From assembly GCA_022575985.1 (NCBI GenBank), contig JAKSXM010000014.1, positions 26,908,001 to 26,972,000 on the forward strand: a stretch of 64,000 nucleotides of DNA, written 5' to 3'. How positions within the stretch are numbered: the first letter of the stretch is position 1; each line of letters begins with the position of its first letter. The notes under the pieces were generated by a model. It saw nothing but the letters and a program-made list of their open reading frames with translations, did no database searches and had not been told where the DNA came from. Below are positions 1 to 64,000 of this stretch, in pieces. The translations under genes were made by a program, and so were the position numbers. This DNA comes from Anagrus nilaparvatae. Its lineage: Eukaryota > Arthropoda > Insecta > Hymenoptera > Mymaridae.

Positions 1-1844
1 ATTTATTTTTGTTTTAATTCTTTTTGAACAGAATAAAAACAAAAATAAATTTTTTTAAAATAATTAACCTCAAAATAATTCCTCTCTAAAGAATTGAATA
101 AACATTCAATCTTTTCTGCGTAACAAAAAACTCTTTTAGGTTTGGTGTGTAGAGAGCTAAATTTTTCAAAAAATTAATTTATTCGCGGCAAAACTCAAAA
201 TCAAAAATTTTTTTAGTGAATCGATGCTAAATAATGTCCTAAATATTATGTTCAAAAATTTTTTAAATTAGATTATTTATAAAAAAGTCTTGATTAATTA
301 AGTACCTCAAAAAATAATGAAATTTCAAGCGCTAATATCTCCGTCAGTAGTCAATAAAGCTTCTAAATTATTTTTTTAATTTTCAGAGACACGTAACATG
401 ATCAATGGCTAAAAATATTAAACATTCCAGTAGTTTCGATCTCCAGAAATTTTTACTCAAAAAATGCTATTTCTATCCACCTGATTCAACCTTAAAATGT
501 GGGCACATGTCATGTATCCAATAAGAGTAATTTAACAAAATATTTTTAAAAAGTTTTAATATTTGAACCAGCGTGTCATATATTTATATTGTATCAGAGT
601 CATTTTAATTGCGAGAAAAATTCTAACTTCTTTACTTAATTCTATATATCAATATATCTCACACACACAAAAGTTCCTACAATATAAGTATTAAATAAAT
701 ATATTTATACGTATATAATTAAATATATAAATGAATGTAAACTTTATTAAATCCAATAAATCAATACTATTTAATACAAAACCGTTAAAACGATCAACAA
801 GTTGTGTGAATTTAATATAATTTAAAATATTCTTGATTAAAATTTTATTTATTATAATTATATACATTGAATTTAATCACGCAACTATATATATATATAT
901 ATATAACGCACTATATTTTTTAATACTAATACTTTAACTATATTTGTAAATAAGAAAATAAATTATTTTTCTTTTATAGAAATAATTAATATGTTACAAT
1001 GTCTGTAATTATAACAAATTATAGATTTTATACATTTATAACAAGTTAATACATATATAAAAAGAATAAAAGCCTGAAGGTTAATAAATGATATATTGAA
1101 GAAGCTGAAACTTTCTATTTCAATTAAATAGATATTATCAAAAAGATTTAAAAAAATTATAATATTTTTTATTGTATGCATTATGTAATTTAATTTGGTT
1201 AGTTAAAATATATATCAGTAATTTTGTACCTATAAAAAATATATATGCCTATAAAACAAAAGGATTATATTTATTCAAAAATTATAATTAAAATATAATT
1301 TATAGCCTACATAAAAATTGATTGTTTGGTTTATGCACATTTTAAACGATCTATTAATTGAGTAATTTTAAATGTAATACGTATACTTAAATATATTTTA
1401 ATAGTAAACATAAAAATGAGAAATTTTTTTTTGCCTAAATAAATAAATGTTATATGGAGCTTTGTTAGATAATTTGGTATTTTTCGCGAAGCTTTAAAAG
1501 ACAACTTTCTGAAAAATTGTGTTTTAGGCAAACTCTCTGTAGGGGTCTGCAGTTACACAAAATTTTGGATCTTTTTCTTCTATTGCGGATGAGTTTCGTA
1601 TAGCCAAGGAAGCTTCCAATCCAAAACTTTAACATCTGACCTTTTTCGAGATGTTCCGGGCTTTACACAAAATCTGGCCTGACAAAAATGGAAGAAAATT
1701 TGGGTGTCATATCCTACATTTGAGTAACATCACACCCCTAATTTCCTGCACAGTTACTTTTTGTATTGTAAAATTCTATTTCAGTTATAAATAATTAAGA
1801 AAATGATAAATTATAGGAATTTATTGTATGAAATATATAAGAAA
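1..1844. other. A/T-rich intergenic DNA
   Basis: I see no gene here. The stretch is very A/T-rich and includes a pure (TA)n tract at about 886-906. Around 1530-1740 it becomes less A/T-rich and reads like a fragment of a dispersed element, but I could not define its ends. Openings at 963-1181 and 1331-1531 (minus strand) encode only Phe/Ile/Lys/Asn-rich strings and are chance ORFs. Confidence 0.7.
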
Positions 1845-2146
1845 ACTTATAACCAGTTTGTATAAACACAACCAAAATGCATGAAACATGTTTTTAGTTA
1901 CACCTGAGGGCTAGGAATAATGTAAAATTTTTTTGCAACATTACAATACAATTTTCTATTTCTATAATTTGTAAGTATCACCTAAACTGAATGTTAAACT
2001 TCTGAACCCAAATTACAAAGCCCCTAAATCCGGATTATTGTAAGTCCCATTTGACCCCCTCCCCCTTTAATCCCCCTTGATTTTCAGATTCTCAGGGTAC
2101 ACCTCCCTATAAACATGTTCCATGTTAAAATATGTAACTTGTTATA
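1845..2146. repeat. Dispersed CATGTTCC-type repeat, copy with imperfect inverted ends
   Basis: This is one of about nine partial copies in the window of a repeat that carries AACATGTTCCATG-like ends and an internal block resembling 'GTCCCATTTGACC' with short C- or G-runs. Here the left end (from about 1847, ATAACCAGTTTGTATAAAC...) and the right end (about 2111-2146, AAACATGTTCCATG then TAACTTGTTATAA) are imperfect inverted repeats of each other, as in a MITE. Relatives lie near 10120, 25390-25760, 27280-27850, 28040, 43500-44345, 44585-44890, 50764-51777 and 60170. No coding capacity is visible. Confidence 0.65.
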
Positions 2147-2295
2147 ATATATTTTTTTTAGGCATAGTAAAAAAAAGTTCACAATATTACTAATGGTTAG
2201 TAATTTTAGTAAAAATTATTAATATTTCTTACTCCAATTTTTAGCAAGTTTATTGAATTTGTATATTGAAAAAAAACGCTGCCAAGTAATTGGCA

Positions 2296-3800
2296 CTATG
2301 GTTCCTCATTAACAATAACAAAATGTTCTTAATGGTCTATTTTATCTAATAAAAATGATAATTCTAGATATTAGTACTTTCATGGGAAAAAATTAAATAC
2401 TACGGGCCAAAAGAAAAAAGATATTGCTATTTTTTTAATTTTTTTATGTAAACAATTTTTAGAAAAAAATTTAAAAAAAATTAAGTATCAATTGGAGATA
2501 TAGAGTAAAAACGATAATTCTACATATAAGTACTTTCATAGGAAAAAATTAGGTACTACGTCCAAATAGAAAAAAAATAATGCCGTTTCTTTAATTTTTT
2601 TATGCAAAAAATTTTGAGAGAAAAATTTTCAAAAAATTAAGTTTCAGTACCAAAATATTGACTAAAAAGTATACTTCTAAAACTAGTACTCCCACAGAAA
2701 AAAATGAGGTACTACTTTCAAAAAGCAAAAAAATATTGCTGTTTTTTTTATTTTTTTATGCAAAAAGTTTTGAGAAAAAAAAGTTCAAAAAATTAAGTGT
2801 CAGATTGGAGATATCGAGTTATAACGATATTTTCAGATATTGGCACTTTCATAAGCAAAAATTAGGTACTATATCCAAATAGAAAAAAAATATCGCAGTT
2901 TTTTTTATTTTTATTTTTTTTAAATGTTGAGAACAAAAATTTTGAAAAAATTAAGTATCAGGTCCAAAAAATTACTATAAACGATATTTCTAAAACTAGT
3001 ACTTCCACAGAAATAAATTAAGTACTGCGTCCGTAAAGAAAAAAAAAATTGGTATTTTTTATATTTTTTTGTGAAAAAAATTTTGAGACAAAAATTTTCA
3101 AAAATAAATTATAAGATTCGAGATATCGAGTAAAAACGATACTTCTAGATATCAGTACTTTCATGGAAAAAAATGAGGTACTACATCCAAAAAGAAAAAA
3201 AAATATAGTGTTTTTTTAATTTTTTTATGTAAAAAGTTTTAAAAAAAAAAATTTCGAAAAATTACGTATCAGATGGAGAAATCCTTTATAAAAGATAATT
3301 TTAGATATTCGTACTTTCAAAGGAAAAAATTAAGTATTACGTCCTAAAATAAAAAAAATTTTGGCGTTTTTTGTATTTTTTGGCGACAAAAATTTTGAGA
3401 AAAAAATTTTGAAAAAATTAAGTATCAGGTCCAAAAAAATGCTATAAACGATATTTCTAAAACTAGTACTTCCACAGAAATAAATTAAGTACTGCGTCCG
3501 TAAAGAAAAAAAAAATTGGTATTTTTTGTATTTTTTGGTGAAAAAAATTTTGGGAAAAAAATTTTCAAAAAATTAAGTATCAGATTCGAAATATCGAGTA
3601 AAAACCATACTTTCAAATATAAGTACTTTCGTGGAAATAAATGAGGTATTACATCCAAATTAAAAAAAAAAAAAAGTACCTCGAGCTTTTTTGGTGAAAA
3701 AAATTTTGAAAAAAAAATTTTGAAAAAAAAATTAGGTCTTAATGTCGTGTTGGCTGTGAAATATCACCGGTTACAGTGCGACATATATACATACATACAT

Positions 3801-3835
<35 letters not shown>

Positions 3836-3952
3836 TACAGACTTTTTTTAAAAACCGGTTTTTTAGCTTCCTGAGGTCTCAAAACGTGCTTATATGCCAA
3901 AATATCGAAAATCAAAATTTCACCTATCACAAAGGTTCCTCTATGAGGAACC
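2296..3952. mobile_element. Partial copy of the 156-bp-repeat foldback element
   Basis: Nine tandem units of about 156 bp (landmarks of the type AGTACTTTCATGG...GGTACTAC at about 2371, 2528, 2684, 2840, 2998, 3154, 3310, 3464 and 3621) lead into a terminal segment with an (ATAC)n/(AC)n microsatellite at about 3781-3836. The segment ends in GGTTCCTC...GAGGAACC at 3934-3952. The same terminal segment, microsatellite and units form each arm of the 4.4-kb palindromic element at 13126-17548. The inner sequence near 2310 (AATAACAAAATG...CTTAATGGTC) resembles the sequence at about 15277 near the centre of that element, so this copy looks like one arm with an internal deletion. ORFs inside it are repeat translations. 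Confidence 0.8.
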
Positions 3953-4630
3953 AAAAATCCTTTTTCCGTCAAATTATGGTTAGTGAAGTTCCATTTACGA
4001 CTTGTGGATTTATTTTCTTGCTCGATTGATTGCAAATTACCTTATTTTAAATAAAGAATATTTCCAGCAATAGATTTGCGACAAACGGATTTTTTTTGTG
4101 TGTACAAATTTAGTAATATTAGGTGCATTTTTTTTGCTATGAACGAAAAACTTTTTTAATCTTTCTTCGTTCAATTTTTTAAAACCAATAAAACTTTGCT
4201 TTAGAAGCTTCATTTAAAAAAATTTTCTGTTTAAGCAACTTATAGTCACTAAGAATTTAATTACAAAATCAACATAAAACACCCCATATAAAATTAAGTA
4301 AACTTATTTCACATTACTTACAAAATAAAAACTAATACACTACAAAGATTTTCTAATGATAAAATAAAAATTAATAATAAATTATAAATAAATTCCATTC
4401 AATCTTATGTGAATTACATTTTTAATAAATAAAAACACTTCTTTTATACAAATGTATATTAACTTCTAATTAATAATGTTTTTATAATAGTAAATGTCAT
4501 TTTATTGAAACAAATTATTGTTATTACAATTACTTTATGTTTTGAAAGAAAAAAAAAATAAAGTAACATTAATAATTTTGTATTTTTTTTTTTTTAATAA
4601 TAATTATTAATGTATATTTAATAATAAATT

Positions 4631-4723
4631 ATATATGTTACGCCCCAATATTAAAATAAATGAATTCAAAAAAATGACCATACCATTGATTCATTTGTTA
4701 TATTATTGGGGCGTAACATATAT
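4631..4723. repeat. Short hairpin element with perfect 20-bp inverted ends
   Basis: ATATATGTTACGCCCCAATA at 4631-4650 is the exact reverse complement of 4704-4723, enclosing about 53 bp. The inner flanks are also partly complementary (AAATGAATT-like against GATTCATTT). It looks like a very small MITE or solo foldback. No second copy was found in the window. Confidence 0.75.
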
Positions 4724-6136
4724 ATTTAATAAAAAAAGTATATTTATTAAAAATTTTTCACACCCTCAATGTAATAACATATTTGTATTATTTTTCTATA
4801 ATACATATTAATAATAATTGTTATTTAATATATAAATTTCAAGGTAAAAAATGTATTTATAAAAATATTATAAATAGAAATAAAGAAAAAAGTAAAAGTA
4901 AAAAAAAATCAGTAGTAATAGTATCATTCTAGTCAGACAAAAAAAAAATTAAAAATACTTAATTTAACAGAGTAGAATAAAATAAGTTTTTAACCTTACA
5001 GAGAACCAAAAAGGAATAAAAAAATTAATTTTTTTTTTAATTTATTTTTCTTAACAATAATAATTTTTTGTAACTAAACATGTAGTTTTGACATTTACTA
5101 AATGCCAGACAACAACAAATTTTTTTTTTTTAGAGTAAAAATAAAAAGAGACAATTTTATAAAAATTACATAATGTGTTTATAATTTTTGCAAATCATCT
5201 TCAACGCATAATACAAATCATGTAAAATATTAATAATAAATTTAATTAAATAAGACATCAAATTTCCAAGAAAAAATAAAAATGCTTTTATTTTATATGC
5301 ATATTTTTTAGTATCATCGATAAATTTTAATATTCTTGTAAGTCATTGTTTGAACATACAATATTATAGAAAATTTAATATCATGGATAATTTATATATA
5401 TGGGTTATTCCATGAAATCTAGTCCAAAAACCAATTTATTTTTTGATTTTATTAAAAAAATTATTTATTGAAATTTATCAAAAGAACCATTTTTATTATT
5501 ATGTGAATTCTTACAAAGTAAATATTTTATTTCCAAATATTCGATTTCTCCATTCATCAATTTTAACAATTTTTATATTTAGTTTTTGATAAAAAGGAAT
5601 GGGACTATTAATATAAATATGCCATTTAATTTAATTTAACTTAAAAATTTGTTTTAAAAATATTGTGTCTTTAAGTTGCTGTATGCTTCTATTTGAAAAT
5701 TCATTAACCAGTAATAACAAATTTTAAACATTAAAAAATTTTTTCAAAGAAAGTATTTGCATTCCCAACTGAAGCAGTTGACATAGAATGACCCATATAC
5801 CTAATAATAACTATTAAAACATCTAAACATTAATATTTATCACAATTTAAATCCTTTTATTTAAATCAATATTTTAAAAATATTAAAGTAACAAATAATA
5901 ATTTTATATTATACTTTCTACTTTCGCATATATAAAATAAATTTTCTCAATACATATAATTCTAAACATATACACATTATTAGTCCAACTTAACTAGATA
6001 ATTTTTTTTTTTTTAATATAATTTTCCCATGCATAAATACGTACTCTAAAAATATAATATATAATTTTTTCTTATTCAAAAGACAAAGAGACTATAATAT
6101 GTAATACATTATATATATATATGCAATTTTTATATA

Positions 6137-6260
6137 TCTGACGAATCGCGTGATCAAATATGGGTTCCATATCGCCGCTGGACGTTCTCCGATTCACCTG
6201 CTGTAACGTTTCATATGGGTGCGCCCACGCGCCTCTTGATCTTTTATCGAAGATTATATA
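6137..6260. other. GC-richer island next to (TA)n
   Basis: About 120 bp of clearly higher G+C content (including GCGCCCACGCGCC) stand out from surrounding DNA that is about 80% A/T, between two (TA)n tracts (about 6108-6122 and 6251-6272). There is no ORF and no tRNA-like fold. It could be a regulatory element or a repeat fragment. Similar islands recur through the window. Confidence 0.4.
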
Positions 6261-9200
6261 TATATATATATTGGCATATGTTAACTTTTGATATTTTTTA
6301 AACTACCTTGTAAACATAAATTTTTTCACTTTCATATTCATACATGTTCCTTTTTCCTTCGACTTTTTTTTCCATGTTTTTTTTTTTATCAGTTATGTAC
6401 TTATACTTTTTTTACATAATGTTTATTTTTTAAAAATTAAATTTTAATGTTATGTTTATCTTTTTTTTAGAATTTAAATACACGTTGAGTGCAGGGACAA
6501 GTTGATACATTCATGATAATTTATTTATTTTTCTGTATTTTATGCACTTTTTATCTATTTTTATACTTTTTCTTTTATCAATGTGCAAAATTGATGACTA
6601 AAAATTGGAAGCGTACGAAAATAGTCGGAAAAGAGGAATGGAGCAATCAAAAGAAATGATCTAAAGATGACATCCAAAGTTAGATTATACGAAAATGGTT
6701 TCAAAATCTAGTACAAACGTAGATCCAAAAAGAGAGTTGCACAAAATAGTACTCAAAAATAAGATAAGAATCTAAATAAGTTGGCTCTGATAAGGGAGAG
6801 GTGTAAAAATGATACCCAAAACATAAAGTTCCAAATAGCTGCAAATGAAATTTTTACGAAAATATCTCTTAAATACAAGTAGTACAAAAATTCATACCTA
6901 AATAATATGGTATTAAAATAAATTCTAAACAGGAGTGTTGCAGAAATGGTTCTAAAAAGGAAGAAACTACAATAGCCCCAAGACGTAGATAGGCAAAAAG
7001 ACGATATCAGTACTCCTTACAGCTGGATTATTGTAGATTTCTGGACCGAGTAATATTTTAACAGTATGTAAATCGAAACTTAAAAATACTTAATAATCAC
7101 ATAAAATTATTTATGGATTCCCAAACAGATTATATTCAACAAGATTCACATATTCGGAAAATTTTTAATCCAAGTAAATAATTAAAGAAAACTCAAAAAT
7201 GCTTAAGAATCACTTAATTTAAGTCTTTATTCCTCATAATAACAATTATAACTGTGAACTAAAAAATAATTAATTTTAAATAAAAATTGAGCATGCGGGT
7301 CAACAATGAACAATTAATATAATTGGATATAATAATTGGCATTAACAATATTTACAAATAAAATAAATAATGTATTATAAAGTCATATATAATAAAATTA
7401 AAAAAAAAAATGGCCATATGGTATATTAAGTGTCAATATATATATTCATGATAAATGTTATTCTGATTTTCATGTATTTATTATACATCCATTATAAAAT
7501 CCCAATACTTTGAATGTACCTCGAAGCTAAAAGAACATTTATATATATTTATAATACAAACAACATAAGTTTAATTGGTTTCGAATATTATGTATGTTTT
7601 ATGCATAAATTTTTAAAAATTGCTTATAAGAACTTAATCTTCGTGTTTGTTTCTTCTTGATGATATTTTCTTTCCTTTCTTTTTTTAATTTTTTTTTTTA
7701 AATTAAAAAAAATAAGTATTTATGTATCTGAAAATAAAGAGATGATTTACTTTTTAACGCTAACGACATGTATAAATAAACAAATATATATTTTCTTCTT
7801 TTATTATTTTCTTTTTATATGTATATGTTGGTAAATGTGATATATTTATTAGGCTGGGTACTATTTTCATATTTTTTTTTTTATATTGGTATCACAGTCA
7901 GTTTTTGGAACACCAAATTGTTATGGGTCAGTTGGTTACGTAGAAAAAATATACCAACCACCCTCTTTGAATGCCATTTGGCCATCTGGGCCTAGAAACA
8001 CAATATTATAAGGCAGAGGTTTTTAGGCTATCTTAAAAATATTGCTATTGAGTCCGACCCTTCCCCACTCTAAGAAAATTTTTATTATTCTCTCATTTGC
8101 GGATTTAAGTTTTTTCGACCTAAAGTTAGAGAGTTTTCCATTAATAGCGCCAATTTTTATTTTCTGTTACTGGTGCTGGACCGAAATTTAAACAAGGCGC
8201 AATGCAGGAGTGGGGAAGAGTTGATTTCAGTAGCCTTGTTTCTTGACCTAACAACTTCCGATTTGTGTACCAGTGCCACTTTTCAAACCCCCTATGCCCA
8301 TAAACCAATATTTTTTATCAGTTATTACTTTACCATTATAGCAACAATCCTTATATCCATTTTTACACCAAAATAAAAATATTTAAACTGTTTCCAAGAT
8401 TAAAATTTTCAAGCCGTTTTCATGATATGGCTGTAAGAAGAAAGTGATAAGAATAAAATTTTTTAAAAAACCTGAGTTTGGGGCCCTGAAAATTAATTAG
8501 GGGATTTTTAAGGGTGTTGAATTCAAACATCAATATAAAAAGCTGTAAAATTTCTTATAATGGCTAAAAACCCTATTAAAATTTAATCCAATTAAAAGGA
8601 TATTTATCACACCCACAGGATATCAAGCACCCTTTTCAAACCTTACTTTATAAGGATTTTAGCCATTGCATTTTAGCCGACAATAAAATTGAAATACTGA
8701 TAAATTTTTTGTTCTAAAATGATTGTTAGATTCAAAATTATACATGAAAATAAAAGCTGCTTATCATAGCATAGATGCTTATTGATCTGGAGAACTATCT
8801 CAGAGGCCACAGTATTCAGGATTTTACTTCTCGCAGAATACCCACTTTTTGGCACCCGGTTTTTTAAAAAGTATATTCGTATAAAAATCCAGTCTAATAT
8901 ACATAAAAATAAAAAAATATTCATATATATTATAAATTTTTTCTTCTTTAAATCAATTACAAAGTCGCGTGACTTCGTCAAATATAAACTTTTTTTATAG
9001 ACACCATTGACGATTTATTTTATAACATAATAAGAAGAAAAAAAAGTTATAATAAATATAAAAGAAAACAATAAGAAAAAAAAAATATATTTACTCTCGT
9101 AGAAGAATAGAATGAACTAAAAATATCATAAAGTATTAAAATTTATTTTTCTTTTATAAAAAAAAAGACTGGAAAATTCACATATTGACTTTTTAAATAT

Positions 9201-10480
9201 AATTTACATATAGTGGCAGTCACACGGTATAAAACCTGAATTATAAAAAAATAACTGATTATTTGTAATTTATTCTCGCGTCACCTTTTTGATATATAAT
9301 AAAGTATATGTACCAAATATATATATAATAGAATAAAGTTGCGCTCTGATTTCCACGTTTTTCTCATCGAATCAAAATAAAAAAAGAAAGACGTCGGTTT
9401 CAATCGACGAAATTCATCGCACGCGAATTGATGGAAATATACTTTTTTATACTTCTATATTAAGTATATAATATATATTTTCTCTCAATATAGAAAATCT
9501 TTTGAAAAAATTTTCTATTTTAAATATATATAAGTCAATTAATAAATGAAACGCCTACACTCACGCTAACTTTGGATAAATTTTCTATCATTGACTTGTA
9601 TATATTAATAAAATAAATATACGGATATGTATATTTATTAGAGGTTGAATGGAAAAAATGTATTAGGTATATATTTCAAAATATTAGCATAATATACACG
9701 TGATATATATATTAAAGTGTATGCGAAAGCACATCGAATGCATCTTACACGCGCTCTTGATTTTCCAGTATAATATCGGTATACGTACAATAATGTCAGT
9801 TATAAACCATCATGACCTGACCCCGAATAAAAAACTATATCTTCATTAGATTTATTTTATTTTAAGTCATACTAATATTTATGTACGTTAGCCTGGCATA
9901 TACTACCACCTTGGATTCCTGGTTTCTTAGAATCAATGGTTTGGAACCAAAAATCTCTGTGATTTTCTAAATTCAACACGTGACTTCTGGCCCCTTAATT
10001 TATTTTCATGAATATGTTTTATTATTAAAAAATTAAATTTCCGTAACCTTAAGTGAGCACCAGCTAGGATTTTACTAAGGGGCAATTATACTTTAAATAC
10101 GCCCCACGGGGAGGGAAGAAATAGGACTTAAAATAATTTCGATTTAGGGACTAAGGCCCATTGCAATAAACAGAGGAAGTCGGAGATGATTTTTCAACAT
10201 ATAAAAGTCATCCATAATTATAGATTTTAATTTGGTTCCCCAAAGGTAGCGGCCTTCCCTTGTAAGTTGGAAATGAGGGATATGTCAGTAGAATGGTGTC
10301 TAAAGCTTCTCTTTTAAAATTTCAACCAGCTCGTTCTCCATCAAAATAAGCATTGGTTTCACTCACTGATTTCACCTTTTGTGGATAAATCAGGCAGGAG
10401 GGTTAAATTTTAGGTCCATAAGTACGAAATTCCAAAATAAAAACATATTGAAATCAAATTCGCAGAATTACTATGTAAAA

Positions 10481-11436
10481 AAAATGTTAGAACTACTCAT
10501 ACTTAAAAAATTACCTTAATTGATCTTTTATTAAACAAACAACGCAATTTAATGTAAATAATAGTACAAACCAAACAATAATTTTTAATAAATTGCAAAA
10601 AATAAGAGTAAAGATAAATTTATTACAAAAAATAAAAGTTCATAATAAATATTTTAGTTTAAAAGATTTATAAAAATATTATTATGATATATTTTACATT
10701 GATTATACATAATAAACCATAATATTAAATATAAATAATATTGATAAAGTGTTATTATATTTCTTAAAACATATTTTATTATATTATAGGTATACCATAT
10801 TATTAAAAATAAAATTTTTCAAAAATTATAAATGTTACATGACATTGAATCTTTAAAAGATCACTTATATAAATTAAACTTTCTGTAAATATAGGTAATC
10901 TTTATATATATATTTTTTTACAATTGCTTTGTAAAATCAAGCGATAATTCATTCGAATGTCCACGATGCACCAATTATCTTTTTTTACCTTTTGTGTATT
11001 GTATTTACGAAAGCTTATTACTTTAGAAAATAAACAATCTCAATTCACCTACTTTTTTAAAAATATATATAAAAGTACAATATATTTTATTTAATGTGTA
11101 TTTTTAGAATTGGATAGATTTGGAATAGTTTAACACTTGATATTACAGTTTTTGATAGTTAAAGAATCTCTTATTTTATAATTTTAGTAATTTTTCGATT
11201 ACTTGATATCTTGAAGAAAAATAATGTTCATTGTCCTGAGAAAAGCCCCATACGTTAATGAGTGGGATTAATTTTGATTCCCATTTTACAACTAGATGGC
11301 GTAAACTTAGCTCTTAAATGAAATGCCTTTTATATAGTATATAAGGCACAAAATTCTTCGTTAAATTTAAATCATGAATAATATTATAGCCTTTCTGTTT
11401 TTTAAAGTAATAAGTTATCATTTATTTTCGTATATG
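10481..11436. repeat. Direct duplication, copy 1 (about 950 bp)
   Basis: This segment is nearly identical to 17551-18479, with a few substitutions and small indels (for example, about 20 nt near 10830 are missing from copy 2). It starts next to an A-run and ends in a candidate promoter plus signal-peptide-like first exon (TATA-like TATATAAGGC at about 11337, ATG at 11374). The copies lie about 7 kb apart. The intervening DNA (a cellular-type gene and a foldback element) does not look like the interior of an LTR element, and the repeat lacks TG...CA ends, so I read this as a segmental duplication. Confidence 0.9.
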
Positions 11437-11452
11437 GCTTCTGAGGCCTCAG
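11374..11452 (+). CDS. Candidate orphan first exon, signal-peptide-like (fragment)
   Basis: After a TATA-like box (about 11331-11347), the ATG at 11374 opens a hydrophobic stretch MNNIIAFLFFKV followed by ISYHLFSYMASEASG, and reaches a possible 5' splice site (G|GTAATG) at 11453. The second copy of the duplication carries the same exon (18418-18480) with a much better donor, GTAAGT. The design (short 5'UTR, signal peptide, immediate donor) suggests the first exon of a small secreted protein. No downstream exons can be shown, and here a minus-strand gene begins only about 70 nt further on. It may be a relic; confidence is low. Confidence 0.3.
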
Positions 11453-11519
11453 GTAATGTTTTTAAGGCAGATACATTTTTATGGATGAGACTATGATAAG
11501 GCATAGTTGATTTTTTTGA

Positions 11520-12171
11520 TTATTTTGTTACTTTTTTGGCAACTGCAACTTTTGAATCAGTATACAATTTTGTTGGCTGCGTTGATGCTTCCACTGTTAA
11601 CCCCTCCGATTCTTTTAAATGCTCCTTCATGTCTGGCAGATGTCGCCTGAGATTTGCAAATGTTTGATCTTGCAGACTTTTATCAGGTATATATTGAAAT
11701 TTTGGTCTCAGCTCTAAATATTCTAACTCTCTGTAATTACAAAATAATTTGGTCAAATTATATGATGATTTATCATTTGAAATAATAAAAATTTGCTTAC
11801 AAAGTTTTTGGATCTTCCGATACCAAATGTTTATATTCTAGATAAACATCATTCGAATTTTTTGTCGAATACATAAATGCTGGAGGTATATTAAATACAC
11901 TATCCGGATTCTTTTTTAATTGAATTATGTATTTTTTAAAAAAATTATGAACTAACCAATTTTGCCTTATCCATTTTAAATAATTAAGAACTTTATATTT
12001 ATTTTTAACTTCCATAATGGAACGAAATTTATCCTGTAATTCTTCAGTGAGTTCTTCAGTAAATACTGTATTAAAATCTATCAAGCTAGGGTTATCACAT
12101 AAAAACTGTATCAGTTTTCTAAAATAATTGCCATCTTCAAGAACATATCTTGGACAGATAGCATCTGCCAT
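11520..12171 (-). CDS. Two-exon gene, unrecognised 193-residue protein
   Basis: I do not recognise this protein. Exon 1 runs 12171 to 11801 (MADAICPRYVLEDGNYFRKL...) and exon 2 runs 11730 to 11520, ending with TAA. They are separated by a 70-nt intron (11731-11800) with TTT|GTAAGC donor and ATTACAG|AGAG acceptor; the reading frame is kept, so the product is 193 residues. It has no signal peptide or membrane segment. It is rich in charged and aromatic residues and predicted helical, with a Trp-containing stretch YLKWIRQNWLVHNFFKKYI about one third along and a Lys-rich C-terminus (SKVAVAKKVTK). A strong acceptor (TTTTTTTAG) just upstream of the ATG and a donor TGAG|GTTAGT at 12706 suggest an additional 5'UTR exon ending at 12707. 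It lies between two copies of a segmental duplication but is itself single-copy in the window. Codon use is far less A/T-extreme than the flanks, which supports real coding. Confidence 0.75.
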
Positions 12172-13125
12172 TTTGTAGTTATATCTCTAAAAAAATAAAT
12201 AAATAAATATTATGGATATATGGCATGCCATGGAAATATAAAAAGAAGAACAAAATTCTTCAAAGGAAAACAAAATCGATTTTTTTTTTTTTTTTAACTA
12301 TCAAAAAGTATATCAAAAATATTTAAATAATTTAAAAGTAAAATTATGAAATGCAGGAAATCGTTTTTTTATAATTAATAATGAAATATAGGTGACAAAT
12401 AAAATAGATTTTCCTTTTAGTATTATTATGACTCAATTAACTTACAAAGACGTAAATAATATATTCTTAATTTTTATTAACTATTATAATAAGCAAACTA
12501 TTTTAAATTCATGTGCATGGCCAATATGTTGAAAAGGCGTCTGTACATTCTAAGAAAACTAACTAAATCAAGCATGCAAATAACTGTACAGAAACTGCTA
12601 CTATAATTAATAATTTAATTACAGTCAAATACCCAAATTATATAATTATTCTATTTTTATTTAAAAAAGAAATGATATTCCACAACCAAATTAATTAAAT
12701 ACTAACCTCAGAAATAAATAGAGGATCCAAAAATTTATAAAGACGGTAAACAAATGTATTTAATGCACTTTTACATAAGTGCATTAGATGAAGTACTATA
12801 ATAGAATGCCATTTTCTATAACAAGTTATAGATCCTAAAAAACAAAATTTATAAATTTTTAATGTTGCTTAAGCTAAATTTACTTTTTCTACATTTTAGT
12901 GTTTAGAAATGGTGGCTCAAATTACACCAATAAGAAACTTAAAATATATACAAATTTATAAAAATTAAATTTAACAAACATGCCTTTGCCGTAGCTTAAA
13001 TTATAGAAATGTTGTTGGTATCACAAATAATAGCTTTGGTAATATAGTATTTACGGAGCAGGAAGTTAGTGATTGTATAGATAGCCTGACTGACACCTTA
13101 AGTGTTTGACTATTTTTTTTTTTTT
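12172..13125. other. Upstream region of the 193-residue gene
   Basis: No further coding is visible. On the minus strand there is a candidate 5'UTR exon ending at 12707 (donor TGAG|GTTAGT), whose intron would end at the TTTTTTTAG acceptor next to the ATG at 12171. The rest is A/T-rich, up to the T-run that abuts the foldback element at 13126. Confidence 0.45.
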
Positions 13126-13232
13126 GGTTCCTTGAACCATTGTGTTAGGTCAAAATTTGATTTTCTATTTTTTGGCATATAAGCACGTTTTGGGACCCCA
13201 GGAAGCTAAAAAACCTGTTTTTAAAAAAAGTC

Positions 13233-13277
<45 letters not shown>

Positions 13278-16200
13278 ATACGTATGTATGTAATCGGTGA
13301 TATTTCACAAATATTATGGAATTAAGACCTAATTTTTTTTTCAAAAATTTTTTCACCAAAAAAGCTTTAGGTACTTTTTTTTTTTGATTTGGATGTAATA
13401 CCTCATTTATTTCCATGAAACTACTTATATTTGAAAGTATGGTTTTTACATGATATCTCGAATCGGATACTTAATTTTCTGAAAATTTTTTTTCTAAAAT
13501 TTTTTTCACAAAAAAATACAAAAAATACCAATTTTTTTTTTCTTTTTGGACTTAGTACCTAATTTATTTTCATGGAAGTACTAGTTTTAAGAACCTTGTT
13601 TATTGTAATTTTTTGGATCTGATACTTAATTTTTTCAACATTTTTTTTGTCAAAATTAAAAAAAAAGAAAAATAAAAAAAACTGCAATATATTTTTTTTT
13701 TTTGGTGTAATACCTCATTTAATTCTATGAAAGTACTAATACCTGAAAATATTGTAACTAGTGATATTTCAAAACCATTATCGAATTAAGACCTAATTTT
13801 TTTTCCAAACATTTTTTTATCAAAAAATCTCAAACCCCCCCTTTTTTTTTTTATTTTGGATGTAATACCTCATTTATTTCCATGAAAGTACTTATACTTG
13901 AAAGTATGGTTTTTACTTGATATCTCCAATCTGATACTTAATTTTTTGAAAATTTTTTTCCTAAAATTTTTTTCACAAAACAATACAAAAAATACGAACC
14001 TTTTTTTTCTTTTTGGCCGTAGTACCTAATTTATTTCCATGGAAGTACTAGTTTTAAGAACCTCGTTTACAGTAATTTTTTGGAATTGATACTTAATTTT
14101 TTCAAAATTTTTATTCTCTAAATTAAAAAAAAAGAAAAATAAAAAAAATTGCAATATTTTTTTGGTGTAATACCTCTTTTAATTCTATGAAAGTACTAAT
14201 ATTTTAAAATATTGTAACCAGTGATATTCCAAAACAATTATCGAACGAATACCTAACTTTTTTTTCCAAAAATTTTTTTATTTAAAAAATCTCAAAATAC
14301 TTTTTTTTTTTTTAATTTGGATGTAATACCTCATTCATTTCCATGAAAGTACTTATACTTGAAAGTATGGTTATTACTCGATATCTTGAATCTGATACTT
14401 AATTTTTTGAAAATTTTTTTCTTCAAAATCTTCGTTACAAAAAAATACATAAAACACCAAATTTATTTTTCGTTTTGGACATATCTAATTTATTTTAATG
14501 AGAGTACAAGTTTTAGAAATTTAGTTTATAGTAATTTTTTGTATCCGATCACAATTTTTTTTTTTATTTTGATATAAATTATAACACACAAGAAAGAGTG
14601 ATGGAAATCTTGCCTCTTTTTGACTTCCCCGGATTATTTTGTTCGTTGCTATGTTTATTTATGTATGCAGCTTAATGAAATTATAAACAATAATAAACAG
14701 CCTAAAAATATTAAATGGTTATGTTTGCATTTTAAAATTAAGATTTAAAAGTTATATTGGCATTTTTTAAAGAATCAAACAATTTAAAAATCTTGAAGCA
14801 ATTAATGTGGCTATTTTTTTTATTACAAAATATTATTATTATTATTATTATCATTGTTGTGGAAGATTGGTCAAATGCAAGAAGTACCTTGAGAAAATAA
14901 ATTATAAGAAATTATTATAAATTCTGGTAAAAACTCCTATCTTTTTATAATAATTGAGCACTATGTTTCGTTTTCTAGTAGAAAATCGCGAATATTTGTA
15001 ATTTTCGCATCGTTGCCAACCATTTCTTTGACAAAACAAAAAAATCATGTTACTCAATATTTTAATTATTAAGGGATAAAAATTTTTGAAATAATAACAG
15101 CCTTTACGAGCAAATTTTATTAAGGGATAATTATATATTCTAATAAAATTTTACAAAAAAATAATAAAATTAGCTTTTTTTATATTTATCTCTTTTTAAT
15201 TATGCAAAAATGATTTAAAATCCATTAACGCCGGCGCGATCAATACATGGACGCTAGAATTTTTACTTTAATAACAAAATGATCTTAATGGTCCATAAAA
15301 GAAAAATGTATGTATAATTGCATGGTTGTAATCAATAATATTTATTGCGTATTGAAGTTTAAAGAACAAACAATGGACTGTAATCTTAATTTACAACAAA
15401 TATTATTAATTACAACCATGCAATTATACATACATTTTTCGTTTTTAGTAGCTGGTAAAGTAGATTTTTAAGATCATTTTGTTATTAAAGTGAAAATTCT
15501 AGCGTCCATGGATTGGTCGCGCCGGCGCTAATGGATTTTAAATCATTTTTGCATAATTAAAAAGAGACAAATATAAAAAAAGCTAATTTTATTTTTTTTT
15601 ATAATATTTTATTTTATTAGAATATATAAATATCCCTTAATAATTAAAATATTGGGTAACATGATTTTTTTGTTTTGTCAAAGAAATGGTTGGCAACGAT
15701 GCGAAAATTACAAATATTCGCTCAATTATTATAAAAAGATAGGAGTTTTTACCAGAATTTATAATAATTTCTTATAATTTATTTTCTCAGTGTACTTCTT
15801 GCATTTCAAGATTTTAACATTATTTATATTATTTCTATTAATCACAAAATAATAAATTATTTAATTCTATAAATTGTTTGATTCTTTAAAAAATGCCAAT
15901 ATAACTTTTAAATCTTAATTTTAAAATGCAAACATAACCATTTAATATTTTTAGGCTGTTTATTATTTTTTATAAGTTCATTAAGCTGCATACATAAATA
16001 AACATAGCAACGAACAAAATAATCCGGGGAAGTCAAAAAGAGGCAAGATTTCCATCACTCTTTCTTGTGTGTTATAATTTATATCAAAATAAAAAAAAAA
16101 ATTGTGATCGGATACAAAAAATTACTATAAACTAAATTTCTAAAACTTGTACTCTCATTAAAATAAATTAGATATGTCCAAAACGAAAAATAAATTTGGT

Positions 16201-17389
16201 GTTTTATGTATTTTTTTGTGACGAAGATTTTGGAGAAAAAAAATTTCAAAAAATTAATTATCAGATTCAAGATATCGAGTAAAAATCATAATTTCAAGTA
16301 TAAGTACTTTCATGGAAATGAATGAGGTATTACATCCAAATTAAAAAAAAAAAAGTATTTTGAGATTTTTTTAATAAACAAATTTTTGGAAAAAAAAGTT
16401 AGGTATTAATTCGATAATTGTTTTGAAATATCACTGGTTACAATATTTTAAAATATTAGTACTTTCATAGAATTAAATGAGGTATTACACCAAAAAAAAA
16501 AAATAAATATTGCAATTTTTTTATTATTCTTTTTTTTTAATTTTGAGAAAAAAATTTTGAAAAAATTCAGTATCAGTTCCGAAAAATTACTGTAAACGAG
16601 GTTCTTAAAACTAGTACTTCCGTGGAAATAAATTAGGTACTACGTCCAAAAAGAAAAAAAAGTTTCGTATTTTTTGTATTTTTTTGTGAAAAAAATTTTA
16701 GGAAAAAAATTTTCAAAAAATTAAGTATCAGATTGGAGATATCAAGTAAAAACCATACTTTCAAATATAAGTACTTTCATGGAAATAAATAAGGTATTAC
16801 AGCCAAATTAAAAAAAAAAAAGGGGGTTTGAGATTTTTTTAATAAAAAAATTTTTGGAAAAAAAATTAGCTCTTAATTCGATAATGGTTTTGAAATATCA
16901 CTAGTTACAATATTTTCAGATATTAGTACTTTCATAGAATTAAATGAGGTATTACACCAAAAAAAAAAAAAAATATTGCAGTTGTTTTTATTTTTCTTTT
17001 TTTTTAATCTTGAGAAAAAAATTTTGAAAAAACTAAGTATCAGATCCAAAAAATTACTATAAACGAGGTTCTTAAAACTAGTACTTCCATGGAAACAAAT
17101 TAGGTACTTCGTCCAAAAAGAAAAAAAAAATTGGTATTTTTTGTATTTTTTTGTGAAAAAAATTTTAGAAAAAAAATTTTCAGAAAATTAAGTATCCGAT
17201 TCAAAATATCATGTGAAAACCATACTTTCAATTATATTAAGTACTTTCGTGGAAATAAATGAGGTGTTACATCCAAATTAAAAAAAAAAAAAAGTACCTC
17301 GAGCTTTTTTGGTGAAAAAATGTTTGAAAAAAAAATTAGGTCTTAATTCCATAATGTTTGTGAAATATCACCGATTACATACATACGTA

Positions 17390-17435
<46 letters not shown>

Positions 17436-17548
17436 GACTTTTTTTAAAAACCGGTTTTTTAGCTTCCTGAGGTCCCAAAACGTGCTTATATGCCAAAAAA
17501 TAGAAAATCAAATTTTGACCTAACACAATGGTTCCTCTTTGAGGAACC
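13126..17548. mobile_element. 4.4-kb near-palindromic foldback element with 156-bp satellite arms
   Basis: The two halves are reverse complements around a centre near 15370; for example, 15301-15332 matches 15409-15440 exactly, and the stretch beginning near 14580 matches that ending near 16077. From the outside inwards, each arm has a terminal GGTTCC...GGAACC motif, a (TG)n/(AC)n microsatellite (13237-13275 and about 17393-17431), eight or nine ~156-bp tandem units, and a unique inner segment of about 750 bp. There is no transposase ORF, so it is non-autonomous. Long inverted arms with internal tandem repeats are the hallmark of foldback/Galileo-type elements; whether it belongs to that superfamily is inference. 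Clear target-site duplications are not visible because the flanks are A/T homopolymers. Confidence 0.88.
13310..14570. repeat. 156-bp tandem array, left arm, three-unit higher-order pattern
   Basis: Landmarks (TACCTCATTTATTTCCATG type) recur at about 13400, 13556, 13710, 13864, 14020, 14170, 14325 and 14485. By sequence the units fall into three kinds (CATTTATTTCCATGAAA, TAATTTATTTCCATGGAA and CATTTAATTCTATGAAA) in the order a-b-c-a-b-c-a-b, giving a repeat of about 465 bp. The right arm (about 16080-17300) carries the mirror image. Confidence 0.8.
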
Positions 17549-17550
17549 AA

Positions 17551-18479
17551 AAAATTTTAGAACTAATCATACTTAAAAAATTACCTTAATTGATCTTTTA
17601 TTAAACAAACAACGAAATTTAATGTAAATAACAGTTAAAACCAAACAATAATTTTTAATAAATTGCAAAAAAAAAAAAAAATAAGAGTAAAGATAAATTT
17701 ATTACAAAAAATAAAAGTTCATAATAAATATTTTAGTTTAAAAGATTTATAAAAATATTATTATGATATATTTTACATTGATTATACAAACCATAATATT
17801 AAATATAAATAATATTGATAAAGTGTTATTATATTTCTTAAAACATATTTTATTATATTATAGGTATACCATATTGTTAAAAATAAAATTTTGACATTGA
17901 ATCTTTAAAAGATCACTTATATATATTAAACTTTCTGTAAATATAGGTAATCTTTATTTTTTTACAATTGCTTCGTAAAATCAAGCGATAATTCATTCGA
18001 ATGTCCACGATGCACCAATTATCTTTTTTTACCTTTTGTGTATTGTATTTACGAAAGCTTATTACTTTAGAAAATAAACAATCTCAATTCACCTACTTTT
18101 TTAAAAATATATATAAAAGTACAATATATTTTATTTAATGTGTATTTTTAGAATTGAATAGATTTGGAATAGTTTAACACTTGATATTACAGTTTCTGAT
18201 AGTTAAAGAATCTCTTATTTTATAATTTTAGTAATTTTTCGATTACTTGATATCTTGAAGAAAAATAATGTTCATTGTCCTGAGAAAAGCCCCATACGTT
18301 AATGAGTGGGATTAATTTTGATTCACATTTTACAACTAGATGGCGTAAACTTCGCTCTTAAATGAAATGATTTTTATATAGTATATAAGGCACAAAATTC
18401 TTCATTAAATTTAAATCATGAATAATATTATAACCTTTCTGTTTTTTAAAGTAATAAGTTATCATTTATTTTCGTATAT
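17551..18479. repeat. Direct duplication, copy 2
   Basis: This is the second copy of 10481-11436 in the same orientation. Its left edge directly abuts the terminal GAGGAACC of the foldback element. Its right edge is within a base or so of the candidate exon/intron junction at 18480/18481. In copy 1 the sequence diverges at that same point. Confidence 0.9.
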
Positions 18480-18480
18480 A
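18418..18480 (+). CDS. Candidate first exon, signal-peptide-like, copy 2 (fragment)
   Basis: The ATG at 18418 opens 21 codons (MNNIITFLFF...SYI) followed directly by a consensus donor GTAAGT at 18481, in phase 0. A TATA-like element (TATATAAGGC) lies about 40 nt upstream of the ATG. The N-terminal stretch is hydrophobic, as in a signal peptide. Downstream exons could not be identified; one possible microexon with ACAG and GTGAGT borders lies at about 19195-19208 but is not convincing. It may be the start of a multi-exon secreted protein gene, or a relic. Confidence 0.35.
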
Positions 18481-21400
18481 GTAAGTAATAAAAATTTAAG
18501 AATTTAGTTCTGCTTCATCATTCTTATTTTAAATAATTAAATTATTACTAAAGATTCCTTACTAGATTTGCAAAATTTACCAAAGTTTTTAAAGTATTTA
18601 AGGCTTTCAAGACATTTTTTTATTTTCAAATTAGATCCACTTTTTCCAATGGTGGGACTCTTTAGAAGAGTTTTAAAAAGACACTCAAAATTATCCAAAA
18701 CTTTTATAAATTAAAAAGATAATAAATGCATAATGTTTTACATGTTTATTAAGTTTAAAAATTTTTTACAAAGTTCATAATCGTTTTTAAATGCTACATT
18801 TTTTTAAATTAAAAAGCAATAAGTACGAAAATATATTAAATCTAAGCTAAAAGCTCAATTTTAATCAAATTAAATAAGAAAAACTATTTATTACCGATTT
18901 ACCTTAAAAAAATTATTACATAAATATTCTTAACAAAGTATGATAATGAAATCAAGCAAAAGGGCAAAGCTCTCTCCATGTAAAATTAATTAAATATACA
19001 GGTATTCATGCACAGGTATGCATTTATTTATGTAAAAAAACCATCAGATATTTTTTTGTTCTTATAAGCGCAAAAACTTCATGAAGTATTAAACTTTAAA
19101 AAAATTTAAATGCTGATCGATTCTGTGATTCCTTTTAATTAAGACTTTAAATTTCTGACATGACGATATATATTTATATGCAAGAAATTTACAGTTTCTT
19201 CTATATGCGTGAGTTCTAAGCATAAATTTAACTTATAAGATTTTTTTAAATTTATTTATTTATTTTAAATGCGGACGTATAACTTTTTCTTCTTTATTAA
19301 TCGGATGTACGTTTATGACTTTATGTAATGACAAATGATAAAAAATTATGTTGGATTTAAAATTATCTTTAAAAATCACATTTTTTCTTGCATCTGAATG
19401 TTAAAAAAGGCTTCTGATAAATCAATTTATATAAGCTATTGAAACACTTGAAATTAAGTAGTAAAATGCCGAGTTGAGTAAGACACGTCTACTTTAAAAA
19501 AATTTTAATGCATTTAATTACAAAAAAATACCAAGTTAAAAATGTATTTATTTTTTTTATTATCATTTGATTCCTGTAAATTACAACCCAAAATTTAAAA
19601 ATTAGAACAAAAAATGTTATATATTAAAAGATTTATTACAAAAAAACCTTTTATAGGTATGAAACTTAAATAATAATTAAATTCACTAAATTTACACACA
19701 AAATATGCAAATATTTAAATATAAATAAAAGTAAATTTATGTATTTTTTTTACAAATATAACGGTTAATATATCTGTTCAAAAAATTGCATAAGAAATGC
19801 ATATAGTAGTCAATCTTGTTTTCCGGACTCTGATCTTGAATGAAGAAATCACTTTCTCTGAATATTGAAGACACACCGTGAGCATACTTAATGAGTTTCT
19901 TATACAAACATACATGTAAGGACGATCAAAATTCAAAATGATAAAAATATTCATTTTGCGTGTGTCGCAAAAATTTATATTTGCATAAGTAAGTTTAAAA
20001 TACTACAGGTTTTTTTTTTCTTTGAGTGTATACTTTATATGGGTCAATATTTGTGAAATGAATACAGTTTGGATTTTCGAGTCTCGGAATGTACTCCAAA
20101 GTATGTTTGGTCCAAAATATATATAAAAAAAATAATATCCCCCCATTTTTAGCTTTTTAGAGTCAATCCTCTATTTTTTACAGTGATTTTTGTTTTTTTT
20201 CAAATTTTTGAAATAACTTAAAGAAAAATCATTCAATTTATAAAACTAGTAAAAGTAAATATTATTTATCTGAAGCTTTCGGCTAATCCCATAAATTTAC
20301 TTTAAGGGGTAAAAATAGGTTACAAAATAAGAAATTTAAGTTCAATTACAAGGATACCAAAGATGCACATTTTGAGATATTTAAGCTCAAATACGATATT
20401 GTAATTACATTGGGATACTTGATTAAAAACATGGATTTATAATTTATAATTTCACGAAAACAATTTTTAGGCTACAACCAATCGTTTTGCATAATTTTGG
20501 AGTACAATGAAACGAGACTTTACCTTGAAACTAGAAAGTGCATTTTACAAGTTCATAGTTCAAATTATTTATAATGTGCATAATATATTGGAAATCATAT
20601 CTAAGAAGAGAGAAAGTGCTTATTTTTAACGCTCCCACAATATTTTACTTTATGTAAAAAGTTGCCTCTATATTATAATATCGTGATATTACCACACTAA
20701 GACAATATAAAATATAGGTATAATGTGACTTAGAGGCTCATTGCGGGTGGTCAATCAACTCTTTTATATTATATATTATGTTATGTGCATCTTGTTCTTG
20801 ACACGTGCCGTTCTTTGATCGACGCCTCTAAGAATCAACGTCCGTCATTATAATCACCACTTTCTATCAAAGAAAAATACTTTTATAAGTAAAATAAAAA
20901 AAATTTTTATTTTAAAATTATCGACTCATTTAATGTAAATGAGTTTTCAAACGTACATTTAAATTTTACTATAAATTTATGGTACTTGCAAAATTTAGAA
21001 AAACTCTATTTACACATAATTAAAACAATACCATTCAATTAAACTGTGCTATTTACAAAAAAAAATAAATTTTGTAAAATTTTAAGTTAGTTTTTAAATT
21101 ACCATAAATGACAAGCAGATTTATGAAACTGAACTTTCGCTCTAATTTCCATAAGACCCAAAATTATCCATGCAGATGTAATTTTCAATCAGATTAGATT
21201 TTTGGATTTTGATATCCCATTTTTGCAATAATTAAAACATAGAAATAAATCAAAATTATGTCTCTTAATGTATAAAATTATTAATCCTAATAGACCTGTA
21301 TTAAATATAAAATACTTTACACCTTTTCTGCATGAACATATAAAATTTTTTATACATTTATATGTGCATGTAAAAAGGGTAAACTCAAGTCAAGGACAAA

Positions 21401-23435
21401 CGTACTATAAAAAATGTAGTTGAAAGAAATGTCCGCCTCATAAAGATTCATCAATTAAAAAAAACAATAAAAATCAGGTCTAAAAACTTTGTAATTAGAA
21501 ATTTTAAAAATTATCGATAATTTATTATTAAATTTAATCTATAAAATGTAAGTATTAAAAAACACATGTTTTACTTTTTTAAATTAATAGTTTTATTCTA
21601 TTTAAATAGCAATAACAAAATTTATGATTTTATGTAATTTGATTATTATATCGAAATAATTGCGAAAATTTATAGAAAATTTATTTAAAAGGGATTTGTA
21701 TTTCTATAAATGTGGGATAAGATATCTAAAAACAAAAATCTATTATATTTATTTATGTATGTGTAATTGTATGTTAACAATATCACGATATTTAAATGTA
21801 AAATGCATATTGGAACTTGGCTTTATTTAAATTTAAATTATACAAGATTTAGAGATTTTGGTTTTGTACAGAGCAGGTTGATGATTGCGAAATAGTTTTT
21901 TTTGTTTTTTTGCGATTGTTTAGGTCAAATAGGTATTTCTGATCTAGAAAATCAAATACCAAAAAAAATTTGTTTATAGGTTTTTGTAAGGGTTCAACTT
22001 TTTATGATACCAATTCCAAGTCCAAATATATGCTTTGGGAATATTTAAATTCTGCAAATTTTAATGCCAATCCCTAGTCCAGGGAGCATATAATATTTTT
22101 ATGGCTACAAAGCCAATCAAATAGAATTATAAACAAATTTTTCACGCAACAACCCCATTCCATTAAAATATATATTTATAGGTCTTAAAACCCGAAAATT
22201 TCAACAAAAACCAAAATAAGCAACGGTTGAATATAAATAAATATTAAAATACCAAATATTGCAAATACTCGAAAGTAATACAGCGTTGAAATATAATGAA
22301 ATTTTATTACAAAAATTGTATTTTTAAAATGACATTAAATTTTTAAAACAGATAAGAAATTAAAATATACTCATATTGAATTACAATAAAAATATAATTT
22401 AATTAGAAAAAAAAAAAAAAAGTATTCTAATTACGAAAAAACAGAATAAAAGTAATAATTAAACTTGTTGTCATTTTAAATACGATTGTTTAAAATAAAG
22501 TTAAGAAAAATAAAAATAATACCGTTTAATTTTCCATAGAAATTTTCTTTAAATATATTAAGCTTCCTTATAGTAATATGAAAATTTATAGTATTTGATT
22601 TTGCACGTTTATTTTTTATAAGAATATAAAACGATTAATGAACCAATAGAAAAAATAATAATAAAACAAAGCTTGATTATTATCATCTAAATTATTTGAT
22701 CAGGTTCTTTCTATAACATTTTTACCTCTATATTTTTCTCTCAAACTTTTATTATTTAGTTATTTTGTATATTTTTAAGTTAAATTAATGATTATTATAT
22801 TTTGTCTTTTATATTTTTAAAAAAATTTTTTATCACGAAGTAATGTGACATTGATGACAACTTGGTATCTTCTTCGTGTTTACTTATTTGAAAAATCGTG
22901 TCTTGAGAGTTTGGTAATGATTAATTTATTTTTTTCTTTTTTATAATTAATAACATTTATCATAAAATATGCTACTTTCACGTTCACGAAGTGAAACTTC
23001 AAAATTAAGAAATTTATTGGTTATGTGTCTTCTTATGAAGTTTAATATTTGTTTTTTATTTTAAAATTTAATTATTTTCCAGTCAGGCATGACAATTTTA
23101 TAAATTGATATAAATGGATCATATTAGTACTAAAATTTCCCATTTTTTCTACCATTTATCACTTGTCATTTTCCAAACATGATTATTAACAAGAATTAAA
23201 TAATCAATTAATATAAATATAAAAAAACACCTACTTTATCTTTTCTAATTGAAAAGATTGTCAAGACAATCAAGTACGAGTGACAGACCAGCAATTTTAT
23301 AGTAACAAACAAGTATTTATGTTTTCTATGCCTGTGTCGTTAGTTTTTATTGTGACTTTGTTAACTGTTGTAAGCAACTAGCATATTTATTATTTTCTTA
23401 AGATTTAATCAATGTTCATACGTTCATAAATTTAT
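18481..23435. other. Gene desert
   Basis: About 5 kb of A/T-rich DNA with no supportable gene. A GC-richer island at about 20720-20870 contains a 9-bp inverted pair CTTAGAGGC / GCCTCTAAG (about 20728 and 20824). I see no transposon ends, tRNAs or long ORFs. Confidence 0.6.
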
Positions 23436-23464
23436 TTTTTGTTTTATACAAAAATTATTATTAA

Positions 23465-23539
23465 TGGGTATCTACGAAAAGGCTAAATAGTGTACGTACT
23501 GACGAGCCTCACACTATTTAGCCAGAGGCGAAATATCCA
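23465..23539 (+). ncRNA. Type III hammerhead ribozyme, copy 1
   Basis: Helix III: TGGGTAT (23465-23471) pairs with ATATCCA (23533-23539), with one G-U. The cleavage triplet is AUC, and cleavage is predicted after C23472. Helix I: TACG (23473-23476) pairs with CGTA (23495-23498). The core CTGACGA is at 23499-23505. Helix II: GCCTC (23506-23510) pairs with GAGGC (23525-23529), with the usual G-C first pair. GAAA at 23530-23533 completes the core. All invariant hammerhead positions are present. Loop I (23477-23494) and loop II (23511-23524) share a 13-nt perfect complementarity. Confidence 0.88.
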
Positions 23540-23583
23540 AACAATTGTTAGCTCAATTTATCGAATAAAATTATTCAGATTTA

Positions 23584-23994
23584 ATATACAAATGAGCGAA
23601 AAAATACAATTATTATTAATGGCATTTGATTGAAATATGCTGTAAATATTCATACTTGGTGTTCCAGTCCAATGTGAAAAAAACTGTATATAATTCTTAG
23701 AAAGCGAGTCTTTCGTTTATATGATTTTGGTTTAATTGGTACTAGGTTCATATAAAAAGTGTGTTTAAATTCATCTAATTCAACTAAGATGTTTTTTTTA
23801 AAAATAGAAATTTTATAAAATATATATATTTTTCAAGGTTTAAAATGATAGTACAATAAGCAGATGTAACAAAAAATTTTTTTTAGTAGTGGGGGTTTTT
23901 AGATTTCCTTTCGTTTATAGTAGTCTAACGCGTGATTTCATCGAAGTAAGTTCTTACATTTTTATATATTTTATTATTTTAAAAAATTTTTTGA
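23584..23994 (+). other. Unique interior of the retrozyme-like element
   Basis: These 411 bp lie between the two hammerhead repeats, with no ORF of note and no family match. A stretch at about 23605-23622 (ACAATTATTATTAATGG) resembles the sequence just 5' of the ribozyme (AAAATTATTATTAATGGG), possibly a trace of an older repeat junction. A Pol III box pair cannot be made out convincingly. Confidence 0.6.
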
Positions 23995-24023
23995 TTTTTG
24001 TTTTATACAAAAATTATTATTAA

Positions 24024-24098
24024 TGGGTATCTACGAAAAGGCTAAATAGTGTACGTACTGACGAGCCTCACACTATTTAGCCAGAGGCGAAATATCCA
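24024..24098 (+). ncRNA. Type III hammerhead ribozyme, copy 2
   Basis: Base-for-base the same as copy 1, displaced by 559 bp: helix III 24024-24030 with 24092-24098, cleavage predicted after 24031, core CTGACGA at 24058-24064, helix II 24065-24069 with 24084-24088, and GAAA at 24089-24092. Paired cleavage at copies 1 and 2 would release a 559-nt RNA. Confidence 0.88.
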
Positions 24099-25389
24099 AA
24101 CAATTGTTAGCTCAATTTATCGAATAAAATTATTCAGATTTATTACTTTTAATTTTTAATATTTACTATAGGCGTAACCCCTTTAGATAGAAATGTAATA
24201 AAATTGGTTTATTTAATTAAAATTAAAATTGCAATTTAAGAAATATAGATAAACAAATGATGATTAGGAATTTATATATGAGGAATTCCAAGCCAAGTGG
24301 GTCCTAGTTAAATTAGAAGCTTATGGAATTTGTTGAAAGTCCAAATAAAAGTAACTCCTGGCAATAATTGTTAGTTTTCTGGGTAGAATTCTTCCTCAAA
24401 ATTTACCTCAAAAGTACATATAATTTATTAACAATTTATACTACGACCCAAAGAATCATTTTTATCACTTACAACCAAAAAATATATCCCATAAGTAAAA
24501 GAACAAAAAATATATTTAAAAAACAGAAAAATTACGTAAAACTTTAATTACATTTATAAATTTTGTAATAATTAATTAGAATTAAAAAATTTTTTTAATT
24601 ATTTAATTTTACTTGATTAAATTTACATACTATTAAAATTTCATAATTTATTCATTGTAGGTTAGTATAGTAGGTATATATAACTTATATCTATATTAAA
24701 TTATTAGGTGTCAATAATAACTATATTAAAATAATTATAGGTTATTATTATTGAAAGTAATTTAACTTCTTTTTTTTTATAATATTCATGAGACTTTTTA
24801 GTACTACTATGTATGATACGTAATGTGAAACACTTTTTTTATTTTTTTAAATTTTAATTATCTTTATATTTATCTTGTAGATTATCTTTATTAATCAAAG
24901 AATTTAATAATATTTTTTTTGTATATATGGGGTTTTTCATCTAGACATGGAGATGTGGTAAATTTTAATTGAATTTCGGAGAGAAATATCAGGATTTAGT
25001 TCAGGACAAATTATCTCCAAGTAAAAATTTTTATCAGTCAAAAAATGCAAATGATTCAATAATTTACATACAGAATAAGCATTGGCATTTACCCAGAAAA
25101 TTTTTTCGGAGGGGGAGAACAAATTTCGGGGTAGGTCAGAACCTAGCAATATTAATATTTTCATAACTGTTTCTTATTTTACATTTTTTAGAAGTAGTAT
25201 TTCATAACAATTAAAAAATTTTGAACTTAGGGCAAAAATCATGCTTTTTTACCAAAAAAATTTATTGGAGGGGTCATGCCTTCTCTGCCCCCCACTTGAT
25301 ATAAACTAGAGATACCGTAAGATAGGTTTACAGAAGGGATGGGGGCGATTGCTCTCTTTTCCACCCACTGGATGCACCACTGTATCTTT

Positions 25390-25760
25390 TAATATGAAAC
25401 ATGTTTATAAGGAGGGAGTACTCTGTAATTCTGGGGAGGTGTCAAATATGTCCGGGGGGGGACAAATATGTTCGATTTAAGGGAGGGGGGGTCAAATGGG
25501 ACTTAAAATAATTTCGATTTTGGGAACTGGAAAAATCCGGGTTTAGGGACTTAGAATATACGCGTTTAGGGAATCAGAATAGTTAGGGTTTAGAATATTA
25601 ATATTTAGCAAAGGTGACAATCACAAATTATAAAAATAGCAAATTGTATTGTAATTCTGTGTAACATTTGCATTATACCTAGCGCTCAGCTGGAAGTAAA
25701 CATGTTCCATGGATTTAGGTTATGTTTACAAAAACTGGTTATAAGTTTTTTAAGATTTAA
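25390..25760. repeat. CATGTTCC-family repeat, reverse-oriented copy
   Basis: It starts near AAACATGTTTATAAGGAGGG and ends near AAACATGTTCCATGG...CTGGTTATAAG. The interior carries a G-rich block, GGGGTCAAATGGGACTTAAAATAATTTCGATTT and a segment ACAATACAATTTGCT-like in reverse, matching the copies at 1845-2146 and 44585-44890. The block just to the left (about 25270-25385) is another repeat-like stretch ending ACTGGATGCACCACTG. Confidence 0.6.
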
Positions 25761-26940
25761 TTTTGACCCTTTCACCTAAGCAAAATAAAATAAAATTATT
25801 TGCTACAATTAAAAAGTTAAAGATCTTAATTAAAAGATTTTTTTAGCATAAAATTATAATAAATTTAAAAAAAAAATGTGTTATTAATTATGATTGAAAC
25901 CAGGTATACACCTATATAGAAACGGTATACATATAAATTATAATGTCGCACGAAAGTCACATATATCAAAGGGCGTTTAATCATATAAGACGTGTGAACG
26001 GGGTCTCATGATATAATACATAAATAAAAAAAATATAGTTGTTTCATGAATATTAATTTATTAAATATAAACTATATTATAACTATAACATACAACAATA
26101 ATAATCAGCGACCGTTGCTCCCAATTTGTCACACATCATGGCATTATCTCTCATTTTTTTTAAGTATAAATATTATAAATATATTCATACCCGTAAACTT
26201 CCTTAAATATTTATATTCCTTTATAAGATTACGTTACTTTATAATCATTATTTTCTTGTTATGTGCAAATCTATTTAAAAAAATCATATTAAAAATAAAG
26301 AAAATTCAAGATAACCAACGGTAAATATGATATTAAACATTTCTATAGTTTCAAGTAATGTCGTCGCGCCTACGCCACCTGTTTTTATTTATAAAAAAAA
26401 GAAAAGGGTACCGATCAAATGATTTAACTTTTATACGACACGCAATATCGACAATTCAACAAGTTTTTCTCTCTTATATATTGTTTTTAATATATTAAAT
26501 GTATGCGACGATGTTACCAGATATCTTGTATTTGATAAGAAATATTTTTATTTTCAAAGAACTTCGCAATTTTTTTTTTTTTTTTTTTATCAATGAGATA
26601 TAATTATAAGGAATGCTTATATTTTTAAAGTAAAGTTTTAGAATACAAAGATTTAAAATAAAAACAGGATTGTAAAATTGAAGATAAATATTTTTGTATG
26701 CGCGGATAAACGGGACTTCGATTGTTATTGTTTGAAGTTAATTTCATGTTTGTGAATTGACAAGAAGATAATCCTTGAAGTTAAAATGTTTGTAAGAAGA
26801 AAAGAGCATCATGTTATAAAATTATATAAAATAAACCTGATATACTTAAAAGTCAAGAATCTACAAAAATGCAATAAACTATTTACCCATATTTATTAAA
26901 AACTAAAATATTGTTTATTAATTTAAGAGTGTATATAATT

Positions 26941-27194
26941 CAGTCACGTATCCATATTTATTTTGAAGCAGGTTCAGGGCGGCAAAAAATTACAGGGCGG
27001 AGGGAAAATCTAATAATGATAATAATTATGGTTTCAATTTCTTTAATAATACAGAAAATTTAATTATTCATTATTCTAAATTATTTATAATTTGAAAATT
27101 TTGAAGGAAAAAATAGTGCTTTTTTTACTAAAAATTTGTATTTCAGAGAAAAAGGGGCACGTGATTCTTTTGTCCCTTTCTGGATACGAGCCTG
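26941..27194. mobile_element. MITE with CAG...CTG ends
   Basis: CAGTCACGTATCCA at 26941-26954 and TGGATACGAGCCTG at 27181-27194 form 14-bp terminal inverted repeats with two mismatches. The 254-bp element has no coding capacity. The flanks share TATAA, a possible partial target-site duplication. The end sequence resembles hAT-type miniature elements, but that assignment is inference. Confidence 0.6.
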
Positions 27195-27451
27195 TATAAA
27201 GTATTTTAATTATTGATAGGTAGTAAATTTACTGTTCGGATATACTATAGTAAATTGGCTACTTCTTAATAAGTAACATGTTCATAGGGAGGGGTATCCG
27301 AAAAAAGTCCCTTTCAGCAGGGGGTTGGGGGGAGGAAAAAGTGACGGTTTAGGGGGAGGATCAAATGGACTTGAATATTTTCGATTTAGAGACTTCTAAG
27401 AACTCAAAGATACTTTAGGTTTAATTTCAATTTAAGGATCAATTTCATATT

Positions 27452-27732
27452 CTTACTAGATTTTAGGGACACTAGAGTTGAAACAATTGAACCCTAGTAA
27501 TTGTCACTAAAAATTTATTAAAATAATTAGCGAGTATATTTCAAAAGGGGCGATTTCGTGGAACTCATTATTACTAGATTTTATGGGCACTAGAGTAGAA
27601 ATAATTAATTATGACTTAAAATCTGTTAAAATTCTTATCAAGCAGGATCCATGAGCAGAATTTTAATCAATTTTTAGTGACAATTACTAGGGTTCAATTG
27701 TTTCAACTCTAGTGTCCCTAGAATTTAGTAAG
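27452..27732. repeat. 63-bp inverted repeat around a 154-bp loop
   Basis: 27452-27514 and 27669-27732 are reverse complements with about two mismatches (CTAGTAATTGTCACTAAAA on the left arm). The stem lies inside a CATGTTCC-family region (about 27260-27850), so it is probably part of a foldback-like derivative of that family. Confidence 0.75.
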
Positions 27733-29797
27733 AAAACGCTCCATGAAGTGGCTCCTAAAACCATGTTGTTAAATTGTTATAAGTGAACATGTTCCATGCT
27801 CGTTGGTTGTGTGGACAGACATCATACAAACCACTTTTTATGAACAAGACCGCAAAATTTTAAAAATGTTGCATATTCATAAGGGGGTTATCATACTTAT
27901 TTATACCCCTGTATTTGAAAAAGGCTTTAAATATAGAGAGAATTGAAAATTTATTGACGTTTTTAGGGTTCCCCTAGGCTTCTAGGAAGGCTTCAAAATA
28001 ATCCTTTTATTGAGAAGATCAGAAATTGGTGGTTTTAGAGGAGGGAGGGTCGGACTTAGAATAATTTCGATCTAAGGAATCTATAGGATTATTTGTATTC
28101 AGGTATTTTGGAAATCTCAAATTTTGAGAATACTTAAAATCAGACAAAGTTGGTTACATAAAACCAGTGTAAATATACATAAATAATATGCGCATAATTA
28201 TTGCGTAAAGAAAGATATGTTTTAAAATAACAAGCCTACTGATATAATTGCGAACGTTGAAGCATAATATATACATATATGTATTTATTTTTTAATATAC
28301 ATGTTAAGTTTTAATTTTTAATTCATAATAAAGAGTGCGTGTCGCTGAAGTAAATTTGATTTTAAAAAAGATACATTAATGCGACATGACACATTTAACC
28401 ATTAAATTGGGTTTTCATTGAGAAAAACTCTCTACTTACATGTATACTTAAATAAAATAAATTCATCATAAATTAAAATTATATCCTTTTATTTTACTGC
28501 TACGCATAAATTTTTTAAACGCATTTAATTTTTTTCAATTACGTGTACTTTTAATTAATTTATTTTTTTTTACTTTTAATTTTAAATAATTACAAAAACT
28601 TTAATCCATAAGCCTTGAAACAGCAAAAATGAATTGTAAATAAACCTATAAAAGCTAAAAGTAGGTACAGACCCCTAATTTGTGGATATTTTTTTCGCTG
28701 AGAGATGTTAGGAATTTTCCGAAAAGTATAAGGTCGCTGAAGACGGAAACTGAAGAAATTAATTTTATAGAAAGCTCAGCACGCCAGCCAAAGATTGAAA
28801 GTAAAAGTAAAAATAAAATAATAGCTTAAAAAATGATTTTTGTTCAGCAAATTAAAATTTTAAGGCTTAAAACATTTTCTCTTTGCAAATTAATTTCCCT
28901 ATGTTTTTAGTACTTAAGCAATGACTTATCAAATATTTCATCACGCAAAAAGTAATCCTTCGCGAAAACTTCTTACTGATAGTGAATTAACCAAACAGAA
29001 AAAAATCTGCTACTTTATCTAAAGCGTCTGTTGCAGAAATCTTAAGAAAAAATCTCAGAACTTATTTAATAGTTTGCTAAAGTGTAAATTTTTATCAAAT
29101 TTTTATGTATTTACAATAAAAATCATTATTTATGCGAATAGTAAATAAAAGAATAAGAGTTCACGCTTTTTAATGTGACGACGATTCGCACTTTTCTTTA
29201 CGATCTTTTTAATCTTATCGATAGGTTAGAGACCTTTGGTCAATTGACTTGATTTTTTGAATGGCTATATATAAATAATCGAGTCTTCTTATCGAGTTTA
29301 AAAAAATAAACCTGTTTTTCAATCTTCCGACTTGCGGCACATACTGTCGCATTGTCCATGGTGTGTTTAAATAGAAGAGAAAATACAAGTATTATTTTGC
29401 ATATAAAAATTGTATTTTCTTGTTTATATTTGTACTTTATTTACAAATGTACAAAAATAAGCCAAAAAAAAAAGTTTTTAGTGGTAAAATTTTCTTATAA
29501 TATAAAACAATGAAATTCGCATTAAATGCAATACTAAAAGTACACTACTTTGGTGGTCAGAAAAAGTAGAATTTTTGCGATTTGTCTTTACAAAGAATCG
29601 GTTGGTAAATCGGGCAATCGCGGTCAAGAGGAATCGAGAAAGAATAAAAAGGAGGTGGAGATGCGTGTCACGACAAGGCTTGGCCATTAGGTGGACCGGC
29701 GCTTCATCAGATTAGATTCTGTACTTGGTTTATTCTTTTCGTTCCGCTATTACAAATATAAGTGTGTATATATGTAATAAAAAACCTTGCGTTGTTA

Positions 29798-29850
29798 TCC
29801 GAGAGAGTATAAAATGTAAGTCTCTTTAGCGCAATACACAACAATGGCAC
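29798..29850 (+). promoter_or_regulatory. Candidate TATA promoter in a GC-richer stretch
   Basis: GAGAGAGTATAAAATG (about 29799-29815) is followed some 25-30 nt later by a purine/pyrimidine-mixed stretch and an ATG near 29842 that opens only 28 codons. A DREF-like TATCGATA occurs upstream at about 29217. The TATA-like match is good, but I can link no gene to it. Confidence 0.25.
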
Positions 29851-30424
29851 CGGCTTTTTTTTTTGCTTCCTGGTCTCGATTGCGTCTCCCACATACAAAA
29901 GAGATGAGACATCGAACCTCACTTTATATAAAATAACTGATATATTTGAAAACAAAATTAAAATCTGTAAAATATATACAAGTTTTTTATGAATTTATTC
30001 CTCACGTGTATAATAAAATTTATTAGAAATTATTGATCTGAATTGGAGTTTAATTTTATAATTTCATAAAAATCAATTATGTATTTTCCAAATATTGATA
30101 TGCGAACGTGGATCTACGTTTATTTTACAAACATACTATATGGTTAACAAAAAGTTTTATTTTTCATAAAATTATTTTCCAAATTAGACCAATAATTTCT
30201 AATAAATTTTATAAAATATATAGATTTGAAAACATTATACACAAAGTAAAAAGCAAAGGAAATTTGTGTAAGTTACAAATATTGAATTTTCAAGCAGAGT
30301 ATTTAACTTTTAAACAACGCTTCTGATCTTTATCAGATAACTTATATCTGTAAATAATATGAGTCTGGGGCATTTTTTTTTTATGTTGGATTAGCTATCA
30401 GAAATAATAAAAAATACAAAACAG

Positions 30425-30585
30425 GCCAAAAACACAAAAATGTTTGCTAAGAATCAAGGTCCAAGGACTTGGCCTAGAGAGCTAAAATTGAACGAGAATA
30501 TTTATTTTTAGTAGTACTTTTGAAAAAAATATTTTGGGCCAATTTCTGTGACCCTTCAGTTCAACTTGCACCCAGTTTGGGTGAA
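30425..30585. repeat. Relative of the MITE found in intron 2 of the TULIP gene
   Basis: The segment (AAAAACAC...CTAGAGAGCTAAAATTG...GTGACCCTTCAGTTCAACTTG) aligns with 52861-53016. It is a diverged copy; its left inverted end is degraded (AGGCC in place of GGGTC). Confidence 0.6.
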
Positions 30586-33500
30586 ATCTTTTCAATATTA
30601 AAATATAATTTTGTAATTTTTAATAAATTTAACCAAAAATAAATAATTTATATAAAAAATCCAAAGTACGTAAATCCGCTAATTTTTCGTATCGTTGTCT
30701 ACAATTATCCATAAGACTTCATTACCAATTCTAAAGAAGAAAGCGACTTCTTCATTATAGTCTTCATGGACAGAAAACCTCATTATTTTTGTTCAGGTGA
30801 GCATATGAAAAATTTCTTCCTTCTATATAATATTTTATTTATTTATTATAAAATGTTCCTTCATCCAGAACTTCTCTTTTTTAATTTTAATTTTATCACG
30901 TGTATTATTTTGAGATTACTTTTAAAATTTGGTTTTTTTTTAAATATATTTTATATTAGCAATAAAATTTTTAGAAACTTAAATTATAATTTATTTAAAT
31001 CAGACTCGTTAAATTTAATATAAAATTTACATAATTTTTTAAAAAGTCATTGAATTTAATAAAAAAAATTATTAAGCATAAAATATATAGGACAAACAAC
31101 ACGTAGAATCAAATGACACAAAAGAAGTAGTCGTGTGAAAATAAAACCAGAATCACCAAAAAAAAAAAATATCTTGTCCACCTTCCAAAAAAAAAAAAGA
31201 GTCACAAAAAAAAAGTATACTAGAGAATTTATAAAATCTTTTATTAAAAAATTCCATATTATATGAATTTTATATATTTTATAGATTACTTCATACGATA
31301 TGCAAAAAACTTTTTTTTTTTCTTACCTTACAAATTTTTATCTACATTAATAATTTTTACATGGTTGACTTGTATATGTCGCAAAAATATAATATAATAA
31401 TAAACATACAAAAATTGGGCGCCGACTAATTCCTTGAATTTAAATCTAATAAACTCAACCGAGCACACAACCCTATATAATTTAAAGAAGATAATACACT
31501 CAAAAAAAAAAAAAGATATCCAGTAGCTCTCGGCTTTAATTACTCGTTTGCCTGTTTTTTTATATTGCATATATTATAATAAAGAACAAAATAATTTTTT
31601 TTATTCGTGGTAGTAAAAAGAGACTTTTTTTTTCAATTTTAATGCAAAAATGTCATCACGTTTTTTTTTTGGGGCGTATAATAAAAAATTAACTGTTCAT
31701 ATAAGAAAGTATGATAAAAAAAATGACAAAATTTCCATACTTCCCGCAGTGTATATGCAAAAAAAAGAAGAATATTTAACATTTTTTTTAAAGGGACATA
31801 CAAACGAAAACAAGCTTCTTTATTCTTCGTAATCATTCTTTTGTACGTAATTTCGTGAATATATGCAAAATAAAAAAAAATTAAAGTGCGAGAGTATCTA
31901 ATATAAAAAGATGCCGCAAGTTTCTATCTTTCTTTGATACAATAATCACAAAAGAATGACGACGACGACGAGGACGACGAAAAAATACTACGAGATTATT
32001 TCAAATGATTAAAGAATTTTTCCTTTAAACTCAAGTATATAAAGAATTTTTGTGTAACTTAAAAAAAAAAATACAAAAAATTATAATAAAAAAAAAAAAA
32101 GAAACAAGGGAAGAAACGTGAAGATTAGCCTTTGGGTTGTTTCTTCAAAGAAATGTTATGAACATACATTTTTTTTAATTATATAACAACAAAAAAATGT
32201 TACTTTGTATATTTTTCTTATTTTAATTAAATTTATATAAAAAAGTCGAGAATTCAAAATCTTTTAAATTATTATTAAGTTTCCAGAATTGTTATATACT
32301 AGCATTTGATATGATTCATAATAAATAAATAAATAAATACATGGAAAAATCTGGTAGATTTTGTTAGGATAAAATTTTTGAAAATTTTAATATGGTCGAG
32401 TCTTTAACATTTCGATACTTTTTTTTTTACTTTTTTATTTCATATATTTTTAGAGATTAAGGATATAATAAAATATTTTATTGACCTTTTTTGTTGGTTC
32501 TCCTACTGACCTACATTTTGCAGACAGCGTAAAAATGGTTTAATTTTTCAATTTCCTGATTAAAATTGACCCCAAAATTTATTGTGTGAATAGTAGTTAA
32601 AAAGTATTATTATTTTTTTGGATAAACGAATAGTCAAGAAAAGAATATTCAATAATAATCAAAAATTTTTTTTTATAATAAAATTTAAACAATTTTTTTT
32701 TTCTTAAGTTATAATGAAATAGAACCCTAAAATTGGAATTTAACATGGTAAGTTTTTTTCAGTATCTGTATTTGACTATTACTTGGTTAATTTTTATCGA
32801 AAATATCAATTTTTTTTTTGACTACTTTTTCCTTGGCTATTCGATTTTATTAGATAAAAATGACAAACTTTTCAGGCACGATTTCATCTATATGGCTCGT
32901 TTTCATTTTTTTTGAAAAAATAGCATTCAAAAAATAAAAATAAATAATTCCTTTTTTAAAGTCCAAACAAGACTTTTTAGACTTTTTTCACCAATATTTA
33001 TTCAGTGTTGCATAAAAATCACCATAACGAACCTTTTACATCAATTTATTACATTTTTTCATATAATTATAAGGTAAAAACAGGTTAAAACCATTAAAAA
33101 CCAAAATCGTTACATACGGCCTTAATGTATGAATTTTTCTAGGTTTTATGTATTTTAGAGAACAATATCATATATTTTTAAAGAATTCTTACTAAAAAAA
33201 CGAGTTTTGGAGGTAAATTTTAAAAGTATTAAATAATTTAAAAAAAAAAGAGGAACGGTAAAGGCAGGAACGGTAAAAGCTTTTTTATAGAAAAATCAAA
33301 ATAATTCGTAGACAAATGAACAAAAAAACTTTTCCGTTTGGAAAGTAAAGTATTTTTATGATTGAAACTTACTAAGTTTTTAATATTTTAATTACAACGC
33401 TTCTTAATAGGAGATCTAGGGGGGTACGGTAAAGGCTTTTGTTTTTGTCCCTTCGTGATTTCTGAACTTAAACTGATTTTGTTTTCCTATTTAAGGAACT

Positions 33501-34489
33501 CTTAAAGTGCTCTCGATGTGAGAATTTATTTTTTATGTATTTAAGTTGTCATTTATGTGATTAAAAGGTTTTAAAAATGTTTTTATGAAGAGAAATCAAA
33601 TTTAATATAAATAAAATACGTTTTACGTACATATTTTGTAAAATCGTGTGACACACCTTCTCACCCTTGTAATAATTAGGAAAAGTAAGTTTAAATTTTT
33701 TCTATATGGAAAAAGTTTAACCTTATAGTATAGCAATTAATCCCCAAATAAAAATTTTTGATAATTAATTGATAGGCGTGAGTGACAGACACTCAAAGTA
33801 TAGGAATCTCCTTTGTGACAGGGAACGGTAAAGGCTTTTTTGCTATATTTTTATGTTTTATAGTACTTAAAACATTAAAATATGTTGATTTTTATGGTGT
33901 ACCATCAAAAACTTATCGAAATTAAAAATTTAAAAAAAAAATTTTTTTTAATTAATGCATCTGGTAGTCAGAAATGTGCTGTACGTCACTTTTGCAAAAA
34001 AAACGATAATGAGCCATATACTAGGATTTCTAGGGTGATCGTGTCTAAAAATGAATAACACATAATAAAAAATACAAAAATTTAAATTAAAATTTAATTT
34101 AATTTTTACAGAATTCCACCACCAGCACGTAAGAATCGAAGATTGAAGCCCTTAGTTTTTAAACATGGTTTTTTTACTCTGAGGAAAAAATGAAATACAA
34201 TTTTTCATTAATTTTCGTTTATTGCAATGTTAAAATTTTATTGTAAAGAGAATTTATTATTAATTAAATAAAGATGTATACATACATGTAAAGTTTTTTT
34301 ATTTCTAAATAAAGAATAAATAAGTTTCTTATTACAGAGTATTACAATACAGAGTATTCCAAAATTTGCTTGCATGACGCGATTCACTAAAGATAATACG
34401 CATTAAAAGTTTAATTTTTTCTGATTTTAGTACGTAATAACCTGAAATAAAAAGGAAATTTGTTATTGTTTCTTACGACAACGACTTAA

Positions 34490-35705
34490 GGGACGTTTGG
34501 GGTAAATATATAGAAATTTTAGCTGATTTTCAAGGTAGGATTGTGAAATAACGGATAGAGATATTTGCTTCAAATTTTTTTTATTGTTTACAAATATTTT
34601 AAAGATTTGAAAAAAAATTTTTTTTTTTTTTTTTTGTGACGTCATTTTAGCGTAAGAGAGGTGTGACTGCGTCTCTGAAAACAAAAATTCCAAATTTATG
34701 TACATGATATCTTGACTTAGGATAATCTAAAAAAAAAAAAAAAAAAGTTGGTAAAACTTAAAACACTTACTTTCGGGATGTCGTCGAGTTTTTTCAAAAA
34801 TATTAATTAGGAACAAAATGGCGGCTACACAAAGTTAAAATGAAAAAAAAGACCTATAATTTTCGGACAAAAGCAGCTGCAAAAATTTTTTGAGAACATA
34901 AAAAAAAAAAAAACTCGACGACATCCCGAAATTAGTACATTTATTAAGTTGCTCAGAAAGTTTGAAGTAAATCGGTGCAGAAGTTATCGCGCAATCGTGT
35001 ACATACTTTTCACAAACACTGTTTTGAGTAAAACGACTTTAAACTTTTGGAATAATTTTTTCCATACTTTTAGTTATTAAATTATTTTTTTTTTTTAATT
35101 ATTATTTAAAGAAACTTACAAAAAAAAAAAATAGACCCAAAAAATTAAAATTGGTCAAGTAGATTTGGAGAAATCATAATTAGAAGGTGTAAAAACATAG
35201 TTTTCTAAATAAGAGTAAATAATTTTTTTTCTTAAAAATTTAACAAAACATTTTTTTGTGTGTATATTTAAGTATACTTATAAGTTATCAGTGATTTTTG
35301 AGCCATAAAGTTATCCTTCTGGTTTTCACACTGAACTTGTAGCTGATTTTACCCCTGCTGCTGGGCCGATTTGCTATTTTTTACCATTTTGGCACGGCTA
35401 AATTTGGCGTCATAAACCATCGCGAATATTAGCAAAATTTGCTCATAATTTCTATCAGTGACCAGTTGCGACATGATTTCTAACTATTTAACAGTAGTTA
35501 GAAGATATGTAAGATAATATTAGAGCCATACCGTTAAATTTTATCAAAAGCACGTTTGACGGCGACGGCAAAACAGGCTAAAAAATATACTTTGCGGGAG
35601 AAATTAAAAAAAAAAATTTTTTACGTACTCTTGAGACATATATGAAGTGATTTATCTAAAAAAAAAAAAAATGATTTACGAAAAAATATTTACCCCAAAC
35701 GTCCC
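34490..35705. mobile_element. 1216-bp inverted-repeat element flanked by TTAA
   Basis: GGGACGTTTGGGGTAAATAT at 34490-34509 is mirrored by ATATTTACCCCAAACGTCCC at 35686-35705, and both ends are bordered by TTAA (34486-34489 and 35706-35709). TTAA target duplication is the signature of piggyBac-type insertion, although the ends begin GGG rather than the usual CCC. A second inverted pair lies inside (about 34770-34790 and 34909-34929, GGGATGTCGTCGAGTTTTTT), suggesting a nested or composite structure. No transposase ORF is present; the 80-codon minus-strand opening at 34463-34705 crosses the element end and is not a gene. Confidence 0.82.
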
Positions 35706-36889
35706 TTAATACAATTGGTCATCAAACAAAAAAGATTTTCAGTGTATAATCGATAGTAATTAATTTTATACCGGCCAATCAGAAGGCGAGTAAAAAGTAG
35801 ATTAGAAGCAACTTCAGATCTGCATCAATTTTCTATAAAGGGAAATAAAGGGATAGACTGTGCAAATAAAGTATAAGACGAACTTGTTCTGCAATCAAAA
35901 ATTTAGAAATAACATTGTAACTGAGGAATTCACAAATCAATTTTTCAGTAAGCTCTATAACCAATAACTTCAACTTCAAAATTATTTTTTAAACACAAAT
36001 CACCATTTTTTTTATATTAACTGGACCAACCCATATAAAAAATAGCAATACAAAATAAAAACATTATGAAATAAAACAATCAAAAACCCCTGAAGCTTTT
36101 GATTTAGTTACACAAAAGTTTTAAAGATAACTGTTTAAAACAATAGTTAACTATAAATATTTTTTATTAAAAAACAACACAACAAAAAAACAAAACTGCT
36201 CTTCTTATTTATAACATTAAACAAATACATATTACAAAAGCCTTGCTATATAAAGAAATAATATAATATCAAAAAAACGTGATGATTTCATTTTTTTCGA
36301 AAAATAAAAAAAATAAATAGTTACTTTATTAAATTTTTCTTATATTTTTTTTCAAAGTCAATGAAGACTTTTGTTATTATGTAGTTTATAACTTGTTATA
36401 TTATACAATCAGGGTAAGAAAATAAGAGCTTATTATAAACGTTAAAAAAAAAAAATTTATATATCTTTATTTTAGATAATACAGTCATAAAGTGTATTAT
36501 ACAGCATAGACTGTGCTCTTTTCTATTGATAAAATACTAATCGATTATTATTATATGTTGTGTGTACACTGCGACACTATAATACACGTTTGAAAATTTA
36601 TTTTTCTATTTAAAATGTCGAAAAATATCAACAAAGATATAATGAACTTTTCATTGTTTTTACTTGGTAATATTTATACCAGGATGTAATAATAGTCCTA
36701 TTTTTTATATTTAGAAATATTTCTATTCAATGGGCTTAATACTATAGCCTCAAGTAATTATCTCTTGAAAGAGACAGTTCTTTGGAGCTTCTTTTGTTCG
36801 AAATACGTAAATTAACCTATATTATTGCACTACATTTATTTATTTGACTTACGTATATAGTATTATATTTTAAAATTCCTTTTAATGCT

Positions 36890-36985
36890 AAATGGAGTAA
36901 AACTGACGAGCTTCACACTATTTACTTAGAGGAGAAATAGCCAAATTTTTAAGTAATATATCGAATAAATTATTCATATTTTTAT
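36890..36985 (+). ncRNA. Decayed hammerhead-repeat relic
   Basis: CTGACGAGCTTCACACTATTTAC...GAGGAGAAATAGCC and the following ATATCGAATAAATTATTCATATTT align with the retrozyme repeat. The core CTGACGA (36903-36909) and GAAA are kept. The first pair of helix II is G-A instead of G-C, the helix I region is shortened, and the cleavage-site strand (GGGTATC) is missing. It should be inactive. It shows that the family is older than the intact copy. Confidence 0.65.
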
Positions 36986-38603
36986 AGAAACCCATGTTTT
37001 TAGGGTATTGTAAGATAAATTTTATGTGCAGCAATAGGGTACCAATTATTGGTCCACATATCACAGCATAAATAACAGCCGGGTTCAAAACCATTCTAGC
37101 AAAACAAAATTTTAAGGGTATCATTTTTTTAGTAAAATTTATATTTCATAAATCTCGAAAAAAATTTCCAGGCTAATGCACTATAAAAACTACCGTTAGA
37201 AAAATATTTATTTAACAAACAATAAAAACCATTCAATGAAATATATGTAGGTCATAGTTTAAATACCTTCTTACCTCGTTTTTTACCTGTGTAACAAAGA
37301 ATTTTTTTTTTATTTTATAACTTTATTAATAAAGTGAAAGAATTTATCAATATTTACGTTATAAAATAATATTTTCTAAAGGTTATCCATCCTTATGTTG
37401 CTTTTTTAATATTTTATTTAGCAAAATATTAAAAACCTATACATTTTTCTGAATTTGAAATTCTACTGAACTAACTTGCAAGCTTAAGTGTATCAAAATT
37501 TTTAGAATTTTTGAAAATAAGTTGAATATTAAAAATTAAAAAAAATGATAAAGCTGGATAAAATTAATAAGAATTTTCATTAGCTTTATGAGAGTTGTAG
37601 GGAAACCCACTATAAAGATAAAGATATAAGATACATTTAAAAGTCCGAATTTTTCACGTTTATTTACTTTTAGAATTAATGGTGTACCAAAAAGTTTAGG
37701 CTCTTTCAGATCAGATAGGATGGAAACAAGTTTTTAGTAAAGCCCAAAATTTTTCGAAAGAGACCTGCAGGTGTAGTCAAAATCGAAAATTTGGTTAAAA
37801 GTCCAAAAAACTCTAGCAAACCCTAAATTTTGGGTAATAACATAAATTTATTTAGAATTCAATCCAAAGATAAATGAAAACATTGGCTAAATTATTCAGC
37901 CATCTTGCTTGGACCAAGGAATTTGAAATTCTAAAAATTTACATTTTGCAACAAGTCTAGTTATTTCATAAAATTTTGTACTTTTAAAGTTATACACACT
38001 ATTAAAGTAAATACAAATTGGCGTAAAAAGTAATACCAAATAAAAATAAGATATAAAGTGATAAATTGAAACTAATTTTAAATGTCACATTTAAAATGGA
38101 TGATTATTTAATATTTAAAAAATATAATGCGAATAAATATAATACGAGGTATTTTAAAAGAATAATATTGCGTGAAATTATGTGAATTGAATAGAACTCT
38201 ATATAGTACGAAAGAACAGGTGGAGCCGGAACAAGTTAAAAGCATGGCAAAATGATATGGCAAGGTATATATAAGACATAACGGATGCAAAATATTATAA
38301 GAATATGTATACCAACTGCATATGAGTGTAAACCTGTAAGATGTCCTCAGGATAAATATATACTCTTTGTTCTTTACTTTTTTTTATGAATAAAACATTT
38401 TCGTTAGCGTATCTTGATTTACATATAAATATATGTGAAAATATTATAGCGTATTTTTATATTATATAATATTTTTTTTATTTTTATATTTAGAAAAATT
38501 ATTATTGATCAAAATTTTTATTGTCCAAAATATTGGGCTAGCCATTGTGGTATGTATGCAATTGTCAGGGCAGATTCTAAAATTACACCGAAAAAAGATA
38601 TGG

Positions 38604-38760
38604 CAGGGATGTAGCCAGAATTTTTATTTGTGGAGAGCTTTGGCGGAGGCTTTAATGTAAAGTTTTCCTTCCCAACTGCATTTTCCCCTTACTTCTGAAA
38701 AAAATACATTATAAACTGGTAGATGCTAAAGTCTCCAGCCCCCTCCCTGGCTATGGATAC
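38604..38760. mobile_element. Short MITE
   Basis: The left end CAGGGATGTAGCCAG and the right end CCCTGGCTATGGATAC are imperfect inverted repeats that continue inward (GAGAGCTTTGGC against GCTAAAGTCTCC). It is about 157 bp and non-coding. Confidence 0.55.
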
Positions 38761-40624
38761 CATAAAACCAAAATTTCTGTAATTTTATGTCACCAGAATA
38801 ATCTAGAGCATATTGATCAAATTAAATAACAGGAGATGGGAAAAAATATAGAAAATTTTTAGTTTTGAATGTAAGTAAGACATAAATATATGATTTAATC
38901 TTAATGCCTTCGAGTTAATACCAACGACCTTTCTGCAAATTGACATAAAAACTTTTGAAACTGAAAAAAAATGAACAAAATGGTAAAAACGAGGATCAGT
39001 TCCACGAAGATTAAAACTGTTTCATTTTTATGAAGCCTCCGAAATAATTCAGAATTTCCTTAAACGTAAAAATAATTCACTTTGGCCAAATTTTTAATTT
39101 CTAAAATTTTTCGTTTCTCATACAATTTCCGCGCTAAAACAAAAATAAATAAATTTTTTAAAAATTGACATAAAATTTATATCCGCGAAATATTTCAAGG
39201 CATAAAATATGTATCAAGTAATATACAAGCAGCGTCAAAACAGCAGCAGCAGCAAAAACTCATTGATAACAAAGTAGATTAACTATTAAGTAAACAAAGA
39301 AAAATGAACACTATATTTACTTAATATACAAAAAAAAAAAAAAATTATACCTAATACTACACAGCACAATTGCTTATACATAGTATAAAAGTAAAAAAAA
39401 ACGTAAATGTTTTTTCGTGTCTCAATGTCTCCCCGAAGGCGCTTGGGCAATTTGTGCTTTCATTCGCACAAAGCATTATATACTAATATAACCAAGAAAA
39501 AGCTTGGTTATATATAAAATGATGCTTTAGAAAATTCTATATATAATATAAAAGAGAAGTTAAAACTATGCTTTTCCTAGTTCTTATTACTGCCTCAAGC
39601 CACCCTTATTCTTTTATATATATATTCCCTTGAAAGCTACCCCCAGAAACGTTCACCTCGCCGCGTTTATAATGGGCCAAATATTTTCTTTTTTACCTAC
39701 ATACATATAAACTCGTTACTTTTTTTTTAAACTTTGTGAATGTATGTGTGTATATATACATGATTGCTGCAGTGTAAAACAAAAATACGAGTGGCTTGAT
39801 TAAATAATTTATAATGTAAGCAAGCTCTTTTTAACAAGGAATGTCATTCCAAAAAAGGTCAAATTCTGTGTATAAATTCATACAAATTTAAAACATTTAC
39901 ACAAAAAAGGTCTTTTATTTAATATTTACTGTGTAAAATCACGGCTTTTGCTTAATTCTCTCCTACATATTTTCTTAAACAAAGGAAGAACCTTTAATTT
40001 ATAATTTTAATAATACATAATTAAGTTTTAACCTACTTTAATTTTTTTATCTGTATTAAATTATTTATAAATTTAAATATAATATAAATAATAAATATGA
40101 AATTTTGAAATTCTTGTTTTTAAAATAAAATTCCAGAATAAATATTTTTAATTACACTTTTGATCGTTACAGTACTACAATATTTAAAATAACTTTATAA
40201 AAACATAAAAAAACTATAAAATATTTTCTGTATAAATGACAGAGAAAATTTAACATAGACTGCATTCTTTAAAGTACTTTGCACATTTAAAAATTCAATT
40301 ATTTATATATTTTAAATGTGTTTATTTATATATAAACTTGAAAATATTTTAACCTCTAGTTTGTATAAATAGTTTGAATGTTGTGTATTTTATGTATTAT
40401 GTAAAGTGCAAGTGGACTTACATATTTGTGTATGTACATGGAAATATGGAAATGAATCAAAGTAACCGCACAAAGTTTAAAAAAGGGCAAAATTTCATGT
40501 CAAGTTATTTTAACTTTATTCATAACTATTTTTTAAAACACATTCATAATTTTAATTATTTATTGATTTGACTTCTAAATGCAATATTCAGCGATATCAA
40601 AATCTTGTTTTCTCAAAATTCGGT

Positions 40625-40788
40625 TCACCCATTAGCGTCTAATTGACGATTCTTGTATATATGACTTTTTAATATAGAAAATATGATCGCTTTTGGGCTA
40701 AAAATGTCATTTAGTTTATAATTTGGGTCACTCTTTGTATTTCCATAGTCATTTTTCACTTCCAATCCATAGAAAACGCTGTAATGTG
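40625..40788 (-). CDS. Candidate terminal exon (weak)
   Basis: On the minus strand a strong acceptor (TTTTCCTTTTCAG) at about 40789 is followed by an opening that reads SHYSVFYGLEVKNDYGN...KNRQLDANG and stops at 40625. Residue composition is less A/T-driven than in neighbouring chance ORFs. The surrounding ORF reaches 40855. No upstream exons were found and I do not recognise the sequence. Confidence 0.2.
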
Positions 40789-43499
40789 ACTCTGAAAAGG
40801 AAAACCTAAAACATTCACTAGATCTAGCTAATAAAGGTAAAAATATTAAATCCAATAATATTATTAACGTTTATATTATTTATATATACAGATAATTATC
40901 TTAACTGTGAAGATTGTTAAATACAAAGATTCCGAAGGAATGCATATATATATACCCTCAATAATTCATTTCACTTGCGAGAATTGTAGTTTAGAAATAG
41001 AAATAAATTTTTTGACCTTTTTTCGAGTAAATAATGGTTTTATTTTTATTAACATTTCGGTTTCTGATTGAGATCTTTATCAAAATTTATAATATAATGA
41101 TTATGGACATAAAAATTAGGTGTGTAAAATGCAGTTTATAAAGTTTTTCCATACTATTAAACTTTTAATATTTTATTTAGATTTTATTAAGATTAATAAC
41201 TATTATAGTCTTAATATTTTAGTTTATTTTAAATAATTTATGTCGATAATATAATCATAATTGATAAACCAAAAAAATCAAAAATTTTATTTAAATTTAA
41301 TCTACACATAGCAAATATAAAATATGTATTCAAATAAACGCTGCATGCCCAAAAAAAGACATATAAAATAAAACCAAATAAAACTTAAGCTTTATTTTTA
41401 GCACTTGGAATAAGCTTACATTTTTTTATTATACACATAAAACACACTTAGAAAAAAAATGTTTTCTTGATATATTTGTAAGATAACAATGAATACGGTA
41501 GCCCACTCAAGGGTATCTTTGTCATTCATATCTCTCTGCGGGGGCTAGATTCACGATTAACGACAATGAAAACAACCGCTTGCACGTATCCTCTTTTGAC
41601 TGCCGACACAAAACCTTTCTATGTATACAAAAATATGTTTAAATTATGAAGCCCTTCAAATTTTTAAGAACAAAAATATGCACTAGATTTTTAAAGGCCA
41701 TTGTTCTGATAAAACTTTCTTTTCTGAGATTTTGTATTTTATATAGGGGAGCGTGAGGTTAATTGGAAGATTTGGGCTGATTAAATTATTCTCTTGTTTT
41801 TATTTTGTGTACTATATTAGAGCTAAAAATCACACTGTAAATTAAAAAAATTGAAATTAACTGATTTGACTCCAAAAATTTAATTTCTTCAATAGAAACC
41901 AGTAGCTCTTACATTTATCTAATTCCTATATTTCCCATCTCCATATATAGGTCATGCCTGAAAATACCAAAATCAATAAATTTCCAGCTAAAAACCAAAA
42001 CTCCAAAATCAACTAATATCAATCCCTACCTAACAAAACTTAAATAAATACATATTTCTCATCCCCACATAACAAAACAAGGCGTAAATATCAAAATTAT
42101 TTCAATACATCTTATAAATAATAAAAATAATATCATTATTCTTATAAACATATTATTATTATAATGTACAATAAAATGTAAACAAGCACAAGAATAAAAA
42201 AAAAATTTTTTTTCACAGATAATCTCGTCATTAAACCCGGATTTCACGCATTGAAGAAGAATAAAATTATGAGGAATCAAACATCATAACTCATAAATAT
42301 AAACCAGCAAAAAAAATGTACAGAGCGTCGAAGTGTTTATACCACGCCTACATAATAAACATGTGCATTCAATATATTATATAAAAAATATAAATTTATA
42401 TATATATGTAAAAGGGTTTTTATATTAATATTTACTCTCGATATAACTTGGTGAGAAATTTTTTAAGATTTAATATCTTATATATATAATAATTTTTGTC
42501 AATTTTACAGGATAAAAATATAAATTTCTTTTACCTTGATTTATAACAGTAAGAATGTAAGAAAGAAAAAGCAATTTGTCAAAATTATTATCAATGTTTT
42601 AAAAATTATTTAACAAGACTAGATTATCTTACTGCTGATTCTAGTAGTACGTATTATATAATTACGTACAAAAATATCCATTTATACAGACACTAACTAA
42701 AAAATAAGCCTTCTTATATTATTAAAGCCCCTTGACCCCGTTAATTGTCATATCGTATCTAATCATGTATACTATATATATATCGAAGGGATGAGTTAAA
42801 TCGAAAGCCGTGGGTGGATCGGGATAGTATGATTTATGAGGCCTTGTGCTTGGACTCGAGAGACGCTTTGCTGATACCGTCACATAAGTCATTGAAAGAG
42901 AAAGAAAGAAAGAAAAATGAAAAGATAGAGAAGCTATTTTTTTTGTTCAATCTATACACGATATATTAACAGGAGGCTATACCCACCCTCTTTGACTACT
43001 CGCTGATGTTGCTGTTGTTGTTATAAGGTTAATCTTTGTAAGGTTCTATTATCGAACCTTCGTCCAATTATAAGAGGATTCCTGGGGAATTATAATTGGA
43101 TTGTCTGCGACAGGATGTACTATATATATATATATATATGATGTTGCGATATTCTTCTCATTTTTTTTCTTATATATACCTATAAGTATAATAAAAGTTT
43201 TTTTTTTAATATTCTTTTTTACACCTGTATAAAATTTTAGATCTATAAAGATTTTATAGCTTTCTTCTCTTATAAAATATCGTTTGTATTAAATAAAATC
43301 TAAATTACAAGAGTTTTAAAGCTGTAAACAATCTATTACATGTAAATTTTTATCAAATTTATAGCCTCTAGGATTTGGTTTAAAAAGCTTTATAACTGTA
43401 TCAAATTGATTAAATTGAAGAATGAGTGATTTTTTTTGAATATTGTGTTAAAATTTTATTCAAATAATTTGAATTAGTCGATTTTAGGACCAAAAAATT

Positions 43500-44345
43500 T
43501 ATAACCGGTTTGTGTAACTACACAACCAACGAGCATGGAACATGTTCGTTTATAACATTGATAATAAAGTATCTATTGTGTTCATAATATAAATATTTAT
43601 ATGCAAATATTAATATTTAGATTTTTATTATAGAAATCATGCTGCTTAGACATCAAAATGAACCAAATTAATTAAATTTTCAAATTATTATAGTTTTTTA
43701 TATAATATGAAGTTATTTTTTATTAATTTTTACAATGAATTCTTAAAAATTTTGCACCAATGGTCCCTAGGTACTTCTGCACCAACACTCCCTAGGTACT
43801 TCTGCACCAAAGGTCTTTAGGGACTTCTGCACCAACACTCCCTAGGTACTTCTGCACCAAAGTTCTTTAGGGACTTCTGCACCAATGCTTCCTAGGTAAT
43901 TCTGCACCAATAGTCCCTAGGTACTTCTGCACCAAAGGTCTTTAAGGACTTCTGCACTAATGCTCCCTAGGTACTTCTGCACCAAAGGTCTTTAGGGACT
44001 TCTGCACCAAAGGTCTTTAGGGACTTCTGCACCATAGGTCCCTAGGTACTTCTGCACCAATGCTCCCTAGGTACTTCTGCACCAAAGGTTCCTAGGTACT
44101 TCTGCACCAAAGGTCTTTAGGGACTTCTGCACCGAAGGTTCCTAGGTACTTCTGCACCAAAGGTCTTTAGGGACTTCTGCACCAATAGTCCCTAGATACT
44201 TCTGCACCAAAAGTCCCTGAATCAAAAATATTCTAAGTCCATTTCACCCCCCCCCCCCCTAAGAACGTCAATTTTTCACCCCCCCCCTGCCGTGCCGGAC
44301 TTTTTCAAATACCCCATCCAATGAACATGTTCCATGTTAATAATG
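43500..44345. repeat. CATGTTCC-family element carrying a minisatellite
   Basis: The left end (ACCGGTTTGTG...CGAGCATGGAACATGTTCG) and the right end (CAATGAACATGTTCCATG) match the dispersed family. Between them lie the 25-bp array and two C-runs of nine or more bases (about 44248 and 44278). Confidence 0.65.
43752..44218. repeat. 25-bp minisatellite, about 19 copies
   Basis: The unit is ACTTCTGCACCAA plus a 12-bp variable part. The two main variants, ending CCCTAGGT and CTTTAGGG, are interspersed along the array, with minor point variants. The purine/pyrimidine pattern is non-coding. Confidence 0.9.
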
Positions 44346-44584
44346 TGATTAATAACGTTTTGGTCCTACACAAAGGTCTCTTCAGGACATTAAATATCGA
44401 ATTAATTAAATATTATATTAATGCTCTGTAGAGGCCTTTACTTAAATGAAACGTAGACTCACAATAAGAATTTTTAGGTTATATTTAATACAGGCACGCA
44501 CACGCGCTACAAACTGTTTAGGTTGCAGTCTACCCTTACAAAATAAATTTCAAATTGTTATTTAATAAAAGAAAACTAATAAGC

Positions 44585-44890
44585 GGGTTGTGTAAACACT
44601 GCTTCCCTTAACCCTGATTATTCTAAGTCCCTAAACTTGAATTATTCTAAACCCCTAAATCCGAATTATATACCTCCCTTGTTTTTTGGATTCCCAGGGT
44701 ACTCCTTCCTATAAACATGTTCCATGTTAAAACTTGTAACCAATTTCTGTATAAATACAACCAAAATTCATGAAATATATTTACTACATTTGAGAGCTAG
44801 ATATAATGCATAAATGTTACGCAACATTACAATACAATTTGCTATTATTATAATTTGTAATGGTCATCTTTACTAAATGTTAATCTACGA
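44585..44890. repeat. CATGTTCC-family repeat copy
   Basis: It contains two blocks of TTATTCTAAGTCCCTAAA type, then CCCAGGGTACTCCTTCCTATAAACATGTTCCATG, then a second end-like block (ACAACCAAAATTCATG...ACATTACAATACAATTTGC) that in other copies lies at the opposite end. It therefore looks like a head-to-tail junction of two units. Confidence 0.55.
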
Positions 44891-47800
44891 AACAGGAGTC
44901 TACGAGAGGCCAAATTGAAATTTATGAATCAAATGTTTATACCTAAAATTTTTTAAGCTTTAAAGAAATTTTTAATCGTTAATTAAATAATTTTAAATAT
45001 AAAATAAATTCCTACCAAATAACCAGAAAAAAATTAAATCAATTTCAATTGCTTTTGATTATCAAAATTATGCACCTGTGAAGCCAAATTACATAAAAAC
45101 CACTTGAACCCTTCTTTTAATAAATATATTTTCGTTATAATTACTTTTTTATTCTCGTCAATCAACATAAATGAACAAGTAGAAAAAAAAATTTTTTTTT
45201 AGAGGGGATTTTTTTCTTTACACATTAAAACAAAAGACGGTTTTTATATAAGTATGTCCCAATTAAAGTTGATTTTCTTCGTTTCCTTCCCGGTATTAAT
45301 GTCACGGTATACGCGCAATCTCAGAATCTTTGTTACCATAAAGAAAAAAAAAACGATATACATATAATAAATATTAAAGTCTTTTTATAATACTTATTTA
45401 TTTTTTTAAAAAAACACATGAATATTACATGGCATTTACCTACCGGAAAGATAATTGTCAAGAAACTAAAATATACGCAAGTGGACACAAAAAGTAATAT
45501 TAATAAATTTATACACTCTTTAAAATTATTAACCGTGTATAATATTTTATTATGAAAATAGAAGATTTTAAAATTTTTCATAATATCACGTGTTTTGATA
45601 CTATTAAAATTTTCTACTTTTCTATTGTATAAAAAAGTTTTATATTTTCTGAAAAGTCACAGTTTGTAATTCGCGTGACTTCCTTTTTTCTTGTTTTTTT
45701 TTAGCGTAAAGAGATTCTTAATGCACATAAGTGATTATTTTTTATGAAAATTGTTAATTTATATTTAATAAATTTTTTTAATCCTTTTTTAAAAAGGACA
45801 TGTTGATCGCAACAGTAACTATGTACATTGTTATAGCTAAAGAGTCATTCTGATTGGCTCATATAAATTTCATTGTTAATAGGTTAAAATTAATTGTTTT
45901 ATTGTTTATATTATATTTTTATTATTTTTGAGGTTAGTTATAGTACGTCGAGTAGTTGATATGAATAAAAAAATTAAAGCAAGAATAAATTTTGGTATTT
46001 AAGAAAATAATTAAGATAGTTAATTATGATAGTTTTAAATAATTTTGCGCGCGATGCGCGCTTAATACTAGTATTATAAAATCTAATTCATGAAATTTCT
46101 ATTTTCTATATAAAAATCCAGACGGTTTAGCCTTAAAGGCATGATAATTTATATAATAAATCTCCAAAAAAAATTAATATTTTTATCCTAAAATTAAATC
46201 AGTATATTACGAAATACAAAAAATTTTTGTCCCTAAAAATAAGAAAAATATTATTTTATTATTTAAATCTGCAGAAATAAATCTTTCAAACATAATATGT
46301 AAAACCTCTCATTTAAATTATTAAAATCACCACTGATTAGTACACCCTTTTTAAACTCTCTCTATCTCTAAAAAACCACTAATTTTCTTCGGATGACCAC
46401 AAAAACCACATTAAATAAAATACAATCCTAAAAAATGCACATAATATAATAAAAGAGGTTAAAAAATATTTTATACACTTAAAAATTAAAAAAACCTATG
46501 ATTATTAGGAAATAAATCTTCGAACGCTTTTATTTTTTGATGTTACGATTATCGCATACTGTCTTTAACATATTTTTTTTGCACCTGGATTTTTGTCTAA
46601 AAAAAAATTTTTAAATTCCTTTTTTTTTACCTCTTTATTACGTTTTTGTATTATCAACAATGTATTGCAAAATATATAATGACAGAGTATTAAAATTTTC
46701 ATGACATACCCAAAAAAAAAACGAAAATATCAGGTACAAAAATTTTTAAATTCGAAAAACGAATATAAATTATAATTTTTTAAAAAATCACACCTGGACT
46801 TTTTTTAATCAATGTCTAAAAAAAAAATTTTATAGTTATGTTTCCAATACATCTCAATTATATCGTAAATATTAAATATAATGTTAGGTGTATCAATTGC
46901 CAGCTGAAAACTGTCAAAATAAAACATTGTTTTTTGTTAATTTTATTTTTATTTTATACGCTAAATTGTATGTGGCTTTGTTTTTGTGAACAATATTGGT
47001 TTTATTAGCTGTATTTCAAACTTAAAAATTGTAATAGGGATAAGGACAGAAAATTAAATAGAAATAATAAAAAGTTAGGATAGCTGATTTATTTTTAAGG
47101 TAGTTTTAATATTAATATCAGAGGCATGCAGAAATTACAAAGTTTTAAAGTGTTAATCCTGGTCATATCACAGATTGAAACGTTCATCGTTCATAATTGT
47201 TAATATGTTTTTAAAATTCCTTGTACAAAGAGAAAAAATACCACTCCATTTACGAATAGCCGTCAAATCTGGACCACATGAGGGTTATTTATACTGCTAA
47301 AGGAACCCGCCCACGTATTTATGTTTCCGTAGCGAATGAGCTAATAATTAGCAATTTTAATAATATATTCCTTTTACTAATTTATTAATTAATTAGCAAA
47401 TAATGAGAAAATTATTATAAATTACCCAGGAGAGAAATTGCTTTGCTTGAGTATTAAAACCAAATTTCATAGATTTTTCAAAATAAACTTATTTTGGACC
47501 TAGATAGCTCAAAACATCTTATTTGCATATAAATGCAAAAAATTTTTTTGCTTTTCCAAGCATTGTTGAAATAAACTTTTGTTATTTTCCAAAAATTTAA
47601 TTTGAAAGTATTTCGATTACATTTTTCAATCTTCGCTAAAATATTCAAGCAAAGTAGATTTTCATTACTTTCGCCTTTTTATATTAAAATATAGTCTTGT
47701 ATTAATGCACTTTATTTTCTGTTAAAGCGACAAGTTTAATATCCTTTTTATATATAGATTGTAAACTCGAAGGGATGAACTTAAGACACAAAAAAATAGA

Positions 47801-48344
47801 GACTATATTAAAATATAGTGTAAAAGATATTATAAAAGAAGTTTTAAAAGTAAAGGAAATTTTAATACAATTTCATTTGTTTTTTTGAGCCTGACAAACT
47901 CTTAAGATTTTCTTATATTTAATATTGTAGACATAAAAGATAGAGATAAAATATCATACCCTTGTTTTATGTATTATAAATATCTCTATAACCACCCTAA
48001 ACAAAAGGCTATTAATAATCATAAATATATTAGATGGAAATTTTTTTTCATAGTTTGGATATTTTTTATAGGCTTTTTATGTACTGCTAATATTAATACT
48101 AAAAAAAAATTTAATATATTTTTTTTTTTAAATCAAAATTTAATTATTTTGTAGCATAAAAATTTTAATTTACGTTACCAGCTTGTCTTTTCTTTAGTTG
48201 GTTGTTGAATAAAGTGCAAATGCAAGAATTGTAGATTCTGCATTTATATCATTTATCACATATCACGCGATAGTTAACAATAAATGTTTACTTACTCGTG
48301 AAAAACAAAAAAAGTAGAAAATTTTAATGAAATATTGACTTTAA

Positions 48345-48500
48345 TAACCAAACACATGTTACGGATGATATGGCTTATCACTATGATACAAATGCTGAAT
48401 CAGGCCCCTGATGCTGATTATTGGTATGTTAGAACTGATGGTCAAAAAAATAAAGGATTATCAAAAAGCATAAAAGTAAACTTTTTTATAACCAAGGCGA
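48345..48500 (+). pseudogene. Possible frameshifted coding relic
   Basis: Two overlapping frames read protein-like in succession: one gives VTDDMAYHYDTNAESG before a stop, the other continues PDADYWYVRTDGQKNKGLSKSIK. A single frameshift would join them. I recognise no family. The composition differs from the surrounding A/T-rich noise. It is weakly supported. Confidence 0.2.
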
Positions 48501-50763
48501 ACGTATGTTTCCTTTGATTAATATAATTATTATGGAAACAAGCTCTTTCAGATTTAACAAACAGCTTATATTTACAAAATTTTTCTAGCAATATACTTCA
48601 TTTATTTTTTTAAAACAATTTAATTTTTATAATATAATTTTTTTCATAACTGATTTTCAATATTCTATTTATAACCTTACCAACACATTTCGTTTGCGAG
48701 AAAAATTTGTGTATATACAAAGTCGATAAGTGTCCAACTTCTTTCGAGTATTTCAAGTATAAAAATCACTCTGAAAAATAAAATAAATTAAAATCATAAA
48801 ACAAATAGGTATGAAATAAAATTAATAAAATGATATATGTATTATTTAGAGAAAAAAACTGCAATTTCAAAAAAATACAAATAACACAGGAAACAAAAAA
48901 CATGAATATATTACTTAAAATCATGAATGAATAATGTTTAATTCAACTTCTTTTCTCTCTAGTGCATACTATATACGTTTACATATTCAATTCTACAGAA
49001 AGCACATAAGCTTTTTTTACAAACACAAGTAAAAAATAAAAAAAAAATAATATTGTATTTTTTTGAAATATAATAATAGATAAAATAAGTGTAATTGTAT
49101 TATCATATATTTATGAAAAAAAAAATTTCAAATACCAATCATAAAAAGCTCAGAGTATACAACAGAAGCTCAAAAAAAAGTATAATAAAACACAAGAATA
49201 TAATAAAAAAGGAAAATCATTAATAAAATCTTAGTTCATATGTCACTTATCTTTAATCTTATATTTTATTTTCTTCGAACCGATTTGTCGTCTTTTTAAA
49301 ATAAAAAAACGTCCCTTATAATATACGAAGTCTCCGATTACTCGTTTTGAATATAAGAGCTTGATGTCTCATATCTGCCAACATCATACATACACACATA
49401 AAACCTGATACATAAGACACTGTGTATTATATTTATAAAGAAAACAAAGTGAAAAAAAAGGACGTCTCAATTTTTTACGTGAATAAAAAAAAATCACTTT
49501 TTATAGATAAGATTGTGCTATATAATATAAAACCATGAGTCCTTGTGTAATGTATAAAATTGATTCTTAGAATTATATACCAAAACATTTATATTAATTT
49601 CTTGACTTTTTTTTTAATTCGGATGTTATTATACAATGTAATCAGTCATACACCTTATACTGTGTGTTTATATAAATGTACACACACATATGAAAAAAAA
49701 AATTTCTTTTGTAAAAATGAGGAAACATTAATTTGTTCTTGTATCCAACTTGAAAATATTTTATTCATAATTTTTTTTTTCTGTCTGACTATTATTGTCT
49801 ATTACTACTATTCATTCATAAATAAAATAATAAAAAAAGGATGTTAAATTTTTATTAAAAAATTTTATTTCGAATCATATTAATTAAAATCAAACATGAT
49901 AATTATAGGTTTTATTAAAATTTATGATATACCAAAAAATAAATTAAAAAAAAAAAATCTCATTTTAAAGCTGTCTCTTTTCATATACAAAAAAAAGGGT
50001 CTATAGGTTTCTCATATAAACGTGTCAAATTTTTTTATTTTACAAAAAAGCAATCTAGTTTTAGAAATTTCTTATAATATTAGCTCGCAAATCATTTTGG
50101 TCATTAGCCCACGCATAAAAAAAAAGGAAAACGATATCATATATGAAGAAAAAAATGTACTGCATCAAATATATATATATATATATATATAGGGCATATA
50201 TAATATGTAGACGATATAGACTGTTCCGCCCGCGCACTTATCATCGCTAAAGTTAATGGAGTAGGCGTTTCTATCTCTTAAAAAGACATATAAGAAAATA
50301 TCCTTTAGGGATTATGTTATACCTAAAACATTTTAAAAAATATATAAGAATCCATTCAAATGTTCATATTATTATCTAGTTTCTATGTGCTTTCTTCTCG
50401 AGTCATGATTTTAACTTGAAAGTTTTAATTATATCAAAAACTATTGTTTGTTGTAAGATGATTCTTTTATTTTTATGACGTTCACTAGTTTTATGATGAT
50501 TTTCTACGTATATTGAAACAAAAATGTCTTGAAAATTTAATTATATGATAAGAAAGTTTTGACAACTTGAAAAAATGTTACATACTATGTTTTTAAAATC
50601 ATTTTTTGTCCGCCCCAGCGTAAGACTTGGCGCCGCAGAGTTTTCTGCACTCGTCATACACCTAGACAGGAAAAAATATCGAAAAACTTCGCCAAACACT
50701 CATATGCTTATGATCCTGCTAGTTTTAGAACTTTTGAAACTTTGTTATTTATAATACTTTTAA

Positions 50764-51777
50764 TATGGAACATATTTATAGGCAAGGGAGGTAAAATCAA
50801 ATGGGCTTAGAATAATTTTTATTTAGGGACTTAGAATGATTTGGAGTTATAATCCAGTCAAAATACGGGTTTGGTTGTATAGTTTCTGGCTACCACCAGA
50901 TTTGGTCTACTATAGGTTTTTTGGGTCGCTGAACGCGAAAATCGGGGTCTTTTCTATGAGAAATTGGGGCTTGACCCTTAAATTAGGCAAAACTTGCCCT
51001 AAAAAGGGCATTTTCGGTGTATTCACTATAGCCCTCTAAAAATTGGTATACGGGGTTTTCGAGGTCGCTGATCACGAATATTCAATTATTTTTAATGAAA
51101 AATTATACCTTTGCCCTTAAATTGGCCAAAACTACCCTTAAAAAGGGCATTTTTGCTACATTTAGTCTAGGCTTTGGAAATTTGATATACGGGGGTTTTT
51201 TGATCGCTGATTACGAATATTGAGGTTTTTTTAATGAGAAATTCGCCATCACCCTTGAATTATCCAAAACTACCTCTGAAAAGGTTTAAAATTTATATTA
51301 GCTTATTAATATTGTAAATAAATAAATCATTAACTTTTTATGATACCGTACAGGTAAGCAAATGTTTTATCATTTGAAAAATTTTTTAAAATTAATAGGT
51401 GAAAAACATATGTTTGGTATCCCAATTTAAGGGCGACGGTCTAATTTTGCATAAAAAAACTTGAATATTCGTGATCAGCGACCCAATAAACCCCCGTATA
51501 CTAAATTTTAGAGGGCTGGAGTGAATTTGTCAAAAATTCCCTTTTTAGGGCAAGTTTTGCCCAATTTAAGGGTCAAGCCCAAATTTCTCATAGAAAGGAC
51601 CCCGATTTTTGTGTTCAGAGACCCGAAAAACCTATAGTAGACCAAATCTGGTGGTGGCCAGAAACAATAAATGCTTAAAATTATTTTTATTTTTTGCTTA
51701 AAATTATAAAGTTTCAAGATTCAAAATATATAAAACATGTTCCATGTTCGTTGGTTGTGATATCATAAACCGGTTTA
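50764..51777. mobile_element. 1-kb foldback element with internal tandem units
   Basis: 50881-51045 and 51505-51669 are reverse complements with few mismatches (CTATAGGTTTTTTGGGTCGC on the left arm). Outside them are CATGTTCC-type ends (GGAACATATTTATAGG on the left, AAACATGTTCCATGTTCG on the right). Between the arms lie further units of about 138 bp marked by TCGCTGATTACGAATATT and AAAACTACCCTTAAAAAGGGC. The mirror-image ORFs at 50836-51039 (+) and 51508-51717 (-) are translations of the arms. Confidence 0.8.
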
Positions 51778-52404
51778 AGTTTTTTTTTTTTTTTTTTTTC
51801 AAATCGATCATCTCTGAAATCCTAACTGGAAAAAAATTCTATAAAAGTTAAACAATTTTCATATCAGTGGTCATAGGCTAATCAATAAAAGAATTATCTA
51901 GAATTCATTGCTTCGTCATAGAACTTTATACAAGCCGTCTAAATGATTTGAGTGACATAAGTCATTAATTTAATTAAATTTATGTTGAAAAATAGTAGTT
52001 TGGAAAAAATAATTGATCGGGAAAAATCGTTTTGAAAAATCCCAACAAAAAGTCTTACACATACAATCTCCAAAAATAGCGTATTATTTGGTATCAAATA
52101 TTTAAAAACATTTGAATGAATCACACATTAATCTTAAAATTAAATCTAATCTTTTATCTGAAACTTAAAAAATTAATAAACAAATGATGTCAGCTTTTAT
52201 TTATTATGATAAAAATGTTTAAACAAACTTAATAATATTGTAAAAAAATGTATATTACAAAATAATAAAATGATCAATAATAAAGATTGATTAAAATCAA
52301 TATAAATGATTATTTTAAAAAAATTACTTTCATATAAAAAATATTACTTTTTATTCGTTAGTTAATATTTCGTAATCGACTAATAAAGTTCAATTTTTAA
52401 AAAT

Positions 52405-53696
52405 ATGAATACAATAAAAATTAATTTAATTTTTTGGAGTTTCTTTATACTAATTTTTTGTGATTTTGGCTACTGCAGTTCAAGTAAGTAATACGAAAAT
52501 TGTGACAAAAAATATTTTTGTAAATTTTAGCTTCAAATTTATTATCATTACAGTTAACTAATAAATCTCGTAGTATATTTAAGTTCGCGATATTTCACAG
52601 CTTATAAATTTAATTTAATTTCTATTATTTTTCAGATGAAATTGAAATTAAAACAAATACGCGTGATAAATTGAAATATTTTTTAGAAAATAAATTAAGA
52701 AAATATATGAACAGTGGCAATGATACATTAAAAATACCAGTATGTAAACCACTTAAAATTGAAAAACAAAATTTTGAATTTTCAAAACATTTTAAAGAAG
52801 ACTATATTGAGTAAGTATGAACTAATTTGTACTAATTTTTGTTTATAAAGGATTCCACGTAAAAAGGACCCAAAATGGACTGAAGGGTCAAAAACACGTA
52901 AATGACTACCAAAAATCGAGAATTGGGTCTAGAAAGCTAAAAATTGTTGAGAGGACTTCGGAAAAAATTATTTTAACGATTATCACGACCCTTCAGTCCA
53001 ACTCAAGCCCAATTTTCGTATATCCCTTCTATAATAATTTAATTTTTAACATATAATTTTTAATTTTAGATTAAAAGGAATTTTTAATAATATCGAAATA
53101 AAAGAATTACCAAATTATGAAGTTAAAAAAGCGACAATAAAAATTGTTGATTTAAAAATGTCAGTAGAATTATTTTGGGAAAAACTTCTAATAAGTAGCA
53201 ATTTTAATGTATCAGGAAAGTATAATAATATAAAGCTCAGTGAAGCAGGGAATATCAAGTAAGAAAATGATAAATTTTTTAAATAATATTTACCATATCC
53301 TAATATTTTTTACTCAACAGTTTTAGAATTCACGATTTAACGTTGGCATTAAATTCATCAATGTCACAAACTTCTGAAAAAATATTGTACTTGAAAAATG
53401 TTGAAACTGGACTAGCTCTTGAATATATAAAGGTAAGAAATTTTAATTTTGCTTAAAGCTTTTACGTAGTCACTACAAAAAATTAATATTTTCAACAGAT
53501 CAAAACATCAAATACCAAAAATGAAGCATTATCAAATCTAATTAGTCTTGCAATTTCTGAAAATCTGCCAAAATTCATTCAAAAATTTCAAAGTACCATA
53601 ACAGAAAAATTAAACGAAATAGTAACCAATTCAGCAAATAATTATTTAAAAGATTACGATTTTAAATTTTTATTACAAGTTTTAAACGAAGATTAA
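52405..53696 (+). CDS. Secreted TULIP-fold (takeout / group-7-allergen-like) protein, 5 exons
   Basis: Exons 52405-52483, 52636-52810, 53070-53258, 53321-53432 and 53499-53696 all have GT-AG borders (four of them GTAAGT/GTAAGA-type donors with TTTCAG, TTTTAG, CAACAG and CAACAG acceptors) and keep one frame, giving 250 residues. The first 24-26 residues are a signal peptide (MNTIKINLIFWSFFILIF). The mature part is an amphipathic alpha/beta chain in which G54-N-D-T-L-K-I-P61 matches the 'G.DPL.iP' start typical of takeout/JHBP and group-7-allergen proteins, followed by alternating beta-strands (ELKGIFNNIEIKELPNY, FNVSGKY) and a C-terminal amphipathic helix. Only one cysteine (C63) remains, so the N-terminal disulfide of classical takeout proteins is absent; a divergent group-7-like member is likelier. 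Members of these families bind hydrophobic ligands in extracellular fluids; the ligand here is unknown. A polyadenylation signal AATAAA lies at 53773. Confidence 0.8.
52861..53016. mobile_element. MITE in intron 2 of the TULIP gene
   Basis: GGACTGAAGGGTC at 52877-52889 and GACCCTTCAGTCC at 52987-52999 are exact inverted repeats, and similarity extends outward (AGGACCCAAAATGG against CCAACTCAAGCCCAATTTT). A diverged copy lies at 30425-30585. It accounts for most of the 259-nt intron; the other introns are 62 to 152 nt. Confidence 0.7.
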
Positions 53697-53789
53697 TGTA
53701 AAATTAAAAATGTTATTAAAAAATAATTCTATAGTAACCACCCATAAGTAAATTCATTGGTTAAAAAATATTAATAAATCCTTAAAAGG

Positions 53790-55620
53790 GATAGGTTAAT
53801 TTAGTACGCATGTCTGTCCCCAAATGTCACCAAAGGCCAACCTGGTGACATAACGTAAATGTCCTCCTCCGCATAATAATAATAAAGCATATACCTCCTC
53901 TTTCTTTTCATAAAAAATATAACAAAAGAAAAATATGACGCATGCGTAATTATTAAAAAAAATGTGAAAAAATGTAATAAAAATAAATTTTGAAGGAAAA
54001 AATAATAATATTTTCATATATACAGATTTATCGACATAAGGTCGTGAACCTGGGAAAAATCCAGACGATAAGATATATATATATATATAATGTAAAGGAC
54101 GGATATAATATGACTTTGCGACCTCTAAAAAGATCGATACTTTAGTGCAATGCGCAAATATACTCACTCTTGGCCATTGACCATAATGGTTTTCCTCTTT
54201 TTATAGTTACCTTTTCTACCAAGCTTGCGCATATAATCCTACATTATTTTATCCATAGAGGAAAATTTATATAGAGACACAACATCCGGTTTTAACCCTC
54301 TCGTAATATAAAATTTTTGTCTTCATAATTAACCCTTTATATATATATATATTTAGGTTCTTCTCTTATAAATACCAATATTTTATACTATAAATTAACA
54401 TTCCAGACTCTGAAATATTAAATTTTTGCAATATTGAATTCTGTATAATGTAGACTTACACAAGAATTCATACCATATTTTTTGTTATTTTTTTATATAT
54501 TACATAATGTACCACGTAACAGCAGAAATAATGTCTAAAATTATTACAAAACCTACATTTTTTTTGTCAAATATGAAAAATTAGTAAAACAAAAAAAATG
54601 TAAGAAAATCCATGCATGTGACAAGTACATATTTATGTATGTATAATTTATAAACTTTATAAAATTGCAGATATTATAAAATATAAAAAGACAATCCTGA
54701 GAAAAACGCTTCATATTCGTTGAGTTTACATAGATTAAAAGACATGATAAAAATATATAGATTTCCTTTTCTTACGTATAGTCAAAAGGAAGGTAACACA
54801 AAAAAAAATAATACAAAAGCTTTGAGACGTTTTTTTTTATACGTATAGGTATGTATATGTATAATTTAATACCATAGGATGACTGTCAACTAACCGGTAA
54901 AAAATCGTCGAGGCGAAAAGTTATAAGTTAGATCACGGAAATACCTTTTGAATATGGATGAGTCAGTGTATCGTAATAAATAATATTACATGCAACTATA
55001 TATTTACGGCTGAGGACATAATTGCCTTAATTAACACTAATATGTTAAAATCGCGAATATATATATATATATATGACGAACTTGTATAAAATATATTTAC
55101 GATATAACGTCGCGCGTCCTCGCGCCTAATCAACAAACCGTGAGACAATATGTACGTAAGAAGGGGATTATAATTTTAAAGAAGAAGAATATAATTATGA
55201 GGGAGTTTTGAAAAAATTGCACAGGTGTGTTATGGAAGCAGAAAAAAAAATAATTGTAATAGTTCTTGAGTTTTTTTACATCGTTTGGCATAAAAAAATA
55301 CATAAATAAGTACTGCAAATACACTGTTTTTCATAAAAATGAAAGATTTCATAATATTTGATGATTTTTATATTTTTAACAATTTGGACGATAGAGTTTT
55401 ATAAATTAATATCAACCTATTAATTATTTGATCTATTATTTTTAACTCAAATTCCTGAAAATTATTAAATATTGATTTACAAAGTTTAAAAATATTGATT
55501 TAAATTATACAGCTACGTAACTTTCTTAGTGTGACAAAAAATGTATGAAAATCCCTTGAAAACAGGCCTTTACAATAATCTGTTTTAATCGATGACAAAG
55601 GATTAAGTTTTGAAATTTAA
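53790..55620. other. Intergenic DNA downstream of the TULIP gene
   Basis: No gene is supported. Moderately GC-richer stretches (about 54040-54320 and 54880-55140) stand next to (TA)n tracts (54074-54089, about 54340, 55058-55076). The 123-codon minus-strand opening at 53796-54167 is mostly hydrophobic/aromatic low-complexity sequence read through a (TA)n tract and is not convincing. Confidence 0.5.
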
Positions 55621-55755
55621 AATGGTATTTCTAAAACTAGTACTTCCATAGAAAAAAATTTGGTTATATATTAAAAAGAAAATAACCTACAACTTTGTTT
55701 TTACTTTTTAATACAAAAAATTTTGAGTAAAAATTTTCAAAAAATTCAAAGCACT
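55620..55755. repeat. Solo 156-bp unit of the foldback satellite
   Basis: TTCTAAAACTAGTACTTCC...AAAAATTTTGAG...TTTTCAAAAAATT matches a single unit of the arrays at 2371-3730 and 13310-14570. Confidence 0.6.
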
Positions 55756-55789
55756 CAAAATTAAATCAGCAAAAACTATCCCCGAAAAA

Positions 55790-56360
55790 AGGTAATTTTT
55801 TATGTATTCGCACTTAGCGCGTTTAGATTTTTGTGTAATTAGGTTTTTTAGGTCGCTGATTACGAATTTCTGGGTCCTAGCTATGAAAAGTTGGCACTTT
55901 ACCCTTAAAATAGCAAAAACTACCTTTACAAAGGCTATTTTTTTTATTTTACGTTTTTGCTAATTTAAAGGTGAAATATTAATTTTTTAAAAAAAGTCCC
56001 TGAAATTCGTAATCACCGATCCAAAATCTATGTGGACCAAACCTGGATTCTGAAAATGAAAAAATAGCAACAATACTCCTTTTAGGGTTAGTTTTTACTA
56101 ATTTAAGGTTGAAGTGCTAACTTTTCATACCTAACACCCCGAAATTCGTAATCAGCGACCCAAAAACCTGCATATACCAAATCTGAACGCTCAAAGTGAA
56201 AATTCATCTAAAATACCTTTGGAGTCATTTGCACGCATTTCTTAGATAAATGACCTCGAAAATCCTGATCCGCGAAATGAAAAACCTATAGTAGACCAAA
56301 TCTGACAGTGGACAGTAACTATACAACCAAAACCGTGATTTTAGTGGAGTATTTATCCAC
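55790..56360. mobile_element. Smaller foldback related to 50764-51777
   Basis: AGGTCGCTGATTACGAATTT (from about 55850) is mirrored by AATTCGTAATCAGCGACCC near 56145-56163. Further mirrored units with GCAAAAACTACCTTTACAAAGG lie between. The right flank (CTATAGTAGACCAAATCTG...CTATACAACCAAAACC) is the reverse complement of the left arm of the 51-kb foldback. Confidence 0.7.
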
Positions 56361-56866
56361 CAAATAATCAAACAAAATATGCGACATGCGCTTTTATCCT
56401 ATGTTGCGTATTAAGAATATACCATTAGCTTACAATGTAGAAAGTGCCTTAGTATTTAAACTTATAAGTTATTCACAAATAATTTTTATGTTTACAATAT
56501 ATTTTAACTGGTTCATGACATTATTTATAATCTCTGTTTATAAACAGTTTTTAAAATTTATAGAAACCCGACCGTTTCTATGTTGAAAATATTATAATTC
56601 TTATCAGTAGCATTTAAATCGCATTAAGCATTGAAGAAACTATTTAGTTCTAAAAAAATTATGTCAGTTCTTTTCATGAATTTCTACTATAATTACGGTT
56701 CCATGGAAGTAATAATTCAAAATTTTTAAAATTTCATACAAAAGCATTAGTAAAAAGATACAAATAAAATTTAGCTTATTTTTTAGACTATAGTTTTATA
56801 ATAAAGTTCTTTGCTGTTAAATATTAATTGATTGATGTGCTTGTGCAATCTGTAAATTAACTGAAG

Positions 56867-58448
56867 ATGTCTCACAGTTCTAAAAATAGTAAAAATCATC
56901 GTCAAGTGGTATGTAAACAGAATAATACTAATAAATAATTTATAATTCAATGTTATTATCAAATTTAGTATTTTCTACAAATATGGACCAATTTATAAAA
57001 AAATTTGTGATTGCTAATAATTTAAAAAACACTCCTTTAAATTAAATTGTAGTCCTAATTTTGAGTTTGCATCCAATGTACCTTACTCAAATTTTTTAAA
57101 ATAAATTTTTTAAAATAAATTTTTAAAAAATTTTATGTTCTAGGAAAAAGGGCAACATTTGATGATCTCACCAGAAGTAAATTGTGTATCAAAAATTATC
57201 AATAAGCGTATTGGCAACTGTCGTGAAGGTAGAACCAAAAAAAATAATGAATGTTATCATCGAGTTGCAAAATTTAAGGATGAAAAAGATATACAATATA
57301 CATTGTATTTTTTCAAAAGTACCAAAAATTTTGAAGATCAATCTAAGTCTTCAGAACAAAAAGAAGCAACAAAGATCCCTGAATATTGTAATAAATACGA
57401 AGGATTGTATTTAAAATTAAATCAAAAAATTAATGTACAATTGATAAATTTAAATCTTGTAGTAGCTAAATCTTCATCTCACGGTTCCTTATCTGATGAT
57501 TTACTTAATTTAGTTTTTGAAATGAAAATTAGTTCTTTTAATCCAACAGGATACTTTTCAGATAGGTTAGATTTTGAACACAAACTAAACCAAATTGAAA
57601 AATGTAGTGATGATTATGGTTCATTCCAAATTATTTCTGCTACTATAGCATATTCCTTGTCAAAAGAACCTGAAAATTTTTGGCAAAAACTTTACAACGA
57701 TAAAAAGTTATTTGATTTTCTGATTATAAGTAATGGTATCTTTTTTAGAGTACACAAATTATTATTATACACCAAAAGTCCAGTTTTTCAAGATATGATT
57801 GATACAGATATGCGAGAAAAGAGAAATAACTGTATTGAGTTTCCAGAATATGATTCAGAAATTGTAGAACAGTTCATAATTTACTTATACACTAATAATT
57901 GTGATTTTCAAGTTGGTGTTGACAGTTTATTCAAACTGGCCCAGTTGTATGAAATAAAAGATTTGCAGCAAGATTGTGAGTTTTATATGTTAAATAATTT
58001 GGAACGCGTCGAAGATATAACATCAGCTCTACAATTGGTAAATGTTAAAAAATATAAATTTGTTTATTTAAAAAATGAAGTTTATAAGCAACTTCGTTTA
58101 AAAGAACGAGATTTGGTAAATTATCAGGGTTTCATAAAATATTTGTTGGATACAATGACAGCAGAAAATATACACTATGTTTTTTATTTAGCTGTTAAAT
58201 ATAATTATAAATATTTACTTTTAAATGTAAATAATTTTGTTAAGAATAATATTGAAATTGTACTTGAAAATAAATCATTTCGTGATATGTTAGTAAAACA
58301 TCCAAAAATTTATCATAAAAATTTGGTTGGTTTTTATATGGATATTATAAATCCAGAAAATGTTCGTTTAATTTTTCAATTAGCAATGCAAAGTAATGAT
58401 GAACAATTTAAAAAAGAAGTTATGAAATATATAGAACAGAAATTATGA
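56867..58448 (+). CDS. BTB/POZ-domain protein, paralogue 1 (C-terminally shortened)
   Basis: Two exons: 56867-56908 (MSHSSKNSKNHRQV, donor GTG|GTATGT) and 57144-58448 (acceptor TTCTAG|GAA), phase 0, 448 residues. Residues about 20-190 form a diverged beta-rich N-terminal part that may be a degenerate MATH-type domain. A BTB/POZ domain spans about 200-304 (FDFLIISNGIFFRVHKLLLYTKSPVF, with the canonical 'HK..L...SPVF' motif, then EIVEQFIIYLYT). A helical BACK-like region follows to the end. BTB proteins of this layout (speckle-type / TD-POZ-like) usually dimerise and act as substrate adaptors for cullin-3 ubiquitin ligases; that role is inference. The protein ends QKL-stop, but the following DNA still aligns with the C-terminal codons of paralogue 2 in other frames, so the original end was lost by frameshift. 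AATAAA signals cluster near 58868-58882. Confidence 0.88.
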
Positions 58449-61400
58449 ATAATGAGGAATTTAAAACAATGTTAAGAATACAAATTGGGCTATTGATAAT
58501 TTTATGAATTTTTCGCTTAATTGATATTTTTAGATTATAATTAATTTTTTTTTTTTTTAATTTTACTGAAATTGCTAAATTACAGAAATTCTTTTAGAAA
58601 TTACAAAGTAAGTTATACAAATCATTAGCTCTATTTGGGTAAATTTTAATAATTTATTTTAAAAAATACAGATGATTTGCAACAAAAGTTAGATATATTT
58701 AGATTTAGTACAGATTTTTTGTTAAAAACAAAAGATTTTTGATATCAATAATAACAATTACTGTTAAAAAGTTTATAATTATTAAAAAATTTATGTTTTG
58801 GTTTACTTGCAAAATTTAAAGAATTTAATTTTTTAAAATTTAATGCATTAAATGTAATTATAGGTAAATAAAATAAATAAAAATTTATTTTGCAAATAAT
58901 CTGTTTATGAATTTATTTATTTTTTTCACACTTTCATTTTTGCATATATTGATTAATTAGAAAAAAGATTGCTATATATTTTATTTTACCTCAAAATAAT
59001 AAAAAATATTGTATACAGTAAGATGTCGATTGCCAACAATGAACTTTTTTAATAGTTTTAATAAACCCGCCATTATTATTTTTATTTTCAAAATGTATCA
59101 CAAGAAAAAAATATTGATCAAGTTTTTTAAGCTCTTTGACCCGGTGAGCCATATTGATATAAGTTTTTAACTGTTTCAAACCTTTTTCGGTACCGAAAGA
59201 CGAAAAATTTGAAGAAAAAAAAATCTGACTTTTTTCCATATAAACCCCTTTCGATTTTGGCCAAAATAAAAATTGTCAAGAAAATCCAGATTCTCCTATT
59301 TCATCAGCCCTTTTTTATTAGAATACTTGGTTTGTAAGGATATTTAACCAATTCAAATGGTTTTATGCGATTAAATCCAAAATTTCTAAAAATTCAATAA
59401 TTTTAAAACTAATTTAATAGCTGCAGACTAAAAATTTGAAAATTTTCAATAACTTTGGAGATAATTTTCTTTTTAATTTTTTCTATTGGGTAGAATAGTT
59501 TTGAAAATAAAAGTAAATGAAAGTTTGATGCTGAATTTGAATCTAAAATCACTAATTCGAAAAACCTTAGGGGATCAGTTTTTTTCCTATAATCCAAGAT
59601 TTTTACTGAATTAAACTGTATCAGCTTTATTAGGAACTGCTCATATATTATACTGTATAATATTATGTATATGTAATAATTGTCAACGAACTCAGAAACC
59701 TAGACATAACATTATTAGTCATAAGTTTATATTTTATATCCGAGATTTTTCTTTAAAGTCTTTTTCTTTTAGTCTTTGTTAGAACAACGTCGATATTGCA
59801 CTGAACGAAATTAATACGCAAAAAATTTGCATGGTTATTTCCGGTAGTTATATTTTTATTTTATCAAGTACGAATTAAAGCTATAATAACTTACCAAAAG
59901 TTTAAAAATATTAAATAATTTATATTTAGTACCAGAGAAAAAAAATGATAAAAAATTAAAATTTTTAGACTTCTTATTAATTAAAATTGTTTTGTAGCTT
60001 TCTGCATTGTAAATTGTGAAGCCTGTACTGTCTAAATTCAACCATTGATGCAAGTATCCAAAGATGTTTTCTAGACATCAACAACATCTTGAAAAAGTGA
60101 GTAAGCTCAAAATATTATCCAGAAATAAATTATGCAATATTCTGATTTTGAGATATTTTATATACTTTTAGTATGGACATGTTTATGAATAGTGGGGTAT
60201 TTCAAACATGTCATTATGGGGGGGATACAAATTGATTTAGAATAATTTAAATTTAGGGGGTTAGAATAATTTTGATAAAGGGGTATAGATTTATAAGAAT
60301 TTTAGGAGCTTAAATTTTTTGGCTTAGAGACTTATTTTCTTCAAAAATTATAATTTTAGCAGCAATTTTAAAATTGGTCATTTTTTGCAAAAAATGGACA
60401 TTTGGTTTACTAACTATAGCGATGAGAGAATCGGGGATGAAAAATTGCGGTTTCGGCGTTTGAAAGGTAGAACTTATACAAAAAAAAATGAGACCAAACG
60501 GTAGTATTTTGGTAGAATTGCAATATGACAGCGTTATTTGGAAAATTGCATAAAAACCCTATCTTATAACATTGTTATAGAATTGAGCCCTGCGTTTCTC
60601 GGCACGTTGGAGTAAACGGAAGGTATTTTATTCGGTATTTTTCCAACATATTTAATTCATCCATTGTAATTAACAATTCAGATGTTCCGAATATATACAA
60701 TTTTTGCTATAAAATCCAAAAATTTTTGGTAAAAAAGGGTGTTTAAGGGTGTTTAAGGTATTTTCGGACTCTGAGGACCTCATTTTCGAGTTTAACGACA
60801 CCAAAAATATATTAAGAAGTGTAAATAACGTATTTTGAAAAGAATTTTTGTCGTTCCCACTAATTGTCGGTATTATCCAACCACTTGAGAGCTACCCTGG
60901 ATTTGTGCGAACCCTAAATTGTTCTCAAATAATCTGAAAATTGGTAAGGGATCATTTGCGGCCTAAACTTCAAAATACAACCCTATTCATTATATTCAAT
61001 ATATACACATAGTCAAATAAAATCTTCTAAAGCTTATGTCACTTGCAGATTTTTTTTCTTTAATTTTAAAAATTAAAAAAATTTTTGCAGAAGTCAAAAA
61101 AATACAATTTTAATTCTGCCATTCTTTAATTTTTTTTTTGGCAGAACTATTAAATATTACTTGACGAAGCTTAAAAATATTGATTAAAATTATACAGCCT
61201 CGTAAAGTTTTGAATTTTGGTAATTACCTGTAATTAACATTAAAAAATTAATTTATTTATATAATATTTAAAGATTATTGCACATTTATTTTAATTTAAA
61301 AAAAAATTAAATAAAGTTTGTCATTTAAAATACATGATATTTTGTTTATGTAAATCAGCTGACTGTTGTAGAAAAGAGTTACTCGTATAAAGGCTTGTTT

Positions 61401-61497
61401 CTATTGCTTTTGAATGTTAAAGGTGCATTTTTATTATACAATTTAATAATTTATTTTAAAAAATAGAAGTTGTTTTTAAAAAAAATTTTTTATAAAC
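58449..61497. other. Intergenic DNA between the BTB gene and the retroelement
   Basis: This begins with the decayed former C-terminal codons of paralogue 1 (58449-58531). It then holds A/T-rich DNA, a CATGTTCC-family fragment near 60170-60260, and a short block at about 61165-61200 (AAAATATTGATTAAAATTATACAG) that resembles 55485-55520 upstream of paralogue 1. This suggests the tandem duplication included upstream DNA. Minus-strand openings at 58991-59239, 59409-59597 and 59856-60053 are not recognisable proteins. Confidence 0.5.
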
Positions 61498-62228
61498 TTA
61501 TTCAATAATTTCTTGTATCACTGGATCATAACATGGTGGTAGATTTTTTATACCTTGCATTTTATTGAGTGCTTTATGTCCTTCTATTTTTATAAATGCC
61601 ATTTCAGCTACATTTCTTTTTTTTCAATTATGTTCTTTATGTAGTATTTGTATATTTTTCCAATCTATATCACGTTGTTCTGCGAGCACAGGATTTTTTA
61701 ATATGCGTAATCACATTATAATATTTTTCCTTACAATTTTTGTTTTTTCGATGTTTTTCATGCCTTGTTTTTACTAACCATTGAGTCTGGCCTACATAAA
61801 TTTTATCACAATTTTTACAATTAATTTTATAAACTGAATCTGTGCTATTTTCTGTTTTTAAAGGATCTTTCTGTAATTTAATTACCCTGTTCAGTTTGCA
61901 AGGATACTTATAAATTGGTTTTAATTGATATTTCTTATATACTATACTAGATAATTGATCTGAAAAATGCTTTATATGTGTTAAAGTAAAAACTTAGTTA
62001 AAATCAAATGTGTTATTGTTATTAGAACTTATTGTTGCTGTATTAAATTTTCTTTTCTGATTATTTATATGTTTTTCAATAAAGTGACTAGGATTATTGT
62101 TTAATATTAATTCATCGTGAATTGTATGTAGATTCCTACTATGAAATTCTTTATCTGTAAGGTGAGAACTTTATTAGCCAAACTTTTTACTATACTCTTT
62201 TCTACACCAGTCAGGTGGTTTACATAAA
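61498..62228 (-). pseudogene. 5'-truncated Penelope-like retroelement with GIY-YIG remnant
   Basis: Read on the minus strand from about 62228 to 61498, successive frames give the C-terminal part of a Penelope-type polyprotein. First comes NHLTGVEKSIVKSLANKVLT, then the next frame gives LTDKEFHSRNLHTIHDELIL...FIEKHINNQKR. A third frame reads KDPLKTENSTDSVYKINC and continues KNCDKIYVGQTQWLVKTRHEKH (GIY-YIG endonuclease: the Y-x-I-x-C, C and YVGQT motifs and the downstream R/H are visible). A fourth gives DIDWKNIQILHKEHN, an in-frame TGA, and VAEMAFIK...QEIIE-stop at 61498. At least three frame changes and one stop show it is dead. The reverse-transcriptase core is missing, as expected for 5' truncation. 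Intact elements use reverse transcriptase plus GIY-YIG endonuclease for target-primed insertion. No hammerhead was found with it. Confidence 0.85.
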
Positions 62229-62232
62229 CAAA

Positions 62233-62639
62233 AGATCATGTATTTATAAATGACAAATTTTATGCAATTTTATTAAATATTATATAAATAAATTAATTTT
62301 TTAATGCTAATTACAGGTAATTACCACAATTCTTTAATAATTGTTAAACACTTGTAAATTTTTATATAATTTTATAATTAATAAATTTCAGCTCTCGATA
62401 AGGGTGATCGTTTAGATTCACCTAAACGTTAAGCAAAAACATATTTAAATTAATTTATTTTTTAAAATACATTAATTTAATTATTTAACTGAATTGTCTG
62501 TGAAGTCGTAAAAAATTTCCAAAAAGCATTTAATTAACAAAAGACGTATCAAAAAATCCAAAGAATAATAAATAATTTATAAATTTATAACAAAATACTG
62601 ATATACTTTTAAATGAAACTTATGAATATTTTATTTTAG
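62233..62639. other. Upstream sequence of BTB paralogue 2
   Basis: A first exon equivalent to the 14-codon exon of paralogue 1 should lie upstream of the acceptor at 62639, but I found no ATG with a phase-0 donor here. It may be further upstream, unrecognisable, or lost when the retroelement inserted. Confidence 0.4.
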
Positions 62640-64000
62640 GTAAACAATAACTCAAAATGGCTGAATTTAGTTAATTCTTCAGAAATAAAGTCTTTATTGA
62701 TAATTATCAACGATGAAATTGGCCCATGCTATAAAGATAGAAACAAAAGCGAAAATAAATGTAGTCATCTATTAGCAGAATTCCAGGATGAAAAAATAAA
62801 ATACAAATTGTTTTTGATTAGAAGTGCAAACGATAGATCTTCAATCCCTCGTTATAGTGGACAATTAGAATGTAATAAAAATGAACAGTTATTAGTAAAA
62901 TTAAATCATAATATTAATATACCATCGCTAGAGCTAAATATTTTGATAAATAAATATTCAGAATCGTATTCGTTTACAGAATCATCTGATGATATCTATA
63001 ATTTATCTTTTAAAATGAATGTTGCTAAATCTGACCCAAAATTATTTGCTTCGTATAATATATTGGATAGTAACTTCGAATTAAACGATCGTTCTTACCG
63101 TATTATTTCAGCTGTTATAACGTATTCAATACCAAAAAAATCTGAAAATCTTTGGCTGAAAGCATACGAAGATAAAAATTTCATTGATTTTACAATTATA
63201 AGTAAAGGTGTAAGTTTTGCTGTGCACAAAGTATTACTTTACTATAAAAGTCCTGTTTTTCAAAAAGTAATTGATGCTGATATGCAAGAAAAACTCACCA
63301 GCAGCATTACATTTCCAGATTATGATTCTAAAATTGTAGAACAGTTCATAATTTATTTATACACCAGTAATTGTGATTTTCAAGTTGGTGCTGATAGTTT
63401 ATTCGAACTAGCTCATTTGTATGAAATAAAAGATTTGCAGCAAGATTGTGAATTTCATATGTTAAATAATTTGGACCAAGTCGAAGATATAACGTCAGCT
63501 TTAAAACTAGTCAATATTCAAGAATATAAATTAAAATTGTTGGAAACTGAAGTTTTAAAAAAACTAGGTTCAAAAGAATCTGAATTGGTAGAATATGATG
63601 GTTTTATTCAACATTTATTGGATACAATGACAGTAAAAAATATGAACTATGGTTTCAGCTTAGCTGTAAAATATAATCATCAAATTCTTCTTTCAAAAGT
63701 TAAAGATTTAACAAAAAATAAGATTGAATTAATATTTGAAAATAGAAATTTTCTAGAAATGCTAATAAAACATCCACAAATTTATCATAAAAATTTAATA
63801 AATTTTTATATAGACATTGCAAATTCAGAAAATATCCATTTAATATTTCAATTAGCAATGCAAAATGATGATGAAAACTTTAAAGAAGAAGTAATGAATT
63901 TCATTAAAATTCTTGGAAAGGATGTAATGAAGAACGAAAATTTTAAAGAAGTATTAAAAAACAACCCATCTTGGGCTGATAATTTTATGCATTTTTTGCT
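62640..64000 (+). CDS. BTB/POZ-domain protein, paralogue 2 (partial, runs off window)
   Basis: An open frame starts after the acceptor TATTTTAG at 62639 (VNNNSKWLNLVNSSEIKSLL) and stays open to the window end, at least 453 codons. It aligns with exon 2 of paralogue 1 along its length: a diverged N-terminal part (CYKDRNKSENKCSHLLAEF against CREGRTKKNNECYHRVAKF), a BTB domain (FIDFTIISKGVSFAVHKVLLYYKSPVF), then a BACK-like helical region. It continues further than paralogue 1, through KDVMKNENFKEVLKNNPSWA to DNFMHFL at the edge. Similarity is strikingly high in IVEQFIIYLYT...DLQQDCEF and low in the N-terminus. It shares phase-0 splice entry with paralogue 1. Without a visible first exon, I cannot tell whether it is expressed. 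It probably acts like paralogue 1 in recognising ubiquitylation substrates. Confidence 0.83.

Follow-up and report, generated by a model that had tools for sequence, protein, structure and literature searches.

The window copy and its hammerheads

The window, a stretch of 64,000 nucleotides, contains on its forward strand a 707-bp element (23436-24142) with a GC content of 25%, which is bounded by two 148-bp direct repeats. The first repeat (23436-23583, forward strand) reads as a pseudo-LTR of Penelope type. The second repeat (23995-24142, forward strand) is identical to it: there is no mismatch, the offset is 559 bp, and identity ends at the repeat borders. An earlier note on this DNA had described paired, identical 148-bp repeats lying 559 bp apart, and direct comparison bears this out. 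The element corresponds to 1.26 units of 559 bp. Unit positions are numbered here as u1-559 (23584-24142), so that the predicted hammerhead cut falls at u448/449 and the window copy runs from u412 through one complete unit to u559. No stop-to-stop frame of at least 75 amino acids overlaps 23436-24142 and the element is thus non-coding, lacking the reverse transcriptase and GIY-YIG frame by which a Penelope-like element (PLE) is recognised. The window also carries two BTB/POZ genes (PF00651; 57159-58448 and 62697-63998) that are 78% similar along some 800 bp and represent a local duplication; protein searches with their products gave no relatives.

Each repeat holds a complete type III hammerhead, at 23465-23539 (predicted cut after 23472) and at 24024-24098 (predicted cut after 24031), both on the forward strand. 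The motif consists of a helix I of 4 bp, the core CUGACGA, a helix II of 5 bp, GAAA, the triplet AUC and an open helix III of seven pairs, one of them G.U, so that the core, the three helices and the triplet assigned in the earlier note are all present. A full type III descriptor, applied to both strands of the window, recovers these two motifs and no others, and gives 0 matches in 200 dinucleotide-shuffled windows; a chance hammerhead was rejected for this reason. The covariance check proposed in the earlier note supports the motif weakly (Rfam RF00008, 26.1 bits, E 0.0045 in a 1-kb scan), but this score lies under the gathering score of 48.5, and a scan of the whole window at the gathering threshold gave no match. 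The low score is explained by the length of both hammerhead loops. No match was obtained when viral and prokaryotic collections were scanned for the exact pattern.

The two loops share a feature that is missing from the earlier note. Loop 1 (18 nt) holds GGCUAAAUAGUGU and loop 2 (14 nt) holds its perfect 13-nt reverse complement; the loop-1 and loop-2 arms lie at 23481-23493 and 23511-23523 in the first hammerhead, and at 24040-24052 and 24070-24082 in the second, all on the forward strand. Among 100,000 composition shuffles none reaches 13 complementary bases and one reaches 12. When folded without pseudoknot terms, the open hammerhead has an energy of -11.1 kcal/mol, compared to -24.3 for the minimum-energy fold. 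In the tested nascent and longer RNAs that include both arms, the 13-bp hairpin is paired with a probability of about 0.99. Loop-loop contacts of five and six pairs are among the described examples (PMC3088659, in part), and the HDV-like agent, termite and dipteran hammerheads presented in the consulted part of PMC7936874 resemble the present motif in being of type III, in their pseudoknotted loops 1 and 2 and in their association with insects. However, those motifs show a four-base GCCR/YGGC contact and an extra helix I hairpin, whereas here the complementarity extends over 13 nt. It is geometrically doubtful, by reasoning, that 13 loop-loop pairs could form while helices I and II stay closed, and this doubt, taken together with the 13 complementary bases, leads us to read the complement as a lock or switch. 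The complement is predicted to fold the ribozyme mostly shut, in which case cleavage would probably be partial or protein-assisted. No covariation was found for the 13-nt lock, since decayed copies break pairs without compensation, and its evolutionary support is limited to its perfection in recent copies.

Copies of the element and their ends

The genome searched comprises 393 contigs with 488,676,385 bases in total. When the 707-bp element was used as the query, 78 matches were obtained in the best 39 of 436 candidate places. The hammerhead 27-mer (up to three mismatches) occurs in 174 + 156 = 330 places genome-wide (control 0) and the 24-mer of the 3' end (up to two mismatches) in 102 + 70 places (control 1), counts that take array units singly, so that there are fewer insertions than places. 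In the 39 loci, 72 of the 76 complete hammerheads are identical and 15 further matches are partial. Substitutions are rarer in the hammerhead than in the unit centre (u38-411), with 9 of 6470 cells against 133 cells and an odds ratio of 0.25, although the cells are not independent. Tandem arrays also occur: one locus (L032) holds 10 full units, and another (C161:1639557-1648577) at least 17 units with a period of about 557 bp. The retrozyme-like, non-coding repeat with paired type III hammerheads that the earlier note had proposed is a family with copies genome-wide and a period of 557-559 bp. A decayed partial copy in the window itself (about 36884-36990, forward strand) matches 23479-23592; it begins 6 nt past the hammerhead cut and reaches approximately the common 3' end. 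The same note had assigned the DNA to an arthropod-type genome, in agreement with its many TTAGG arrays: exact TTAGG 25-mers number 1884 and one array opens contig C19, TTAGG being the arthropod-type telomere repeat. Two pairs of loci (L107/L108 and L091/L109) lie on different contigs and share their flanks, each pair being one insertion seen twice; they read as alternative haplotype contigs or segmental duplication.

The ends of copies were analysed in 39 loci (L001, L031-L068), which are the best-scoring ones and hence biased to long copies, short copies being missing from the set; the counts exclude three stray matches (L046, L047, L060). These loci comprise 27 single-orientation and 12 head-to-head insertions. 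The single copies end 3' at u555-559 in 26 cases and at u33 in one. Each head-to-head locus (12 of 12) combines an outer 3' end at u555-559 with one at u32-37, the two sites being spaced by 32-41 nt. No poly-A or simple 3' tail is present among the ends of the 39 loci. In the window copy, the first putative start site of reverse transcription (u555-559) corresponds to 23579-23583 in the first repeat and to 24138-24142, the 3' end of the copy, in the second. The stretch at 23584-23620, ending at the putative start site 2 (u32-37), would be an optional tail comparable to that described for PLEs in the consulted parts of PMC3846280 and PMC11167929; all these positions are on the forward strand. 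Within this tail, at start site 2, lies a 15-nt copy (23608-23622) of the hammerhead leader (AATTATTATTAATGG, 23453-23467), which may perhaps be a feature recognised by the reverse transcriptase.

Flank matches of 8-16 nt, with sliding allowed and microhomology included, were found in 12 of 12 head-to-head loci, compared to 6% of 132 mispaired flanks that reach 7 nt. Six of the 27 single copies have flank matches of at least 7 nt (4% of 702 mispaired flanks), and the other 21, the window copy among them, have none of this length. No convincing target-site duplication was found at the window copy, whose longest flank match is 6 nt, no better than many mispaired flanks.

The 5' ends show two concentrations. 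Among 32 hand-compiled ends in u373-472, 11 are no more than 4 nt away from the hammerhead cut (2.9 expected, P 7e-5) and seven fall at u412-415 (1.3 expected, P 2e-4); when any window is scanned, the P values are 0.003 and 0.017, respectively. In this set, L084, L086 and L091 were placed by eye rather than at the BLAST start and L098, L099, L106 and L111 were rounded by eye. The unclear L085, L087, L096, L097, L102-L104, L110, L112 and L113 were omitted, and L108 and L109 were dropped because of the flanks they share with L107 and L091. When one fixed ungapped rule was used to re-derive the ends of L082-L113 and the unclear rows were kept, 11 of 42 ends lie near the cut (P 0.001) and six at u412-415 (P 0.006). 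In the 39-locus subset alone, the same rule places 5 of 16 ends near the cut (P 0.01) and 2 of 16 at u412-415 (P 0.13). To judge from the sequences of the copies, the peak at the cut reads as hammerhead-cut templates and that at u412-415 as a transcription start. Part of the copies seem to derive from linear RNAs that begin at the hammerhead cut or close to it, or else near the putative start, and the same ends are an indirect sign of self-cleavage in part of the RNAs. The putative start zone (u412-415) lies at 23436-23439 in the first repeat and at 23995-23998 in the second, both on the forward strand and both placed by the pile-up of 5' ends. A TATATAT (u380-386; 23963-23969, forward strand), 28-34 bp upstream of u414, could be a TATA box, but it is a weak candidate given the AT-rich DNA and another TATATAT at u238.

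Probable Penelope-type copying and alternative explanations

PLEs have been described with pseudo-LTRs (pLTRs) and an adjacent inverted pLTR; their target-site duplications measure 8-10 bp, and one of the inverted pLTRs may carry a tail of 31 bp (PMC3846280, in part). The protein of the anole PLE cleaves and extends both strands and initiates within the RNA at two adjacent sites, the tail being the stretch between the two initiation sites (PMC11167929). The 3' ends and head-to-head pairs of the present family match this published signature point by point: two 3' ends, head-to-head insertions with one tail, and short target duplications are all found.

A 107-codon open frame on the reverse strand of the window (61673-61993), outside the element, is a remnant of a Penelope-type GIY-YIG domain (PF01541, E 7e-4, 20.3 bits, cut-off 22.6) and is evidence of a possible helper family. 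It has matches in 150 of 150 scored places (of 2193 candidates), with open frames of up to 890 amino acids. PLEs are very numerous in this genome; tandem Penelope elements with a period of about 3.4 kb and open frames of more than 800 amino acids lie, for example, at C144:54010-61027 and C95:32823224-32826976. In one PLE family, the 3' ends of four copies fall at either of two sites (two copies each) separated by 36-39 nt; in another, two copies have one common end site. A resemblance between the retrozyme tail and PLE tails, striking by eye, was rejected, since 659 of 1000 and 46 of 1000 shuffles reach it in two families. Rfam gives no hammerheads in 13 PLE regions; a strict scan detected one hammerhead core in a PLE (L072), and another (L071) was recognised by eye, "minimal type I" being a reading by eye.

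The explanation that we favour, with a probability of roughly three in four, is that the element is a non-autonomous type III retrozyme copied by Penelope-type machinery, with a putative helper, predicted cleavage and presumed transcription. The RNA would begin 35 nt before the hammerhead cut, at about u414, and would span at least one 559-nt unit; the type III hammerhead would cleave a fraction of these RNAs, as the 5' ends of copies suggest. A PLE reverse transcriptase/endonuclease would bind the region directly downstream of the hammerhead and cleave AT-rich DNA on both strands, at positions separated by a few bases. Copying would then initiate inside the RNA at u555-559 or u32-37, where the copies end. 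If both DNA ends were used, two head-to-head cDNAs would be formed; otherwise, a single 5'-truncated copy would result. The loop-loop complement, by holding most hammerheads shut, would make cleavage partial or dependent on protein assistance.

The window copy reads as a near-full-length cDNA that runs from the putative start site through the whole unit to initiation site 1, and its 148-bp repeat would be the stretch between the start site and site 1, passed twice along the RNA. As such, it reads as explicable without an LTR step and without a circle, although circles are possible. The extent of the decayed copy at 36884-36990 agrees with what the Penelope model predicts for a short cDNA. Several points count against this model: minimum-energy folding disfavours the active hammerhead, and no PLE with the retrozyme's own ends, nor any convincing sequence shared with the retrozyme, was found in 13 PLE 3' regions. 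The tail resembles PLE tails no more than shuffles do, the concentrations of 5' ends are weaker under the fixed rule, most single copies (21 of 27) have flank matches below 7 nt, and the 39 loci are biased to long copies. A more specific version, which we regard as rather doubtful, is that the 13-base complement keeps the type III hammerhead shut until the Penelope protein or co-transcriptional folding opens it, so that one RNA acts as a template when uncut and as a product once cut. If this were true, the 5' ends of copies would be genomic footprints of in-vivo hammerhead cutting, and the unlike 3' end pairs would represent Penelope dimer halves initiating at different sites.

The most serious alternative, tentative but able to coexist with Penelope-type copying, is a circular-RNA retrozyme, in which the 559-nt monomer is released, a host ligase closes it, and reverse transcriptase runs round the circle to yield 1.26-mers and arrays. 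A circularised 559-nt RNA is possible, and both the published retrozyme model (PMC7229834, in part) and the arrays of L032 (10 units) and C161 (at least 17 units) agree with it. However, 5' ends enriched at the cut and at u412-415 are expected from linear templates and not from circles, and the same variants found in two neighbouring unit pairs of L032 could also be made by unequal exchange. Folding of the 559-nt circle revealed no conspicuously stable rod: its energy is barely lower than that of shuffled sequences, of which 13 in 100 are equally low (z -1.16). LINE or SINE-type machinery in the place of a PLE is unlikely: target-primed elements share 5' truncation and target duplications with the present copies, but the 39 loci are devoid of poly-A or simple tails, and the two internal start sites with unlike paired ends in 12 of 12 cases are the published PLE signature.

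The remaining alternatives are much less probable. Movement of a plant-like LTR retrozyme by Ty3-gypsy enzymes would account for direct repeats with paired type III hammerheads, which plant LTR retrozymes indeed possess, and the earlier note had called the element LTR-style. However, plant elements have LTRs of 300-400 bp, 4-bp target-site duplications, a primer-binding site, a polypurine tract and a GC content above 55% (PMC4918200, in part), whereas the present repeats have 148 bp and 25% GC, and inspection of the window element by eye revealed neither of the two priming motifs. Flank duplications, where clear, exceed 4 bp, and fixed 3' ends, variable 5' ends and head-to-head pairs are of Penelope type, so that an LTR-type retrozyme was rejected as very improbable on its target-site duplications and copy ends, the window copy offering no convincing duplication in its favour. 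Slightly less credible still is plain satellite DNA spread by recombination with the hammerhead as a passenger. Although 557-559-bp arrays are present, this explanation was rejected because of the dispersed copies, fixed 3' ends and flank duplications, and the lower substitution of the hammerhead relative to the unit centre, in cells that are not independent, also speaks against it.

Relation to known systems and other repeats in the window

Metazoan non-LTR retrozymes (Cervera and de la Peña 2020, PMC7229834, as far as its consulted part shows) share with the present family a non-coding nature, low GC content, tandem or dimeric hammerheads and the absence of LTR features. They carry type I hammerheads in units of about 170-400 nt, whereas here the hammerhead is of type III and the unit of 559 nt. 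PLEs are regarded as strong helper candidates for metazoan retrozymes from shared features and co-occurrence (PMC7229834, PMC7761336, both in part); in the present family, unlike in that account, the copy ends directly indicate PLE-type insertion. PLEs themselves resemble the family in that their copies are tandem or partial-tandem, with arms inverted head to head and an optional tail of 30-40 nt, and insert into AT-rich targets with target duplications (PMC3846280, PMC11167929, in the parts consulted), but they carry a minimal type I hammerhead (PMC7761336, in part), while the present element has type III and no reverse transcriptase or endonuclease frame.

The family bears on the question of which enzymes move animal retrozymes. 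Here the PLE signature lies on the insertion ends themselves, in many copies of one genome, and the idea of a PLE helper thereby becomes accessible to a test with a single purified PLE protein and an RNA of 700 nt. The family also links a hammerhead of plant type with mobile DNA of animals. That all 12 of 12 double insertions have one end with a tail and one without says something concrete about how PLE-type integration may proceed.

The pDo500 satellite of Dolichopoda has, going by its name, a repeat of about 500 bp. It resembles the present family, by description alone, in that a hammerhead is contained in an insect repeat (PMC2837043, PMC2808323, in part). The earlier note had considered a long-helix-III, LTR-style retrozyme outside plants as notable, but type III hammerheads have already been reported in insects, namely termites and dipterans, in the consulted part of PMC7936874. 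The termite motifs are isolated, whereas here they belong to a mobile repeat family; the dipteran motifs, given there as "in preparation", could overlap with this family. No report of a type III retrozyme with PLE-type ends was found among open-licence PMC papers. As far as the open-licence literature shows, what is new is a type III retrozyme family with PLE-type insertion ends in an arthropod-like genome, together with the 12 of 12 rule of unlike ends and the 13-base loop-loop complement.

The window holds other repeats. Two inverted 1.8-kb arms (13134-14959 and 15720-17534), which are 93% alike, consist of tandem repeats of about 155 bp, and a third array related to them occupies 2343-3672. 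In direct orientation, 10479-11435 and 17549-18479 show 94% similarity. The arms with their flanking repeats look like a fold-back-type element. A 25-bp minisatellite of about 18.6 copies is found at 43753-44218.
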